Source: Moritella sp. 5
GTDB lineage: Bacteria; Pseudomonadota; Gammaproteobacteria; Enterobacterales; Moritellaceae
NCBI RefSeq assembly: GCF_018219455.1
Contig: NZ_CP056122.1
Span: forward strand, 3,658,001-3,722,000
Reading direction: 5' to 3'
DNA length: 64,000 nt
Translations under genes and position numbers: made by a program
Part shown: positions 1 to 64,000 of the stretch, piece by piece
Position numbering within the stretch: position 1 is the first letter of the stretch
Layout: every line of letters starts with the position of its first letter
The notes under the pieces: generated by a model
Told to the model about the DNA's origin: nothing
Databases searched by the model: none
What the model saw: the letters and a program-made list of their open reading frames with translations, nothing else

Positions 1-1057
1 CAGACATTACCGCCGCGTCATAATCCTTACCCATCAGTGGAAATACCACAAATATAACGAAGCCAGTAACGATCACAACTTGCGCTGCGAGCATGATTAA
101 AATGGGCCCACCTAACCCACCTAAGGTCCACAACTGTAAACTCATTAACGACATTGCTAAGAACAGCCCTAAACTCAAATCGGAGATCAATGCTAATGAA
201 CGGCTACGCTCAGGCCAAGTAAGATTAGGCATAATCAAGGGACCAAGGTTAATCACAATTATGCCAGCAAATAAGCAGGTGACAAATTCAGGCAAATGTA
301 AACCCAAGTTGGAAATAATCACATTAAGCCCCAGTCCTAAGCCAATGCTTATACTAATAATAAATATGGAATTAAGCATGTGGTGATAGTCAATTGGCGC
401 GACAATGGATTTAGGCGATGTCGGTTTTGTCTTAGGTTGCAGCTTGCTTTGATGAAGCGTACCAATAGTCAATTCAGGCTCTTTACTTGGCTCAAGCTTA
501 TAATGGCTAATTAAGTATTTGGCAATAGGACCGCCAATCACACCACCCAGAATTAAACCAAATGTCGCACAAGCAATCCCTATTTCCATGGCATTACTGA
601 TATTGTATTTGTCAACAAACAAAGGGGCCCACGCAATTGCGGTACCGTGCCCGCCGCTGAGTGATACCGAACCGCCAATGAGCCCCACTTCCGGTAATTG
701 CTGGGTAAACTGCGCCACCGTTAAACCTGTAAAATTTTGTAAAAATAGATAAATCACCGCGATAACCAATAAGATGATTAACGGTTTTCCGCCTTTAAGC
801 AAGGTCGTAATCCGAGATGACAGGCCAATAATGGTGAAAAACACAATAAGTAAATTATCGCGTACCGCTAATGAAAACTGTAATTCGATATCAAATACGA
901 CATAGAGAATAGCAAATAGAATGGATGCAATTAAGCCGCCAGAAACAGGCTCTGGTATATTATATTCTTGTAAAAAAGCGACTTTTCGTGTCAGGTATTT
1001 ACCTAAAAACAACACCAAAATCGCCATAATAACGGTTTGTCGAACATCCATCTCCAT
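1..1057 (-). CDS. gltS: Sodium/glutamate symporter GltS (3' end outside window)
   Basis: Inner-membrane Na+/glutamate symporter of the ESS family. I translated the minus strand by hand; about 352 residues are present and the frame is open to the window edge, so roughly the last 50 residues of a ~400-residue protein are missing. Hydrophobic helices run throughout. Family-like stretches include the Gly/Ser-rich 'GGSVSLSGGHGTA' loop, which belongs to the pore signature, and 'GKDYDAAVM' at the truncated end. The ATG at 1057 is preceded by AGAGGT at good spacing; a second in-frame ATG lies two codons later. It follows the HAD hydrolase gene on the same strand after about 70 bases and could be co-transcribed with it. 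Confidence 0.88.
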   Translation of the reverse strand, partial: MEMDVRQTVIMAILVLFLGKYLTRKVAFLQEYNIPEPVSGGLIASILFAILYVVFDIELQFSLAVRDNLLIVFFTIIGLSSRITTLLKGGKPLIILLVIAVIYLFLQNFTGLTVAQFTQQLPEVGLIGGSVSLSGGHGTAIAWAPLFVDKYNISNAMEIGIACATFGLILGGVIGGPIAKYLISHYKLEPSKEPELTIGTLHQSKLQPKTKPTSPKSIVAPIDYHHMLNSIFIISISIGLGLGLNVIISNLGLHLPEFVTCLFAGIIVINLGPLIMPNLTWPERSRSLALISDLSLGLFLAMSLMSLQLWTLGGLGGPILIMLAAQVVIVTGFVIFVVFPLMGKDYDAAVMS

Positions 1058-1130
1058 CAGATACCTCTTAATTGATACATTAACTAGAGATTACCCTTCG
1101 AAACGAGAATTCACAAACCATAAACATCAA

Positions 1131-1994
1131 TTAATTGACTTGAAACCAATCAATATAGTGGCTTGGCATAACATCAAACTCACGGCTTAAATCAGCAACC
1201 ACAGACGCTGTAATCACATCGTCTTTGGTCGCCATTTTTGCGGTAAGATCTTCAGCATGAATACCCGTCGTTAAAAACAAACTAGATATACCTGCTGTAT
1301 TAGCCCCACGGATGTCATGATCTAAACTGTCGCCTACCGCAATCGCGTTATCCCAACCGCCTAATAAGGTATGGCACATGTCATAGACTTCAGCTTGTGG
1401 TTTACCGTGCCAATGTACCTTTCCACCCATTGTTACATAAGCATTAGCAATTGAGCCTGGGCATAATTTTAATTCACCATCAGGGGTCATCGCCACGAGG
1501 TCAGGATTACTCACTACCATTTCTAGTCCACGCGCATAAGCTATTTCCAGGTCAGCTTGGTATTCCGCCACACTGCCTCGACCAACGCCGTAACACATGA
1601 TAAGTGTCGCGTCTTCAATATCCACGCTAGTTAAGTCACAGTCTTCTAGCACATTTGCATTGGTATTATCATCAAATGCAAAGGTCAGCGCTTTACTACC
1701 GAGATGGTCAAATTTACCCTGCTTAAAATTGTGACGCATGTGATCGCCGGATGTCAGTACATCGATATACAGATCGCGGCAGATACCCGAATCGGTTAAA
1801 CGCTGATAAGAGAAATGGTGGCTATTACCACTGTTCGATAAAATCACGACTTTTTTGCCATGCTGTTTTAAAAATGCTAATGCCTCAATCGCGTTTGGAA
1901 ACGCATCACCGCCATTATGCAGTACGCCCCATTGATCCAAGATGAAAGTATCAAACTCGTTAATAATGACTTTAAGACCGGAAATCATTTTCAC
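1131..1994 (-). CDS. HAD-superfamily class IIA hydrolase (TIGR01459-like)
   Basis: Predicted cytoplasmic phosphatase of the haloacid dehalogenase superfamily, subclass IIA (NagD-like cap). HAD motif I appears as 'LDQWGVLHNG' near residue 20. Motif II is the Ser in 'VILSNSG', and the motif III/IV Asp pair sits in 'VGDSLDHDIRG' near the C-terminus. The 287-residue length fits the TIGR01459 group, whose substrate is unknown. The start is a GTG with GGAG ten bases upstream; an ATG two codons in is the alternative. Family placement is secure, substrate is not. Confidence 0.82.
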   Translation of the reverse strand: MKMISGLKVIINEFDTFILDQWGVLHNGGDAFPNAIEALAFLKQHGKKVVILSNSGNSHHFSYQRLTDSGICRDLYIDVLTSGDHMRHNFKQGKFDHLGSKALTFAFDDNTNANVLEDCDLTSVDIEDATLIMCYGVGRGSVAEYQADLEIAYARGLEMVVSNPDLVAMTPDGELKLCPGSIANAYVTMGGKVHWHGKPQAEVYDMCHTLLGGWDNAIAVGDSLDHDIRGANTAGISSLFLTTGIHAEDLTAKMATKDDVITASVVADLSREFDVMPSHYIDWFQVN

Positions 1995-2212
1995 TTTATC
2001 GTTACTCCAACAGCATCTGCTATTAGCCTAAAATGGGTCATAGCTAGAACAAGATAACCCCACTATATACTTAAACCTACAAATCCCCACTTAATTGAAG
2101 AATATTAATATGGGGAAGGAGCGTGTTAATAAGGTTAAATGTGATTACAGGTCCAGTTTTATGGACGATAAATTGTTAACTTAACTGTGTTTTCTGTTGT
2201 GGTGAAGATCGA

Positions 2213-4246
2213 GTGTCAAATAAGTTTAAAATTATAGCCAGTGTCATTTTTGGCTGCGTGATAGTAACAACATTCACTGTACGTGAAATATGTCGAGATT
2301 GGCTTTTAGACTCCGCTCGTGAACAAGCGGAAAACCAATTACTCACCTACGTAGTGGATATTCGACGAGTACTCGCTAGCTACAAATACCTTCCCTACCT
2401 TATAACAGAACAAGAAAGTGTCACAGCAGTGCTTACTAACCCCCAAGCGTCAATGACACAGCTGAAACACACATTAACGCAGTTTGATAAAGCAGCCAAC
2501 ACCAAGGGCTGGTATTTACTTAAACCGGATGGTTCGCTATTAATATCGAGCCGCCATAATGCCAATTGGGATGCGCATAAAGCGGCAAACATTACCGCTA
2601 ATCTACGTAATAAAAACGGTGAATTAGATAATGACAAAGGCGTATTAACATCCAGCTATATTGCCAATGGCACGGCTAATTATTATTTAAGTTTACCGAT
2701 CAACCACAGCGGCAAACTGATTGGAATTGCAGTTATTAAAGTCGACTTAACCGCATTAAGTGAACCTTGGCTTGCCGCCAATGAATTTATCCTCATAAGT
2801 AATACTAAAGACCAGTTCTTTTTGTCTAGTCATCCACAAATTTCGGCGACAGAAATGAATAAGCGAGGAACGAACGGTATTAAAGCTCGCCAACTCAGCA
2901 ATGACGCAAATATCTTTCACTGGAAAATTAATAATAACGATTATCAAGTGCAGCAAGTTCAACTGGACGATCTAAAGTGGCATATTTATTACCTAACACC
3001 CTTAAGTAATCTATATAAAACCGTTGATATGGCCGGATTTATTACCGCTATTTTAATGTCACTATTACTGTCAATTCTACTATACCGTCATGAACGTAGA
3101 CAAAAACTCTATTCGAACGCCGCATTAAAACAGATGATTACAGGGACGAATGTCGGGTTAGTCTTACTGAATGACGATCGCAGTATCAGTTATATTAATC
3201 CAACCGCAATGCATTATTTTGGGTTAAACAATGATGATGACAACCGCTTATATGCAAGCCAACTACTCAGTCAACAACATGATAATAAGAACATTATCGA
3301 GCAATTAAATAATTTATCCGTAGTCCCAACCCTGACCGGTATTGAGGTTTTCGCGCATAATCATCAGGGACAGAGCTTTCCCGCGTTACTGTCTATAACC
3401 CCACTAGCTTGGTCACAACAGCGTGGTTCGCTAATGACATTTGTTGATATCAGCAAACGTAAACGCGCAGAACACGCACTTTCACAAGCCAATGCACAGC
3501 TGGAAACGCGAATACAAGAGACCACTGCAAAACTTTACACTGCCCAAGAAGAATTATTACTAAGCAGTAAGATGGCCGCTCTCGGTCGTATGTCCAGCGC
3601 AATCAACCACGAGTTAAATCAACCACTCACTGGCATCAGAACCTTACTATCAAGTAATATGTTATTTTTGGAGCAAGGGAATACCAAGATACTGCGTTCC
3701 AACATGGCTTTAATCGATAAGCTCGTTACACGTATGTTATCGATGACGGCACAGCTTAAAGTATTTGCTTTCAATCGTCCTGAGCGCTTAATTGCAACGT
3801 CAATAACCGACATATTAACAGAGGTATTCACGCTCCAAGAGTCTAAGCTAACCAATGTTAATATTAAGGTTGATGTGCCTGACTCACTGCCACAAGTCTT
3901 AGCTGAGCCGCATCGATTACATCAAGTATTTGCAAACTTAATCAGTAATGCAGCCGCAGCGATGCAACATACTTCACAGCCACAATTATTCATTAACGCA
4001 AGCTTGATTAAAGGCGTTATTTACATCAAGGTCACTGATAATGGCTCAGGCGTGGATGATGACGCATTAGCACATTTATTCGAACCTTTTTATACCAGCA
4101 AAAAAATCGGCGAAGGGCTTGGGCTCGGCCTCGCGATAACCGCCAATATCATGCGCGATATGCAAGGTGAAATCACGGCTCATAACAACCAGTATCAAGC
4201 AGGGATGACCTTTACACTCTCGCTTCAGGCCAGTCGCAGCGATTAA
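2213..4246 (+). CDS. DctB-like sensor histidine kinase
   Basis: Membrane-bound sensor kinase of the DctB type. Transmembrane segments lie at about residues 5-23 and 274-292 and enclose a periplasmic sensor region of the PDC/Cache kind. A PAS-like domain (about 305-420) and a coiled coil follow. The HisKA motif is 'INHELNQPL' with phospho-acceptor His466. The HATPase domain has the G1 box at Asp609 and the Gly-rich 'GEGLGLGLA' at about 633. The start is GTG with GGTGAAG upstream. Its likely partner is the DctD-like regulator at 10353-11702, on the far side of the TRAP cluster. The pair would sense the substrate of the TRAP system; the exact ligand is unknown. Confidence 0.85.
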   Translation: MSNKFKIIASVIFGCVIVTTFTVREICRDWLLDSAREQAENQLLTYVVDIRRVLASYKYLPYLITEQESVTAVLTNPQASMTQLKHTLTQFDKAANTKGWYLLKPDGSLLISSRHNANWDAHKAANITANLRNKNGELDNDKGVLTSSYIANGTANYYLSLPINHSGKLIGIAVIKVDLTALSEPWLAANEFILISNTKDQFFLSSHPQISATEMNKRGTNGIKARQLSNDANIFHWKINNNDYQVQQVQLDDLKWHIYYLTPLSNLYKTVDMAGFITAILMSLLLSILLYRHERRQKLYSNAALKQMITGTNVGLVLLNDDRSISYINPTAMHYFGLNNDDDNRLYASQLLSQQHDNKNIIEQLNNLSVVPTLTGIEVFAHNHQGQSFPALLSITPLAWSQQRGSLMTFVDISKRKRAEHALSQANAQLETRIQETTAKLYTAQEELLLSSKMAALGRMSSAINHELNQPLTGIRTLLSSNMLFLEQGNTKILRSNMALIDKLVTRMLSMTAQLKVFAFNRPERLIATSITDILTEVFTLQESKLTNVNIKVDVPDSLPQVLAEPHRLHQVFANLISNAAAAMQHTSQPQLFINASLIKGVIYIKVTDNGSGVDDDALAHLFEPFYTSKKIGEGLGLGLAITANIMRDMQGEITAHNNQYQAGMTFTLSLQASRSD

Positions 4247-4281
4247 TAGGTAACAACTTTTGGGGTTAAGGGGGGGTCCTC

Positions 4282-5319
4282 TTAAAACATATTATTAAGC
4301 GCGACCCCGATACCGAAACGAGTTTGACTGTGATTATAATCAATCAAGCTTTCACCATACCCATTAAATATAGTGAAATAGCCTTTCAGCTTGCCATATA
4401 AAGGCGTTGTTAAGTTTAACTTCACAGAGCCTTTATTCGTTGAAAAATTCTGGCGCATTTCTGCACTCAATTCATATTTCCCAAAAGCATAACCGATACC
4501 GTACTCAACATGTCCCATATAGTCTGTAATATCCGGATTATCATCACCATTAGGGCTAGTCGGATCCGTTTTGGTATCTTCAGGTAAACGATACCAAGGC
4601 CTAACACTCCACACTAAGTTACCCTGCTCATAAATAAACTCGGTATAAACACGATTCCATGAACGAGACCATGATCCAGCACGGCCATTGGATTGATGCT
4701 CAAACCCAACCGAGACTGCCGTATTAGCATCATTAGGGTGCCAATCTAATGGCGCGATATAAAATATTTCAGGTCTATAATTCGTTTCTCTAAAGGGACT
4801 TGAAATTTCCTTCGCATAAACTTGCCACCAAGCCTCGAGGGTAAAAGCAGCATAAATGCGATCACCGTCAACGAATAATGAACTATAGCTTAACGGCAGT
4901 TTCAGACTTAATTGAAATTTAGATTCGACTTTTTTATAGCCGTCGTCAAGGGAATTTAGAGTACGATAGGCTTCAGGGTTCATTTGATTAGTACTATAAA
5001 CAGGTAGAATATAGTTCATTCTGTGTGGAGTGAGTACAAATTCAGATGTGTCATTTTGACGCTCTTCAATAATTCGCTTTGTCAGTAGCCCTGCTTTCAC
5101 TTTTTTACCGCGGATAATGACTGAACCGTCTTCTTCGAGGCTATGTTGCGCTTTACATATCGCCCTTATCTCTCCTAATGTAACTTCTGCAGCACTATTA
5201 GCGACTTGCTTTTCAATACACTCACTTTCTGTTGCAGCTTGTGCTTGATAACTAAAAGAAAGAATGAGAGACATTAAACAGAGGTTTTTATAGTTTAATT
5301 GTTGCAAAATTGATTCCAT
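4282..5319 (-). CDS. pldA: Outer-membrane phospholipase A (PldA)
   Basis: Outer-membrane beta-barrel phospholipase that hydrolyses phospholipids in the outer leaflet. A signal peptide ends at 'YQAQA' (about residue 28). The OMPLA active site is visible as 'GFEHQSNGRAGSWSRSWNR', with His208 and Ser210 as catalytic residues and Asn222 at the triad Asn position. Alternating amphipathic strands run to the C-terminal Phe, as expected for a BAM-inserted barrel. The insert of about 90 residues between the signal peptide and the barrel is longer than in E. coli PldA. The ribosome-binding site is weak. It lies about 110 bases after lhgO on the same strand, so it may be a tail gene of that operon or have its own promoter. 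Confidence 0.9.
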   Translation of the reverse strand: MESILQQLNYKNLCLMSLILSFSYQAQAATESECIEKQVANSAAEVTLGEIRAICKAQHSLEEDGSVIIRGKKVKAGLLTKRIIEERQNDTSEFVLTPHRMNYILPVYSTNQMNPEAYRTLNSLDDGYKKVESKFQLSLKLPLSYSSLFVDGDRIYAAFTLEAWWQVYAKEISSPFRETNYRPEIFYIAPLDWHPNDANTAVSVGFEHQSNGRAGSWSRSWNRVYTEFIYEQGNLVWSVRPWYRLPEDTKTDPTSPNGDDNPDITDYMGHVEYGIGYAFGKYELSAEMRQNFSTNKGSVKLNLTTPLYGKLKGYFTIFNGYGESLIDYNHSQTRFGIGVALNNMF

Positions 5320-5430
5320 TTTTGATGAGTTAGAATATCCAGTTAGACATATAATATATCGCCCTTATTAGAATCACTCAAGCAGCGATTAAACCTCGAC
5401 TTAAAGGTAACGGTATTTTATCTACCTCGT

Positions 5431-6708
5431 TTAGCTTGCATCTGATACCAGCGTTAGGGACTTATCACGTACTTTATTACAAATATAATCACCAATTGGG
5501 ATCGCAGACGTTGCTGCAGGCGATGGTGCATTACAAACGTGTAAACTGCGTGGACTTTCTGCGAATAAGAAGTCATGCACCAGGCTGCCATCTTTCAATA
5601 CCGCTTGTGCACGAATACCCGCAGGGTAGTCTTCCAAATCCTTCACCTTCAATATCGGGCAGTACTTATTGACGAGTTTTAAGTAACCCGGCTTCCACCA
5701 CGAATTTTTGGTTTCAATTAACCCTGTTTTTAAATTTTTTGCACTCACTCGCCAAAATCCAGGGAACGTAATCATGTCACAAATATCACGTAAATCTATA
5801 TTTACTTTACCATAACCTTCTCGCTTCCATCCTTGTACCGCATTCGGACCTACCGTCACCGAACCATCCATCATGCGAGTCAAATGTACCCCCAAAAATG
5901 GCAACTCAGGATCTGGAATGGGGTAAATCAAATGATTCACAATATTGTTATGCTGAGACTGTAAACGGTAGTATTCACCCCGATATGGAATGATTTGAAA
6001 TTCGGTATCAATATTCAGCATCTTAGTCACCCTATCCGCCATTAAGCCAGAACAGGTAATTAAAAATTTGGCGACATAATTAAGTCTCTCGAATGAATGC
6101 CCCAATAGCGATTTATTTTGACACTGAACGTTAATGTGATCACTGGTCTCGATTAAGTGAGTAACCTCAGTATCCATAACTATGTCACCACCGAGCACAC
6201 AGAACTCTTCCGCCATTTTCTCCGTCACTAAGCGGTAATTAACGATACTGGTTGAAGGGACAAAGATAGCGCCTAATCCAGTAATATTAGGCTCTTTTTC
6301 AGCGAGTCCCGCTGCATCTAATAATTCAACGTCGATACTATTATCACGGCAGCGTTTATAAAGCGCTTCCATGCGTTGTAACTCTAATACATTGGTGGCA
6401 ACCAATAGTTTTCCGCAGTTTTTAACCGGAATATCATGCTTATCACAAAACGCTTTAGTCGCAGCTACACCCGCCTTACAAAAATTAGCTTTCATACTAC
6501 CCGGTTCATAATAAACCCCGGCATGGATCACACCGCTATTATGCCCCGTTTGATGTTGTGATAACTTGCCTTCCTTTTCGATTAATAATATCCGCTTGTC
6601 AGGTTCTCGCTGTTGTAATTGCCACGCAGTTGATACGCCGACAATGCCGCCACCGATAATAATGTAATCATAAACGCTATTATCATAACCCCCTGTAGTA
6701 AAAGTCAT
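5431..6708 (-). CDS. lhgO: L-2-hydroxyglutarate oxidase/dehydrogenase LhgO
   Basis: FAD-dependent enzyme that oxidises L-2-hydroxyglutarate to 2-oxoglutarate, passing electrons to quinone. The N-terminal dinucleotide fold 'YIIIGGGIVG' is followed by the characteristic 'HQTGHNSGVIHAGVYY'. Other close matches to E. coli LhgO include 'KEPNITGLGAIFVPS', 'VNHLIYPIPDPELPFLG' and the C-terminal 'CNAPSPAATSAIPIG'. I chose the ATG at 6708 because AAGGA lies eight bases upstream; ATGs at 6714 and further out are possible but worse spaced. It starts just after the TRAP permease stop, so it is very likely translated from the TRAP operon, which suggests that the transporter brings in 2-hydroxyglutarate or a related acid. 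Confidence 0.93.
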   Translation of the reverse strand: MTFTTGGYDNSVYDYIIIGGGIVGVSTAWQLQQREPDKRILLIEKEGKLSQHQTGHNSGVIHAGVYYEPGSMKANFCKAGVAATKAFCDKHDIPVKNCGKLLVATNVLELQRMEALYKRCRDNSIDVELLDAAGLAEKEPNITGLGAIFVPSTSIVNYRLVTEKMAEEFCVLGGDIVMDTEVTHLIETSDHINVQCQNKSLLGHSFERLNYVAKFLITCSGLMADRVTKMLNIDTEFQIIPYRGEYYRLQSQHNNIVNHLIYPIPDPELPFLGVHLTRMMDGSVTVGPNAVQGWKREGYGKVNIDLRDICDMITFPGFWRVSAKNLKTGLIETKNSWWKPGYLKLVNKYCPILKVKDLEDYPAGIRAQAVLKDGSLVHDFLFAESPRSLHVCNAPSPAATSAIPIGDYICNKVRDKSLTLVSDAS

Positions 6709-6730
6709 TTTCATTGTCCTTATCTTTACC

Positions 6731-8863
6731 TTAATAAACAACAGCAACGGCTGCAGAAGTCGTCACCACAGATTTATAACGGCGATTAGTGTAAATAAAC
6801 AAACCAACAAAAGTCAGCATTGCAACAATTCTCACGACTAACGATAAATCAGGCCATGTCATTGCTAAGCCCAGTAATAATGACAAACCACGTAAGAAAA
6901 TATTCAGTTCACTTTCTAAATAACCTTCGATACCAGCTATAAAGGCATAAGTACCTATGATGGCAAAAAAACCTACTGTGATAACCGTCATCACATCCCA
7001 GCTCACGAGTGAGGTATAAGCCATCAAAATCGGCACTAGATAAAGTCCCTTCGCGATCTTCCATGCTGTTAAACCTGTACGCATTGGCGGTGTACCTGCA
7101 ATTGTCGCCGCTGCAAATGCAGTTAAACAAACAGGCGGCGTGACGTTACTGTCTTGCGATAACCAGAAGATAATTAAGTGAGCAGATAACAAGGCTAACG
7201 CTACTTGTTCTAGCCCTAACCCTTGCTCTAACAAAGTCCCCATAAAATCAACCGGTACTAAGCTTAATAAGGTTTCGGCTTGAACCTGTGACATTGGCTG
7301 CGTTAATGCTCCCATTTGCTCAGGTGCAGCTAGCATGAATATACCTTGCGCTTGTGCTGGTAGTTGCCCATCCATTAACATTTGAATTAATTGGCTTTCT
7401 GCTAATAAAGTATAGAGGGCTGGTGCCGATAGTGTCCCTAACACAATATAAGCCGCTGTCACAGGTAGACCCATACCGAGGATGAGTGACGCCAGTGCGA
7501 TCAAGGCTAGCATCAGCATCAAGCTGCCATCCGCCCATTCGTTGATCATTAACGAAAAAGTATTTCCAACGCCAGTCGTACTAATGACATTAACAACAAG
7601 GCCTATCCCAACCAGTAATACCGCTGTTGTCGCCATATTACGAGCTCCTTGTTCTAAGGCTTCGAATACCGCTTTAACCCCCATTTTGTTGGGTGAAAAC
7701 CAAGATGCAACAACCACTGAAATAATGGATAAACCCGCAGAATAAGTTGGCGTAAACCCAGAGACTAATAAAAAAACCAATACACCGAGTGGAATTAAGT
7801 TATACCAACCCGCTAAAAACACTTTTGAGAATGAATCGTCAGAGGCGGTGACTTGTTGGATGTTACTGCGCTTCGCTTCAATTCGAACAAAAAATGCAAC
7901 AGAAAGAAAATAGATTAACGCAGGTACAACCGATACCGCTATGATATTTACATAAGGTACTTGTGTATAAGAGGCCATAATAAACGCACCCGCGCCCATC
8001 ACTGGCGGCATGATTTGCCCTCCTGTTGATGCAGCGGCTTCAACACCGGCAGCAAATCGAGCAGGGAAACCAGCTTTACGCATAAGTGGAATTGTAATGA
8101 CACCTGTCGAGACAGTATTCGCCACACTTGATCCAGATACAGATCCCATTAATCCAGAGGCCAATACGGCAATAAAACCAGGTCCACCAATCACCTTGTT
8201 TGCCGCCGCACGAGAAAGGTTAATAATATAATCACCTACGCCCGAACGTACTAAAAAAGCACCAAACAAAATGAACATGAATACAAAGCTCCAGCTGATA
8301 CGCGAGATTGCTCCAAACATACCCTCTGAGCTATAAAAGCTACGATACAATAATGTTTCGACACTTAAACCAGGAAAATGAAACATACCTGGTACTAACT
8401 GACCCCACCACACCACATAGGTCAATGAAATCATAACAAGCATTGGAATAAACCAACCAATAGTACGGCGGATCAATTCCAATACAATGATAATAGCCAT
8501 GATTGAAAATACCCAATCACTGGTAACAAAACGCACTCCACGTGCATACAACGCATCCTCAGCAAAGGGGATGTATGCTAAACAAGCAAGTGCCGCAAGC
8601 GCAATAATGATATCAACACCGAGTGCCAACTTACTGCTTTTTAGACTTTTATGTGCTGGATACCAAAGTGCACAAATAACGGAAAACCCAGCAAAGTGAG
8701 TCGCTGATGCCCATAATTCAGGGATCGTGGCAAACGTATTAAACCAGATGTGTAATATCGACAACACGACACCACACCCTGATATAAACGCGGTTACCCA
8801 GGGAAAATCAGTGCGGGTAACTGACTCAAATTGTTCTAATTTTTCTTCGACCTGCTTGTCCAT
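6731..8863 (-). CDS. TRAP transporter fused permease (DctQM type)
   Basis: Inner-membrane permease in which the small DctQ-like (4 TM) and large DctM-like (12 TM) subunits are fused, as is usual for TAXI-type TRAP systems. The first ~150 residues hold the small-subunit helices. The large domain shows DctM-like stretches such as 'GLMGSVSGSSVANTVSTG', 'GGQIMPPVMGAGAF' and 'DSNVTPPVCLTAFAAA'. The product is about 710 residues. The ATG at 8863 has AAGGA seven to eight bases upstream; upstream alternatives begin with TTG or lack a good site. It lies between the solute receptor and lhgO in one transcription unit and would use a sodium gradient to import an organic acid. Confidence 0.92.
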   Translation of the reverse strand: MDKQVEEKLEQFESVTRTDFPWVTAFISGCGVVLSILHIWFNTFATIPELWASATHFAGFSVICALWYPAHKSLKSSKLALGVDIIIALAALACLAYIPFAEDALYARGVRFVTSDWVFSIMAIIIVLELIRRTIGWFIPMLVMISLTYVVWWGQLVPGMFHFPGLSVETLLYRSFYSSEGMFGAISRISWSFVFMFILFGAFLVRSGVGDYIINLSRAAANKVIGGPGFIAVLASGLMGSVSGSSVANTVSTGVITIPLMRKAGFPARFAAGVEAAASTGGQIMPPVMGAGAFIMASYTQVPYVNIIAVSVVPALIYFLSVAFFVRIEAKRSNIQQVTASDDSFSKVFLAGWYNLIPLGVLVFLLVSGFTPTYSAGLSIISVVVASWFSPNKMGVKAVFEALEQGARNMATTAVLLVGIGLVVNVISTTGVGNTFSLMINEWADGSLMLMLALIALASLILGMGLPVTAAYIVLGTLSAPALYTLLAESQLIQMLMDGQLPAQAQGIFMLAAPEQMGALTQPMSQVQAETLLSLVPVDFMGTLLEQGLGLEQVALALLSAHLIIFWLSQDSNVTPPVCLTAFAAATIAGTPPMRTGLTAWKIAKGLYLVPILMAYTSLVSWDVMTVITVGFFAIIGTYAFIAGIEGYLESELNIFLRGLSLLLGLAMTWPDLSLVVRIVAMLTFVGLFIYTNRRYKSVVTTSAAVAVVY

Positions 8864-8927
8864 AACAAATTCCTTGTTGACTGCTGCCATCACGACAACA
8901 GTCCTTATCAATATTTAATGTTGTTTG

Positions 8928-9950
8928 TTACAGCGCCGTTGGTAGCAATTCAGCAGGAATTGTTAAGCCGATTTCTTGGTAATAACGCACAGCTCCAGGA
9001 TGTAATGGTACTGGTAAACCTTTAATGGCTTTCTCGACAGTCATCGCTTTCGTTGCTTTGTGGATACTGTTTAAGAAAGGTAGGTTTTCATAGATATTTT
9101 TGGTTAATAGATACACATCTTCTTCAGATACATCATCACGTACCGCTAAGAAGTTAGGCTGAGCAATCGTCGTCACGGCTTTGCTTTGACTTGGGTAGGT
9201 ATTTGCAGGGATCGTAAATTTAGTCCACAACGGATATTCGCTGTTTGCTTGCTTAATTTGTTCGTCGGTAAATTGTAATAATGAGATTTCATCTCCCATC
9301 GCCGCAAATGCACGCGTAATCGCGCCCACAGGCATACCCGCTGGAATATTCATACCATCAATCGCACCATTTTGCATGGCATCGGTACTTGAGCTATAGC
9401 CTAAATACGCAAGGTTAAAACTATTTACATCGACGTTAACACCACTAATGATCTGACGGCCCGAGTGCTCAGTACCCGAATTTTTCTTACCGATTGAGAA
9501 TTTTTTACCTTTTAAATTATTCAAATCACTCATTGTTCCCGTTTCAACTAACGAGCTGCGCACGACAAAATGTTCCACGTTTTGCCACAGCATACTGACT
9601 GAACGTAAATTTTTCTGTGGCCCCGTTTGTTTGAATTGTCCCTGCCCCTGCCAAGCCCATGCGCCATACAAACCTTGTAGAATAGCAAATTGCGCTTCAT
9701 CATCACTCAGCAATTTGATATTTTCACCCGAACCAGCCGAACTAATCGCCGCCAATGAAAAACCATATTTAGGCTCAAGTTTAATCTTGCTCAACGTCGC
9801 GAGTGCGACACCCACTGGATAATAAGTGCCCCCCGTCGATGCAGTCGCTAAAATATAACTGCGCTTCTCTTCTGCAATTGCAGAGGTCGTAGCCAAACTA
9901 AGCAGTACACTACTTACTAATAATGATTTTTTTAACATTCCTTTAAACAT
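8928..9950 (-). CDS. TAXI-family TRAP solute receptor
   Basis: Periplasmic substrate-binding protein of the TAXI (TRAP-associated extracytoplasmic immunogenic) family. The signal peptide is residues 1 to about 26, ending 'TTSAIA'. The mature N-terminus carries the family pattern 'LATASTGGTYYPVGVALA', and 'VGKKNSGTEHSGRQII'-like and 'GAIDGMNIPAG' segments follow. The ATG at 9950 has AAGGA six bases upstream and gives a clean signal peptide; the longer frame reading does not. It is the first gene of the receptor-permease-lhgO unit and sits directly behind the sigma54 promoter at 10045-10059. Ligand is inferred only from the neighbouring lhgO. Confidence 0.92.
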   Translation of the reverse strand: MFKGMLKKSLLVSSVLLSLATTSAIAEEKRSYILATASTGGTYYPVGVALATLSKIKLEPKYGFSLAAISSAGSGENIKLLSDDEAQFAILQGLYGAWAWQGQGQFKQTGPQKNLRSVSMLWQNVEHFVVRSSLVETGTMSDLNNLKGKKFSIGKKNSGTEHSGRQIISGVNVDVNSFNLAYLGYSSSTDAMQNGAIDGMNIPAGMPVGAITRAFAAMGDEISLLQFTDEQIKQANSEYPLWTKFTIPANTYPSQSKAVTTIAQPNFLAVRDDVSEEDVYLLTKNIYENLPFLNSIHKATKAMTVEKAIKGLPVPLHPGAVRYYQEIGLTIPAELLPTAL

Positions 9951-10044
9951 GGGTTTTCCTTGTTGTTTTATTGTTACAAAATTGCATTGCATATCGTTTG
10001 TCAGCACAAGGCAATGTCATCACTTCCTTTATGAATGACATATA

Positions 10045-10059
10045 GCAACAACAGTGCCA
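10045..10059 (-). promoter_or_regulatory. Sigma54 (-24/-12) promoter of the TRAP-lhgO operon
   Basis: On the minus strand the sequence reads TGGCAC-N5-TTGC, an exact match to the RpoN consensus, with GG and GC correctly separated by ten bases. The start of transcription would be near 10033, about 83 bases before the receptor ATG. It fits the adjacent DctD-like activator. The rest of the 400-base gap (9951-10352) is AT-rich. I saw no convincing activator-binding palindrome there, apart from the terminator stem listed separately. Confidence 0.85.
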
Positions 10060-10320
10060 TAAAGTTAAGCCTTTGTTAACTCTAATTAAAACATTAAATT
10101 AGACGGTAAATAAGCAAGATCATGCCTATATGGCGATTTTTGATAAGCAAGAAACAGCGCATAGCCACAGTAAGTAGACAAACATCACATTAACAATATA
10201 AAAACATATTCCATTTATAATACGAGTTTAAAATATAATATAAGCAGGCAACAAACACATACTAAAGAGGTAATGGAAAAGCCGTAATGAATCATGTGAA
10301 ATGAGATAGGTAGGATAAAT

Positions 10321-10349
10321 AAGTGGCAATAAGCAAGATATTGCCACTT
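10321..10349 (-). terminator. Terminator-like hairpin after the DctD-like gene
   Basis: A perfect 11-bp inverted repeat (AAGTGGCAATA / TATTGCCACTT) with a seven-base loop begins just past the stop codon. On the minus strand it is followed by a T-rich run (TTATTTAT). Confidence 0.65.
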
Positions 10350-10352
10350 TGA

Positions 10353-11702
10353 TTAAATATAGTCCGCTCGATGCAGGTCATACTTTTGCATTTTCTGATT
10401 TAAAGTACGGCGTGGTAAATCAAGTATATCCATTACCTCGATGATACTGCCTTTATGTAACCTCAACGCTTCAGCAATGACCTTCCTCTCAAAGTTTTGA
10501 GTTTGCATTGCGAGTGACAACTCGCTAGCGCTAGTATCAATAACTGAAAGCGGTTTAGTCACTAAAATATCAGCTACGGTTAACGACTCATCTAACGCGA
10601 AACGGGTCGCTACATTAATCAACTCACGCACATTACCAGGCCACCCATACGCCAATAAGGTTTTTTCATCCATACCAGATAACGGTTTTGCATTAATGCA
10701 GGCTAAATTAATGTAGTGCTCAAATAACAACAAAATATCCTCACCACGTTCACGCAATGGGGGTAAATATAACTGGGCAACGTTCAAACGATAAAAAAGA
10801 TCTTGGCGAAATGCTTGATTGTCTTTCAAGCTTTCTTTGGCTGCGGCAATCACACGTATATCAATCGCAATCGATTTATTCCCACCGACACGCTCTATAA
10901 CCTGTTCTTGTAAAATACGTAGCATCTTGATCTGCATGTTAATAGGCATACTTTCTACTTCATCTAAGAATAGTGTACCTTTATCAGCATATTCTAGCTT
11001 ACCCACTCGCTTTTTTATTGCGCCAGTAAAGGCACCAGCTTCATGACCAAATAGCTCGCTTTCAAATAATGCTTCAGGAATAGCGGCACAATTTAAAGCA
11101 ACAAAATCTCCATTCGAGCGTGTGCTCACTTTATGTAAACAGTCGGCAACCAACTCTTTACCACAACCAGTATCACCATAGATAATGACGTTGGTATCTA
11201 TCTTGGCAATCTTAACCAGTTGTTGGCGTAACTCAACCATCCCCGGACTAGATCCAATCAGGATCTGATCTAAACCCTGTGCCTGCTGTAAGTATTCCTC
11301 ACGCTTATTCGCACCAAGTTGTAACTGGCGTTTTTCAATTGCACAGCCAACAGTTTCAATTAATTTATCGGGATCGAAAGGCTTTTCCAAAAAATCAAAG
11401 GCACCATCACGTAATGCATTCACAGCCATATTTATATCGCCATGACCCGTCATCAGAATAATCGGCATTTCAGAATTGTTCGCCAATAATTGCGGCAACA
11501 GCGCTAAGCCAGAAATATCAGGTAAACGCACATCAGAAATCACGATACCTGGAAAGGTTGTTGGTATGAGGCTTAATGCCGACTCGCCATCTGCACATTC
11601 GATAACATCATAGCCAGCTAGCTGTAGTCGTTGACTAATCGCCAAACGAACAATCTCATCATCTTCAATTAAAGCGACTTGAATAACTGATTGTTGTGAC
11701 AT
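10353..11702 (-). CDS. DctD-like sigma54-dependent response regulator
   Basis: NtrC-family transcriptional activator. The receiver domain (1 to about 120) has acidic residues Glu13-Asp15, phospho-acceptor Asp57 and Lys107. The AAA+ domain shows Walker A 'GDTGCGKE' (176-183), with Cys where Thr is usual, and the sigma54-contacting 'GAFTGA' loop at 223-228. The C-terminal Fis-type helix-turn-helix contains 'LDLPRRTLNQKMQKY', typical of DctD. I chose the ATG at 11702 since the ~37 extra upstream residues do not resemble a receiver N-terminus. Together with the kinase at 2213-4246 it probably activates the sigma54 promoter of the TRAP operon. Confidence 0.9.
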   Translation of the reverse strand: MSQQSVIQVALIEDDEIVRLAISQRLQLAGYDVIECADGESALSLIPTTFPGIVISDVRLPDISGLALLPQLLANNSEMPIILMTGHGDINMAVNALRDGAFDFLEKPFDPDKLIETVGCAIEKRQLQLGANKREEYLQQAQGLDQILIGSSPGMVELRQQLVKIAKIDTNVIIYGDTGCGKELVADCLHKVSTRSNGDFVALNCAAIPEALFESELFGHEAGAFTGAIKKRVGKLEYADKGTLFLDEVESMPINMQIKMLRILQEQVIERVGGNKSIAIDIRVIAAAKESLKDNQAFRQDLFYRLNVAQLYLPPLRERGEDILLLFEHYINLACINAKPLSGMDEKTLLAYGWPGNVRELINVATRFALDESLTVADILVTKPLSVIDTSASELSLAMQTQNFERKVIAEALRLHKGSIIEVMDILDLPRRTLNQKMQKYDLHRADYI

Positions 11703-11998
11703 AAATAATCTACGTCCTTGTATAAATAAACAATGCAGACAGGGTAAGAAAAACAGTGTCGATTGAAAAGGAGCTAGCTCGCAAATTACGACTTGAAGGC
11801 CCCACAAGTCCAAGAACAGTCAATTAACCTTTATTCAGCCATTCAGTCGAATCGTGTTTTATTATTTGATTTCGCTTGGGACTACCTTCATTCGATTTTC
11901 CCTATGGGAGGCGATCAGAAATAGCATCTTGAAGTAACTTAGGTATATACTGGGCGACATAACGTTTTAAAGAAAAAACCACGAAAATAGGAATTGAA

Positions 11999-12349
11999 AT
12001 GACGACTGTGATGTACGGAATTAAAAACTGCGACACCATTAAGAAAGCCAAAAAATGGTTAGAAGCAAACGAACTGGAATTCACATTTCACGATCACCGC
12101 GTTAACGGTTTAGATAAAGCACAACTGATCAGCTGGTGCGAGACTCTGGGTTGGGAACAAGTGCTGAATAAACGTGGCACCACTTACCGCAAATTAACCG
12201 ATGAACAAAAAGCAGGACTAACAGAAGCAACTGCTATCGAATTGTTAATTGAACAGCCAGCGATGATCAAACGTCCAATTCTTGAAGTAGACGGCCAACT
12301 GACCTTAGGCTTTAAAGCCGATACTTACGCTGCACTATTCGCTAAATAA
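11999..12349 (+). CDS. yffB: ArsC/Spx-family reductase-like protein YffB
   Basis: Small thioredoxin-fold protein of the ArsC/Spx family. 'MYGIKNCDTIKKAKKWLE' near the N-terminus holds the single conserved Cys (CDT motif). 'NKRGTTYRKL' and 'MIKRPILEVDG' are further matches to E. coli YffB. The 116-residue length is normal. The start has GGAAT upstream; ATG five codons later is possible. It directly precedes dapE, the same order as in E. coli and many gammaproteobacteria. Its biochemical role is not established; it is not expected to be a true arsenate reductase. Confidence 0.88.
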   Translation: MTTVMYGIKNCDTIKKAKKWLEANELEFTFHDHRVNGLDKAQLISWCETLGWEQVLNKRGTTYRKLTDEQKAGLTEATAIELLIEQPAMIKRPILEVDGQLTLGFKADTYAALFAK

Positions 12350-12424
12350 TATATAAAAAGTACTTGCAGCACTGGCGGCTAAAGTAAGCCAGTGCTAAAA
12401 ATATGCTGTAAAAAGGAATTACTC

Positions 12425-13561
12425 ATGTCAGACAGTTTAGTATTACAACTTGCTAAAGATCTACTTAGTCGTAAATCTGTGACACCCGAAGATGCCGGTT
12501 GTCAGAAAATGATCATCGAACGCCTTGAAAACCTCGGATTCACTATCGAAACCATGGTATTTGAAGACACGACTAACCTTTGGGCTCGTCGCGGTACCAC
12601 AGCTCCGGTATTTTGCTTCGCCGGTCATACCGACGTTGTACCAGTAGGTAAAATAGAAGATTGGGATACCGACCCGTTCGTACCCACTATTATTGATGGC
12701 TATTTACACGGTCGTGGCGCAGCAGACATGAAAGGTTCTATCGCATCATTCTTAGTCGCTGTCGAAAACTTCGTGAACGAACACCCAGATCATCAAGGTT
12801 CAATTGCATTATTGATCACCAGTGATGAAGAAGGCCCGTTCATCAATGGCACAACGCGTGTGATTGATACTTTAGAAGCGCGTAACGAAAAAATTGACTG
12901 GTGTATTGTGGGTGAACCATCAAGCACCAACAAAGTCGGTGACATTGTTAAAAATGGTCGTCGCGGTTCTTTAACCGGCGACATCGTCGTGAAAGGTATT
13001 CAAGGTCACGTGGCTTACCCACACCTTGCCGAAAATCCAATTCATAAACTCGCGCCTGCATTATCTGAACTAAGCCAAGTGGTTTGGGATCAAGGTAATG
13101 ACTACTTCCCTGCTACAACCTTACAAATCACCGACATCCGTAGTGGTGCAGGTGCAAGTAATATCGTACCAGGTGAAGCAACTTGTCAGTTTAACCTGCG
13201 TTATTCTACCGAGCTGACTGCGGATCTAATCAAATACCGCATTGAAGGCATTTTCGAAAAACACGGTTTAAATTACGAGATCAGCTGGATCCACAGTGGC
13301 CAGCCCTTCTTAACAGAACCAGGAAACTTGCTAAATGCTATTACTGATTCAATCCAGGATGTATGTGGTTATGCGTCAGAGCTGTCGACATCAGGTGGTA
13401 CATCAGATGGTCGTTTCATCGCACCAACGGGTGCACAAGTTGTCGAATTAGGCCCTGTAAACGCGACTATTCACAAAGTGAATGAATGTGTGAAGATTAC
13501 AGATATTGAGCAATTAGCGGAAATATACGAGCAAACGCTGGTTAAGCTACTCGCACAGTAA
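12425..13561 (+). CDS. dapE: Succinyl-diaminopimelate desuccinylase DapE
   Basis: Cytoplasmic zinc metallohydrolase of the lysine/meso-DAP pathway; it cleaves N-succinyl-LL-diaminopimelate to LL-diaminopimelate and succinate. The product is 378 residues (E. coli 375). Metal and catalytic residues are visible: 'FAGHTDVVP' (His68, Asp70), 'GRGAADMKG' (Asp101), '[11 protein letters not shown]' (Glu135, Glu136) and the C-terminal '[13 protein letters not shown]' His. The ATG at 12425 has AAGGAATTACTC upstream and matches the family N-terminus; eleven codons of open frame upstream are unlikely to be used. It forms a likely operon with yffB. Confidence 0.97.
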
Positions 13562-13579
13562 CAATTAACGCTAGCAAAA

Positions 13580-13611
13580 TGATGGCTTGCTATCACCCTA
13601 ATAAGCCATCA
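13580..13611 (+). terminator. Hairpin after dapE
   Basis: A nine-base perfect inverted repeat (TGATGGCTT / AAGCCATCA) with a 14-base loop lies 19 bases past the dapE stop. The T-run after it is poor (CTTATT), so termination is only possible. Confidence 0.4.
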
Positions 13612-13858
13612 CTTATTCCGCCAACATGATTTTTTTATGAAATAATAACCTGTATTCTACCCAGTTATCACCTAAATACCCTCATATCATCCGCTAGTAA
13701 CCATATAAAAAACCGATAACCCCATCACATTCCATAACAAATTTTATATTTTATTAACAAACAGTAAAACTCAGTATTTACAATGCATTAACACATTTCA
13801 TATACTCATAGAGGCATTTTTCAGTGCAGTGAAATGGTGTTCTCATACTCTCCGTTAA

Positions 13859-13887
13859 TTGACTTTAATCAATCTCTGGCATATTGT
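13859..13887 (+). promoter_or_regulatory. Probable sigma70 promoter of the ctlX operon
   Basis: TTGACT and TATTGT are separated by 17 bases about 70 bases before the ctlX start. The -35 is embedded in an inverted repeat ATTGA-N6-TCAAT (13858-13873), a possible operator for the neighbouring TetR regulator. The remainder of the 395-base dapE-ctlX gap shows no coding signal. Confidence 0.6.
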
Positions 13888-13956
13888 TTATGCAGTTGCA
13901 TAGTTTTGCAGAATGAATAATTTGTTAATGATATTGTTTTAATAAAAGGAAGTTGT

Positions 13957-14901
13957 ATGGCTTTAATCCAAGCGCCAAATTCAGTTGTAATGGTTCGACC
14001 GTGGAAATTTTTCTCGAATCCAGAAACCGCAGTTGATAATGCATTTCAAAAAACCGGACTCGATGAGCAAGACTCACTTGAGTTAGATCGCACTGGCATA
14101 TCACTACAAGCAAAAAACGAATTTGATATCGTCGTAGCAGGATTAAACGAAAATGGCATCAACGTCCACGTATTTGATGACTTTGGGGAAAAAGAAACCC
14201 CAGATTCAGTATTCCCGAATAACTGGTTCTCGACCCACAGTGGTGGTCATGTTGCATTGTACCCAATGTTTTCACAAAACCGCCGACGTGAACGTCGTAG
14301 TGACATTATTGAAATGTTAAAAGCCAATTATCGCGTACAAGATGTTATCGACTTCTCTGGTTTAGAGTGGGATAACCTATTTCTTGAAGGCACTGGCGCG
14401 ATGGTATTAGATAACGTTAATCGCATCGCCTACACAGCTAAATCAAACCGTTCTAACGAAGTGATCCTTGAACGCTTCTGTACCACGTTCCAATACGAGC
14501 CAATGGCGTTTGAAACGGCTGATGCTACAGGCACTGCGATTTATCATACCAATGTGATGATGTGTGTTGGCTCTAAATACGCCCTTATTTGTTTGGACAT
14601 GATCCCAAATGAAGCACGTCGCGAAGCGGTTAGACAGCGTTTAGAAGAATCAGGCATTGCAGTAATTGAACTGAGCTTTGACCAAGTTGATAACTTTGCT
14701 GGTAATGCTATCGAACTCACAGGCAATGGCAGTAGTCACTTGGTTATGTCACAACGAGCGAGAGATGCTTTAACAACCGAGCAAATTTCACGCATCGAAC
14801 AACATTCAAAGATACTAAGTTTTAGCGTGCCTACTATTGAGTTAGCAGGTGGTTCGATCCGCTGCATGATCGCAGGGATCCACTTAAGCCCACGAACGTA
14901 A
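13957..14901 (+). CDS. ctlX: Citrulline hydrolase-like protein CtlX
   Basis: Amidinotransferase-fold (guanidine-modifying enzyme superfamily) protein resembling CtlX, which hydrolyses citrulline to ornithine. Key positions are visible: 'FPNNWFSTH' (86-94), 'FLEGTGAMV' with Glu144, 'YHTNVMMCVG' with His197, and 'GGSIRCMIAGIHL' with the nucleophile Cys303. The ATG has AAGGAAG upstream. It is followed after about 60 bases by a second enzyme of the same superfamily and, beyond a TetR gene, by ornithine cyclodeaminase. The context supports an arginine/citrulline-to-proline route. The symbol is by family; a different ureido or guanidino substrate remains possible. Confidence 0.82.
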   Translation: MALIQAPNSVVMVRPWKFFSNPETAVDNAFQKTGLDEQDSLELDRTGISLQAKNEFDIVVAGLNENGINVHVFDDFGEKETPDSVFPNNWFSTHSGGHVALYPMFSQNRRRERRSDIIEMLKANYRVQDVIDFSGLEWDNLFLEGTGAMVLDNVNRIAYTAKSNRSNEVILERFCTTFQYEPMAFETADATGTAIYHTNVMMCVGSKYALICLDMIPNEARREAVRQRLEESGIAVIELSFDQVDNFAGNAIELTGNGSSHLVMSQRARDALTTEQISRIEQHSKILSFSVPTIELAGGSIRCMIAGIHLSPRT

Positions 14902-14959
14902 AAACACATTTAGCAGTAACAAAATATAGAAGATATGGCTTATGGAAAAGGAAAAGGTT

Positions 14960-15811
14960 ATGGAAACCAGTTATGTAAAATCAGCGACAGGTGAATTGAA
15001 GCAAGTATTACTTTGTTCTCCTACTTACCTTAATCTTTCACCAATCAACAAAATTGCTGAAGATTGGTTAGAAAAAGGCGAGAAGATTAATCAACAAAAA
15101 TGCTTAAGCGAACACCAACAGTTGATTGATATCTACGAGCAAAACGGCATTAATGTCGAAGTACTTACGCCGACTGAAAATTTATCAAGTCAAGTATTTG
15201 CCCGTGACTTTGGTTTCAACATCAAAGAAGGTTATGTACTAGGCCGTTTTAAAGAAGAAATTCGCCACGCAGAAAGCCTGCTGTATGCAGAAAAACTCGC
15301 CGAGCTTGGTGTACCAATCATTGCCACTTGTCATGAGGGTGTATTAGAAGGCGGTGACTTCTGGCAGCTGGATGAAAAGACCTTAGCCATTGGTACGTTA
15401 CAGCGTTCTGATGAAAAAGGCATCCAAAGTATTCGTGAACAGCTTGAACCATTAGGTTATACGATTATTTCGGTTAACTCGAAACCAGAATACCTACATC
15501 TCGACATGATCTTTAATATTGTCGGTGAAAAGACTGCCGTGACTTATTACGACGGTTTACCACAAGAATTCAAAAATTACCTTGATGAAACGGGCTATGA
15601 CCTGATTAAAATTGAAGAAGAAGGGGTGTTTAAGCACTTCTGTAATCTACAAGCATTGGGTAACAAGCGTATTATTTCGTTAAGTGCAAATACAGCTGTA
15701 AACGCGCAATTACGCGAACGTGGTTTCACTGTATTTGAACTGCACTCTACCGAGATTTTGAAAACCGGCGGTGGTCCACACTGCATGACGTTCCCATTAG
15801 AACGCCACTAA
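14960..15811 (+). CDS. Arginine deiminase/DDAH-family hydrolase
   Basis: Second guanidine-modifying enzyme, 283 residues. The catalytic set is visible: 'ARDFGF' (Asp83), 'LEGGDFW' (Glu130, Asp133), 'YLHLDMIFN' (His180) and the Cys275 nucleophile in 'GGGPHCMT'. The family includes dimethylarginine dimethylaminohydrolases and arginine deiminases, both of which release citrulline. Given neighbouring CtlX and ornithine cyclodeaminase I favour citrulline formation from arginine or methylarginine. The ATG at 14960 has AAGGA seven bases upstream; an in-frame ATG at 14942 is the alternative. Probably co-transcribed with ctlX. Confidence 0.82.
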   Translation: METSYVKSATGELKQVLLCSPTYLNLSPINKIAEDWLEKGEKINQQKCLSEHQQLIDIYEQNGINVEVLTPTENLSSQVFARDFGFNIKEGYVLGRFKEEIRHAESLLYAEKLAELGVPIIATCHEGVLEGGDFWQLDEKTLAIGTLQRSDEKGIQSIREQLEPLGYTIISVNSKPEYLHLDMIFNIVGEKTAVTYYDGLPQEFKNYLDETGYDLIKIEEEGVFKHFCNLQALGNKRIISLSANTAVNAQLRERGFTVFELHSTEILKTGGGPHCMTFPLERH

Positions 15812-15848
15812 CAATTAAGACGGCAGTGTGTATTCGATAAGATCTGCG

Positions 15849-16469
15849 TTAAACTTTTTCTAACGAAATAGACAAGATCGAAGACGCACTGTCGATACCG
15901 ATATTGACCAGTTCATTATCTTTGAATTTGTACGAGGCCATGCTGCCTTCTAACCATAAACCATCAATTAATGCATTGATTTTTATGGCTAGTACTTCAC
16001 ATTCATGGTGATCAACTGAAATGTCTTCGGTGGCTAATGCATCACGAATTAACGGTTCTAAAATTTTGGTTGTTTTAGCATATTCATTAGTACGAATGGC
16101 TGCCATTTCAGGGTCGATGTACGTCATCGGCAAGAAGTTGGCCCATAACAATACGGTACGTGGTGACACGATAGGCTCTGATAGAGTCGCTTGAATAAAG
16201 TGCTGTAATCGAGTTTTGGCGCAAACGTCTTGGTCGTTAATTTCGCACCTAGCATTGACGTACATAATCTCGAGTAATGCCGAATACGCCGCACGGATCA
16301 GTTCGTCTTTACCAGAAAAGTAAAAACGGATCAGACCGTTGGTCACGTTCGCATATTCAGCCACATTACGTACAGTGGTTTTTTGTAAACCTTCGTTAGC
16401 AATGCAATCAAGTGTGGCATTGATTAACTCTTGTTTACGGTTTTTACCTTTCGTTCCTTTCGCTGGCAT
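15849..16469 (-). CDS. TetR/AcrR-family regulator (BetI-like)
   Basis: DNA-binding repressor with an N-terminal TetR helix-turn-helix, seen as 'TTVRNVAEYANVTNGLIRFYF' interrupted into its usual helices at about residues 31-52. A C-terminal ligand domain resembles BetI-type regulators. The length of 206 residues is normal. It is convergent with the deiminase gene and divergent from ornithine cyclodeaminase, sitting in the middle of the arginine-proline cluster it probably controls. Its ligand may be a pathway intermediate; that is inference. Confidence 0.85.
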   Translation of the reverse strand: MPAKGTKGKNRKQELINATLDCIANEGLQKTTVRNVAEYANVTNGLIRFYFSGKDELIRAAYSALLEIMYVNARCEINDQDVCAKTRLQHFIQATLSEPIVSPRTVLLWANFLPMTYIDPEMAAIRTNEYAKTTKILEPLIRDALATEDISVDHHECEVLAIKINALIDGLWLEGSMASYKFKDNELVNIGIDSASSILSISLEKV

Positions 16470-16645
16470 AGGCAGGTATTTAATCCGTATTTAAGTATAA
16501 GGTGAGTCTATTCGACGAAAATTAATCATACCCCTAGGGCGTGATGCTGGCAATTTATTAAGCTAAACCGAATAAAAATAGCACTTAACCCGATGCACAT
16601 AACTGATGTGTATCTCATTATTAAACGTATTAGATAAACCACTCA

Positions 16646-16660
16646 TTGATTGTTGTAATC
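16646..16660. promoter_or_regulatory. Inverted repeat, possible TetR operator
   Basis: TGATT-N5-AATCA lies between the divergent TetR and cyclodeaminase genes. A related half-site arrangement (TGACT..AATCA) overlaps the -35 of ctlX. Shared arms at both promoters make it a candidate operator, but the arms are short. Confidence 0.3.
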
Positions 16661-16724
16661 ATGAATGTAATGGAAAAATTCGATTTTTCTCTTTTACCTT
16701 AGACGGAATTTAACAAGGATCACC

Positions 16725-17729
16725 ATGATTGTTTTAGAGATAAAAGATATTAAAGCGGTAATTGCGAAAGTTGGCTACCAAGACTTTTTTGCACAGCTTA
16801 ATGATACATTGACTGAAGATTATAAAAATTGGCACGACTTTGATAAATGTCCACGTGTTGCCAACCATGTTGACGATGGTGTTATCGAATTAATGCCGAT
16901 TTCTAATGCTGAAATGTACTCGTTTAAATATGTAAATGGCCACCCAAAAAACCCAGCACAAAACAAAATGACAGTAATGGCGACAGGTCAACTATCGTTA
17001 ACTGAGACTGGCGAACCACTTATGTTCTCTGAAATGACCTTGCTTACGGGGTTCAGAACGGCAGCAACATCAGCAATGGCAGCGAAGCATCTAGCCAAAA
17101 AAGATTCAGAAGTATTAGCGTTAATCGGGACTGGCGCACAGAGTGAATTCCAGTTCTTAGCATACTCGTTCATCTTTGATTTAAAAGAAGTACGTTACTT
17201 TGATACTGATCCTGCAGCAATGCTTAAATTTGAACAAAACATGGCCCGTTTCGACATTCGCCTAACACCATGTAAAGACGCAAGAGAAGCTGTTCAAGGT
17301 GCAGATTTAATTACCACGTGTACAGCAGACAAGAAATACCAAACGGTATTAACCAAAGACATGATCAGCAAAGACGTATTCATTAACGGTCTTGGCGGTG
17401 ATTGCCCAGGTAAAACAGAAATTGAAAAAGAGTTAGTAGAAAGTGCAACAATTGTTGTTGAATACCTACCACAATCACGCATTGAAGGGGAGATCCAACA
17501 ACTGGGTCCTGACTTTACCTGTACTGAACTACACGAAATTGTGAAAGGCGAGAAAACGCTGAACGTTGCTACAGACGGCACTATCTTGTATGACTCAGTA
17601 GGTTTTGCATTGGAAGATTACTCAGTACTACGTTTGATCTATAAGCTGGCTAAGCAGCATAACATCGGCAGCGAAATGGAATTGATCCCTGAACTGGATG
17701 ATGTGAAAAACTTATTCTCGTTACTATAA
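16725..17729 (+). CDS. Ornithine cyclodeaminase
   Basis: NAD-dependent enzyme of the ornithine cyclodeaminase/mu-crystallin family that converts L-ornithine to L-proline and ammonia. 'FRTAATSAMAAKHLA' (110-124) and the NAD-binding 'LIGTGAQSEFQ' (133-143) are clear. Catalytic Asp226 is in 'NGLGGDCPGKTE'. The N-terminal 'SFKYVNGHPKNP' places the substrate-binding Lys68. The 334-residue length is usual. The ATG has AAGGATCACC upstream. It stands alone after a divergent TetR promoter and is followed by a strong terminator. It would complete arginine to citrulline to ornithine to proline. Confidence 0.92.
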   Translation: MIVLEIKDIKAVIAKVGYQDFFAQLNDTLTEDYKNWHDFDKCPRVANHVDDGVIELMPISNAEMYSFKYVNGHPKNPAQNKMTVMATGQLSLTETGEPLMFSEMTLLTGFRTAATSAMAAKHLAKKDSEVLALIGTGAQSEFQFLAYSFIFDLKEVRYFDTDPAAMLKFEQNMARFDIRLTPCKDAREAVQGADLITTCTADKKYQTVLTKDMISKDVFINGLGGDCPGKTEIEKELVESATIVVEYLPQSRIEGEIQQLGPDFTCTELHEIVKGEKTLNVATDGTILYDSVGFALEDYSVLRLIYKLAKQHNIGSEMELIPELDDVKNLFSLL

Positions 17730-17807
17730 ACGGTATATACCCTGTTAAAAAATAGCTCCCTAGTCTGTCGCGGCTAGTTGGTCGTTATTAATAGTTGATA
17801 AGCCTTT

Positions 17808-17861
17808 GGCCAAAACACCCACGGTAAGCACTGTAATGCCGTTGGGGTTTTGGCCTTTTTT
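17808..17861 (+). terminator. Rho-independent terminator
   Basis: A long stem begins GGCCAAAA and closes TTTTGGCC, with further pairing inside, followed by six T. It ends the ornithine cyclodeaminase transcript. Confidence 0.9.
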
Positions 17862-18024
17862 GTTTAACCAGCTATTACATTCTCCTGTTTAAAATATAGT
17901 CCTAATTCGCTTAAAAATTATTTTCATTATTTTAAAAAAAATTAAACACCGTCTAGACCCGCGTAAATGCTGACTCCAAGGTCAAGAAAACAATGTGTCC
18001 GCACTTTCAACCCAAAATAAAGCC

Positions 18025-18054
18025 TTTACAAGATAACAACCCTTGGACTAGTAT
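18025..18054 (+). promoter_or_regulatory. Candidate guaC promoter with long leader
   Basis: TTTACA and TAGTAT are spaced by 18 bases, predicting a start near 18061 and a leader of about 185 bases. The leader opens with a small hairpin CGCGTT-N5-AACGCG (18068-18084). I do not recognise a riboswitch class in it. The rest of the 17862-18246 stretch is AT-rich and empty. Confidence 0.45.
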
Positions 18055-18246
18055 CTACCCGTATAAGCGCGTTGGATAAACGCGGCTTACCCGCACACAC
18101 GATTCGCTTGTACCGCTTAAACTAAAATCCTTATAATTTTTTGCACAGTACCATCCAGAACCCATTGAATTAGGGTTTTCCTTGCGCCTGCAATATACCG
18201 TAGCGTAAGAATAAGAGCCTGTGCAAACAAACAGAAGATAGATGTC

Positions 18247-19287
18247 ATGCGTATAGAACAAGAATTGAAGCTAGGTTTTAAAGATGTACTTTTCCGCCCA
18301 AAACGTTCAACTCTAAAGAGTCGTTCACAAGTAAGCTTAGAGCGTACATTCACTTTCCCTAACAGCAAGTACACTTGGACAGGTGTACCAGTTATTGCTG
18401 CAAACATGGATACTGTAGGTACATTTGAAGCGGCAAAAGAACTTGCTGCACACAAAATGTTAACAGCTGTACATAAGCATTACACTGTTGCCCAATGGAA
18501 AGAGTTCCTAGAAGCAAACCCAGAAATCTTTGACCATATCTTTGTATCTACTGGTACATCAGATTCAGATTTCGAAAAACTTCAACAAGTTCTAGCATTA
18601 GATGAGCGTTTACAGTTTATCTGTATCGATGTAGCTAATGGTTACTCAGAATTTTTTATTAATTTCGTACGTAAAGTACGTGCAGCGTACCCTTCTAAAA
18701 CGATTATGGCTGGTAACGTAGTTACTGGTGAAATCACAGAAGAACTTATCCTGTCTGGCGCAGATATCATCAAAGTTGGTATCGGCCCAGGTTCAGTATG
18801 TACAACACGTGTTAAAACAGGTGTTGGTTACCCACAACTGTCTGCAATCATCGAATGTGCAGATGCTGCACACGGTCTTGGTGGCATGGTGGTTGGTGAT
18901 GGTGGTTGTTCTTGCGCTGGTGATGTTGCTAAAGCATTCGGCGGCGGCGCAGACTTCGTTATGCTTGGCGGCATGTTAGCAGGTCACGACGAAAGTGGCG
19001 GCGAGCTGTGTGAAGTTGATGGCAAGAAAACGAAGAAATTCTATGGCATGAGCTCTACCACTGCGATGAACAAACACGCAGGTGGTGTTGCGAAATACCG
19101 TGCTTCAGAAGGTAAAACTGTAGAAGTACCTTACCGTGGTCCAATCGAAAACACTGTTTTCGATATCCTAGGTGGCGTTCGTTCGACTTGTACTTACGTT
19201 GGCGCAGCATCATTAAAAGAGCTAAGCAAACGAACTACCTTTGTCCGCGTACTTGAGCAAGAAAATAACGTATTCGGTAAAGAATAA
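18247..19287 (+). CDS. guaC: GMP reductase GuaC
   Basis: NADPH-dependent GMP reductase that deaminates GMP to IMP in purine salvage. It is the (beta/alpha)8 barrel of the IMPDH/GMPR family without CBS domains. The catalytic Cys185 lies in '[11 protein letters not shown]'. '[11 protein letters not shown]' (49-59), '[10 protein letters not shown]' and '[14 protein letters not shown]' are typical of GuaC. The 346-residue length equals the E. coli enzyme. The start lies after a weak AGAAGA site. Downstream is a strong terminator, and beyond it the accessory region begins. Confidence 0.97.
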
Positions 19288-19306
19288 ATTAGTTATTAAA
19301 TATGTA

Positions 19307-19380
19307 GGTCTAGAACTACATATTTAAGCTAACAAAGGCGAGCATTGATATGGGCATGTCCATTATAATGCTCGCCTTTT
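19307..19380 (+). repeat. Direct repeat copy A (guaC 3' region)
   Basis: This 74-base stretch, starting GGTCTAGAACT and ending with the guaC terminator, recurs at 23332-23406 with about eight differences by eye (about 89% identity). The pair brackets a 4-kb block of genes with unfamiliar products and may mark an insertion. Confidence 0.85.
19334..19380 (+). terminator. Rho-independent terminator of guaC
   Basis: A stem AAAGGCGAGCATT / AATGCTCGCCTTT is followed by T residues 47 bases past the stop codon. A diverged copy of this whole region occurs at 23332-23406. Confidence 0.88.
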
Positions 19381-19427
19381 GCGTTATGGAGAGAAGCATT
19401 ATTTTTATTACCATTAAAAATAATTAT

Positions 19428-20885
19428 TTAACCCAACATAAAATCATCTAAGTCTGAAATACTTTTAATTATTTTATCTTCAGGTACATGATGTTCACGA
19501 GCAAGATCAACACTAAGTTCCAGCAAATTAGCATTGTTTTCAAGATCAAATGCAGCGTCAGTGATACTCGTTAAATGTTCAAATTTAGATTCAATGCTTT
19601 TAAATACTTTTAGCTCTTTAGCGTTTAAGCTACTCGAGAATTCACTGACTCTCTTTTGAAATCCATTGATAATTTTTTCATCTGAACGTTTGATTAGATC
19701 AATGCAAAATTTAGCCGCCATGGAACCAACTAAAGCACCCACTACAGGTATTGGTATTAAAGTTTGCCCAACCATTGACGCTAAACCGACTGCAGCAGAC
19801 TCTCCACATACGAGTAAACTCAGATCAATAAACTCATCAAGTCCAAGCTCACCACTCTTATATTGCATTGATAAGCTGCCAACCCCTTTGGAAGCTGTAA
19901 CCACGGCACCAGCGAATGGTGCCGACATTGCTGCATAATTTGTTAAACCATAAAGAGCAGCACCTGAGAAGCCACCAATTAACGAAGCTTTCCCCATATC
20001 AATACCGAGTTCTTTCCAATCGGATTTGGAGAACTGCCCTTTGAATAAGTTTCTACCTTGTTTATGCTTCTGATAAACATTACTAACAAAACTTACCCCA
20101 GCACCAACCACTGCACCGCCTAAAGCAGCGTTACCCATTTCACCTAGGCTTTCTTTGTATGCATCATCAGCTTTTATATCAGCTATTTTTACATCATTTT
20201 CAACTTTTAAATCAGCATTATGCTGTTCTAAAGTTCCATCAGCTCTATATAACTGCACTTCGTCATATGTAGAGTTCCCAGGTTGTACAACTTCATTAAA
20301 TGATTTACCAGAAAGAGCTTCAATCGCTCCAACTTTTTCCTTAATGGCATTTATAGTTGTTAGCTTAACGCCGTCAACTGACTCACCGTCTAATATTTTC
20401 TGTATCTGTTGATGAGTATCTTTGGGGATATGGTAATACGAGCCATCTCGACCAAATTGCTCGTACTTTTCCATGTGGTCCATCACATGTTTTAGATTAT
20501 TATTTAAACCATTAATAAACTTAGACTGAACTTCTACCCCATCTATGATGTAGTCTTCTGGGGCGATTCTTCCAACGCCTTCAAAGGTAGCGCTAAAGTC
20601 TGTAGCAGCTGTAACCTGCTGATTAAGTGCTTCCTTTGCATTTCTAATTGCAACTTCGATTTTTTCAGCGACTTCACCATGCTTAGTATCCATTCGCCCC
20701 AAAAAGTTGGATGGATCTTTTAGCTGTTCTTTAACTTCATCAATTTGCTTAATCGCGAATAAAAGAGCTTTATCTTGTTGATCTATAGCCATATTCATCG
20801 CTTGCTGACGAGCGATTTCCATTTGATGGGACAGTGATGCTAAAAGCTGATCTTGAACTGAAACTTTATCTTTAAGTACTGACAT
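19428..20885 (-). CDS. Unknown membrane protein, coiled coil plus glycine-rich helices
   Basis: I do not recognise a family for this 485-residue protein. Residues 1-95 are charged, helical and probably coiled coil. A middle soluble part follows (about 100-240). Glycine- and alanine-rich hydrophobic segments lie at about 251-270, 299-332 and 353-394. The tail is a charged helical region. Glycine-zipper-like spacing (G-x3-G) in the hydrophobic parts suggests membrane insertion or oligomerisation. Its ATG abuts the stop of the gene before it (TAG then ATG), so the two are almost certainly translationally coupled and act together. It lies in the block bracketed by the guaC terminator repeats. Function unknown. 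Confidence 0.75.
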   Translation of the reverse strand: MSVLKDKVSVQDQLLASLSHQMEIARQQAMNMAIDQQDKALLFAIKQIDEVKEQLKDPSNFLGRMDTKHGEVAEKIEVAIRNAKEALNQQVTAATDFSATFEGVGRIAPEDYIIDGVEVQSKFINGLNNNLKHVMDHMEKYEQFGRDGSYYHIPKDTHQQIQKILDGESVDGVKLTTINAIKEKVGAIEALSGKSFNEVVQPGNSTYDEVQLYRADGTLEQHNADLKVENDVKIADIKADDAYKESLGEMGNAALGGAVVGAGVSFVSNVYQKHKQGRNLFKGQFSKSDWKELGIDMGKASLIGGFSGAALYGLTNYAAMSAPFAGAVVTASKGVGSLSMQYKSGELGLDEFIDLSLLVCGESAAVGLASMVGQTLIPIPVVGALVGSMAAKFCIDLIKRSDEKIINGFQKRVSEFSSSLNAKELKVFKSIESKFEHLTSITDAAFDLENNANLLELSVDLAREHHVPEDKIIKSISDLDDFMLG

Positions 20886-21725
20886 CTAAATACGTTCTTT
20901 GATCATTAAAGACAATCCGTTGATGTGGTTAATTAGAGCTCCGAGTTTCCCTTTCTGCTCAGCATCAAACTTCAAGTAATCGCTAGGAGCATTAGCCCTC
21001 AATAAGCAACAAAGTTCTAAACACCCTAACGAATGTTTCTCTGTTAATTTAGAACAAGCCGAAACTTTAATATTCATCGTTTTTAACTTAGATGTTTCAA
21101 TTCTGATTTTTTTAATTTCTTTTTCGGCTTTATCTGCAATGTCTTGATTTTTACTACGGGTAAATAAACCTGCCCCAGCTAAGCTAACAGCTCCGATTCC
21201 CCAACCGATAGGACCTGCTAATGCTAAAAGAGTATTACCAGCAGCCATACCACCACCTCCAGCAGCAAGAGCACCACCGCCTAGCCATGCTAACGCAGCA
21301 TTTGTTGCAGCTGCGCCACCTAAAGCTGATATAGCAGTACCAGTAGATGCTGCACCAAATGTAGTCGCAACAGCCATTGCAGCTGTAGGTGCAAACATAG
21401 CTACACCAGCTCCAGCCATCGCCCCACCAATTCCACTTTTACCTATGTTTGATTTTTCATATTCTTCATTGAGAATTTTAATTTTGTTATTGAACTCTTT
21501 TATATCCGCCTTAAATACATTAAATGCTTTATCAAATTCTTTTGGCGAGTTTGCAAGTGTATTAATATAGTTTTCGATTGCAACAAGTGTGTCGACACTG
21601 CTTTGTTGTCTAATTTCAAAAAGTTTAATAGAGTTTTTTTCGATTAATTTCGCTTGAGATTTATATGCTCTTTCTGCTGATTCCAGTTTCGCTAAGGCTG
21701 ATTTACGCAAATCATTTTTTAACAT
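20886..21725 (-). CDS. Unknown glycine/alanine-rich membrane protein
   Basis: A 279-residue protein of unknown family. Residues 1-92 form a charged, Lys/Glu-rich helical region, probably coiled coil. Residues 95-188 are an unusually long Gly/Ala-rich hydrophobic stretch with repeats such as 'GGAMAGAGVAM', 'LGGGALAAGGGG' and 'LALAGPIGWGIG'. The tail is basic, then helical, with a 'LGCLELCCLL' cluster. Such a stretch resembles membrane-inserting or pore-like segments. It is the upstream partner of the 485-residue protein, whose start codon follows its stop directly. A membrane-active role, for example in defence or toxicity, is inference from architecture only. Confidence 0.75.
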   Translation of the reverse strand: MLKNDLRKSALAKLESAERAYKSQAKLIEKNSIKLFEIRQQSSVDTLVAIENYINTLANSPKEFDKAFNVFKADIKEFNNKIKILNEEYEKSNIGKSGIGGAMAGAGVAMFAPTAAMAVATTFGAASTGTAISALGGAAATNAALAWLGGGALAAGGGGMAAGNTLLALAGPIGWGIGAVSLAGAGLFTRSKNQDIADKAEKEIKKIRIETSKLKTMNIKVSACSKLTEKHSLGCLELCCLLRANAPSDYLKFDAEQKGKLGALINHINGLSLMIKERI

Positions 21726-21959
21726 TAATATTTCACTGATTATTTAAATAATACCGCATACAATAACACTTAACGTTAAACAAAGTAGTTAATTACGCTT
21801 AAATAACAGTGAATTATAGATATTTCATACACTTTGACATTGATATTTACATATATACATAAAGTGATATAAATAAATGTGACTACGTAGCGATTTCACT
21901 CTAAATAATTTATTATTCTAATTAGTATTCATATAATCTTGTACGCCAAATAGTGTAAA

Positions 21960-21990
21960 TTAGTTGGTGCAATAAAATTACACCAACTAA
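21960..21990. other. Perfect 10-bp hairpin next to the small gene
   Basis: TTAGTTGGTG and CACCAACTAA are separated by an 11-base loop, just past the stop of the 46-residue gene. There is no T-run on its minus-strand side, so it may cap or process the transcript rather than terminate it. Confidence 0.5.
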
Positions 21991-21994
21991 AAAA

Positions 21995-22135
21995 CTATTT
22001 ACCTTTAGGTGGATTATTCCCACGACCTTTACCAGAAACGTTCCCTGTAGTACTTGGTCCATTTGGTGGACGTGTTGACGATTTTGGTGAAGTTGGCTTT
22101 GCTGCTGTTGTTTGTGACGTAGTATTTTTAGACAT
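21995..22135 (-). CDS. Small Pro/Thr/Lys-rich protein (46 aa)
   Basis: A 46-codon frame I translated by hand. It begins MSKNTTSQTT and ends with basic, Gly/Asn/Pro-rich 'GKGRGNNPPKGK'. TAAGGA lies seven bases before the ATG, a strong ribosome-binding site, and the frame is low in hydrophobic residues. It lies about 270 bases upstream of the 279-residue membrane protein gene on the same strand. It may be an intrinsically disordered accessory or regulatory peptide. No family recognised. Confidence 0.55.
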   Translation of the reverse strand: MSKNTTSQTTAAKPTSPKSSTRPPNGPSTTGNVSGKGRGNNPPKGK

Positions 22136-22175
22136 GGTATTTCCTTATATTATATTTTAAATTAATCCCCCGCTT

Positions 22176-22220
22176 GGGACATGCATAAGTTAACAAAGGT
22201 GCTCGGGACAGCTAGGGACA
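22176..22220. promoter_or_regulatory. Three GGGACA direct repeats between divergent genes
   Basis: GGGACA occurs at 22176-22181, 22205-22210 and 22215-22220, between the small minus-strand gene and the 281-residue plus-strand gene. Repeats at this position are plausible regulator sites for both. Confidence 0.4.
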
Positions 22221-22244
22221 AAATCACATTGAAAAGGATTATTT

Positions 22245-23090
22245 GTGAGTTATTTTGATGATGCAGATAAAAGGCGAACTAAAGAGCTTCAAAAATCAAT
22301 CAAACAAACGATTGCTTTACTTGGCTGGAGCCTGAAAGATTTTGTAGGTAAGTACATGATTGAAACCCATGATTATGTTGGAGAAGAAGATATTAATCAG
22401 TTCTATGAGACCGTCCGAAAACAGATGGAACGTGACTCAACAAGTAAACAGTTGTTAGTTAAATATCATTCTTTTTTATTTTCCACAGATGAATATAAGA
22501 AATTACGAACAATATCAGATAACTCTTCTACGCCTCACAGTTATCCATTAATGAATATATCTGAAACACCTTATGAATCACCTTCAAATAATCCAAAGGA
22601 AGAAGAAAGAGACGTTCTAAGCATGGCAATTTCGTATGCAGAAATGATGGGGATTTGTTGGGATTTCACCTTAATAAAGAATGACTTAGTAACTTACGAC
22701 TCAATATTAGAATTCGATGGACCTTTTTATCTTGTCGTTTATCAATGTGATTTTGGCTTTAATGGTGGTAATGGTTGCCGTGGTGTTGGAATAATTGAAA
22801 TCCAAGAAAAGCGTCGTCTATTTGGTGGTTTTTTCATTACAGATAAAAAATGTGAGCTTGACTTCGGTGGTGCAAGATTCTCTCACGTTGTTGGTATGAA
22901 AGAAGGTGAACTTATTATTATGGTCAAAGACTTTGATTCACTTGACCTTCAGGTTGGACAAACCCTTTTTGCCAAAGTAATCTTATCCAAAAATATTGAT
23001 AACTCAAATGAGTGGAAAGTTAAGTCTAAAGAATATATTCATAAAGATTTAGCTACTGACCTTTATAAGTTAGAATCAGGTTACACATAA
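22245..23090 (+). CDS. Unknown protein, helical N-terminus plus beta-rich domain (281 aa)
   Basis: No family recognised. Residues 1-85 are helical and charged ('TIALLGWSLKDFVGKYM', then a segment rich in Glu, Asp and Lys) and could be a small helical DNA- or protein-binding domain. Residues about 88-125 are a Ser/Pro/Asn linker. The rest alternates short strands with Gly-Gly turns ('CDFGFNGGNGCRGVG', 'LFGGFFI', 'DFGGARFSHVVG') and looks like a soluble sensor or effector domain. The start is GTG with AAAAGGA upstream. It is divergent from the membrane-protein genes and lies inside the repeat-bracketed block, so it may regulate or trigger them; that is inference. Confidence 0.7.
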   Translation: MSYFDDADKRRTKELQKSIKQTIALLGWSLKDFVGKYMIETHDYVGEEDINQFYETVRKQMERDSTSKQLLVKYHSFLFSTDEYKKLRTISDNSSTPHSYPLMNISETPYESPSNNPKEEERDVLSMAISYAEMMGICWDFTLIKNDLVTYDSILEFDGPFYLVVYQCDFGFNGGNGCRGVGIIEIQEKRRLFGGFFITDKKCELDFGGARFSHVVGMKEGELIIMVKDFDSLDLQVGQTLFAKVILSKNIDNSNEWKVKSKEYIHKDLATDLYKLESGYT

Positions 23091-23331
23091 AAATTTAACC
23101 ATTTATATTTCTGACTCTAACTACAACTTTGATTTAGCCAAACGATAGCGATAAAGCCAAATTAATTTTCATTTTGTAAGAAACTTTCTTACAGCTTAAA
23201 AATAGTAGTTACTGTAAATGCACGAAAATAATAACGTGTACTTGTTTTTTGCTATTTCAATGTATGATTTTGTTCTTTTAAGTTACTGGACTACATAGAG
23301 GCCATATTTCAAGGTGTGGTTGTTTTGACAC

Positions 23332-23406
23332 GGTCTAGAACTGCGTATTTAAGCTAACAAAGGCGAGTATTGATGTGGGCATAGTCCATTATCATTTTCG
23401 CCTTTT
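23332..23406 (+). repeat. Direct repeat copy B (diverged guaC terminator region)
   Basis: Second copy of 19307-19380, including the terminator-like stem, now imperfect (CATTTTCG in place of AATGCTCG). It may still end transcripts from the 281-residue gene. Between here and 23599 there is only a 10-11-base imperfect hairpin (23543-23575). Confidence 0.8.
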
Positions 23407-23599
23407 TGTTTTTTGGAATTTGAATAGATTTTATCTAAAGTGAAAAATCAGATGGTTTTCATACTCCAGTATTGATGATAATAATATGAGGTACACGATA
23501 CTTGCTCTGGAGAATACATTAATACTAGAATCATACACAGTCCCAACAATAGGCCAATCACAAGACCTATTATTGATGAACTACTTGATATTAAACTTA

Positions 23600-23630
23600 T
23601 ATCTTTATATCTTTATATCTTTATATTTTT
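23600..23630. repeat. 8-bp tandem repeat, about 3.5 copies
   Basis: The unit ATCTTTAT repeats across the 3' end and stop codon of the lipoprotein gene on the minus strand. Slippage here would change only the last residues. Confidence 0.8.
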
Positions 23631-25109
23631 ATCGCTAAAAAGAATATTTTCAATATTAATTAATTTATCACTACCAATATCACTTCCTGAAATGGTCGTA
23701 TGGCCAGAACTTGATGTATTGGTCGTGTAACTCCCTGACACCCCTGAAACCTTATACGTATCATTACCCTGACCACCGTCGATTACATTATCGGCACTGT
23801 TACCTTCGATTTGATTGTCTTGCGCATTACCTAAAATATTCAATGCTTCATTGCCTACGATTTTAACATTCTTAAAATATTGTGATTTAAATGTGTACTT
23901 TTCATTCGCATCATCAGAACGAACAAGTTTAAACTCATTTGTACTGAGGTTTTTATTAATGCCAACACTGTCTAAACGCACTGTAAATTCATGGAACTTG
24001 GGCAAAAATTCATTTGCAAAAACGAAACCATTCGCATCTGAAGGTAATGTTTCACGAGTAATATATCGGTAATTATCCATCCCTTCATACTCATCTCTAA
24101 AGCCTTCATACATACCATAGTAAGCATCTGCAACAGCAGCAAAATATTCATGAGAAAAGGTTTGCCCCATAACATGCTCACTAGGTATATTTTTAGGTAT
24201 ATCATCCCCACCCCAGTCATCATCCCACTGAGCCTTACGCTTTTGATCATTAGTTGCTCCATTCCCCTCAGGACTCCAAATGGAGCTTTTATTTATATAA
24301 TCGTTCGAAGCATCCTTATCATCATAAATATATAGCCCTGTTATTGGATTAAATTTCCAATCCTTATAAATAGACAAAGCATGATCAATTATGCGTTTTT
24401 GTAATCCACCATAATTACCATTAGAAGTTAGAGGCGAAATGCCGTGGGCTTGAACAAAATGTAGGATTTCTTCTACTGACGCATCTCTAACCTGACCTTT
24501 TCCATATCCAGTAAAAAATGGGGCTTCACCTGGATAAATAGTTTCGTCGTAGCCAAGAGATTGGGCTCGTACAATCCAATCATACTTTTGTAACAAATCC
24601 GAGTTTCCTACAAGTATTGGTATGTAAGAATCTTCATCAATACCCGATAGTCTATGATCGCCAGTTGCTTTTAACTCATCAATAATTTTCTGAGTTAAAT
24701 CCCCTACTTTTCCTTCCGTTGCAGCAAGATTTAGAGCAGCGCCTCTATCAGCTATTGATTCTGCTACAGCCTGCTTTGTCAATTCAGTATTCTCTCCAGT
24801 TTCTGTCAAGAAAGAAATAAGAATACCTATAGCATAACGAAGATCTTCATCACTTTCATTTGTTGCCAAGATAGTTATAGCTTTACTCTTGTTGCTAGTA
24901 AGTGGAAGCTGTATGAAGTAGTCATAACCAGCATCCTTAGCTATTTTAAACTCAGTAGGGAATACAGTATTAAACGGTTTATTGAAATCATATGTAACCG
25001 CACTTATTAGAGTTGGAGTTGGAGCAGGGGCTGGAGTTGGGTCAGCTGAATCTCCACCTCCACATGCTGTTAATAATACTGTGGTAGCAAGAAGTGATAT
25101 TTTTTTCAT
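23613..25109 (-). CDS. Lipoprotein with C-terminal RTX-like repeats
   Basis: A 498-residue predicted lipoprotein. The signal peptide ends in the lipobox 'LLTAC' followed by Gly-Gly-Gly, then a Pro/Ala-rich linker. The central part (about 40-400) is unfamiliar, with acidic and aromatic stretches such as 'WDDDWGGDDIPKN'. Residues about 415-455 look like hemolysin-type calcium-binding repeats ('ILGNAQDNQIEGNSADN', 'DGGQGNDTY'), and the end ('LINIENILFSD') is typical of what follows such repeats. RTX repeats on a lipid-anchored protein are unusual. Surface exposure and calcium binding are inferred. Confidence 0.75.
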   Translation of the reverse strand: MKKISLLATTVLLTACGGGDSADPTPAPAPTPTLISAVTYDFNKPFNTVFPTEFKIAKDAGYDYFIQLPLTSNKSKAITILATNESDEDLRYAIGILISFLTETGENTELTKQAVAESIADRGAALNLAATEGKVGDLTQKIIDELKATGDHRLSGIDEDSYIPILVGNSDLLQKYDWIVRAQSLGYDETIYPGEAPFFTGYGKGQVRDASVEEILHFVQAHGISPLTSNGNYGGLQKRIIDHALSIYKDWKFNPITGLYIYDDKDASNDYINKSSIWSPEGNGATNDQKRKAQWDDDWGGDDIPKNIPSEHVMGQTFSHEYFAAVADAYYGMYEGFRDEYEGMDNYRYITRETLPSDANGFVFANEFLPKFHEFTVRLDSVGINKNLSTNEFKLVRSDDANEKYTFKSQYFKNVKIVGNEALNILGNAQDNQIEGNSADNVIDGGQGNDTYKVSGVSGSYTTNTSSSGHTTISGSDIGSDKLINIENILFSDKNIKI

Positions 25110-25314
25110 ATGATAGGCCTACGACTAATTAACTAAGTAAAAATACATTGTAAAAAGACATTAAAACAAATACCACAAGAGCACCCTTAAAATTTATTAA
25201 AAATCTATTAAAAATCATAATGGTGCAACAAGGATCACAAACTATCATTTAACAACTGTACGATATTGAGATAATTGAAAATAACATCAACCAACACCTC
25301 ACAAAACCTTAGTT

Positions 25315-25501
25315 AAGCTTGTTATATATCTTGAAATCTCTTTGATATATATAAATACTACTCATCACACAGAAAACAATGTTTTGACGAACACTATGCA
25401 CATGGAGTGAGAAACTTAGTGAATAATCGTGACCAGCTGTCAGGACAGTTTTATGAATGATTGAACAACAAATCTTACACACACTTACACACGCACTCTT
25501 T
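25315..25501 (+). pseudogene. Remnant of a second delta carbonic anhydrase locus
   Basis: Bases 25315-25380 match the region upstream of the carbonic anhydrase gene (about 27192-27254). They join directly to bases matching that gene's 3' end (25373-25445 versus 28077-28149), and then to its downstream flank (25448-25501 versus about 28262-28316). The coding interior is missing, and one T is lost from the T-run after AACAATG. This is what a deletion would leave of a duplicated locus. The rest of the 25110-25563 gap is AT-rich and empty. Confidence 0.75.
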
Positions 25502-25563
25502 ACAAACAGCAACACCACTGTAACTTAGATGCAACACAATGAATTAATTTAGGTTGGACTTTA

Positions 25564-25803
25564 ATGGGCAGTATACTAAAATTTCTAGTTATATCTCTAT
25601 TAACGACTTTGCTAGCATCATGCGCCTACCATGAATACGATCCATCGAAACCTGATGAATATGCTAAATATTGGTGTGAATCTGAGAACAGAAATAATTC
25701 CATATTTTCTGCTCTTGATTCTAACCATGAACGATCTGTTCTTGATTCTTACCGTGGACGAAAAGATCCAGCTCAAGATGATTGTGATAAATACTTTAAA
25801 TAA
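25564..25803 (+). CDS. Small lipoprotein (79 aa)
   Basis: A short frame with a convincing lipoprotein signal: hydrophobic residues 5-18 and the lipobox 'LLASC' (Cys19 or 20). The mature part is hydrophilic and acidic, with two more Cys residues ('KYWCESE' and 'DDCDKYF') that could form a disulfide. An AGGTTGGA sequence lies before the ATG. No family recognised. It follows the carbonic anhydrase remnant. Confidence 0.6.
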   Translation: MGSILKFLVISLLTTLLASCAYHEYDPSKPDEYAKYWCESENRNNSIFSALDSNHERSVLDSYRGRKDPAQDDCDKYFK

Positions 25804-26275
25804 TATCGTTATATCGCTAAGGTAACAGCAACAAGATAGAACCTAAAAATGCAGGTAATCTATAAGACTTGTTGAAGCAAAAGCATCGACATACCTAAAG
25901 AGAACGAATACAGCTAAAGCAGCCAATAAATTTGTGATCAAGGTAACTTTAAATAGGTTTATCATGAACAGCCCTTTTAGAATATAACATTTGTATAGCA
26001 GGTCATCTCGATTCCCACATCAATCGGATATTAAAATCGACACTAAGATAATGTGCGTTCCTGTTATTTATTTTCAAGTCCGGTTAATAATTAACAATGA
26101 AAAATATATAACTGATTCTATTATTATTTTAATTTATAGCAAAGGAAAAAAAGGCTGTTTTGGTAAACCGTGATGAACTTATAAATATGCAAATACCATA
26201 TGTTAATAAGAGCCATTAATGAAGAAGGTCGATGTTCACGTTACGCTGACACTGAAATAAATGCATAAAAATCAG
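25804..26275. other. Gene-poor gap
   Basis: AT-rich, 472 bases. A 60-codon open frame (25991-26173) has no ribosome-binding site and a low-complexity, Ile-rich composition, so I do not call it. No clear terminator seen. Confidence 0.5.
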
Positions 26276-26926
26276 TTAATCCGTTATGCGTATTTTTCTA
26301 CGCCCTGCAGCAAAAAATACGATGCCAATACCTAAAAGAAACAAGATAGATGGCTCAGGAACTTCGTTTGCGGTATAACCTATGATGTTATCAATAGAGA
26401 AGGCTGCTCCACCGCCAGAAAATTCAGCATGAACTAAATTTTGAAAGGCATTAGAGACTGTAAATAGTTCAAAGTCATCAACGCCGTTACGGCCATCAAA
26501 AATACCGTCCAACACAAAATTTTCTGAGACATTAATCCCTAGGTCAGTAATACCATCGAGTGTTATTGCGCTTGCATTTGCCTGTCCGTCTCTCCAAAAC
26601 TCCGCACCGTCAAACTGGGAAATCTCAAACGTGTCGCCGGAAATAGAATCCACATTGATGGTAAAAGACCCATTATGCACAAAAGCAACCTGTGTGCCGT
26701 TGTTTGTATACAACACCTCATCATTCCCAAGATCAATATGGCCGTTCCCATCTCTGGAAAGCACGAAATCATTGGCTACAAAACTGTTAACAATTAAGTG
26801 TGTATTATGAGTAACAGCAACATCTTCGAAATCAATGATAGTTGCCATAGCAGTGGCTGCCATGCCGCAAAAACTGACTACAACAATAGAATTTCGTAAG
26901 AAACTCGCGATCTTTTTAATTTTCAT
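26276..26926 (-). CDS. PEP-CTERM sorting-domain protein
   Basis: A 216-residue secreted protein. The signal peptide is residues 1-29 (ending 'ATAMA'). The body is beta-rich, Asn/Asp-rich and similar in style to other exosortase substrates. The C-terminus carries the motif 'VPEPS' (about 189-193), a hydrophobic helix and the basic tail 'GRRKIR'. In known systems an exosortase (EpsH) cleaves at this signal for export linked to exopolysaccharide. No exosortase gene is in this window. AGGAGA upstream of the ATG is a strong ribosome-binding site. Confidence 0.85.
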   Translation of the reverse strand: MKIKKIASFLRNSIVVVSFCGMAATAMATIIDFEDVAVTHNTHLIVNSFVANDFVLSRDGNGHIDLGNDEVLYTNNGTQVAFVHNGSFTINVDSISGDTFEISQFDGAEFWRDGQANASAITLDGITDLGINVSENFVLDGIFDGRNGVDDFELFTVSNAFQNLVHAEFSGGGAAFSIDNIIGYTANEVPEPSILFLLGIGIVFFAAGRRKIRITD

Positions 26927-27164
26927 ATTCAGATCTCCTAAAATATTGCTTGAGAATTATGTGAAATATAAATCAGTACTAAACTACCTTTAAGCACGTA
27001 TCATTCCAATGCAAGCAACCTGATGTTTTTTATGTTATTTTAGTGAATTTAAAGAACGGTATATCGTTATCGGTTTATTAGGTGTAAAAAATACTGACAT
27101 GCAAGAAGTGGGGAGCAGATAGAGATAGAATTGATGCATTATGTGTGTTGGTAGGTAAATGGGC

Positions 27165-27253
27165 TGACACATAGTTTTAGAACTGAGTATTCAAGCTTGT
27201 CCGATATCTTGAAACCTCTTTGATATATTAATACTCTTCGTTACACAGAAAAC
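27165..27253 (+). repeat. Repeat copy C: partial guaC-3' repeat joined to the carbonic anhydrase upstream repeat
   Basis: 27165-27197 (TGACACATAG..AGAACTGAGTATTCAAGCTT) resembles the first half of repeat B and its left flank (from about 23326). 27192-27253 is the segment shared with the remnant at 25315. The rest of 26927-27295 holds nothing recognisable. Confidence 0.55.
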
Positions 27254-27295
27254 TATTTTTGTATATTTTAACTTTTGATTAGTAAAAGGATAAAC

Positions 27296-28156
27296 ATGGA
27301 TAACAAGACATTAGTATTATGTACCATAGCTGCATTTTCCCCACTTTTTGCAAGTGCAGCTTCTGAGCAAGAGGTTACTTCTCATGTTTCAGATAAACAA
27401 ATAAAAGAACAAAGATCAGCTTTAGCAACCAATACTCAGAGTAAAGGCTTCGGTCCTCAGTCACCACGTGATATTGACCTAATACAAGGCCGAAACAAAC
27501 AAGTATTTTCACAAGCGCCTGAATACACAAAAATGAACCTCTGTAATATCCATTTTCATAAAAATGCAGAGCATAAAGGCGGTGAGTTTACCCAGTATGC
27601 AGGTAACGGAGACGGTCAAGGCTATCACAGCGGTTATAAATACTCTGGTATATTAACCCAACAAGAATTATCTCCACTTAAATATGAAGTCGGTGCAAGT
27701 AAGCACGGTAGTTTATACCCTGGCGATACTATTGAAGCTCACTATGTCTATTCAACTGCTCAAGTGAGCCCTGGTCCAACTTTAGGCTCATGTTTCAGTG
27801 ATACAAATAAAAACCCACAACTTAGAGTTGAGACTCAAGTTTACGTACTTGTTAACGATCCAGAAGCGAACAACTTTATTGAGTTAACTAAGTTAGGTAT
27901 GACCAATGGTGTTAATCAAGCAGTCAATATTCCAAATAATACAGGTACTCCAGTACAGTATGCAGGTTCAACAACTGGACCGAGTTATAACGAAATAGGC
28001 TCTCCTTTTCAGGTTAGCTGGAGCGTTCGTCCACAAATAATGAAGGTGAGTATAAATAGCGTAGGTACGTGGCTAAAAAACAATGTTTTTGACGAACATT
28101 ATGCACATGGAGTGAGAAACCTAGTGAATAACCCTGACCTGTTGTCAGATCACTAA
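27296..28156 (+). CDS. Delta-class carbonic anhydrase-like protein
   Basis: A secreted 286-residue protein of the CA_like (delta carbonic anhydrase) family, which hydrates CO2 with a zinc centre. The signal peptide is residues 1 to about 22 ('FASAA'). The zinc-ligand region is 'CNIHFHKNAEHKGGEF', with His86, His88 and His93. 'AGNGDGQGYHSGYKYSG' follows, as in bacterial members. The ATG at 27296 has AAAAGGA upstream and gives a proper signal peptide. A periplasmic role in CO2/bicarbonate balance is inferred. A deleted second copy of the locus lies at 25315-25501. Confidence 0.8.
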   Translation: MDNKTLVLCTIAAFSPLFASAASEQEVTSHVSDKQIKEQRSALATNTQSKGFGPQSPRDIDLIQGRNKQVFSQAPEYTKMNLCNIHFHKNAEHKGGEFTQYAGNGDGQGYHSGYKYSGILTQQELSPLKYEVGASKHGSLYPGDTIEAHYVYSTAQVSPGPTLGSCFSDTNKNPQLRVETQVYVLVNDPEANNFIELTKLGMTNGVNQAVNIPNNTGTPVQYAGSTTGPSYNEIGSPFQVSWSVRPQIMKVSINSVGTWLKNNVFDEHYAHGVRNLVNNPDLLSDH

Positions 28157-28225
28157 CCTCAATTCAGTTTAAGCTATTTGCATTAACCAATTCTTTCAGA
28201 ATAAGTCATGTTTAGCCCTAGGAAC

Positions 28226-28255
28226 AACACAATAATATCAAGGTATTATTGTGTT
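28226..28255. terminator. Hairpin after the carbonic anhydrase gene
   Basis: A perfect 12-bp stem (AACACAATAATA / TATTATTGTGTT) with a six-base loop. No T-run follows, so termination is uncertain. Confidence 0.45.
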
Positions 28256-28388
28256 GAGACAGCCTACAGGTGATTGAGCAACAATAAATCCTACACGCTT
28301 ACACACATCCCTTTACTACCCGAAATGAAATTATAAAGTGAATGCTACATTGTAGTTACTGAATTTATTTAGTAACGGTTTGTTAGCT

Positions 28389-28946
28389 TTAATCACACCT
28401 GTTTGATAATTTCTTAAAACGAATTGACGAAGAGATATGACCAGCCAATGGAATAAAAATAAAGGCTGTTCCTAAAAAAGTAGCAGATTCAGACATTTTT
28501 CCATGACCATTTTCATCGAGACCAATCGTAACAGAACCACCAGCAACGCCAATAAATGGATTACCAGATTCACCAGCGAAAGAGCCTGTAAGCTCACTAC
28601 TTAGAGTTATCTGCCCATTTTTCATTTCAAAATCCTGGCCTTCAGTAAATGTAGAATCAAAAATAGCTTCATTTTCTTTTGATTTAGCTGTAACCAAAAC
28701 CCTTCCTTTAGAAGCAAGTTTGACATCAATAAATTTAATTTTCTTATGTTCAATTATCGCTTTAGGCCAAATAGCCTTTGAAAGTAATTTTTGAGGCTCT
28801 TCAGGGCCACTTTCGCCGATGTTAGCATAACAACCAACAAAACCTTCAACTTTCGTTTTATCAGAAAAACCTACATTATTTTCAGGCGCCGATGACATAA
28901 CACAACCTGACAAGGCCAACATGAGTATTACTATAAATTTGTGCAT
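28389..28946 (-). CDS. Hypothetical lipoprotein (185 aa)
   Basis: Predicted lipoprotein: the signal 'MHKFIVILMLALSGC' has a lipobox ending at Cys15. The mature part is mixed alpha/beta, with a Gly-rich, moderately hydrophobic stretch near the C-terminus ('GVAGGSVTIGLDENG', then 'TAFIFIPLAGHIS'). I chose the ATG at 28946 because AAAGG lies six bases upstream; an ATG two codons earlier overlaps that site. No family recognised. It is convergent with the carbonic anhydrase gene. Confidence 0.65.
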   Translation of the reverse strand: MHKFIVILMLALSGCVMSSAPENNVGFSDKTKVEGFVGCYANIGESGPEEPQKLLSKAIWPKAIIEHKKIKFIDVKLASKGRVLVTAKSKENEAIFDSTFTEGQDFEMKNGQITLSSELTGSFAGESGNPFIGVAGGSVTIGLDENGHGKMSESATFLGTAFIFIPLAGHISSSIRFKKLSNRCD

Positions 28947-29217
28947 TAACATCCTTTAAAAGCTAATACCTAAAACACTGTGCTAGTGAAGATGGCGGCT
29001 TTTAGTAGGGTAAAAAAGTGCCTGCATTGTACATACTAAACACGCCGCCTACTATTAATTAATCAACAGTAGCCATTAACCAATTATCTTACCGATTTGT
29101 AATTATTAGCACTGGAGACACCTATACTTCACCACAGCCAGACGCTGTATTTTCAAGGTGAACGAAAAGACATGTCGATAAATGTCTGGGGTTGGCCTGA
29201 GATACAGGATGTTTGGT

Positions 29218-29254
29218 CTTAAGAAGACGTTTAATATTAGACATACTTCTTAAG
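29218..29254. other. Inverted repeat in the 28947-29514 gap
   Basis: A perfect nine-base repeat CTTAAGAAG / CTTCTTAAG is separated by 19 bases. A smaller one (AGACAT / ATGTCT, 29169-29188) precedes it. The remainder of this 568-base gap shows no gene; these may be regulatory for the M16 protease gene. Confidence 0.35.
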
Positions 29255-29514
29255 TTAGATTTATTTGTAACCAATTGTAATTATTAAATGTAAATCACGC
29301 TATTGGGAGGCAGATACACTATTTTATATTACTTCACTATCTGTTCTTATAGAGTAACTTCGCGACTATAAATATAATTCAACTGTATATCATAGCTACT
29401 CTATCATCTACGGTTTTCATCTAGCAGTTTACAGTGGCAACGATCCAAGTCCATAACAAGCCCAAGGCTGTGTGTACCTCTGCAACCCTAAATTATTGAC
29501 GAGTTATTTTGACC

Positions 29515-32310
29515 ATGATGTCTTTTAGAAAATTATTACTGATTTCTTTTGCCATATTCGCACTGTCTAGCTGTGCCAGTAACCCCCACCAAACTGACGC
29601 CATTGTGACAGTGAGCAGTAATACGTTTGATAATGGTTTCTTTTATGCCATTCATGCTAAGCAAGAAAGCTCAGATAAAATTGAGTTACGCTTAATGATA
29701 AAGTCAGGGTCGTTAAGTGAAACAGATGCACAATCAGGCTATGCGCATCTACTTGAGCACATGGCCTTTAACGGTACCAAAAACTTTCCAAAGCTGAAAA
29801 TTATTGAGCTATTCGAAAAGTCAGGATTAACATTCGGTCATGATATTAATGCCTATACCTCTTTTAATGAAACAGTTTACACACTGTCTATCCCTAAATC
29901 TAACCCTCAATTACTCGCCGATACCCTGTTGTATCTCCGAGACATTTTAATCGATATAGAATTGGAACAGAGCGAATTAGACAAAGAAAAAGGCGTCGTA
30001 GAAAACGAATATCACCTAAGCACACAACAAGAACAATCTTATAGTTATGCATTGTTTAGTGACTATATCAAAGACAGTGAATACGAAAATCGCTTACCAA
30101 TAGGCACCATTGATAGCATTAAAAACAGTACTGTAGCCTCTGTTAACGCTTTTTACAAAGATTGGTATCGCCCGAATAATGCAAGATTGCTAATAACGGG
30201 TAATGTGGATAGTAAGAGTACGATTCAATTAATCACAGAATTGTTTGCCACAATAGATAAATCAGAAAACAACCAGAAACAGCTAATCTTCCCCCCCCCG
30301 GCATTAAACACCAAGACTCAGGCTTATAGCAGTAAAGTGATTGATTTTTCACAAACAGACCTGTTCTTCGAAGTCCCTGAACTGGAAATTACCAACAGCC
30401 TAGATCTCAGTCAAGCATTCAAGCTCGATATGTTAAGCATGCTATTCAATTACCGTTTGAATGCAGCCAACGACCAACGTGAAGAACCCTTTAGTTATGT
30501 AGGCATTTTCCATAGCTCATTATTAGGTGATAAAGCGGTTAAGAACATCGCAGTGAATCATCAAAAAAATGAAAGCCAACAGGCTGTTAAATTTATTGCC
30601 CAAGAGCTAGCACGCATCCAGCAATACGGTTTTAGCCAAGCTGAATTTGACCTACAACTAGCGCAGATAGAATCAGATCAAGCCCAGCTCAACAATAGCT
30701 ATATCAATCAAGACGCGATGCAATTAGCTGAAGGGACTATGGCTGCTTGGTCAACCGGAAATATTGAATTCACACTGGATATTGAGCAGCAGGCTTATCA
30801 GTTATTACTGAGCACTGTAAGCCTTGAAGAGCTTAATCAGCTCGCCAATGAGCTTATTAACAGCCCACGTAAGATGACCTTCGCGACGCCTTATCAAGTA
30901 GACAAGCCTGATTTGTTAGCGGTAGATAAAATGTTTGCCAATACCATAAATCAACCGATTGACAATATTGTCATTAACATTGAGACGTTAACCTTACCAA
31001 TCGTTAAAAATAGTATTGGAGCAAGTAAGATTAGCAGTGAACGTTTTGATGCTGAACAACAGCTAACCCAGTGGCAATTAAGCAATGGTGTGAGTGTTGT
31101 TTTACAACCAGATCACAGTATTAAAAACTCAATACATATTAAATTCACAGCCCCCGGCGGTATCAATGCATTTACCAAGCAACAGCGCGCTGCGAGTTAT
31201 CTGTTGGTTAATAGTTATTTAAATAGCGGTCTAGAAGGACTATCAGCGCAAACAATACAGCAAAAATTTAATCAAGAACGTATCAACATTATGCCAATTA
31301 TTGATGCTAATAGTCATGGTTTCAACATGTACTCGATTAATGAGCCTGAGAGCTTGGAGCTGTTGTTCTCAATGCTATACAGCAGCATGACTAGCGCGAC
31401 AGTAAATGATCATCAATTTTCCCTAGAAAAGAAAAACACCATTGAAGACCAACAAAATAGCCTCGCGTTACCTGAAACCGAAACATGGATAAAAGCAGGT
31501 GAAATTCTATTCCCTCATAATTCTCAGCAGGAACAAATTTCGGTGCAGGAATTAGCCGCAGTACAACTAACTGATATTGAAGGCCTTTATCAAACACTGT
31601 TTAATAACGCCAATGACTATAAGCTAACTATCGTTGGTGACTTTAACACTGCGGAGTTAAAACCGCTTATACTGCAATACGTTGCAACGCTGCCCAAGGG
31701 TAAAAACAATACCTTTGACCACCCTACTCAATCGTTAATCGCCAAGCCAATTGATCTGGATGAAACAACGAACCCGCAAAATAATGGCCAAGTACTGTTT
31801 TATACTGTCACCAATACTCCAAACCAAAGTATTAAAGCGGTTTATCAGGCCGAATTAATGCAGGCTATGATTAGCCAAACGCTGACTAAGATCGTCAGAG
31901 AGCAATTATCGTTAACTTACTCTCCTTCGGTCAGCGTTCGCGACCAAGCTGCAGGCCTTGCGTTTACCGAAGTGATAATTGAGTTAATAACTAAAGTTAA
32001 AGATATCGAAACAACTCAACAGGTTGTTGATGACATCATTGATGATTTACTGACGAACGGCATCACACAAGCACAACTGGACGAAAACAAGAAAATAATA
32101 GCGCAAGATCTGGCTTATTCACTCACTGAATCACCAAGTAAACAATGGCTGTTACACCGTGACCATTTGTTTAACTATGCATTAGGCTCAACAGAAAATG
32201 CACCTGCGATATTTAACAGTATTTCGGTTGCAGACATGAACCAATTTATTCGCGTCTATCTGGACCCAAGTAAAACCCTTCGACTGACTAACAGACCGCA
32301 ACAACAATAA
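29515..32310 (+). CDS. M16-family zinc metalloprotease, lipoprotein
   Basis: Insulinase/pitrilysin-family protease (M16), 931 residues with two tandem M16 halves. A lipoprotein signal ends in 'LSSC' (Cys20), so the enzyme is probably anchored in the periplasm. The inverted zinc motif HxxEH is 'GYAHLLEHMAFNG' (His78, Glu81, His82); the distal Glu is in 'KGVVENEY'. The second half, from about residue 510, lacks the zinc motif, as usual. The ATG at 29515 is preferred over the TTG upstream and one ATG follows directly. The coding region contains a run of nine C (30291-30299). Resembles PqqL-type periplasmic proteases. Confidence 0.88.
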   Translation: MMSFRKLLLISFAIFALSSCASNPHQTDAIVTVSSNTFDNGFFYAIHAKQESSDKIELRLMIKSGSLSETDAQSGYAHLLEHMAFNGTKNFPKLKIIELFEKSGLTFGHDINAYTSFNETVYTLSIPKSNPQLLADTLLYLRDILIDIELEQSELDKEKGVVENEYHLSTQQEQSYSYALFSDYIKDSEYENRLPIGTIDSIKNSTVASVNAFYKDWYRPNNARLLITGNVDSKSTIQLITELFATIDKSENNQKQLIFPPPALNTKTQAYSSKVIDFSQTDLFFEVPELEITNSLDLSQAFKLDMLSMLFNYRLNAANDQREEPFSYVGIFHSSLLGDKAVKNIAVNHQKNESQQAVKFIAQELARIQQYGFSQAEFDLQLAQIESDQAQLNNSYINQDAMQLAEGTMAAWSTGNIEFTLDIEQQAYQLLLSTVSLEELNQLANELINSPRKMTFATPYQVDKPDLLAVDKMFANTINQPIDNIVINIETLTLPIVKNSIGASKISSERFDAEQQLTQWQLSNGVSVVLQPDHSIKNSIHIKFTAPGGINAFTKQQRAASYLLVNSYLNSGLEGLSAQTIQQKFNQERINIMPIIDANSHGFNMYSINEPESLELLFSMLYSSMTSATVNDHQFSLEKKNTIEDQQNSLALPETETWIKAGEILFPHNSQQEQISVQELAAVQLTDIEGLYQTLFNNANDYKLTIVGDFNTAELKPLILQYVATLPKGKNNTFDHPTQSLIAKPIDLDETTNPQNNGQVLFYTVTNTPNQSIKAVYQAELMQAMISQTLTKIVREQLSLTYSPSVSVRDQAAGLAFTEVIIELITKVKDIETTQQVVDDIIDDLLTNGITQAQLDENKKIIAQDLAYSLTESPSKQWLLHRDHLFNYALGSTENAPAIFNSISVADMNQFIRVYLDPSKTLRLTNRPQQQ
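30291..30299 (+). repeat. C9 homopolymer inside the M16 protease gene
   Basis: Nine consecutive C within the codons for 'FPPPAL'. Gain or loss of one C would shift the frame about 28% into the gene. Confidence 0.8.
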
Positions 32311-32720
32311 CAATCGATTCTGATAAATCAGCACACCATCTTTGGTAAATCTACCACTGGTGGTGTATTTCTGTTTGAACTGACTACCCATCAGTTTCCC
32401 GCGACCAATAGCGACAAACTCAATGAAAAATAAGATATAAATATAAATGAACAAATATTCAGCACAATATTAAATATCGATTTAATAGAGGTGGATTACG
32501 TATTTTAGATGCTCATTTGAAACCTTAACATCTTCTTTAGTGTTGATATATATAGTTAATTTAGTTATTTAATTGTTGTCAATGAAAAAACCAGTGAGTC
32601 ATGCTGTTACAACCTACCCCTTTAAAGTTAAACAAAGATGTTGAAAAATGTAGTTTATATGTTATTTTCCTGTGATCTCAGTGATTTATATTAAATCACG
32701 CTTTTCCGAAATTGAGTCTA
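32311..32720. other. Gap before the chemoreceptor, with inverted repeat
   Basis: About 400 AT-rich bases with no gene. GTGATTT-N5-AAATCAC at 32681-32699 lies 20 bases before the chemoreceptor start and could be an operator. Spacing is wrong for a CRP site. I saw no flagellar sigma28 promoter. Confidence 0.4.
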
Positions 32721-34793
32721 ATGAAAATAACAATTAAAATTAAATTAACACTGACAATTTGCGTAATGCTATTACTTGTTAATGGATTCTTTATTACCAG
32801 TATTTTCATGACTGAAAAGACAGTACTAGAGGCAGAGAAAGTTAACATTCGTACGAAAGTCGAAAGCTTAATAAAGAATAACTTACAAGGCCAAACCGAC
32901 AACCTTAGCCTCTCTTTAGTCAATTTATATGAATCATCTTCTGCCAATAATATTAGGCAAGAACTCCGAACTGAGATATTAACATTCAAAAAAACAATTG
33001 CAGATATGTATGCTGACGCACCGTCGGACGACGATGCAAAAGAAAATATCTATGCCTTTATAGATAACTATCGTTGGAATGGTGGACGTTACATTTTTGC
33101 TTATGATGCGGATTCATCTGAATACATGGCAAATGGTGCAAACCATCGCATTATTGGTACGTCGAGTTATAATTCGCAAGATAAAAAAGGCAATTTCTAC
33201 GCTCGAGATATTATCAATAGTGCTAAAAAATCAACCATTGGTTATAGCCAATATTATTTTCTAAACCCTGCATCGGATAAAGTTGAAGAAAAAATGTCGG
33301 CCTCTTTCTATTTTGAGCCACTGAACCTTGTGATTGCGACAGGTGAATATACGAGCCGATTAAAACAAAGCAAAATTGATATGGCGTTGAATGCGGTCAG
33401 TCTTACTCAGTATGGTAAAGATGGCTACTTTTGGATTCAAGATGCAAACGGTAAAATTCTTATGCATCCAGACGCGAAGTTAATCGGTACGACAGCGGAC
33501 TTTACCCGTAATGCAGCAAACAGCCTTCAAAATAAGTCTGATATTTTTATGTCTGCGACATTTAAAAATGAAAAAACGAATAAAGTAGAAAATAAGATCC
33601 TGTATGTACGCAACATCTTCCCTGATTGGGGATGGTCATTAGGTACGGGTACTTATGAGAGTGAAATCTTAACCATTGAAGATAGCTTGACTACCGCGAC
33701 AGCTGATATTTTCGATACTGAAATAATAAATAATTTTAAATTCGCGACTGTACTTTTCATTCTTGCTATTGTGCTTTCACTTTGGATTATCAACCGAATT
33801 ATTCGTGAATTACTTGTGCTGAAATTAAGTATTGATAATTTATCGACTGGTGAAGCAGATTTGACTTCGAGATTAGTCATTAAGGGGAATGATGAGGTCG
33901 CCGATATTAGCCATTCTGTAAATAACTTTATTGGTTACTTACAATCGATGATGTTAGATATTTCCGGCGCTTCAAAAAATATTACACGTGGTATTCATGA
34001 TATTCATTCACAGTCTGAGCGTAATACACAAGCGCTGGATAATCACAGTGCAGAAACGGAATTAGCAGTAACGGCTATTACCGAGATGAGCACAACCGCA
34101 GACATTGTCGCACAAAATGCACTCCAAACAGCAACCAGTACACAAGTCGCAAATGATGACGCGAAAGCATCGAAAGTGACGGTAATCGAGGCATCAAATA
34201 GTGTCATGTCTTTAGTAACTGAAATGGATGATACGGCAAAAAGTATCCACGCGATGAATGAAAGTACGAAGAATATTACAACGGTATTAGAGGTCATTGG
34301 GGGCATTGCTGATCAAACGAATTTGTTAGCATTGAATGCCGCAATTGAAGCCGCAAGAGCAGGTGAACAAGGTCGTGGTTTTGCCGTTGTGGCAGATGAA
34401 GTGCGTTCTTTAGCAGCCTTAACCCAAGATAGTACCGCTAAAATTAATGATATGCTGCAAAGCCTGACTGTTCGAGCCAGCTCTGCCGTCACCGCAATGA
34501 ATAATACAACGGGGAGCTGTCAGAAAGTAGCTGAAAACACATCATTAGTAACAAAGAGCCTAGATAGTATGACAGGATCTATCGTTGAAATTAATGATTT
34601 AAGTACGCAAATTGCAACCGCATCTGAAGAGCAGAGCTCTGTGACTGAAGAAATCACACGTAATATGCATACCATCCAAGAGATGGTGCAAGTGTTAAGT
34701 CAAAACGGTCAAGAAACAAAGATAAGTGTGCAGAGTCTTACCGGCGAAAACGAGACGCTCGCAGCGTTGGTTGCGCGTTTTAAATTAAGCTAA
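32721..34793 (+). CDS. Methyl-accepting chemotaxis protein with Cache domain
   Basis: Transmembrane chemoreceptor, 690 residues. TM1 is about 6-26. A periplasmic sensor of the Cache type follows, with two repeats marked by '[11 protein letters not shown]' and '[18 protein letters not shown]'. TM2 is about 341-360, then HAMP and the cytoplasmic signalling hairpin, whose conserved tip '[18 protein letters not shown]' is near residue 547. The ligand is unknown; Cache domains of this kind often bind small carboxylates. The ATG at 32721 is preferred over a TTG three codons upstream. The ribosome-binding site is weak. Confidence 0.92.
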
Positions 34794-34823
34794 TACGGTT
34801 CATATTTAAGGCGAGTACGTTTG

Positions 34824-35273
34824 TTATGCGCTCGCTTTAAGCTCACTAATGCTTTTAATGCCGCGTCTGGTTTTTACTTCTAAGGTATCTAACACTGTGC
34901 CCAATTCTACCACATTAGATCCAATGCTAAATTTACTATTGGTAAGATATTGATGCTTCACACTGAATTTACTAAGCAGTAAGCCCATATTACTTTCAGG
35001 CATAAGTTTTGCGATTACGACACCAAATAAAAGAAATGTTTCGCCACAATCCGGATCATTGTCTCCAAGGCCCTTAATCGCAGTCACTTTACAAAAAGTG
35101 CTCACCTTTTTTGTGCTTGTCACTACACAAACGATACTGCCTTCTCGAAGCTCTTTCCAAGCAGCATTTTTAACATTTCCTAATTGCTTTTCCGAGATAT
35201 CAAATATGACATCTGATTCTGTTGGATAGCATTTTTTGTAATTTTTATTATGTATGTTATTTAGCAAAAACAT
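34824..35273 (-). CDS. Hypothetical protein (149 aa)
   Basis: No family recognised. A soluble, mixed alpha/beta protein without signal peptide or membrane segment. It has several Cys residues (in 'KKCYPTES', 'SIVCVVTS', 'STFCKVT' and 'DPDCGETF') and a basic C-terminal region. AGGAAATAGAC precedes the ATG, so translation is likely. It is convergent with the chemoreceptor gene. The stretch upstream (35274-35625) is AT-rich and empty. Confidence 0.6.
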   Translation of the reverse strand: MFLLNNIHNKNYKKCYPTESDVIFDISEKQLGNVKNAAWKELREGSIVCVVTSTKKVSTFCKVTAIKGLGDNDPDCGETFLLFGVVIAKLMPESNMGLLLSKFSVKHQYLTNSKFSIGSNVVELGTVLDTLEVKTRRGIKSISELKASA

Positions 35274-35625
35274 GTCTATTTCCTAATTATGTACAACGCT
35301 GTCATGATACAGGTCGTTGTAACCACGCAATTATAATCTTTCTATACTGTCTTTTACTATGTCTATAAACGTAGTCTGCTCTGTTCGCGGTTAATTAAGT
35401 AACAGCTAACCGTCCTATATTAATCCTACCAACACCACCAAGCAAGGATTCCAGCTTACTCAACACCTAAGCTTAGGTCAATTATGCCACTTAGCATATT
35501 ACAGCTCATGGGAAGTGTCGTTGGTTATTTGGGTTGCATAAAAAGTTGATAATCGGTTTACCGTACCAACCGCATTTAGGCCTTTTGTTCCAAATACATT
35601 TGTTTTATAACAAGAACCTTAGATA

Positions 35626-35650
35626 CAAAAAAGCCTCCAATGAGGAGGCT
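35626..35650 (-). terminator. Rho-independent terminator of the tpx operon
   Basis: On the minus strand a stem AGCCTCC / GGAGGCT with a short loop is followed by six T. It lies about 36 bases past the stop of the secreted peroxidase gene. Confidence 0.85.
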
Positions 35651-35686
35651 AAATTAAATTCGCTATCACATAAAACAGGGTTTATT

Positions 35687-36292
35687 TTATAGACGGCTTT
35701 GCGCAATCTTAACTGCTGCTTCTAAATCAGGAATTGTCGTCAGCTCAGGTACGCGCTGAAGATAAATAATCTGATTGTTCTTATCTGTTACGATAATACT
35801 ACGTGCTAACAAACCAAGTTGTTTGATCAATGAACCCGTTTTTAGACCAAATTTATGATCTAAAGAATCTGATAAGTAAGTCACACCATCAAGATTATGG
35901 TCCTTGATAAAGCGTTGTTGAGCAAAAGGTGTATCTGCGCTAAGTGCGTAGAATTCAATGCCTTTCAAATTATCATTTGAGTTAACATAGCTTGATAGGT
36001 CAACTGCTTGCTGCACACATACTGGCGTGTCAACAGATGTCAAAACACTGTATATTTTGATTTCTTTGCTTTCAGCACTAGTGTCGTAAGACTTTAAGCC
36101 AGACGTCATAAGTACAACAGATGGCATAAAGTCACCCACTTTTAGTGCATTACCAGTCAAGTCAAACTTGTTGCTTTGCTCAAGTGTTACGATTTGACCT
36201 GTACCAAAACTCGCACTTTCTTTTGTCGTTTCAAATTGTGCAAACGCACTAGTTGAAAGTAAAGCAGATAATAATATAGCTATTTTTTTCAT
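35687..36292 (-). CDS. Secreted Tpx-like peroxiredoxin lacking the resolving Cys
   Basis: Peroxiredoxin of the thiol peroxidase (Tpx) type, 201 residues, with a Sec signal peptide (1-18, ending 'STSAFA') that predicts a periplasmic location. The peroxidatic site is 'SVDTPVC' (Cys92). Where Tpx has its resolving Cys ('RFCGAEG'), this protein has 'RFIKDHN' (Ile129), so it should work as a one-Cys enzyme or use an outside thiol. It starts four bases after the cytosolic tpx gene and ends at a terminator, so the two form an operon. Confidence 0.85.
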   Translation of the reverse strand: MKKIAILLSALLSTSAFAQFETTKESASFGTGQIVTLEQSNKFDLTGNALKVGDFMPSVVLMTSGLKSYDTSAESKEIKIYSVLTSVDTPVCVQQAVDLSSYVNSNDNLKGIEFYALSADTPFAQQRFIKDHNLDGVTYLSDSLDHKFGLKTGSLIKQLGLLARSIIVTDKNNQIIYLQRVPELTTIPDLEAAVKIAQSRL

Positions 36293-36296
36293 CGTA

Positions 36297-36794
36297 TTAT
36301 CCTAAAACAGAAATCGCTGCATCGTAGTTTACTTCATCTGTAATTTCAGATACTAATTCACTGTGAACAACTTTGCCTTCTTCGTTTAAAACGATAACAG
36401 CACGTGTTGCAAGACCAGCAAGTGCGCCTTCATTTAAGTTAACACCATAGTCTTCTGTGAACGTTGGTGAACGGAAGAAAGAAGCAGTTTTAACACCTTC
36501 AATACCTTCTGCACCACAAAAACGGCTTGTTGCGAACGGTAAGTCAGCTGAAATACAAAGCACAGTTACGTTGTCGATACTCGCTGCTTTTTCGTTAAAA
36601 GCACGCACACTAGTCGCACATACAGGCGTATCGATACTTGGGAAAATGTTCAACACAACTTGCTGTCCTTTCAGGCTATCAAGGCTTAGCTCGCTCAGGT
36701 CTGCAGCACAAAGTGTGAAGCTTGGTGCAACTTGGCCAACTTGTGGGAAAGTACCAGATACTGAAACAGGTGTTCCTTGGAAAGTAATCGACAT
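36297..36794 (-). CDS. tpx: Thiol peroxidase Tpx
   Basis: Cytosolic atypical two-Cys peroxiredoxin that reduces hydrogen peroxide and alkyl hydroperoxides with thioredoxin. The product is 165 residues. The peroxidatic Cys59 is in 'FPSIDTPVC' and the resolving Cys93 in 'SRFCGAEG'. The ATG at 36794 has GAGG upstream and matches the family N-terminus 'MSITFQGTPV'; the longer open frame does not. An exact FNR box lies 60 bases upstream. First gene of a two-gene operon with a secreted paralogue. Confidence 0.95.
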   Translation of the reverse strand: MSITFQGTPVSVSGTFPQVGQVAPSFTLCAADLSELSLDSLKGQQVVLNIFPSIDTPVCATSVRAFNEKAASIDNVTVLCISADLPFATSRFCGAEGIEGVKTASFFRSPTFTEDYGVNLNEGALAGLATRAVIVLNEEGKVVHSELVSEITDEVNYDAAISVLG

Positions 36795-36853
36795 TATTAA
36801 CCTCATAATTATGGTTTGCTGGCACGTTAGATTACGAGCCATAAAAATATTTA

Positions 36854-36867
36854 TTGATCTAGATCAA
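36854..36867 (-). promoter_or_regulatory. FNR-type binding site upstream of tpx
   Basis: TTGAT-CTAG-ATCAA is a perfect FNR/ANR palindrome. A -10-like TAATCT (36834-36829 on the minus strand) puts the site about 39-41 bases before the predicted start, the class II activator position. E. coli tpx is also reported to respond to FNR/ArcA. Confidence 0.8.
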
Positions 36868-36973
36868 GATTTATATATCGACAATCTACCATAAGGTTAT
36901 TCTTAAGCGTAAGTAAACTAGTGTAAGGATATGTAAGCGCTAGTACTAATTGGTTAAAAAAACCTAAGTTAAT

Positions 36974-37010
36974 AAAAAGCCATTAAGCATTAATACTTAA
37001 TGGCTTTTTA
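36974..37010. terminator. Bidirectional terminator
   Basis: AAAAAGCCATTAAG / CTTAATGGCTTTTT stem with an eight-base loop. On the minus strand it follows the stop that is upstream of the tpx promoter region, ending the chemoreceptor transcript. Confidence 0.75.
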
Positions 37011-37035
37011 TTCAAAAAAATCAGACTAAACGAGA

Positions 37036-38946
37036 TTACTTCAGTTTAAATTGAGCCACAATTGATTTCAATTGCTCATTGGCAACGGCAACATTTACCG
37101 ATTCTTGAGCGGTAGATTGACCGTTTATGGCTAGCTCTTGCGCCATTTCACGGATCGCAGTCATGTTACGAGTCACCTCACTCGAAACACTGCTCTGTTC
37201 CTCAGCCGCGGTTGCAATTTGCGTATTTAAATCATTTATCTGAGTGACAGAACTAGCAATATTATCTAAATCTTCAGCTACTGCATACGTACTTTCAGCG
37301 GCCTGCTGGCAGGTTATTTGTGTCATATCCATAGCAGAAATAGCTGAACTTGACCCCATAGTTAATGCATCCAGCGTCTCTTTGATTTCAGCCGTACTCA
37401 CTTGCGTTCTCGCCGCTAGCGCACGAACTTCATCAGCAACAACAGCAAAGCCACGACCTTGTTCACCCGCTCGCGCAGCTTCAATTGCCGCGTTAAGCGC
37501 AAGTAAATTTGTTTGTTCAGCAATCTCACCAATCACATTAAGTACTTTAGTGATAGCTTGCGTATCTTTCTCAATGTCTTGGATACTTTTTGATGAACTT
37601 TCTACATTGTCAACCAGCTTAGAAACGGTTGATGTGGTCGATGTAACCGTCACTTTCGACGCACTTACCTGATTATTCATTGCATCTGTAAATTGTGACG
37701 CTTCCTCAGCATTACTGGCGACATCATTTGCTGTTGCGCTCATTTCTTCTACTGCTGCTGCAATTTGGTCTGTTTCAATTGAGTGAGCATCCAGCACTTG
37801 ATTATTGCTCCTCGTTTGCAGCTCTAGTTTCCCCACACTTTCAGAAATATGTTGTGACGAGTTATCTATCTCTAACATCAAGGTTTGCAGGTTCGTAATG
37901 AAAGCATTAATACCTGCCGAAATATCACCTAAGTCATCGTTACTTTCAACTGGTAAGCGACGTGTTAGATCACCATTACCTTTAGATAAATCCATGACCA
38001 CTTCTTTCAGTGATATAATCGGACGGTAGACAATGTTCAGTATCGTAATAGTCAAGAATAAGCCTACAGCAAGCATGATAGCAGAAACCACAATCGCACT
38101 TTCTAACGCCTCATCAACTTCAGCATAAGCGACAGACTTATCAACACCAATAAATAAATACCATCGCTTACCATTCGTTAGTGTAATTTCTTGAGTAAAA
38201 GCTAACTTATCGACACCACCTAAAGTATAAGCGGTCGTGTGCGCACTCTCACTTAGCATACCGGTTTTAACATTACCCATACCGATATCAGAAAAATTAA
38301 CACCCGTTTTCAATGTAAGTGAATTGGATGCTAATGCCTTACCATCGCTATCCATAATTGCAGTCACAGAGCCAGGGTAATTAACATTTTTAACGGTTTT
38401 TTCAAGAATTTCTAAACCAATATTACCTAACAGCACACCATTACCGATATTACGTACGACTGAAATAACCGGAAGACCAGTACTCCTAGCATTATAAACA
38501 TCCGTCACGTCTAGTGTTGCTGTGTTCTTACCTTTGGTATACCAAGGGCGTTTACGCGCATCGTAACGTTCTATAATCGCAACGCCATTAACCCAGTCTG
38601 AATTTTGAGCTGTAGAATACGTGACACCGTCGTCAAATGAGAAAAAGACGCTAGCAAAACCACTGGTTTCTTTTATAAGTCGCGCAATTGTGACGTAATC
38701 ATCACCAAGGCTATTTGACTTATATTTTTGGGAAATAGCATTAAGCGCATCCGTTTTTGTTGTAAACCAATCTTCAATTTTTTTAGCTTCGTAGCTTACG
38801 ATTGAACTCGACAGCAGGTTCACATCTTCAATGGTTTTAGATTTAATTATATTATAAGAAATTATATTCGAAACAAGTAAAATAGCGGTCAGTAAAATAA
38901 CTACCGACAATATGATGAGTTTTTTAAACCCTAAATTTTTTATCAT
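37036..38946 (-). CDS. Methyl-accepting chemotaxis protein with dCache_1 domain
   Basis: Chemoreceptor of 636 residues. TM1 is about 8-30. A dCache_1 periplasmic sensor spans about 36-275 and includes '[14 protein letters not shown]' and '[16 protein letters not shown]', the pattern seen in many amino-acid-type dCache receptors. TM2 is about 283-305, followed by HAMP and the signalling hairpin with tip '[18 protein letters not shown]' near residue 493. The ATG at 38946 has no strong ribosome-binding site. The ligand is a guess at amino acids. It is unrelated in position to other chemotaxis genes. Confidence 0.92.
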
Positions 38947-39564
38947 TGTTTTTATTCCACAATTAGATAGGTCAGAGATTAACTGCTGAGATAATTTACA
39001 TCCATAAAATTAACCGCAGTAGTGTCTAACAAACTTAGAATATGCTTTAAATTAACCTCACATTCTTAGTTACGTCCTTTATTCTCTATTTATTACTTCC
39101 TAACAATGAGAATATTCTGAATAATCCATCAATGACACAATGTAGCGTATCGACCATTTCCCATAAAACATTAATAAAAAACGATAAATAATGAATTACA
39201 TGCTGTGAATAGGCGTAATACCGGGTGGAAGGCGAGGCTAAAACTCGCCTATAGAAGTGATTCTGAAGATACACGGCAAAAAAGCCGGCAATCAATGTTA
39301 TACCTGACTAACGGTGTTATCGCTGGAATGTATTGCATTTTGATGTATACGTATATTTTAACGCTAAGCGTGTTGCCGTCTTACGCCTATCCTTCTTTTT
39401 ATAGAAATGTTCACATGCAACACTAGGGGAAAATAAAAGATTGCAAGGAAATGTTGAAAACTTAGGCCTAAAAGACACAAACATCAAGATTAACACTTAT
39501 TTTTCAGTATATTATAACGCTTTGGCATGTTTAGCCTAGTCAGGGAATCGTGGATTTAGACACA
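38947..39564. other. Gap with a small hairpin
   Basis: 618 bases without a supported gene. AGGCGAG / CTCGCCT at 39230-39250 forms a seven-bp hairpin with no T-run. A 73-codon open frame over it lacks a ribosome-binding site and is not called. Confidence 0.4.
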
Positions 39565-40494
39565 TCATCGATACATATCAATCCCTTGATAAGATTCTAA
39601 AAATTGTCGACCACAATTAAACCCTTGTTGATAATCATAATCAAGCGATGTCTTTTTGCTACCAATCAATTTTGATTTTAATAACCGAGTTGGATGCAAT
39701 TCGTATATAGAAACATCTTCAGGTGGACTTTCTAAAAAAATCTGAGCTTTGAGATACGATTCTTCATGATCGATTAAGTTATTCATTATTTCTTTGGCTT
39801 TTAAATTTTTAATATACGGTGTTAATTTAGCTAAAAGTTTATGTTCATATTTGACCTCTGGCGGTGCAGTTCTAATCACGACAATGTGTTTATAGCCTTG
39901 CCGATACACCTCTTCTAACGGTATTGGCGCCTGCACTCCACCATCTAACCAATGATATTTATCGAGTGTAGCTGGCGTATTATAAATACCCGGAATAGAA
40001 CAACTCGCTTTTAATGCCAGCTCCCAACCGGCCCCAAATAAATCAAAATAGTCCACTTGGTTATTATCAGCTTGAGTAGCCGTCACTAACACTACACGGT
40101 TTGTCATATTTTCATAACCACGATTCCAATCAAGTGGTATCTTTGTTTTTGTTTGTTCAATCAACCAATCAAGATCCATACCTTTACTCTCGAATAAAAA
40201 AGAACGCATGTTAAAGAAGCTTTTATGCATTGTGGCTTCTGTAATTACACGATAGGCGTGCCGATATTGCCCACAAATATAGGAGGCAAGATTTAATGCG
40301 CCTGCCGAGGTACCAATTAATAATGAAAACGGATTAAATTTTTCTTTAAGAAAAGCATCTAGCACCCCCGCAGTAAAAATACCTTTTTGACCACCCCCCT
40401 CGACAACAAGCGCAATAGAATTAGCTTTATTAACACTGTAATCTCGATTTTCTTGGGAACGGAGTGCTGAATAGTAGTGGTGATTACCTGACAT
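39565..40494 (-). CDS. Patatin-like phospholipase
   Basis: Patatin-family serine hydrolase, 309 residues. The oxyanion loop 'EGGGQKGIF' (32-40), nucleophile elbow 'GTSAG' with Ser63, and catalytic Asp184 in 'HWLDGGVQ' are all present. It resembles the YjjU-type patatins of gammaproteobacteria. No signal peptide is evident, so it is probably cytoplasmic or membrane-associated. I chose the ATG at 40494 because TAGGA lies six bases upstream; open frame continues 26 codons further. Its lipid substrate is unknown. Confidence 0.85.
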   Translation of the reverse strand: MSGNHHYYSALRSQENRDYSVNKANSIALVVEGGGQKGIFTAGVLDAFLKEKFNPFSLLIGTSAGALNLASYICGQYRHAYRVITEATMHKSFFNMRSFLFESKGMDLDWLIEQTKTKIPLDWNRGYENMTNRVVLVTATQADNNQVDYFDLFGAGWELALKASCSIPGIYNTPATLDKYHWLDGGVQAPIPLEEVYRQGYKHIVVIRTAPPEVKYEHKLLAKLTPYIKNLKAKEIMNNLIDHEESYLKAQIFLESPPEDVSIYELHPTRLLKSKLIGSKKTSLDYDYQQGFNCGRQFLESYQGIDMYR

Positions 40495-41116
40495 TAAAAT
40501 TCCTAACATAATCCTGATCAAGGCACGTAAAAACACGTGATGATGCACGGATATTTCGTTTAGGTAAGCCATTACATCGTGGGATTATGCTATTTCAGGC
40601 ACAGTCAATGACCTCCAAGAAGAAAAAATCCACGAAGGTATCCACACTCAATGTAGTGTACTTTTAAACGATAAATAACGATGGCAATGGTGCCATGATT
40701 GAAGGACTCCTGCTTTAAATAATGCTATTTGTCACGCAGACGCGAGAGCTGATTGTTCAGCCTAAAGTATTTCAGGAAAATAGAGAGCATCAACGATTAG
40801 CAGTATTATCTTCGATAGATATACTAGCTCGTGCTGATAAAGTTCAATTTATACTAATCTTACGATGTGCAAGAACCTGATGTTAGACAGAAAAAGTCAT
40901 ACAAATTGCATAGAGGAGGTAGTCTGAAGGTTATGGCGGCGTCATCTCTGTACCCTGGATTTGAAATGTATAATTGTACGAAACATATAATAAAGCAGCG
41001 CTATAATACACTTTGTTTAACTTTAAAGTAAAGACGCAGTTTAACTAAGTTTATCATTTACGCCTTAATACCTTAGCAATAGACAGTATCAATTTTTCGG
41101 CAGTCAAAGCCAAGCA
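40495..41116. other. Gap, nothing recognised
   Basis: About 620 bases between the patatin and Lrp genes. A 32-codon frame near 40933 follows a GGAGG too far upstream to be convincing. I see no gene, terminator or repeat that I can support. Confidence 0.4.
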
Positions 41117-41560
41117 CTACGTCCGTGCGTCCTTCGCTGTTTCCATCACCACCAGCGTAGTAATTGAATTTACCTGTGGGATCTCGCCTAGTACATCAGA
41201 ATGAAAACGTTTGTAAGCGGTCAGATCAGCAGTCTCGACTCGCAGTAAATACTCATTGGCACCAGTAACATTGTGGCACTCAGTCACCTGCTCCACATCC
41301 ATGATCTGCTCTTCAAAACCGCGTTGAGATTTTTGACTGTGGCTCGACAACCCAATAGTGACATAAGCGATAAAGCCAATACCCAATCTTTTTGAATTTA
41401 GCACGGCACGATAGCCTTGAATAACGTCACTGCGTTCTAGTTCTTGCACACGGCGTAATGTCGCAGAAGCCGATAATCCGATCCTTTCTGCAAGCTCGAC
41501 ATTCGACAATCTACCGTTCAATTTAAGCTCACGCAATATTCTTTCGTCAAACCTATCCAT
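41117..41560 (-). CDS. Lrp/AsnC-family regulator
   Basis: Leucine-responsive-type transcription factor of 147 residues. The N-terminal helix-turn-helix is 'LSNVELAERIGLSASATLRR' (about 18-37). The C-terminal RAM ligand domain contains 'VTECHNVTGANEYLLRVE'. The ATG at 41560 has AAGGA nine bases upstream. It is divergent from a LysE-type exporter gene, the usual arrangement in which such a regulator controls amino-acid export. Confidence 0.9.
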   Translation of the reverse strand: MDRFDERILRELKLNGRLSNVELAERIGLSASATLRRVQELERSDVIQGYRAVLNSKRLGIGFIAYVTIGLSSHSQKSQRGFEEQIMDVEQVTECHNVTGANEYLLRVETADLTAYKRFHSDVLGEIPQVNSITTLVVMETAKDART

Positions 41561-41669
41561 AGCGACCATTCCTTGTGAACTTTCTTTAATGAGAGCAAAT
41601 ATAGGCACAAAATTTACCCCGTATTTACTTAAAATACAACTACAAATCGAAACAACAATATGGATAAAT

Positions 41670-42257
41670 ATGGAATATCAACAACTTATACCACTAATCA
41701 CTTTCGCACTTGTTTCAACCGTATCACCAGGACCAAACAACATTATGCTAATGACCTCTGGCGCGAACGTTGGCTTTATGCGTACTATCCCTCATATGCT
41801 GGGTATTACTTTTGGCTTTAGCCTGATGGTTTTTTTGGTTGGTTTTGGCCTAATGGGGTTATTTACAGCCTATCCAGTGGTCCAGCAAGGTTTACGTATA
41901 GTCAGTATGATTTATCTTGTGTATTTAGCCGTGAAAATTGCCAAGAGTAAAAACATGACCAGCGAAGTGTCTAGCTATAGACCCATGAGTTTTATGTCAG
42001 CAGCTAGCTTTCAATGGGTCAATCCAAAAGCATGGACAATGGCCCTAACCGCAATAACCGTTTATGCCTCATCAAATGCACAGCAAGATATTTTGATCGT
42101 ATCTTTGATATTTGCTTTTGTTAATCTACCTTCTGTTAGTCTGTGGACGGCGGCAGGGAAAAAGCTACAAACCAGCCTACAAGCACCAAACAGAATAAAG
42201 CTCTTCAACTACAGCATGGCCGGATTGTTACTCGCCTCCATTATTCCTATGCTTTAA
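41670..42257 (+). CDS. LysE/RhtB-family amino-acid exporter
   Basis: Inner-membrane exporter, 195 residues with about six helices. The family signature 'TVSPGPNNIMLMTSG' is near residue 17, and 'FQWVNPKAWTMAL' is a second conserved motif. The ATG at 41670 is preceded by TGGATAAAT and gives the usual N-terminus. Divergent from an Lrp-type regulator that probably senses its substrate, which is unknown. Confidence 0.9.
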   Translation: MEYQQLIPLITFALVSTVSPGPNNIMLMTSGANVGFMRTIPHMLGITFGFSLMVFLVGFGLMGLFTAYPVVQQGLRIVSMIYLVYLAVKIAKSKNMTSEVSSYRPMSFMSAASFQWVNPKAWTMALTAITVYASSNAQQDILIVSLIFAFVNLPSVSLWTAAGKKLQTSLQAPNRIKLFNYSMAGLLLASIIPML

Positions 42258-42292
42258 ATTTATTGAAGGGATAAGGCTATAATGAACACTTA

Positions 42293-42318
42293 ATTTGTGG
42301 GTTGTTACACCCACAAAT
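42293..42318. terminator. Hairpin between convergent genes
   Basis: ATTTGTGGG / CCCACAAAT with an eight-base loop, between the exporter and the membrane protein gene. T-runs are short on both sides. Confidence 0.45.
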
Positions 42319-42325
42319 CATCCAT

Positions 42326-43216
42326 TTAAACAGTGGCAAAGCGTTGTTTACGTGTCAAATACACAATAGCTGAGCTCACAGCTACACCGATAAATACCCA
42401 TTCCAAGGTAAACTGACCCATACTCAAAATACGCTCAATATAAGACTCAATACTTGAGTAATACAGATAAAATACAAATTTTGCACCACTCTGCGTTAAT
42501 ACCATTAACGCGATAATAGTCTGTAAAATCAATTTACTGAGTCCTAAATAACGGTTCAAATAAATCAAATAACAAATAAAGAATGATGCCATCACAGGTT
42601 CAATAAAAGTAACGGAGGCAATCACCTCTACCTGCCACGGATATGGCGATACTAAAACACCAGCGGGGTCTGGTTCTGCTAAATATTGAAGTAGCGGCTG
42701 AGTTATTTCTTTGAATACCGGCAGAGCAAAGTAAAAAGCCAGTACACTAAAAATAATAACTAACAAAATACTAATCACCTTACCGTTTAGTGCTGACCCT
42801 CGACTAATAGCAACAATAACCCCAGTAATCATTAACGTAATTAACAATTCAGGTAAATAGCTATAAACCCATAAAAACAGATATTGCTGATCAACTGTAT
42901 AACCAGCTGTTAGTGGTAAACGTATAAACAATTCCTGCAAAGCCGCCATCATAATAAAAACCACAGACCACTGTTTGATAAAACTTGGCGATACTCTCCA
43001 CTCTTTAACTCGTTTGCTCAACCATAGTATTCCAATATTTTGTAATACAAACAACGCCAGTGGTACCCACTCAGGCGGCTCCCATTTAGGGTAAATCACC
43101 CCAGCTTTAGTCATTTGAATATGAATACCGACTGCGAGAATACCTATGATAAATAGATAAAACCCAAGCCACAATTTAGTTTTCATTTTTATAGTCTTCA
43201 TTTTTAAAACTGTCAT
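42326..43216 (-). CDS. Hypothetical multi-pass membrane protein (296 aa)
   Basis: Integral membrane protein with about eight predicted helices and no recognised family. Aromatic and charged loops such as 'YPKWEPPEWVPLAL' and 'EPDPAGVLVSPYPW' separate them. The ATG has GGAG six bases upstream. It is the third gene of an operon with DUF2975 and XRE genes (13-base gap), so it may be the target or effector of that membrane-regulator pair. Function unknown. Confidence 0.72.
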   Translation of the reverse strand: MTVLKMKTIKMKTKLWLGFYLFIIGILAVGIHIQMTKAGVIYPKWEPPEWVPLALFVLQNIGILWLSKRVKEWRVSPSFIKQWSVVFIMMAALQELFIRLPLTAGYTVDQQYLFLWVYSYLPELLITLMITGVIVAISRGSALNGKVISILLVIIFSVLAFYFALPVFKEITQPLLQYLAEPDPAGVLVSPYPWQVEVIASVTFIEPVMASFFICYLIYLNRYLGLSKLILQTIIALMVLTQSGAKFVFYLYYSSIESYIERILSMGQFTLEWVFIGVAVSSAIVYLTRKQRFATV

Positions 43217-43229
43217 CTATAGCTCCGGT

Positions 43230-43466
43230 TTAAACCGTTTCTGAACTGGCGTTATCGCTTTTGTTAACTTCAAACTCAAGAATGTCGCCAGGCTGGCATT
43301 CTAGTACTTCACAAAGCTTGTCGAGTGTTGATAGCCGGACCGCTTTCGCTTTACCGTTTTTTAAAATTGACAAGTTTGCCTCTGTGATACCAACAGCTTC
43401 AGCCAAGCTTTTTAAGCGCATTTTTCGCTTAGCCATCATTACATCTAAATTAATACAAATAGTCAT
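43230..43466 (-). CDS. XRE-family helix-turn-helix regulator (YozG-like)
   Basis: A small Cro/CI-type DNA-binding protein of 78 residues. The helix-turn-helix is 'LKSLAEAVGITEANLSIL', followed by 'LSTLDKLCEVLECQPGDIL', typical of the YozG/HTH_26 group. AAGGAG lies five bases before the ATG, a very strong site. Such regulators usually lie next to a DUF2975 membrane protein, as here (nine-base gap). It may repress its own operon through the palindrome at 44088-44110. Confidence 0.9.
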   Translation of the reverse strand: MTICINLDVMMAKRKMRLKSLAEAVGITEANLSILKNGKAKAVRLSTLDKLCEVLECQPGDILEFEVNKSDNASSETV

Positions 43467-43475
43467 CTCGGCTCC

Positions 43476-44024
43476 TTAAATTGTATGGCTATTTTCAGCG
43501 GCAAGAATATAACCTTCCTTCATCACCCATGAAATAATCAAGATAATAAAGCCAAGTACTAATGTTAAAAAATCCACCCCTAAAAATCCAACTGAAACCA
43601 TACGTTCACCAGGGGGATTATTAAATGACAAGATAAGCGACATTAGTGTGCCGTAAGCGACAGAAGCACCAACCCAATAGAATAAGCTGTAGCCTAGTTT
43701 TTGATAGCTCATCACATTATCGAGTGTGAAAATATCATTCCGTTCGTAGCTACGAAATAAATTAATCAGTACCTTAAGCGCATACATAATGATACTGCAT
43801 AAAAATAAGCTAGCGATCATGGCTAATATTCGCGTTGTTAACGTTAGCGGTAATTGTGTGTAACTATCGATGTTATGCGTGATTTGAATGGCCCCTAACG
43901 ATGTAAGAAAATCATATGATGTTTCAACCGTTAGCCAGTAATAACATACGGCTATTGGGGTGAACACAAAAAGGCTTTGAAAAAATATACGAGCACGACG
44001 GCTTTGCTTTTGAATCTTGGACAT
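43476..44024 (-). CDS. DUF2975 membrane protein
   Basis: A 182-residue membrane protein with four predicted helices of the DUF2975 family. 'LFRSYERNDIFTLDNVMSY' between helices two and three is the family-type conserved loop. The C-terminal 'EGYILAAENSHTI' is also typical. First gene of a three-gene operon with an XRE regulator and a larger membrane protein. Role unknown; the family is often paired with XRE regulators and may sequester them at the membrane (inference). Confidence 0.85.
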   Translation of the reverse strand: MSKIQKQSRRARIFFQSLFVFTPIAVCYYWLTVETSYDFLTSLGAIQITHNIDSYTQLPLTLTTRILAMIASLFLCSIIMYALKVLINLFRSYERNDIFTLDNVMSYQKLGYSLFYWVGASVAYGTLMSLILSFNNPPGERMVSVGFLGVDFLTLVLGFIILIISWVMKEGYILAAENSHTI

Positions 44025-44087
44025 AATGAGTGATCCTGTTAAGTAGATAACTGGATACTAAGGAAAAAACAAGTGAATCTCAATAAC

Positions 44088-44110
44088 TAATTATCGATTA
44101 ACGATAATTA
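44088..44110. promoter_or_regulatory. Palindrome upstream of the DUF2975-XRE operon
   Basis: TAATTATCG-N5-CGATAATTA is perfect over nine bases per arm, about 65-85 bases before the DUF2975 start and upstream of the divergent kinase gene. It is a strong candidate operator for the XRE regulator. Confidence 0.55.
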
Positions 44111-44250
44111 ATTATTAAGTAACAACGATTACACGTGTTTAACTATCAGATTAACATCATGAAGAATCACTAATTTTACGCTTTCTTTACGCGAACAACT
44201 GGCACTAATTTGCTACAGTATTTACAAATCATTCTTTATGGCCTGTTTGT

Positions 44251-45282
44251 ATGATGTACAAGTATTGGCGTTCTAACCTCGTCTTTTTCACGTTCGTTAT
44301 ATTAATTAGCGCGCTATTAAGTAGCGTTATCATTGATCTGCTGTTCGGTGCAACGATTGCAGTATTACTTATTTTGCAATTAGCCGTGGTGATTGTAGCC
44401 TTACGGTGTAACGCGAAGTTTGCTTATTTTGCTGCTATCTTCGAAGCCGTGAGTTTCAATCTCTTATTCACGACTCCGCGTTATTCATTACAGATGTTTA
44501 ATATGGACGATATAGTGAATCTTCTGGTATTTGTCATTGTTGCACTGACAGCGAGTCAATTGGCGGAGCATTATCAACGTCAAAAAAATGAGTTAAAACA
44601 AACTCAGCTTAGAAACAGCATCCTACTCTCGGTTTCACATGATTTACGCACGCCGCTAGCGACTATCATAGGTACACTAACGACCTTAAAAGAGTATATG
44701 GAAAAGCTCAGTGAGAGCGAAAAAATAGAGTTGTTAGACAGCGCAACAGCAGAAAGCCATCGACTGCATCAATACATAGAAAATCTGCTGCAGGCAACCA
44801 AATTGCAGCACGGCGCACTTAGATTCAATAAAAGTGCCGATTCCATTTTAAACGTCGTTAGCCAAACTATCGATCGCTTTCCAGAATCACGACAACGTAT
44901 CAAGCTCATCGCAGCAGCGCCATTATCCACGTTGCAGATAAGTAGTTCCTTGATTGAACAGGCTATCTTTAATGTATTAGATAATGCACTCCGTTACACC
45001 CCTTCAGACAACATGGTCAATATCAACGCCTACCAAGTAGGTAATGAGGTCATTTTAGACATTCAAGATGAAGGCGACGGTATTACGATTGATCAAGCTG
45101 CACATATTTTTGACTTGTTTTATAGCGAGAATACGCACAAAAATAATGATAGTGGCACCGGACTAGGGTTAGCCGTCGCTAAGGGTATTCTGACCGCTCA
45201 TAACGGTAATGTTGAAGCGATACCCGTGACTCATGGCTGTCTCATTCGTATACGTTTACCCATCACTAAAGAGGAGCAATAA
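44251..45282 (+). CDS. Short KdpD-like sensor histidine kinase
   Basis: A 343-residue membrane histidine kinase. It has four N-terminal helices of the DUF4118/KdpD type (about 10-105), then HisKA with His130 in 'SVSHDLRTPLATI', and a HATPase domain ('NVLDNALRYTP', 'DEGDGI', 'GTGLGLAV'). It lacks the large cytoplasmic KdpD and Usp domains found at the N-terminus of E. coli KdpD. The response regulator ATG follows its stop with no gap. The adjacency to ktrAB suggests a potassium- or osmolarity-responsive system. Two ATGs start it; the ribosome-binding site is weak. Confidence 0.88.
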   Translation: MMYKYWRSNLVFFTFVILISALLSSVIIDLLFGATIAVLLILQLAVVIVALRCNAKFAYFAAIFEAVSFNLLFTTPRYSLQMFNMDDIVNLLVFVIVALTASQLAEHYQRQKNELKQTQLRNSILLSVSHDLRTPLATIIGTLTTLKEYMEKLSESEKIELLDSATAESHRLHQYIENLLQATKLQHGALRFNKSADSILNVVSQTIDRFPESRQRIKLIAAAPLSTLQISSSLIEQAIFNVLDNALRYTPSDNMVNINAYQVGNEVILDIQDEGDGITIDQAAHIFDLFYSENTHKNNDSGTGLGLAVAKGILTAHNGNVEAIPVTHGCLIRIRLPITKEEQ

Positions 45283-45981
45283 ATGACTTATAAAGTATTG
45301 GTGGTCGATGATGAATCACAAATTCATACTTTTATTCGTATCTCATTAGCAGCGGAAGGTTTCGACTATATTGGTGCAACATCGATTAAATCAGCGCTGG
45401 ATATTTTCCATCGGGAGCAACCGCATATAATTGTGCTTGATCTAGGACTACCTGATGGGGATGGTACTCAATTTTTGCAGTCTATTCGTCAAACCGTTAA
45501 AACACCTGTGCTTATCCTAACAGCAAGAGATCAGGAAGCAGAAAAGGTACGCCTATTAGAAGCAGGAGCTAATGATTACTTGAGCAAACCTTTCGGCATT
45601 AAAGAACTGATCGTGCGCATTAAAGTGCTTGTTCGTGATTTGGTCGATGAAGCGTCTTGCTCAGATATACTCGTCAGTGACCGACTTCAATTACAGAAAA
45701 GTACTAATCAAGTATGGCTGGATAGTAAAGAGGTCGCCTTAACCAAAAAGGAATTTGCTTTCGTTGAAAAGCTAATGAACCAGCCTGGAAAACTAGTGAA
45801 ACAAACAGAATTACTTGAGGACATTTGGGGACATACGCATCGCAGTGATACGCATTATTTACGCATATTAGTGAGTCAGTTGCGTAAAAAACTGAGCGAC
45901 AGCGCCGATTTGCAACAACTCATAAAGACAGAATCTGGACTGGGCTACCGCTTAATCTCAGATAATGCCGAACGTCATTGA
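45283..45981 (+). CDS. KdpE-like OmpR-family response regulator
   Basis: Response regulator of 232 residues. The receiver has Asp9/Asp10, phospho-acceptor Asp53 in 'IIVLDLGLPDGDG' and Lys in 'DYLSKPFG'. The winged-helix output domain contains 'LTKKEFAFVEKLM' and 'RILVSQLRKKL', as in KdpE. Its start abuts the kinase stop (TAA then ATG). It probably controls the ktrAB genes that follow after 100 bases, rather than a kdp operon, none of which is in this window. Confidence 0.9.
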   Translation: MTYKVLVVDDESQIHTFIRISLAAEGFDYIGATSIKSALDIFHREQPHIIVLDLGLPDGDGTQFLQSIRQTVKTPVLILTARDQEAEKVRLLEAGANDYLSKPFGIKELIVRIKVLVRDLVDEASCSDILVSDRLQLQKSTNQVWLDSKEVALTKKEFAFVEKLMNQPGKLVKQTELLEDIWGHTHRSDTHYLRILVSQLRKKLSDSADLQQLIKTESGLGYRLISDNAERH

Positions 45982-46081
45982 TCCTAGAACACATTTCATT
46001 TTATTTACTTAACATAACGATACCGAGCAGCGCCTCCGGGTGCTTCTTTATCACTTTTGGAAAATAGAAAAGGCAGTCATT

Positions 46082-46735
46082 ATGGCTCATTTTACAGTTA
46101 TTGGTTTGGGACGGTTTGGCATCTCTGCCAGCTTGGAATTAATTCATCTTGGCCACACAGTAACAGGGGTCGACACAGATCCTAAAATTGTTGAAAAGTA
46201 CGTAGAGGAACTGACTCAAGCAGTAATCTGTGATGCTACCGACGAAAGTGTGCTAAGTGAATTAGACCTTGCAAACAGTGAAGCCGTGCTCGTTGCAATA
46301 GGAAAAGACATGCAGTCCAGCCTGCTTTGCACACTCGCATTAAAGAATCTTGGCGTAAAAGGCATCTGGGTTAAAGCAAGTACGAAAGCCCACCATACGA
46401 TAGTGTCAAAACTCGGGGTGTCACGGATAATTCACCCAGAAGAAGAAATGGGGGTTCGTGTCGCTCAAGCCCTTAATTACCCTATGGTGAATAATTATCT
46501 ATCCATAGGCCATGGATTTTATGTAGTCGAAATTCACATAAAATCCGCACTGCATGATAAGCCGATCTCGCAAGTGCTTGGTAATACTCGAAGTAATGTA
46601 CGTGCGGTTTTAGTTAATCGAGAACAGGAAGTTTTCACTCACATTCATGATGATTTTGTATTGCATGTGAATGACACGCTATTGTTGTGTGGTACACGAA
46701 CAGAACTAAAGAACATAGCTCCAAGGTTGGTGTAA
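46082..46735 (+). CDS. ktrA: KtrA-like potassium transport regulatory subunit
   Basis: Cytoplasmic RCK (TrkA-N/TrkA-C) protein of 217 residues that gates the KtrB channel on nucleotide binding. The Rossmann motif 'VIGLGRFGISAS' is at the N-terminus. 'AVICDATDESVLSEL' and 'KASTKAHHTIVSKLGVSRI' are typical of KtrA. The C-terminal TrkA-C domain runs from about 140. The ATG at 46082 has AAGGCAGTC upstream. The ktrB start follows after one base. Confidence 0.92.
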   Translation: MAHFTVIGLGRFGISASLELIHLGHTVTGVDTDPKIVEKYVEELTQAVICDATDESVLSELDLANSEAVLVAIGKDMQSSLLCTLALKNLGVKGIWVKASTKAHHTIVSKLGVSRIIHPEEEMGVRVAQALNYPMVNNYLSIGHGFYVVEIHIKSALHDKPISQVLGNTRSNVRAVLVNREQEVFTHIHDDFVLHVNDTLLLCGTRTELKNIAPRLV

Positions 46736-46736
46736 C

Positions 46737-48101
46737 GTGGTGTTATGGCATCCTTCAATGTCACCCGTTGAGCGTAAGCCCAAAGCGGGTAAAAAGTTAC
46801 TTGGCGCACCACCGCTCATCTTGAGTGGCAGTTTTGCACTTTTAATTCTGCTTGGAACCTGTTTACTGAAATTACCGATGGCAACACTAGAACCTATTTC
46901 TTGGTTGCAAAGTCTTTTTACAGCAACATCAGCGGTGACGGTCACAGGGTTGGTTGTGGTTGATACGGGAACGGCATTCACGCCATTTGGTCAAACCATT
47001 ATTGCGTTATTGATCCAATGTGGTGGTCTGGGATTAATGACGTTCGCGATTGTCACACTGATTGCTCTGGGCGGAAAAATCGGTTTTTTGCAATGCACAG
47101 TGGCAAGAGAAGCCTTTAACCAAACCGACACCTCAACATTAGCATCCACAGCCAAGTCGGTATTGGCCTTTTCATTATTCGTAGAACTCATTGGTATGGT
47201 GATTCTCTCGGTATACTGGAGTGGCGAATTGGGTTGGACAACCAGTTTGTTCCATGGATTTTTCTATACTATCAGCGCATTTAACAATGCTGGTTTTGCC
47301 TTGAGTGCAGATAGTTTAATGCCTTATGTCGCAGATCCTGTTGTTAACCTGACGATTACAGGGCTACTCATTATCGGCGGTCTTGGATTTTCAGTCTGGA
47401 CCGATCTACGCCGTAACCGACGCTGGTCACGTTTGACCGTTTATAGCCGAATGATGATTACAGGTACAATATTCATCAATGCGGTCGCCGTTATTACCAT
47501 CTATCTGATTGAATACAATAACCCAAATACCTTAGCGCCACTCAGCGAACTGGGAAAGTGGTTAGCATCTTGGTTTCAGGCTGTCAGCCCTCGTACAGCA
47601 GGTTTTAATACCTTAGCGATTGACCAGCTTGAGGATGCAACCACAGCCATAATGCTAGTATTAATGTTCATTGGTGGGGGGTCGTCAAGTACTGCCAGCG
47701 GAATAAAAGTAGTCACTTTTATGTTACTGATTATGGCGACATATAGTTATTTACGTCGTGATGAATCGATCTATGTATTTAAACGTGAAATAGCTAAAGA
47801 CACTGTGAGTAAAGCACTGGCGCTTACGATGATATCGGTGGGGGTCACTTGGTTAGCCATTTTTGCATTGTTACTCAGTGAGGATGCACCCATGATTGAT
47901 ATTGTTTTTGAAGCTGTTTCCGCTTTGGGTACCGTCGGCTTATCTCGAGGTTTAACAGGCAATCTTTCCGAATCAGGTGAGCTCATTATCATTTTCATGA
48001 TGTTTATGGGACGCTTGGGTCCATTGACGCTCGCTTACTTTCTCGCGAGTCCAAGAACAAAAAAACTGCGCTACGCAGAAACTAAACTTGCGATTGGCTA
48101 G
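46737..48101 (+). CDS. ktrB: KtrB potassium uptake channel subunit
   Basis: Sodium-dependent potassium translocating subunit (TrkH/KtrB superfamily), 454 residues. The four pore loops carry their filter glycines in 'AVTVTGLVV', 'AFNNAGFAL', 'SPRTAGFNT' and 'ALGTVGLSRG'. The intramembrane gate loop 'GGGSSSTASGIKV' follows pore three. The start is GTG with AAGG upstream, one base after the ktrA stop. With KtrA it forms the Ktr system. A long terminator follows. Confidence 0.94.
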   Translation: MVLWHPSMSPVERKPKAGKKLLGAPPLILSGSFALLILLGTCLLKLPMATLEPISWLQSLFTATSAVTVTGLVVVDTGTAFTPFGQTIIALLIQCGGLGLMTFAIVTLIALGGKIGFLQCTVAREAFNQTDTSTLASTAKSVLAFSLFVELIGMVILSVYWSGELGWTTSLFHGFFYTISAFNNAGFALSADSLMPYVADPVVNLTITGLLIIGGLGFSVWTDLRRNRRWSRLTVYSRMMITGTIFINAVAVITIYLIEYNNPNTLAPLSELGKWLASWFQAVSPRTAGFNTLAIDQLEDATTAIMLVLMFIGGGSSSTASGIKVVTFMLLIMATYSYLRRDESIYVFKREIAKDTVSKALALTMISVGVTWLAIFALLLSEDAPMIDIVFEAVSALGTVGLSRGLTGNLSESGELIIIFMMFMGRLGPLTLAYFLASPRTKKLRYAETKLAIG

Positions 48102-48131
48102 GTGATTAAACAACGGAATATTCTTTTCAAG

Positions 48132-48175
48132 AGTAACTGTGTTTCCTAAACCGTAGGAAACACAGTTACTTGCTT
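48132..48175. terminator. Terminator after ktrB
   Basis: A perfect 16-bp stem (AGTAACTGTGTTTCCT and its complement) with a seven-base loop, then TGCTTTT on the plus strand. It also serves the convergent lipoprotein gene. Confidence 0.8.
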
Positions 48176-48182
48176 TTCATCT

Positions 48183-49601
48183 TTAATTGTGAGATGAAGC
48201 TTCAATACTCTTCATATTCTCAGTACTAATACCACCAAGAGGAGATTTATCATTATCCTTAATCATGTAAAAAGTGTCCGTTCTTTTGTTCTGGTCGCGT
48301 TTATGTGATTTCACGACCACACTACCGTTGATCTTCTGTATACCGATTTTCTCATCAGGAAAACCAGTAATAATCTTGATGTCATCTATATCATCTATAT
48401 CATCTATATTAGGTGTACTCATTAACTTATCTAGTGTACTAGTCTTAACTGTAAATCCACCACCACTCAGCTTATATGTTGCATAAAAATTATCATTAGT
48501 TAAATCATAATCAAATTGTGATACATTGCCTTTTAAATTGTCAAAAAAAGTAGTTAGTACTGGAAGTTGATCAGGTTCTCCGTCAGTAGCTATTACCCAT
48601 ACACCCTGCTTAAGTACATATACTTTATTCTCATTTTCAGGTTTATCGTAGACAAATTTAAAAGGTAATCCTTTAACATTAATGCTGTCAGGAAAGATGC
48701 CATAACTAGTTACAATCTCTTGGTCCGCTAAATCTTCCAGTTTAGCCCCAAAATTTGCGATAACGTTAAAGGACGCACCATCGATAAGCTTTCTATTTTC
48801 AATGTCATAGACAACTACCTTGGTACGTAAGAATGATGAAATTAGATAGTTTTCACCATAAAATTGCCATTGTATATTTTTTGTACCGTCAAGATTAACA
48901 TATTGGTTAAGATCAGTATCGAATACTCTTACAGCACCACTATCCTTGTTGACAATAAATTCATGATCAGACATATTTACTTCTCTGCTCATGTACTTTG
49001 AAAGTGGTTTTTCCAAATTAGGTATAGAGAGAGATAGTAATCTGCTCATATCAGCTAAAGACACCAAATCAGTAGGGTTTACTACCTCTTCGTTCTCACC
49101 TAGATCAGTTAATTTTTCGTTTGAACTTCCGATAATATAACGTCCATGAAGACTATAATTTTGGTACTCACATTTATCTGTAAAATTAGGTTGATACTTT
49201 TTTGGTAAGTTCTTAAAGTTAACGACACGGCGAGAACCATCACTACCAATAGGAGATATGTTAAAGCGAGAACTACCTTTTTCTAGATTCAACGGTTCTG
49301 GTTGTTGAGCACATGTATTACTCGCTAGCATGGTTGGAGTTATACTAAAAGATTCAACTTGAACTCCTTGCTTGTTATACGCTTTCACCGTGTCTTGATC
49401 CGAAGCCGAGTTAACTTGCCCCGTTGTCAACTTATAATCTATACCTGCGCCTAAAAATTCTGAAACAATATTATCAAAGTTATACTGAAGGACACGATCA
49501 GAATCTTTAGTGCTACTTCCGCCGCCACCGCCACTTCCGCCACAGCCCATAAGAAGTGAAGATAGCAATGAAGCTACTATAGTATGTTTACTTATATTCA
49601 T
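48183..49601 (-). CDS. Hypothetical lipoprotein (472 aa)
   Basis: A large predicted lipoprotein with signal 'LLSSLLMGC' and a Gly/Ser-rich linker right after the Cys. The rest is beta-rich and soluble and matches no family I know. A propeller-like fold is conceivable but not supported by clear repeats. It contains three tandem 'DDI' triplets near residue 400, encoded by a 9-bp repeat. AGGAAAACTA precedes the ATG. It is convergent with ktrB. The linker style resembles the lipoprotein at 23613-25109. Confidence 0.7.
   Translation of the reverse strand: MNISKHTIVASLLSSLLMGCGGSGGGGGSSTKDSDRVLQYNFDNIVSEFLGAGIDYKLTTGQVNSASDQDTVKAYNKQGVQVESFSITPTMLASNTCAQQPEPLNLEKGSSRFNISPIGSDGSRRVVNFKNLPKKYQPNFTDKCEYQNYSLHGRYIIGSSNEKLTDLGENEEVVNPTDLVSLADMSRLLSLSIPNLEKPLSKYMSREVNMSDHEFIVNKDSGAVRVFDTDLNQYVNLDGTKNIQWQFYGENYLISSFLRTKVVVYDIENRKLIDGASFNVIANFGAKLEDLADQEIVTSYGIFPDSINVKGLPFKFVYDKPENENKVYVLKQGVWVIATDGEPDQLPVLTTFFDNLKGNVSQFDYDLTNDNFYATYKLSGGGFTVKTSTLDKLMSTPNIDDIDDIDDIKIITGFPDEKIGIQKINGSVVVKSHKRDQNKRTDTFYMIKDNDKSPLGGISTENMKSIEASSHN
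48382..48408. repeat. 9-bp tandem repeat (three copies)
   Basis: TCATCTATA repeats three times in frame, coding for Asp-Asp-Ile triplets in the lipoprotein. Copy-number change would keep the frame. Confidence 0.85.
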
Positions 49602-50277
49602 TAGTTTTCCTAATTTATGTTTGAGTTTGAGTTGTTATTTCACTTGCGCAGCTTAGTCTTTAAAAAAAACATATCAATAGGCACTCATATTAGGTTCGGT
49701 AGTTCATAATCCAAAAATTAGGATTGATGGAAGATAAACTAATAATAAATAAAGATTAAAATAAATAAAAAAAAACTCACTAGATCCTCTTTGTAAAATG
49801 ACAATTACCTTACTTTACAGAAGTTGACTGTAATTAAACTTTCTTTACAGTCACAACTATAAAAACAGAAATTACCGTTTAAAATAATAGAGTTAACATT
49901 AATCTAGCGTGAAATATAGAACATTACGTACGTATATTTTCACCTGCTTATTGTTTGGGTAAACCTGTATTTATACGTAATAAGTTTCAATTATCAGCTC
50001 CTTATATTACGGTATCCATACATAGGCAGAGGCTAAATTATAAATCTAGGCTCGATATGAAAATATATCAATGTTACTCACAACACAGGGTGCTTATTGC
50101 TGCGTAATGATGACTTATATCACCGCCCTAAAGGACAGTATTTTTCGTCAAAGATGATAAAAAATTAATTAGCACTGGTATTGAAAAGTTGGTATCTCGA
50201 CGTATTCGGCATTTACTTAAAATCACCTGCTAACAAACTAATTCACCCAAAACGGTAAAAATGGGAAATTAATCATC
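49602..50277. other. AT-rich gap
   Basis: About 680 bases with A/T runs and no supported gene. No terminator or repeat of note was seen before the operator candidate at 50278. Confidence 0.5.
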
Positions 50278-50312
50278 TGGATAATTTATTCAAAAAAGTT
50301 CAGAATTATCCA
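50278..50312. promoter_or_regulatory. Inverted repeat before the TetR-RND operon
   Basis: TGGATAATT / AATTATCCA, nine perfect bases separated by 17, lies 27 bases before the TetR start. CATCTG also repeats directly next to each arm. A likely operator for autoregulation. Confidence 0.5.
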
Positions 50313-50338
50313 TCTGACTAATTAATGGTGATGTAGAA

Positions 50339-51019
50339 ATGGATAATAACGATAGCAAAAATAAGCCCCCGATTCGTCACATAGGTAGACCCACAAAATC
50401 TTCCGACACCAATGTCCGCCTGCATTTAATGACGGTGGCATTTGAGCTATTCGCCGATAATGAATACAACCAAGTCAGTACCCGAAAAATTGCAATCACA
50501 GCTAATACGACTCCAGCGATGATCCGCTATTACTTCCAAAATAAGGAAGGGTTGTTTCATGCCGCTATGTCGCAATATCGCCAGCCAATATTAGATATTT
50601 TCAAACAGCATGTCGCCAAACCAACATTACATAATCTACATGATATATTTATACTTTATTATACGACGGTTCAAGAAAATAAAAGCTTACACCACATCAT
50701 CAGACGTAACATGATCAGTAACGACAACCCGCAGCTTAAAGCGCATATTATTCAAGAAGGGCCACAGCAATCCTTCAAATTAATCAAAACGATGCTCACT
50801 AAACTGCAAACTAAAGGTGATATAAAATCGGAACTAGATCCGGAGTTATTAACGATTCAAATTCTAAGTTTATGTGTCTTCCCTTGTGCATTTAAACCTT
50901 TATTACAACAATTAACCCCCACCGATTTAGACATGCAGTTTTATCACAATCTCGCCCAACAGAACTATAATATGTTAATCAATTCAATTACAACGGATCA
51001 ATACAATGCAGAAGTATAA
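50339..51019 (+). CDS. TetR/AcrR-family regulator of RND efflux
   Basis: TetR-type repressor of 226 residues. The helix-turn-helix is 'STRKIAITANTTPAMIRYYF' (about residues 48-67). A C-terminal ligand-binding domain follows. It overlaps the adaptor gene by 14 bases, so it is the first gene of the efflux operon and probably represses it through the inverted repeat just upstream. Inducer unknown. Confidence 0.88.
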   Translation: MDNNDSKNKPPIRHIGRPTKSSDTNVRLHLMTVAFELFADNEYNQVSTRKIAITANTTPAMIRYYFQNKEGLFHAAMSQYRQPILDIFKQHVAKPTLHNLHDIFILYYTTVQENKSLHHIIRRNMISNDNPQLKAHIIQEGPQQSFKLIKTMLTKLQTKGDIKSELDPELLTIQILSLCVFPCAFKPLLQQLTPTDLDMQFYHNLAQQNYNMLINSITTDQYNAEV

Positions 51020-52340
51020 GCTACTGTGGCTACCACTCGGCATTGCTGCTGGGCTAGGTATCATGGCCATTAATAATTTCATGATGAAAGAAGACGTTGC
51101 ATTAGAAGCGATAGAACCTGCACACAGTGTTTATGTGACCCAAATTCGAGAGCAAAACATTGCACCCGCAGTAAAAGGCTATGGCCATGTGGTTGCGAAG
51201 AACAAGTGGCAAGCTATATCTGAAGTCAGTGGTAAAGTTATTTACAAAAACGAACGGCTACAACGAGGTACCTTTATCAATGAAGGTGTAGAACTACTGC
51301 GTATCGACCCAACTTCGTATGAATTAAATCTAACAACTGCACAGGCGAACTTAGACAGTATTAACGCTGAAGTTGAAAATCTCGATATTGAAGAGCTGCG
51401 CTTAACGCGTTCATACCAAGTCGAAAGCAAAACCCTTGCGCTGGAAAAAAAAGAATACCAACGTAATCTCAAACTAAACAAAAAAGGTACTATCTCGGCG
51501 TCAAGCTTAGAGCAGCAAGAACGTATCGTATACAATACCCAACTACAATTAAATGATTTAAAAGCACAAGTAAGTCAACTTCCAACCCGTAAAAAAGCAC
51601 TACAAGCACAAGTAGCTCAAGCGCAAAGCCAAATCGAACAAGCACGACTGGATTTAGACAATACCATCATTACCATGCCATTTAACGGTCGTATTATTGA
51701 TGTTAGCGCCGAACTGCGACAATTTGTGTCTGCAGGCACCAGTCTAATCTTGGCCCATGACGTGTCGAAATTAGAAGTCGAAGCGAAAATGCCCGCCAGC
51801 CAACTCAGTCGCCTCATACACAGCTTAAAACAAGACCAAGATGTATTAGATAATCTTAACGCAGTTCCAGATATCGCGATCGCTAATTTAACCGCTCGTA
51901 TTACGTTACGTAATTCATCATCTGAGACACATTGGCAAGGTAAGGTAACTCGGATTCTGGGTGAAATAGATGCCCGCTTAGGTACTGCTGGCTTAGTCGT
52001 TGAAGCTGACTTTGATTTTCTTGAATTCATTAAACGTAATGCCCCCAATGACAGTCCGATCATCTCAGGTATGTTTGTCGAAGTAACCGTAAACGGCCAA
52101 GCACAACCACAATTAACCGTACCATTAGCTGCCTTGCATAATAATCGCTTATACCTCATGGATTCAGATAGCAGACTGCAATTACTAACTGTTGATGTGC
52201 TGTTTATTCGCGATCAAGTCGCCGCCATTAAAGCAGATGGCCTTAAAGCTGGTCAACAAGTGGTATTATCTGACATTATCCCTGTTGCCAATGGCTTAAA
52301 ACTCGCGCCGACAGTGTGGACAGAGGATAAAGAAGAATGA
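51006..52340 (+). CDS. RND efflux periplasmic adaptor subunit
   Basis: HlyD/AcrA-type membrane fusion protein of 444 residues. An N-terminal membrane anchor lies at about 5-22. Lipoyl half-motifs flank a long coiled-coil alpha-hairpin (about 95-215), which is rich in Gln, Glu and Leu. A beta-barrel and membrane-proximal domain follow. It overlaps both neighbours: 14 bases with TetR and four with the RND pump (ATGA). With the pump it would form two parts of a tripartite system; a TolC-like channel must come from elsewhere. Confidence 0.9.
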   Translation: MQKYKLLWLPLGIAAGLGIMAINNFMMKEDVALEAIEPAHSVYVTQIREQNIAPAVKGYGHVVAKNKWQAISEVSGKVIYKNERLQRGTFINEGVELLRIDPTSYELNLTTAQANLDSINAEVENLDIEELRLTRSYQVESKTLALEKKEYQRNLKLNKKGTISASSLEQQERIVYNTQLQLNDLKAQVSQLPTRKKALQAQVAQAQSQIEQARLDLDNTIITMPFNGRIIDVSAELRQFVSAGTSLILAHDVSKLEVEAKMPASQLSRLIHSLKQDQDVLDNLNAVPDIAIANLTARITLRNSSSETHWQGKVTRILGEIDARLGTAGLVVEADFDFLEFIKRNAPNDSPIISGMFVEVTVNGQAQPQLTVPLAALHNNRLYLMDSDSRLQLLTVDVLFIRDQVAAIKADGLKAGQQVVLSDIIPVANGLKLAPTVWTEDKEE

Positions 52341-55300
52341 TCCAGTTCTTTACCAGACATCCAACTGCTGCCAACTTAATTATGGCGATGTTTTTAGCGC
52401 TCGGTGCTATCACCATTTCAGATATGAAGCGTGAAACCTTTCCAGACTTTTCAGTAACTATCGCGCAAATTACTGTACCCTACCCAGGCGCAAGCCCTGA
52501 AGATGTAGAACAGGCAATTTGTTTGCCAATGGAAGATGCCCTTGATGGGATCAACAACCTCAAAAAACTCACCTGTAGTGCCAGTGAAGGTTTAGCGGTA
52601 ACGACTGCGGAAATGACCCATGACGGTAATGGCACAACCTTTATTTCGGATATTAAAACCGAAGTCGATGCCATTGACCAGTTCCCTGATGAAGTGGAAA
52701 CGACCATTGTAAAAGAACTCCTGACATATGACAGTGTGGTCAGTTTGGTTATTTACAGTGACATGGATAAACAAGCACTCAAACTGTATGCAGAAGATGT
52801 TAAGCGCCGTCTAAAACACTTAAAAGGTATTGCCCAAGTTGAGATCAATGGTTTCTCTGATCCACAACTGCGCGTCGAACTTGATTTAATCGCCCTACGT
52901 CAACTCAATGTATCAGTACAGGACGTGGCAAATCAGATCACCAAACAAAATGTGAAAATGCCCAGTGGTAACTTAAATACCCTCAGCAGCACGATCCTAT
53001 TACGTTTCGATGCACAGCGTTATACCCCACGCGAACTCGGTGAGATCATTGTTTTAAGTAATGAAGATGGCAGTAAAGTTCAGTTAAAAGACATCGCCAC
53101 AATCACCCGACGCTTTGAACTAGACGAATCAAAAATATCGGTCAATGGTAAAGAAGGTACCATGCTCGATATCAAAAAATCGAAAGCCGATGACTCCCTG
53201 GATGTACTTGAAGAAGTGCAACAATTTATTGTAAGCGAAAAACTGAACACACCGGATAGTATTGAATTTTCGCTCACAAAAAACATTGCCTCGATCGCGA
53301 AAGACCGCCTGGAACTTCTGTTATCAAACGGTTGGCAGGGGTTCATTTTAGTATTCTTGGTGATGTGGTTATTTTTCCCTTGGCGTTACGCCATTTGGGT
53401 TGCAATGGGCTTACCAGTCTCCTTCCTTGCCAGTATGTATGTACTGTCATTGGTGGGCATTAGTTTAAACCTGATGTCAATGGTGGCGCTGCTAGTGGCT
53501 ATCGGCCTGTTAATGGATGATGCCATTGTATTATCCGAAAGTATCGCTCATGAACTCAGTAAAACCGAAGACAAACTTGCAGGTATAGTCAAAGGGGTTA
53601 ACCGGGTTAAAAATGGGGTGTTTTCATCGTTCTTAACCACAGTTGCGATCTTTGGTTCGCTGGCGTTTCTTAAAGGTGACATGGGTGAAGTACTCAAAGT
53701 TATCCCAATAACTTTAGTTATCACCTTAAGTGTATCTTTGGTTGAAGCATTTTTGATCTTACCACATCACTTGTACGCATCTATTAAAGATACCGATGAC
53801 AAGGTAGCAGAAAACAGTTTTAAAGGTCGTTTTAATAGAAAATTCGAATACTTCCAGTTTACAATTTTACCTAAAGTAATTGGTGCCATTGTCGACCGTC
53901 GTTATATGGTCACAGCAGGCATCATAGTTTTGTTCATCGGCACAATATCGCTGGCATCCAGTGGCATGCTGCGCTTTTCAGCCTTTCCCGAAGTGGAAGG
54001 TGATTGGGTACAGATCACCGTATTAATGCCACCCGGCACCCCCCTTCATAAAACGGATAAAGTAGTAGCCCGTATCAGTAAAAATATTAAGATCACCAGT
54101 GCCAAGTTTGGGGAGCAACCCGATAATGAATCGTTGCTTAAATATATCACGGTACAAAGTGGCGCGAATCCAGACGCAGGCGAAACAGGTGAACATGTCG
54201 CCACGATCTTTGTTGACCTGCTAACATCAGAAAAACGCTCGACACGTATGGCCGATTATTTAGCTGCACTGCAACAACAGATTGGTGTGATTCCCGGTGT
54301 GACAAACCTGATTGTCCGCGAGCCGACAATCGGACCAGCTGGGCGTGCGATTGATATTGAACTCAGCCATCCTAGTATTCAAACGTTGAAAGATGCAGGT
54401 AATGAATTGGCACAATACCTGTCACAATTTAATGGTGTGAGTAACATTATCAGCAATCTTCGTGATGGTAAACCCGAGCTGAGAATGTCACTGCTGCCTA
54501 GCGCTGAAACGTTTGGTGTCACAGGACAGGATATTGCGATGCAACTGCGCGCGGCATTTTTTGGTATCACCGTCGATGAGTTACAAATCGGCAGTGAAAA
54601 TGTCGAATTAGACGTAAGGCTGGCCGAGCGTTACCGCTCTGATCTGGCTTACTATGAAGATTTCCCTTTTACACTTGCTGATGGTAGCCAAATACCCCTT
54701 GCCAGTATTGTGAAAGTAGAATGGGGCCGTGGTGTCAGTCAGTTAAACCGTATTAATAATATCCGGACGATGTCGTTAAAAGGTGACATTGATAAAGAAA
54801 AAGCCAATACCGTAGAACTGATGACGCAAATGCAGAAAGATTTCGTCCCTAGCCTGACACAGAAATACCCAGGCATTGAAGTACGTTTAGGCGGGGAAGT
54901 TGAATCCACCGCTGAAACTGGTACTTCAATGGTAAAAAGTTTCTCAATCGGTCTGTTCGTGGTCTTTGCGATCTTAAGCTTCCAGTTCCGCAGTTATGTT
55001 GAACCTGTCATTGTTATGCTTGCGATCCCACTGGCACTCATTGGGGTATTCTGGGGTCATTACATGCTGAATTATGATCTAACTATGCCGTCAATGCTGG
55101 GCTTTACGTCACTGGCCGGGATCGTAGTAAATAACTCCATCTTGTTAGTACAGTTTATCAAAGAAGATTTAGTCAAGAGTAATAACATTAGGCAAGCAGC
55201 AATACATGCAACAACTCACCGTATTCGTGCGATCTTAATTACCACGGCGACAACGGCAGCGGGCTTAATGCCAATATTACTTGAACAAAGTATCCAAGCT

Positions 55301-55438
55301 CAGGTGATTATTCCACTGGTTGTGGCGTTGATTTTTGGTTTGCTAGCATCCACCATGTTAGTGATCTTAATTCTACCAGCTTTTTATGGCATCTTAGATG
55401 ACTTTGGTTTAACCGAGCGTCACAAATTAAGTGACTAG
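52337..55438 (+). CDS. RND-family efflux permease
   Basis: Proton-driven inner-membrane pump of the AcrB/MexF superfamily, 1033 residues, with two repeats of six helices and two large periplasmic loops. The proton-relay Asp pair is in TM4 ('GLLMDDAIVLSES'). 'YPGASPEDVEQ' near residue 53 and 'FTSLAGIVVNNSILLVQFI' in the second half are family stretches. It fits the subgroup paired with single HlyD adaptors of unknown substrate. Starts within the adaptor stop codon and is followed by a terminator. Confidence 0.94.
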   Translation: MIQFFTRHPTAANLIMAMFLALGAITISDMKRETFPDFSVTIAQITVPYPGASPEDVEQAICLPMEDALDGINNLKKLTCSASEGLAVTTAEMTHDGNGTTFISDIKTEVDAIDQFPDEVETTIVKELLTYDSVVSLVIYSDMDKQALKLYAEDVKRRLKHLKGIAQVEINGFSDPQLRVELDLIALRQLNVSVQDVANQITKQNVKMPSGNLNTLSSTILLRFDAQRYTPRELGEIIVLSNEDGSKVQLKDIATITRRFELDESKISVNGKEGTMLDIKKSKADDSLDVLEEVQQFIVSEKLNTPDSIEFSLTKNIASIAKDRLELLLSNGWQGFILVFLVMWLFFPWRYAIWVAMGLPVSFLASMYVLSLVGISLNLMSMVALLVAIGLLMDDAIVLSESIAHELSKTEDKLAGIVKGVNRVKNGVFSSFLTTVAIFGSLAFLKGDMGEVLKVIPITLVITLSVSLVEAFLILPHHLYASIKDTDDKVAENSFKGRFNRKFEYFQFTILPKVIGAIVDRRYMVTAGIIVLFIGTISLASSGMLRFSAFPEVEGDWVQITVLMPPGTPLHKTDKVVARISKNIKITSAKFGEQPDNESLLKYITVQSGANPDAGETGEHVATIFVDLLTSEKRSTRMADYLAALQQQIGVIPGVTNLIVREPTIGPAGRAIDIELSHPSIQTLKDAGNELAQYLSQFNGVSNIISNLRDGKPELRMSLLPSAETFGVTGQDIAMQLRAAFFGITVDELQIGSENVELDVRLAERYRSDLAYYEDFPFTLADGSQIPLASIVKVEWGRGVSQLNRINNIRTMSLKGDIDKEKANTVELMTQMQKDFVPSLTQKYPGIEVRLGGEVESTAETGTSMVKSFSIGLFVVFAILSFQFRSYVEPVIVMLAIPLALIGVFWGHYMLNYDLTMPSMLGFTSLAGIVVNNSILLVQFIKEDLVKSNNIRQAAIHATTHRIRAILITTATTAAGLMPILLEQSIQAQVIIPLVVALIFGLLASTMLVILILPAFYGILDDFGLTERHKLSD

Positions 55439-55467
55439 CGCCCACTAACGTAGAATGACGCATACAA

Positions 55468-55498
55468 AAAAGCCAGAAACAAAATGTAACTGGCTTTT
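55468..55498 (+). terminator. Rho-independent terminator of the RND operon
   Basis: AAAAGCCAG / CTGGCTTTT stem with a 13-base loop, 30 bases past the stop. It may act in both directions. Confidence 0.75.
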
Positions 55499-55545
55499 AT
55501 CGATACGGTTATCGCGTACTTTAACTTGAATATAACAATCTTTCG

Positions 55546-55878
55546 TTAAGCACATATACCAATATGGCGGCTTACATCATCAAACCAAGGTTGGCTTTCG
55601 CAGTCGAGTTCTGCATCAAATTTACGGGATAACATTGACTGTACGTTTTTGATTGCATCACTGGCAATCAACACTTTTTCGCCTGCGGCATCATTCTGTT
55701 TTAAGGCAAGTTCATCGGCATAATTCAGTAAATCTTCAGCAGAAGCCAAATTATAAGAAGCGGTGTGTAAGATGTCTAAACTTGCTTGCGTATAATTACA
55801 TCCACGGATAAAACTAATCTCTTGTCTTACCCGTGACACAAGCGCTAGACCATCTTTTATTAATTGTTGGAATTCCAC
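55546..55878 (-). CDS. Hypothetical helical protein (110 aa)
   Basis: No family recognised. The sequence is mostly helical and soluble, with no signal peptide. Three Cys residues and a late Trp ('SQPWFDDVSRHIGICA') stand out. The start is GTG with GAGAGG six bases upstream, a good site. It lies alone between the RND terminator and the phasin gene. Confidence 0.6.
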   Translation of the reverse strand: MEFQQLIKDGLALVSRVRQEISFIRGCNYTQASLDILHTASYNLASAEDLLNYADELALKQNDAAGEKVLIASDAIKNVQSMLSRKFDAELDCESQPWFDDVSRHIGICA

Positions 55879-56322
55879 TGTTAGCCTCTCAATTAAATTT
55901 AAGTCGCCGAATTATAGTCACCATCCTCAAAAAGCAGAATTGAATATAATTAAATTTTCGTTATAACAATGCAACTGGTCATAAAAACAACATATGGTCA
56001 TTAATAATTAAGATAGCTGTTCAATTAATAACTAACAATATGTATAAACAAAAATTATGAGCCTTGATAAGTATTATATGAATAAAAAATCGTTCCCATC
56101 ACCCTTTCACTCATCCTACATATAATCACACAAATACATGTTTGAATTACGAATACAAAATCAGGTTACGACCAAATAAGTGAATCATAATTAGACTGAA
56201 AAACCATTCTAAATTAATCTTTATTTTCTATAAAAGTAAATCCACAATTTGTATGCATTTTCTAATTTAAAACCATATTCTGGCCACATCAAATCGAAAC
56301 GCACCCAGAAAGGATAAGTACC
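55879..56322. other. AT-rich gap before the phasin gene
   Basis: About 440 bases, very AT-rich, without an open frame worth calling. It presumably carries the divergent promoters of the hypothetical and phasin genes. None stands out. Confidence 0.4.
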
Positions 56323-56673
56323 ATGACACAATTAAACGTAGTTGATACAGCTAAAAAACTTTGGAGCAGCAAAGACGAAATCGCTAAAAATATTTGGCTA
56401 GCAGGTCTTGGTGCATACGGTAAAAGCATTGATGAAGCGAACAGAGTTTCAGACAAATCTTCAACATTATTCGAAGAACTTGTTGCTAAAGGCGCTAAGA
56501 TTGAAGAATCAGCAAAAGCAAAATTATCTGATAAAAAAATCTCTACAGATGTTTTAGAAACTCGCGTAAACCAAGTGTTCACTAAAATTTCTGGTGTTGA
56601 TAGCACTAAAGTTGACACGCTAAATGCTAAAGTTGACGAATTAACTAAAGCAATTGCTGAACTTAAAAAGTAA
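56323..56673 (+). CDS. Phasin-family protein
   Basis: A 116-residue helical protein of the polyhydroxyalkanoate granule-associated family (PF05597 type). 'NIWLAGLGAYGKSIDEA' near residue 23 is the family signature, followed by amphipathic helices and a C-terminal coiled coil ending 'AELKK'. Phasins coat PHA granules, but no other PHA gene is in this window and such proteins also occur without PHA. AGAAAGGATAAG upstream of the ATG is a strong site, and the codon choice suggests good expression. Confidence 0.85.
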   Translation: MTQLNVVDTAKKLWSSKDEIAKNIWLAGLGAYGKSIDEANRVSDKSSTLFEELVAKGAKIEESAKAKLSDKKISTDVLETRVNQVFTKISGVDSTKVDTLNAKVDELTKAIAELKK

Positions 56674-56714
56674 TTCTTTTAAAAGTTAAAGTGGTTCTTT
56701 TAAAGTTGATAGAT

Positions 56715-56740
56715 ATGGTGAGCCTAGGCTCACCATTTTT
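56715..56740 (+). terminator. Rho-independent terminator of the phasin gene
   Basis: TGGTGAGC / GCTCACCA stem with a CTAG loop, followed by five T. Confidence 0.85.
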
Positions 56741-56992
56741 CGTTTTAGGACATAATAAAGTTCAAATTAACAACAAGTTCACCAATATTTAGTCAAATAT
56801 GAACATATAAAGCATATTATCGTCTTGTTCAAATATTGACCAAAAGGTCAGTTAAATTAAAAATATTTAATATTATCCCACTATATACCTAAATCCCTTC
56901 AACGCCCTATAAGTAGTAGTCTACCCTAACAATATCGGCTGTTTATATCATAGATACCGGCCTGTTTTGAATCAGCGTATAGCACAAAAAAA

Positions 56993-57020
56993 TTGACAAC
57001 CGCGTCAACATCTTTATGAT
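56993..57020 (+). promoter_or_regulatory. Sigma70 promoter of the purine permease-xpt operon
   Basis: TTGACA and TATGAT are spaced by 16 bases, predicting a start near 57027, just before the riboswitch aptamer. Confidence 0.75.
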
Positions 57021-57040
57021 GCCCCGCAAGCAATGTGACG

Positions 57041-57105
57041 TTGTATAATTTTGGCAATATGGGCCTTAAGTCTCTACTCTGAAACCGTAAATTTCAGACC
57101 TACAA
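57041..57105 (+). ncRNA. Purine riboswitch aptamer, guanine/xanthine type
   Basis: The three-way junction can be drawn directly. P1 is TTGTA/TACAA, followed by the conserved TATAAT. P2 is capped by AATATGG, J2/3 is GTCTCTAC, and P3 is the perfect TCTGAAA/TTTCAGA with loop CCGTAAA. The specificity base (position 74 in B. subtilis xpt numbering) is C at 57100, which pairs with guanine rather than adenine. It precedes a purine permease and xpt, the classic targets. Downstream, 57101-57106 can pair instead with 57118-57123, before a T-run. Confidence 0.92.
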
Positions 57106-57212
57106 TGAAGCAGGATAATTGTACCTTTTTTCTGGTATAGTTCCCCTACCCAAGTTTATACTTCGGAATATTGTCATTTTAAATCAACCAACTAAATAGT
57201 AATGGGTGTTTA

Positions 57213-58538
57213 ATGGACAAGTACTTCCTCCTGTCTGCGCGTGGCGCAACTGTAAAAAATGAAATCTACGCGGGTTTAATTACCTTTTTAGCGATGAGTT
57301 ATATCTTAGCAGTGAATCCGGCAATCTTAGGAAGCATCGAAGGGATAGACAAAGGCTCGATATTTACTGCGACAGCACTGTCTGCAGCTATCGCAACATT
57401 TATTATGGGTGCGTTTTCTAAATACCCAATTATGTTAGCGCCGGGTATGTCGATGAACGGCTTCTTTAAAGCTATCTTACTCGGTGGCGGTATCTCGTTA
57501 CTTTGGCATGAAGCACTCTTTGCTATTTTCCTTTCTGGTTGTCTCTATTTAATTTTAAGCTTAACACCGGCTCGTAAGGTGATGATTGATGCGATTCCTG
57601 AAGATTTAAAACTCGGTATTGCAGTTGGTCTGGGCTTATTTGTTTCTTTTCTTGGTTTACGTAACGCCGGTATCATTGTAAGTAACCCATTTACCTTAGT
57701 CAGTATGGGTGATCCTAGCGATCCCAAAGTGTTTATCGCCCTATTCAGCATCTTTATTGCGATTGGCTGTTTAGTCCGTGATATGAAACTCGCGACTGTT
57801 ATTTCATTCATCTCATCTATTATTTTAAGTTTATTAAGCGATCACTTCCTAGGTAGTAACTTAATTACCTTACCAACTGAAGTATTTTCTATGCCGCCAA
57901 GTTTAGCGCCCACATTCGGTGCTATCTTTGATTTGTCACAACTAACAATGCCAAAACTGACTGATTTAATTTTCTTAGTTGTGATCTTCTTTATTGTCGA
58001 TTTTTTCGATGGTTTAAGCACGATTGTGGGTGTCGGCCGTGATGCAGGTATTATCGGTAAAGACGGTAAAGTACCAAACGCAAAATCGGCATTAGTGGCT
58101 GATTCAGGCGGTACGATCATTGGTACGATATTAGGAACGACGTCAATTACCGCTTATTCAGAATCTGCAGTCGCGTCATCATTGGGGGCTAAAACAGGTA
58201 TCAGTGCGATCACGGTGGCCGTGATGTTCTTAATATCTATGTTCTTATTTCCTGTATTCTCAATCTTTACATCTGCGATTGTGGCACCAGCACTGGTTGT
58301 TATCGGTATTTATATGATTAAGAATTTGGCAAACGTTAACTGGGATAAGAAAGAGTCAGCAATTCCTGTATTCTTTATTATGGTATTTAGTTTGTTAACC
58401 TTCTCGCCTGCAAACGGCATGGCAATGGGTTTCATCAGTTATTGTTTCGTCATGTTAGTACAAGGTGACGGCAAAAAAGTTCACCCGATTATTTACTCAC
58501 TCGCACTACTATTTGTTGTTTATTTAGCAATTTCATAA
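57213..58538 (+). CDS. NCS2-family purine permease (AzgA-like)
   Basis: Inner-membrane nucleobase symporter of 441 residues with about 12-14 helices. 'NEIYAGLITFLAMSYIL' at the start, 'LAPGMSMNGFF' near residue 85, and 'FFDGLSTIVGVGRDAG' are AzgA-group motifs for adenine, guanine and hypoxanthine uptake. It lies behind the guanine-type riboswitch and 15 bases before xpt. The operon therefore imports and salvages purine bases under control of cellular guanine. Confidence 0.92.
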   Translation: MDKYFLLSARGATVKNEIYAGLITFLAMSYILAVNPAILGSIEGIDKGSIFTATALSAAIATFIMGAFSKYPIMLAPGMSMNGFFKAILLGGGISLLWHEALFAIFLSGCLYLILSLTPARKVMIDAIPEDLKLGIAVGLGLFVSFLGLRNAGIIVSNPFTLVSMGDPSDPKVFIALFSIFIAIGCLVRDMKLATVISFISSIILSLLSDHFLGSNLITLPTEVFSMPPSLAPTFGAIFDLSQLTMPKLTDLIFLVVIFFIVDFFDGLSTIVGVGRDAGIIGKDGKVPNAKSALVADSGGTIIGTILGTTSITAYSESAVASSLGAKTGISAITVAVMFLISMFLFPVFSIFTSAIVAPALVVIGIYMIKNLANVNWDKKESAIPVFFIMVFSLLTFSPANGMAMGFISYCFVMLVQGDGKKVHPIIYSLALLFVVYLAIS

Positions 58539-58553
58539 TTTAGGGACTGACAC

Positions 58554-59117
58554 ATGAATTTATTAGAAAAAGCGATTTTAGAACACGGAAAATCAGTTAA
58601 CAACGTAGCTCTAGACGCTAGTAGCTTTTTAACAAAGCAAATCGATATTCAGATTTTAGACTGGTGTGCATCACAATTAGCTATCCACTTTCAAAATGCT
58701 AATATCGACCGTATTTTAACGATTGAGAGCGGTGGTATTGCGATCTCAACATTGGTGGCATTAAAACTCAATGTGCCATTAGTGGTCATGAAGAAAAAGC
58801 GTAGCATGTTAGACCCAGAGAATGTATTAACGACTAACGTATTCAGCTTTACTAAAAATACCTCATACGAATTGAACTGCAATGTTGAACACATTAATAA
58901 CAATGACCGCGTATTATTTATTGATGATGTATTGGCACACGGTAATGCGGTTGAAGGGACACTAGCGATTCTTGAGCAGACCACAGCTACATTAGTCGGT
59001 GTCGGTATCTTATTCGAAAAATCGTTCCAAAGTGGCGCAGCAATGCTCGCAGAAAAAGGTATTGATACCTTGTCATTGGCGCGTATCAGTTCGCTAGAAA
59101 ATGGCATCCATTTTTAA
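58554..59117 (+). CDS. xpt: Xanthine phosphoribosyltransferase Xpt
   Basis: Salvage enzyme that joins xanthine (or guanine) to PRPP, giving XMP. It is 187 residues long and resembles the B. subtilis Xpt type, not E. coli Gpt. The PRPP-binding motif is 'VLFIDDVLAHGNAVEG' (about 120-135). 'RILTIESGGIA' and 'KKKRSMLDPENVLTT' are further family stretches, and 'FEKSFQSGA' lies near the end. Second gene of the riboswitch-controlled operon. Confidence 0.92.
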   Translation: MNLLEKAILEHGKSVNNVALDASSFLTKQIDIQILDWCASQLAIHFQNANIDRILTIESGGIAISTLVALKLNVPLVVMKKKRSMLDPENVLTTNVFSFTKNTSYELNCNVEHINNNDRVLFIDDVLAHGNAVEGTLAILEQTTATLVGVGILFEKSFQSGAAMLAEKGIDTLSLARISSLENGIHF

Positions 59118-59149
59118 TAAAATACCAGTTAGTAGAACAAAATAAACCG

Positions 59150-59191
59150 AAAGGGGAAAAACTACATATGTTCATCCCCTTTTAGTTTTTT
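59150..59191 (+). terminator. Rho-independent terminator of the xpt operon
   Basis: AAAGGGGA / TCCCCTTT stem with a 17-base loop, then a T-rich run. Confidence 0.75.
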
Positions 59192-59278
59192 ATGCTTAAC
59201 GAGATAGTCATAAACAAAATACTAGGATATAGCAAATTCCCATCTTTAATTGTCAACAACACCCCCGAATAAACAATT

Positions 59279-60532
59279 TTATAGAGCCGTTTCTAAATGG
59301 TATGCGCCAATCATCTTACCTTCATCATTCAGGAACCGTTCATATGAGAATGGTTTGATATCTACACAGGTTGGCTGACCGCGAACAAGTTCATCCAAAA
59401 TCTTCCCTGTGATCGCAGACGTCAACATACCTGTACGAAAATGACCACAAGCATTAAGGTAACCTTTTACACCAGGTACCGGACCAATAATTGGTAACTC
59501 ATCAGGAGACCCAGGACGCAATCCAGACCAGCAACGTTTAATATTCATCTCTTTTAGAGCTGGAATTGACTTCAGAGCACCCATAGATAACTCTTTGATA
59601 TACTGAATATTATTACTAGTGTCAAAACCGCACTCTTCTGTTGTCGAGCCTATTAAGATCTCGCCATTATCTTTTTGCGCAATATAACAATCACTCGTAG
59701 TTAGACAACCGTTTAACATCTTGGGTAGTTTCTCAGTAATCACCACCTGCCCTTTTACAGGAAAGACTGGAAGTGCATACCCTGTCGCCAATTTACAGAT
59801 GGTTTCAGCCCAAGCACCTGCTGCGTTAACCATTAATTTGCAGTTTAATTGACCCTGTTCAGTCTTCACCGCCGTCACTTTGTTTCCCGTTCGCTCTACG
59901 CCAGTCACCTTCGTATTCAAATATAACTCGACACCATTTTGCCGCGCAGCTTCTAAATACGCCTCGTTAAGACGATAGGGATTAATCTGATGATCACAAT
60001 CAAACTCCATTGCACCAATGGCTTCAGGTGAAATCTGAGGTTCCTCGGCACGTAGCTCTTCCTGAGTAACCCAGCGAACATGCTCCTGTCGATTCGGTAC
60101 TGCAGCTGCAATCTGCTCTGCATACAAACGATCATATTGATCAAACATAACAAATTTAAGACCAGTCCGTTCCAATTTGAAATCCACATTATGTTTTTCA
60201 AGTAATTCTTTATAGAGAGACGGATACATTGCGTTAGACATCATTGCCATATCAAAAAATGGCTCTGGCATGATGTGTGGTTTCATTTCAGGAGTTTTAC
60301 CTGTTGCAGATTCCTCCATCTGCTTAGAAAGTGTTTTAAATAGAATAACGCCGCAACCCAGTCCAGTTGATTCGCCCATAGACCACAAGCCTCCAGCTGA
60401 AGCTCGAGATGCATTACCCGGATACTTATAATCAACCAGTGCGATTTTTAAATCGCGTTGGCGGCTAAGGAAGTAGGCAACAGAAGCTCCAATAACACCT
60501 CCTCCACAAATTACTACGTCATATGTATTCAT
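59279..60532 (-). CDS. hcnC: Hydrogen cyanide synthase subunit HcnC-like FAD oxidoreductase
   Basis: FAD-dependent amino-acid dehydrogenase subunit of 417 residues. The N-terminal 'DVVICGGGVIGASVAYFLS' binds FAD. Stretches such as 'GNASRASAGGLW', 'GLGCGVILF', 'NGCLTTSDCYIAQKDNGE' and 'GLRPGSPDELPIIGPV' match what I remember of Pseudomonas HcnC more closely than hydroxyproline dehydrogenase or octopine oxidase subunits. HcnABC oxidises glycine to HCN and CO2 at the membrane. Its ATG overlaps the hcnB stop (ATGA). Main alternative: another heterotrimeric dehydrogenase, such as D-hydroxyproline dehydrogenase. Confidence 0.75.
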   Translation of the reverse strand: MNTYDVVICGGGVIGASVAYFLSRQRDLKIALVDYKYPGNASRASAGGLWSMGESTGLGCGVILFKTLSKQMEESATGKTPEMKPHIMPEPFFDMAMMSNAMYPSLYKELLEKHNVDFKLERTGLKFVMFDQYDRLYAEQIAAAVPNRQEHVRWVTQEELRAEEPQISPEAIGAMEFDCDHQINPYRLNEAYLEAARQNGVELYLNTKVTGVERTGNKVTAVKTEQGQLNCKLMVNAAGAWAETICKLATGYALPVFPVKGQVVITEKLPKMLNGCLTTSDCYIAQKDNGEILIGSTTEECGFDTSNNIQYIKELSMGALKSIPALKEMNIKRCWSGLRPGSPDELPIIGPVPGVKGYLNACGHFRTGMLTSAITGKILDELVRGQPTCVDIKPFSYERFLNDEGKMIGAYHLETAL

Positions 60533-61917
60533 GCTTCGTTCTCCATAAGCGCTGAAAATGGAATTGGATCTAATGGAAATCTTGGGCGAATTAAACCAAC
60601 CTCTTTACTAAAACCTTCTTTCTTCATTCGGTCATAACAATAATGAGCACAGGTTTTTCCCTGACAGTCTCCCATCGTGACGCGTGTGCGCATCTTTAAC
60701 GTTACAATATCCCGGCATCCCTGTGAAATTGCTTCGTCTATGGTTTTTTTCTTCACTTGTTCACAACGGCAAATAACCGTTTCATCATCCGGCAATGACA
60801 CTAACCCCAATTGACGATGACTTGTATTATCGAAAGCCTTTCGGAATCGGTACAAGCGAGAAAGAGTGCGATGCAAAGCAATAATGCATTGTTCCGCAGT
60901 TGCATGATCTACCTCTCCTAGCTCACAAGCGACAGCTTTCGCAGCAATCATTCCTTCGGTTATAGCGGCATCAGCACCAGCGACCTTTACGCTATCTCCC
61001 GCACATAGAACTCCACTCATACTACTCCGCTGCCATTTATCAACTTTTGGGATAGTTCCACTCATGTGATCATATTCCACATCAAGTTCCAAAAGTTGTG
61101 CTAATTGTGAACGAGCAGCAAAACCATAGCCTACACCAAGAGTATCTACAGTGTGAGTCACCGCTTTTGATTTATCCGGTAACCACGACTCATCATAAGG
61201 TGCCACCATGACTTCATTTAACTGATTAACACCCTCTGCTTTCACCACGCCCCAACCATAGTGGAGAGGAATCTTTTGTTGCTTGAGATACCACATCATA
61301 GATAAGCCATCGAGCACCTGTTGCGGGCGGTTAAGCATCGCTAGCGTTTCTTTGGCAATAGCACTGAATTTTGTAGCTTCATATATAGCTTCAACTTGGC
61401 AGCCAGCTTTATGCAACTGACAAGCGACTAGTACTAAAAGTGGTCCACTACCCACTATTACAACTTTGTTTCCCGGTCTGACTAAGCCACTTTTTAGCTG
61501 TAATTGTATCGCACCGAGTAACATGACACCCGGAAGCTGCCAGCCCTTAAAAGGTATACTCCGCTCCTGACAGCCTGTTGCCAGAATTAGTTGATCATAT
61601 TCAATATTAGTGAGTTGCTGGTCATGTGTAATTAGCAGGTTGTTATTTCCTAATGGCCCAAGGACTCGAGTTTGGGTTTGAAGATTAATAAAAGATGAAT
61701 AACGTTGATATTCCTGCTGAAGCTTATCCATCGAAGCTTTTAGCTTCTCATCTAGATGCGGCATATCTGGCGTTTTACGCCATGGCCCACGATAGATTAC
61801 GCCCCCTGCTTTTGGCGCTTCATCAATAACAGTGCTATAAATACCATTTCGAGCTAACTCTGTCGCAGCAGACATCCCCGCCGGACCAGCACCCACAATC
61901 ACAATCTTCTTAGCCAT
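60529..61917 (-). CDS. hcnB: Hydrogen cyanide synthase subunit HcnB-like
   Basis: A 462-residue subunit. An N-terminal FAD-binding pyridine nucleotide-disulfide-type fold ('IVIVGAGPAGMSAA', residues 5-18) and a second nucleotide-binding motif ('VVIVGSGPLLVLVA') are followed by a C-terminal BFD-like domain with Cys residues in 'VICRCEQ' and 'GDCQGKTC', likely a 2Fe-2S site. This layout is shared by HcnB and by LhpF/OoxA-type subunits. The ATG at 61917 overlaps the end of hcnA by eight bases and has AGGGTGG upstream. Identification as HcnB rests on its partners. Confidence 0.75.
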   Translation of the reverse strand: MAKKIVIVGAGPAGMSAATELARNGIYSTVIDEAPKAGGVIYRGPWRKTPDMPHLDEKLKASMDKLQQEYQRYSSFINLQTQTRVLGPLGNNNLLITHDQQLTNIEYDQLILATGCQERSIPFKGWQLPGVMLLGAIQLQLKSGLVRPGNKVVIVGSGPLLVLVACQLHKAGCQVEAIYEATKFSAIAKETLAMLNRPQQVLDGLSMMWYLKQQKIPLHYGWGVVKAEGVNQLNEVMVAPYDESWLPDKSKAVTHTVDTLGVGYGFAARSQLAQLLELDVEYDHMSGTIPKVDKWQRSSMSGVLCAGDSVKVAGADAAITEGMIAAKAVACELGEVDHATAEQCIIALHRTLSRLYRFRKAFDNTSHRQLGLVSLPDDETVICRCEQVKKKTIDEAISQGCRDIVTLKMRTRVTMGDCQGKTCAHYCYDRMKKEGFSKEVGLIRPRFPLDPIPFSALMENEA

Positions 61918-62227
61918 GTTTGCCACCCTGTTCCTGTACCATATTGCGCCCAGTTTCGATTTGCATATCTGGTTTTACAATAGTCTGACATGCTCGCTGT
62001 TTATGCTTGCCATCAATATGTAGATGGCAGCAATGGCATACACCCATACCGCAATAAGCCCCAGATTTAACACCGTAATCATTTTTCATCAACTGGCGAA
62101 CGCTAGATGCCAGTAATGTACTAAGTACACTTTCTCCTTCAGTTGCCAACATTTGTATTCCATCGACATTAATAGTAAACAGCCTGTCCATAGCTTCTGT
62201 TATATCTTGATTTCTTTTTTCTGACAT
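61910..62227 (-). CDS. hcnA: Hydrogen cyanide synthase subunit HcnA-like 2Fe-2S protein
   Basis: A small (105 residues) ferredoxin-like subunit. The 2Fe-2S ligands are Cys59, Cys64, Cys67 and Cys80 in 'SGAYCGMGVCHCC' and 'RACQT'. The surrounding 'KSGAYCGMGVC' and 'RACQTIVKPDMQIE' closely resemble HcnA. GGAG lies ten bases before the ATG. It is the first of three overlapping genes. The 550-base upstream region (62228-62775) is AT-rich. I looked for an ANR/FNR box, the usual hcn control site, and found none. Confidence 0.75.
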   Translation of the reverse strand: MSEKRNQDITEAMDRLFTINVDGIQMLATEGESVLSTLLASSVRQLMKNDYGVKSGAYCGMGVCHCCHLHIDGKHKQRACQTIVKPDMQIETGRNMVQEQGGKHG

Positions 62228-62775
62228 TATTCTGTTACTCCGTAGAACTTGAAGTTATGACAAATACTTATTATTCACTTATAACTGACACCAACAATGC
62301 AATGACACACGCAGTAATGACAGGAAGGCTAGTAAGTAAAGTCATTAAACAATAACCATAAAAATAACAAGGTTAAAGCGCTGACGAAGGGTTACCTGTG
62401 TATTTTTAACATCAGTCACATTATTAGTTTAACTTCATGATGAACATCTCACTCGGACGATATTAAAGAGCGCCAAATAGAGAAAACCAAGAGCAACAAC
62501 CCAAGAAAAGGAAAAGAATAGCCTTTAACACTGTAAATTTATGTAAATACAGGGCTATGTAAACCAGTGCAAACAGATAGTTATGCAAATCGAATGCTTT
62601 TTTAGATAAGAAACGTTATAACGCCAAATTAGTAGTATGGAGATTAAAATGAGTATCTTGTTTGAACCAAAATACCTTAATGCTTGATGAGTCGTACAAA
62701 ATTTGTGCAACTGCATATCTATATTGTTAACAGCGTTGCTTTTATTATTGTTTATCATTAAAGTGCCGCGACTTA
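62228..62775. other. Gap upstream of hcnA
   Basis: AT-rich and without a supported gene. It should hold the hcnA promoter on the minus strand and the promoter of the cobalamin riboswitch on the plus strand. I could not pick either with confidence. Confidence 0.4.
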
Positions 62776-62907
62776 CAGTAGGTGCTCAATATTAAACAGC
62801 GTGTTACCGCAATTAAGGATTGAGTTAAACGGGAAGTTTGGTGTGAAACCAACGCTGCCCCCGCAACGGTAATCAACGAATGTTGAGAGCCCGATACCGG
62901 CCTATTG
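62776..62907 (+). ncRNA. Cobalamin (AdoCbl) riboswitch
   Basis: The B12 box is clear: GGTGTGAAACC, then GCTGCCCCCGCAACGGTAA, then a distal stem ending CCGATACCGGCC. The closing stem CAGTAGG (62776-62782) pairs with CCTATTG (62901-62907), with one G-U. It points to a plus-strand gene. A 6-bp hairpin with T-runs (62939-62970) and an SD-covering hairpin (63010-63026) lie downstream as possible expression platforms. Confidence 0.9.
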
Positions 62908-63009
62908 AAATATTACCGTATTGCGGAGGGCGATAGCGGAATAGAAAAATCCTATTCTGTTTTGCTTTTTGGCAATAAACACATACATGGTTTTTTTGTA
63001 TTCTGCCAT

Positions 63010-63026
63010 CCCCAACATCATTGGGG
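63010..63026 (+). promoter_or_regulatory. Hairpin covering a ribosome-binding site
   Basis: CCCCAA-CATCA-TTGGGG places the GGGG of a Shine-Dalgarno sequence in a stem, five to six bases before the ATG at 63032. This is a typical translational platform for a cobalamin riboswitch. Confidence 0.55.
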
Positions 63027-63031
63027 AACCC

Positions 63032-63124
63032 ATGTTATTTCGACGACCAACACCCGTATTAGCGGCGTGCCTATCACTGCTACATTTATCCTCTGCACAG
63101 GTAATGAACATATCAATTATCTAG
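63032..63124 (+). pseudogene. Truncated gene under the cobalamin riboswitch
   Basis: From the ATG at 63032 the reading is a good signal peptide (MLFRRPTPV, then 'LAACLSLLHLSSAQ'), and then a stop after 30 codons. Cobalamin riboswitches commonly control the outer-membrane receptor btuB, whose product begins with such a signal. An open frame in another phase continues to 63270 and contains 'TPGVDIIDT', faintly like a TonB-receptor plug motif. It is probably a decayed receptor gene. A real short secreted peptide is the alternative. Confidence 0.45.
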
Positions 63125-63315
63125 GGTTAGATAAGAAAGGCTTTTTATGGCTAAGCATGATCAACCCAGCTACACCAGGAGTTGATATTATTGATACCGT
63201 GAATAACACACGAGTTGGCAGCCGATTGTTAACAATGCTAAACCCTAATGTGATCCATTTTCTTAACTAGTTAACTAATTAACTAATTACTCGTATTACA
63301 ATAAGTATATATACC

Positions 63316-63350
63316 GAGGGCCGAAAATTTGATGATCGGCCCTCATTTTT
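63316..63350 (+). terminator. Rho-independent terminator
   Basis: GAGGGCCGA / TCGGCCCTC stem with an 11-base loop, then five T. It would end the riboswitch-led transcript. Confidence 0.85.
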
Positions 63351-63383
63351 ACATTCATGTTTTACTAATATAATCTTAATACA

Positions 63384-63671
63384 TTATTTAATAATCGAAA
63401 CACCGTCGACTTGCGCAACAGTACTCGCATTGGTTCGTTCGATTGTTTTAACAAGCACGGATTGAATCGTTTCATCTTCTCGTGCGTCACTTTTGCTCAC
63501 AAATTTTTGTGCTTGTGGTTCCGCGCCCTCTTCTAACGTGAACGTCACAACAACTTCGGTTGCAGTATCCTTCGTTTCACCAAAGTACGCTAGCGATACT
63601 AACGGATAACCTTTAAAGCCTTTTTTAACTAGCTTTTCAATACGTTTTTTTGCTTTATCTAAATTCATCAT
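63384..63671 (-). CDS. Small conserved hypothetical protein (95 aa)
   Basis: A soluble protein that starts helical and basic ('NLDKAKKRIEKLVKKGFKGYP') and continues as beta strands ('LVSLAYFGETKD', 'VVVTFTLEEG'). I recall similar uncharacterised proteins in gammaproteobacteria but know no function. The ATG at 63671 has AAGGA just upstream, with a second ATG at 63668 at better spacing; the longer open frame is not needed. It follows selO on the same strand after about 55 bases and may be co-transcribed. Confidence 0.7.
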   Translation of the reverse strand: MMNLDKAKKRIEKLVKKGFKGYPLVSLAYFGETKDTATEVVVTFTLEEGAEPQAQKFVSKSDAREDETIQSVLVKTIERTNASTVAQVDGVSIIK

Positions 63672-63727
63672 TGAATCCTTGTGGTAACTAAACCGGAAAA
63701 TATAATACGTAAACAATAAGGGGATAA

Positions 63728-64000
63728 CTATGACGAGCAACTCAGTACCATCTTTCGTCCCCACTCAGGAGGTAATGCTGCGAGCTTTTCAAACTCAGGG
63801 TGTTCGGCAAACGGATTCGCTAATACTTCAAGTAACTCATTCACCAAGCTGTAGTCGTAGTCAGTTGCTTGCGTGATCGCTTGCTGCGCTAAGTAATTAC
63901 GTAAAATATACTTAGGGTTAACTTGGTTCATGCTCACTTTACGCAGCTCATCTACGCTCGATTCTAAGACTAAACGCTGCTGATATTTCACCGCCCAAGC
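63728..64000 (-). CDS. selO: Protein adenylyltransferase SelO, C-terminal part
   Basis: The last ~90 residues of a SelO/YdiU-family pseudokinase, which transfers AMP to protein hydroxyls. 'NPKYILRNYLAQQAI', 'ANPFAEHPEFEKLAALPPEWG' and the terminal 'SCSS' are highly characteristic. The frame is open to the window edge ('AWAVKYQQ' at the start), so the kinase-like core lies outside. In many family members the Cys near the end forms a redox disulfide. Confidence 0.9.
   Translation of the reverse strand, partial: AWAVKYQQRLVLESSVDELRKVSMNQVNPKYILRNYLAQQAITQATDYDYSLVNELLEVLANPFAEHPEFEKLAALPPEWGRKMVLSCSS

Follow-up and report, generated by a model that had tools for sequence, protein, structure and literature searches.

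A four-gene block behind guaC

The locus downstream of guaC in Moritella sp. 5 raises two questions: whether four genes lying between repeated copies of the guaC terminator form a single system, and what the two abutting membrane-protein genes among them do. We addressed these within the window, a 64,000-nucleotide stretch of contig NZ_CP056122.1. An earlier note, made from the letters alone, had described two adjoining minus-strand genes whose products combine charged helices with Gly/Ala-rich hydrophobic segments, an upstream 46-aa gene, a divergent 281-aa gene, and flanking copies of the guaC terminator. All of this was confirmed at the places given (Table 1): no gap separates the stop of A from the start of B, and the terminator copies are identical at 67 of 75 positions (E 4e-22). 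In the congener G005, the same site holds one terminator copy and is empty of the four genes; relative to that genome, the block therefore behaves as one insertion. The A–B pair is absent from all ten other congeners and present in 2 of 59 relatives, the window's own genome counted, a very patchy distribution. As part of our overall reading, which we hold tentatively, the pair may be cargo that arrived behind guaC.

Table 1. Features of the guaC-linked block, in window coordinates
Feature	Position	Strand	Basis
guaC, GMP reductase, chromosomal anchor of the insertion site	18247-19287	+	NCBIfam NF003470, E 4.5e-191
guaC terminator copy 1, left boundary	19307-19380	+	
Gene B, PDC-M09B, 485 aa	19428-20885	-	PADLOC E 3.7e-183; 81-row alignment A5
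Head of B, residues 69-156	20418-20681	-	Residues identical in 81/81 rows; putative nuclease assignment
Gene A, PDC-M09A, 279 aa	20886-21725	-	PADLOC E 6.5e-110; 82-row alignment A6
Gly/Ala-rich membrane segment of A, residues 97-178	21192-21437	-	Conservation over 82 rows
46-aa basic Pro/Lys-rich ORF, separate module	21995-22135	-	Family searches
Three GGGACA repeats, possible operator	22176-22220	.	Between the divergent 46-aa and 281-aa genes
281-aa ORF, GTG start, separate module	22245-23090	+	Family searches
guaC terminator copy 2, right boundary	23332-23406	+	

The 46-aa and 281-aa genes as a separate module

The earlier note had treated all four genes as one system, and their presence in one insertion favors that view. 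However, none of the 93 pair loci that we fetched (3 to 21 kb each) contained a convincing homolog of the 46-aa or 281-aa protein, and relatives of these two occur together elsewhere; a search of 12 genomes carrying them found B in none. We accordingly regard a four-gene system as scarcely credible, and the 46-aa and 281-aa genes as an independent neighboring module, probably small and self-regulated. The 46-aa protein is a member of a small family whose C-terminal signature resembles PSxTGNxSGxGRGNNPPK. Relatives of the N-terminal ~90 residues of the 281-aa protein occur elsewhere as proteins of 112–143 aa. Between the two genes, a pair of GGGACA copies starting 10 nt apart is kept in all three aligned intergenic regions, with a third exact copy seen only in the window; these repeats are a possible operator. 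The best PDB matches of the 281-aa N-terminal domain family were designed coiled coils, which we took as low-complexity chance. More generally, a repeat-bracketed cluster can hold two unrelated modules, which calls for caution in assigning guilt by proximity.

The A–B pair corresponds to PDC-M09

The HMM searches proposed in the earlier note for the four proteins placed A and B within a named entity: by its profile matches, the pair is PADLOC's candidate system PDC-M09. The models cover residues 1–279 of A and 7–484 of B (E-values in Table 1), and the two genes are adjacent and co-directional in the window. The pair is thus already catalogued, and the label "undescribed" had to be given up. 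The PADLOC output lists PDC-M09 as an entry with no attached function, and our literature searches returned no mechanism for the pair and no occurrence of its name. WonAB, considered as a named relative, was ruled out, being an ATPase plus a nuclease according to an excerpt of PMC12137116. Two other PADLOC candidates tested elsewhere gave no defense, as stated in an excerpt of PMC12409345.

The proposed coupling of A and B was borne out across the retrieved loci. Wherever else A was detected (92 loci, one of them with a fusion), B adjoins it on the same strand. The distances of A and of B also correlate (77 loci, r 0.87; the highest value among 1000 permutations was 0.16), with shared ancestry contributing to this correlation. 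The pairing is far beyond chance, and A and B constitute a conserved, co-inherited, once-fused pair. In the fusion (L088), A is recognizable over no more than its first ~110 residues, and the Gly/Ala-rich motif is missing.

Genomic settings and defense neighborhoods

The pair occurs on plasmids, on viral-collection contigs and in chromosomal islands, some with defense genes. We recovered it from 59 of 72,556 plasmid records, 29 of the 59 predicted to be conjugative; six viral-collection contigs carry most of B, and no close relative of A was confirmed in viral contigs searched with the window's A alone. Such carriage would suit a pair that serves its own mobile element against plasmids, competing phages or superinfecting elements. 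This is nevertheless improbable, as the pair is also found in chromosomal islands with classical defense genes, and an immunity-type partner gene shared by most pair loci was not found.

WYL regulators, JukA, restriction genes, integrases or dynamin-like GTPases lie near some pair loci. Of 93 loci, 20 have a WYL regulator; in seven, which represent three lineages by B identity, it sits directly upstream and reads in the same direction. JukA lies directly downstream of the pair in five related loci. Two E. coli islands combine a WYL-type regulator with A and B, near BREX and near a SIR2 gene. The earlier note had proposed to check the whole set for co-occurrence at defense loci; the A–B pair has defense-type islands among its settings, and no convincing 46-aa or 281-aa homolog lies in the fetched pair loci. 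Far neighbors hit 117 PADLOC families and near neighbors 115, in a comparison (130 of 168 near and 130 of 130 far neighbors) that is uninformative as an enrichment test.

A possible likeness of protein A to the membrane tail of dynamin-like GTPases

Protein A consists of a Gly/Ala-rich membrane segment flanked by helices. Residues 97–178 are 57% Gly plus Ala, within hydrophobic windows spanning about 94–191, and 43 of these 82 positions reach 90% weighted identity over 82 rows; in the helices on either side, 9 of 96 and 4 of 101 positions do so. The membrane segment is the most conserved part of A.

In the comparison with dynamins, real A sequences reach 27.4 bits with a median of 10.7 (82/82 scored), whereas shuffled versions reach at most 9.9 (409/410 scored). 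The PADLOC LeoBC model matches A weakly (E 5.1e-5), profile–profile comparison of A with dynamins gave 25% probability, and neither A nor B hits Pfam Dynamin_N at E 1. In 3 of 92 loci, two of which are close relatives, a same-strand dynamin gene precedes A at a distance of 160–296 nt; of the four proteins in the dynamin group, two carry Dynamin_N and an HTH. From these comparisons we newly infer that A may resemble the membrane tail of dynamin-like GTPases. The membrane-remodelling half of the activity suggested earlier gains from this likeness, which would also fit a housekeeping or stress membrane-remodelling pair; we consider the latter very unlikely given the presence in 2 of 59 relatives and the mobile contexts.

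In a rival reading, A and B form a bipartite pore or otherwise membrane-disrupting abortive-infection system, with the B head as a sensor or regulatory domain and not a nuclease. A helix–hydrophobic–helix layout and a membrane segment that is the most conserved part of A, as expected of a channel or ordered oligomer, are consistent with it. A also matches alpha-pore-forming toxin models weakly (E 0.0015 and 0.0019), although the scores for toxins of the XaxA/MakA type (17.9 vs 125 bits and 17.2 vs 320) fall far below the curated cut-offs. SLATT_fungal, a 2TM effector family, is weakly matched by 8 of the 81 B proteins (best E 0.0047) and by 4 of the 82 A proteins (best E 0.053). We think such a system quite possible, and a pore on its own comes close behind the nuclease reading that protein B suggests.

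Protein B carries an invariant, possibly nuclease-like head

Protein B is organized as a coil, an invariant head domain, three hydrophobic zones (about 246–272, 293–336 and 347–400) and C-terminal helices, so that the head precedes a Gly-rich membrane module. Within the head, H69, G70, E74, D111, Q120-x-K122 and P154 are each identical in 81 of 81 rows, so that the E, D and (E,Q)xK residues of the PD-(D/E)xK catalytic type are all invariant. Such invariance of polar residues suggests catalysis and argues against the pore reading; with this enzyme-like head, nuclease-like action appears at least as likely as pore formation alone, leaving the latter as a possibility. PD-(D/E)xK nucleases of the Mrr type carry a QxK motif, and the B head, with its E74/D111/Q120-x-K122 set, may resemble a PD-(D/E)xK nuclease; the propensities of the head run helix–strand–strand–strand–helix–strand, a crude pattern only.

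The profile searches brought no similarity of the head to Mrr or NERD, the two member families compared, with probabilities below 1% (Mrr_cat profile of 15 sequences, 15 of 22 matches; NERD profile of 16 sequences, 16 of 43 matches); neither was found as a detectable relative. The 25 Pfam families that most of the 81 B members match include no nuclease, and the PDB profile search gave chance-level matches only.

Downstream genes of ~840 aa have a similar E/D/QxK pattern; in the sister protein of L217 the pattern was read by eye and the head profile scores only 7.0 bits, and the remote 517-aa protein of L046 has SxK at the QxK position. In a distant relative (L101), the B tail sits behind a head that we take, from its signature and a weak PHROG match (E 0.053), to be HNH-like, in place of the E/D/QxK head; Pfam has no match in L101 at E 0.01. 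L101 is an apparent head swap on a B-type membrane module. A sister-family search of 398 genomes of the phylum returned four matches, all from the B family itself, and a search of viral contigs returned none.

A proposed membrane-bound effector

Our preferred, if tentative, reading of these sequence features is that A and B form one two-component, membrane-bound anti-phage effector, PDC-M09, with a nuclease-like head. A would act as a dynamin-tail-like membrane scaffold with no GTPase of its own, and B, anchored beside it through hydrophobic hairpins, would carry the head. Triggered by phage infection, the complex would act at the inner membrane: its head would attack DNA that is entering or replicating, its hairpins might also breach the membrane, and infection would thereby be blocked or aborted. 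Given the invariance of the B head, A's likeness to a dynamin tail and the apparent head swap in L101, a few point mutants could decide between nuclease and pore.

A broader proposal, which we consider rather unlikely, is that PDC-M09 and its sister loci represent a novel type of immunity based on membrane-bound nucleases, which joins a GTPase-less dynamin-tail scaffold A to a partner B with exchangeable nuclease heads. If true, E-D-QxK or HNH-like heads would be mounted on one conserved Gly-rich membrane module, and invading DNA would be cut at the membrane, perhaps at its point of entry.

Comparison with known systems

For the neighboring module, RptR offers a possible analog of the 281-aa N-terminal domain, being, in an excerpt of PMC12255303, a small domain beside defense genes with repeated promoter sites. 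That excerpt gives RptR as 79 aa and binding TAGCTA, whereas the repeats beside the 281-aa gene are GGGACA; RptR was ruled out as the identity of the domain, since the PDB profile search returned no RptR chain.

Like alpha-pore-forming toxin subunits of the XaxA and MakA type, A has a hydrophobic stretch between helical parts; unlike them, it is paired with B. Bacterial dynamin-like defense proteins (LeoBC, HTH-dynamins) have a C-terminal helical and Gly/Ala-rich membrane part that resembles A, and an HTH-dynamin gene precedes A in the three loci noted above; yet A lacks a GTPase domain, and a dynamin of that group occurs in only 3 of 93 loci. With Mrr-type PD-(D/E)xK nucleases, the B head has in common the order E, D, QxK and the crude propensity pattern, and differs in its attachment to a membrane module and in profile. 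With PDC-M09 itself, the match covers almost the full length of each protein, the genes are adjacent, and no tested feature differs.

A catalogued candidate pair inserted behind guaC

The block behind the GMP reductase gene guaC had been proposed in an earlier note as a candidate undescribed four-gene system of defence type, and its description was accurate in the gene positions, the abutting A stop and B start, the Gly/Ala-rich and hydrophobic segments and the guaC terminator copies that bracket it. Protein A (279 aa) contains one Gly/Ala-rich hydrophobic stretch with helical parts on both sides, and protein B (485 aa), whose gene starts immediately after the A stop, contains three hydrophobic zones. 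Neither matched Pfam or NCBIfam above cut-off. The HMM search that the note called for found a PADLOC-DB match for each over nearly its full length, PDC-M09A for A (E 6.5e-110) and PDC-M09B for B (E 3.7e-183); the 46-aa and 281-aa proteins had none there. Because of these matches the pair belongs to a known PADLOC candidate family and, being already catalogued, is not undescribed. A full-text search for the name PDC-M09 turned up no paper in the library covered, and literature searches found no mechanism for the pair. According to PMC12988326, PADLOC candidates (PDCs) stem from a "guilt-by-embedding" approach and are mostly still unvalidated; two other PDCs, when tested, gave no evidence of defence (PMC12409345).

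Features of the block behind guaC and other window features
Feature	Position	Strand	Context
guaC terminator copy	19307-19380		left bracket of block
Gene B	19428-20885	minus	block behind guaC
Gene A	20886-21725	minus	block behind guaC
46-aa ORF	21995-22135	minus	block behind guaC
281-aa ORF	22245-23090	plus	block behind guaC
guaC terminator copy	23332-23406		right bracket of block
Purine riboswitch	57021-57122		elsewhere in window
Cobalamin riboswitch	62770-62919		elsewhere in window

A congener lacking the block (G005) has a single terminator copy between guaC and the right flank found in the window. In five of ten congeners (G001, G002, G003, G004 and G007), the first 17-20 kb downstream of guaC contain extra terminator copies 47 nt or more in length, and the genes between the copies differ among them. 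Since the cargo differs and terminator-like repeats separate units in these five, the guaC 3' end (window 19307-23406; L176-L185) looks like an insertion hotspot in the genus. No recombinase family of Pfam or NCBIfam matched the block's four genes.

Distribution and coupling of A and B

Among 59 relatives, B was present in two, namely the window's own genome (G000) and G038, and in none of 10 other congeners; across the class, the PADLOC model matched three of 369 genomes, one marginally. Among plasmid records, 59 of 72,556 carried B, 46 of them from Klebsiella, as did one of 50,697 phage records. The genome contig collection yielded 227 confirmed places, and the best 80, which we retained, include, judged by record title, Gamma-, Beta- and Alphaproteobacteria, Cyanobacteriota, Bacillota, Bacteroidota, Chloroflexota and Fibrobacter; the plasmids add Actinomycetota. 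Of 19 viral-contig matches, six span most of B (L095-L100); the remaining 13 are confined to part of its C-terminal half. The Klebsiella pair, used as a DNA query, matched 11 of 5,426 E. coli genomes, with query cover of at least 80% in five, 63% in one and 5-7% in five.

Of 113 fetched loci, 93 with B above 150 bits were analyzed after removal of duplicates (L001, L003, L004, L012, L013, L014); near-identical loci remain, and clustering the 81 B rows at 95% identity leaves 70 groups. A was found in 92 of the 93 loci, always on B's strand, and not in L039; in L016 and L085 the contig holds only part of A. In 89 loci the A-B gap lies between -70 and +187 nt; it is larger in L072 and L084, where B is fragmented. 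In L088 a single ORF joins B to the first ~110 residues of A by PADLOC, without the Gly/Ala-rich motif. Distance matrices of A and B correlate at r 0.87 over 77 loci (permutation maximum 0.16), a value to which shared ancestry contributes. One locus (L061:7900-9816) has two tandem A-type genes ahead of B.

The 46-aa and 281-aa genes form a separate module

Co-occurrence, which the earlier note asked to have checked for all four genes, held for A and B and, in the loci fetched, not for the other two. In the fetched pair loci (3-21 kb each), the 281-aa query recovered the window's own copies only, and the 46-aa query added chance-level stretches (best E 0.004). Conversely, B was found in none of 12 genomes with relatives of the 46-aa or 281-aa proteins, in a search with no positive control, the B query elsewhere finding G000 and G038. 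These results make the two genes a module separate from A-B and do not support one system of four genes.

Among genomes of the order, 10 of 295 carry the 281-aa protein; the 46-aa protein is in seven of 197, and both counts include the window's own genome. The surroundings of 11 such places gave seven further 46-aa relatives, six with a divergent neighbor of the 281-aa N-terminal family (by BLAST in L201, L202, L203, L208 and L209; by motif in L204); L207 lacks such a neighbor. Four regions (L205, L206, L210, L211) have a 281-type gene with no 46-aa relative seen, a tiny gene that may be missed. The divergent promoter carries two GGGACA copies, with starts 10 nt apart, kept in three of three regions, and the module is probably self-regulated. 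The family (window 21995-23090; L201-L211) comprises tiny basic proteins with a C-terminal PSxTGNxSGxGRGNNPPK-like signature, mostly partnered by a divergent small protein with a W-S...R-x-T-x-K domain. Its regions also contain defense genes; among 101 of 127 proteins from them, PADLOC named genes of type I restriction and Septu as well as other candidates.

Protein A and the tail of HTH-dynamins

Conservation of A is highest in the Gly/Ala-rich segment: across 82 rows, identity reaches 90% or more at 43 of its 82 positions, compared with 9 of 96 positions in one flank and 4 of 101 in the other. In L009, L038 and L087, HTH-dynamin genes precede A by 160-296 nt on the same strand; these loci represent two lineages, since L038 and L087 are 91% identical, and Pfam confirmed Dynamin_N in the L038 dynamin and the second dynamin of L009. 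A profile built from the four dynamins gave real A proteins a median of 10.7 bits and a maximum of 27.4 (25 of 82 at E <=1e-4). With segment-shuffled A the score never exceeded 9.9 bits (409 of 410 scored), and the JukA, integrase and WYL control profiles produced no comparable gap. It is the C-terminal region of the dynamin that matches. Profile-profile comparison counts against this likeness, giving a probability of only 25%. Our reading of A is that of a membrane scaffold resembling a dynamin tail. Membrane association of the pair is very likely.

The head of protein B and its distant relatives

An alignment of 81 B rows (the window and 80 of 93 loci, omitting rows outside 440-520 aa, repeats and six plasmid rows) has ten invariant residues, H69, G70, E74, D111, Q120, K122, P154, Y207, Q211 and W290, all likewise invariant in 87 rows that include plasmids. 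These residues include E, D and QxK in that order, with D and Q separated by eight residues, which resembles PD-(D/E)xK nucleases, and crude propensities give helix, three strands, helix and strand. This head region (residues 69-156) showed no similarity to the Mrr_cat and NERD profiles, nor B to solved structures.

The pattern is largely kept in ~840-aa genes directly downstream of B (L017, L018, L095) and in the homologous frame of L070 and an E. coli copy (L214), the latter 99% identical to that of L017. A 517-aa protein in L046 also aligns, with SxK in place of QxK. An Azospirillum plasmid (L217, 4033-7891) has a WYL gene followed by B' and then A'. The A profile gives A' 93 bits; the B profile gives B' 74 bits, the head profile only 7.0, and the E/D/QxK of B' was identified by eye. 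A search with B' recovered the window's B (E 1e-9) from B' residue 76 onward. L217 represents a sister family with reversed gene order. In a viral-collection contig (L101), the B tail (56.7 bits) is preceded by another kind of N-terminal part, which carries what we take to be an HNH-like signature (PHROG endonuclease VII, E 0.053); the protein had no Pfam match. The gene that follows is laid out like A and matches A' at E 2e-13 in a six-sequence comparison, with only 4.9 bits against the A profile. This apparent head swap is the strongest argument, although not proof, for reading the B head as nuclease-like, which we consider plausible but hold tentatively. Pore action by the pair, as the earlier note had suggested alongside membrane remodeling, is a close rival.

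Genomic neighborhood and defense context

A WYL-type regulator is present in 20 of the 93 loci; in seven, representing three lineages by B identity, one lies directly upstream on the same strand at 4-35 nt. JukA lies directly downstream in five related loci, and integrases occur in eight of the 93. The island of E. coli ET896 that holds A, B and a YafY-family gene runs on, about 8 kb away, into BREX; E. coli PSJ-29 has a WYL-domain regulator, A, B and an 840-aa gene, with a SIR2 gene about 3.6 kb away; and in Leptolyngbya a McrBC gene adjoins the pair. PADLOC did not separate near from far neighbors (130 of 168 nearest versus 130 far, E 1e-10; 115 versus 117 families matched). Among the 25 families listed, only WYL (six) and JukA (four) matched more than two near neighbors, and none matched more than two far ones.

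The ~840-aa genes (L017:11465-13987, L018, L095; L214:12328-14850) combine a second E-D-QxK-type head with a hydrophobic tail and may supply a third component in loci of Enterobacter type and in one E. coli. The two Klebsiella plasmids examined carry tellurite-resistance genes a few kb from the pair, and in one Lactococcus plasmid it lies near macrolide-resistance genes (L006, L012, L215 set).

Overall, we consider a defense role for the A-B pair likely. BREX and CBASS are controlled by the WYL repressors BrxR/CapW, as stated in PMC12255303.
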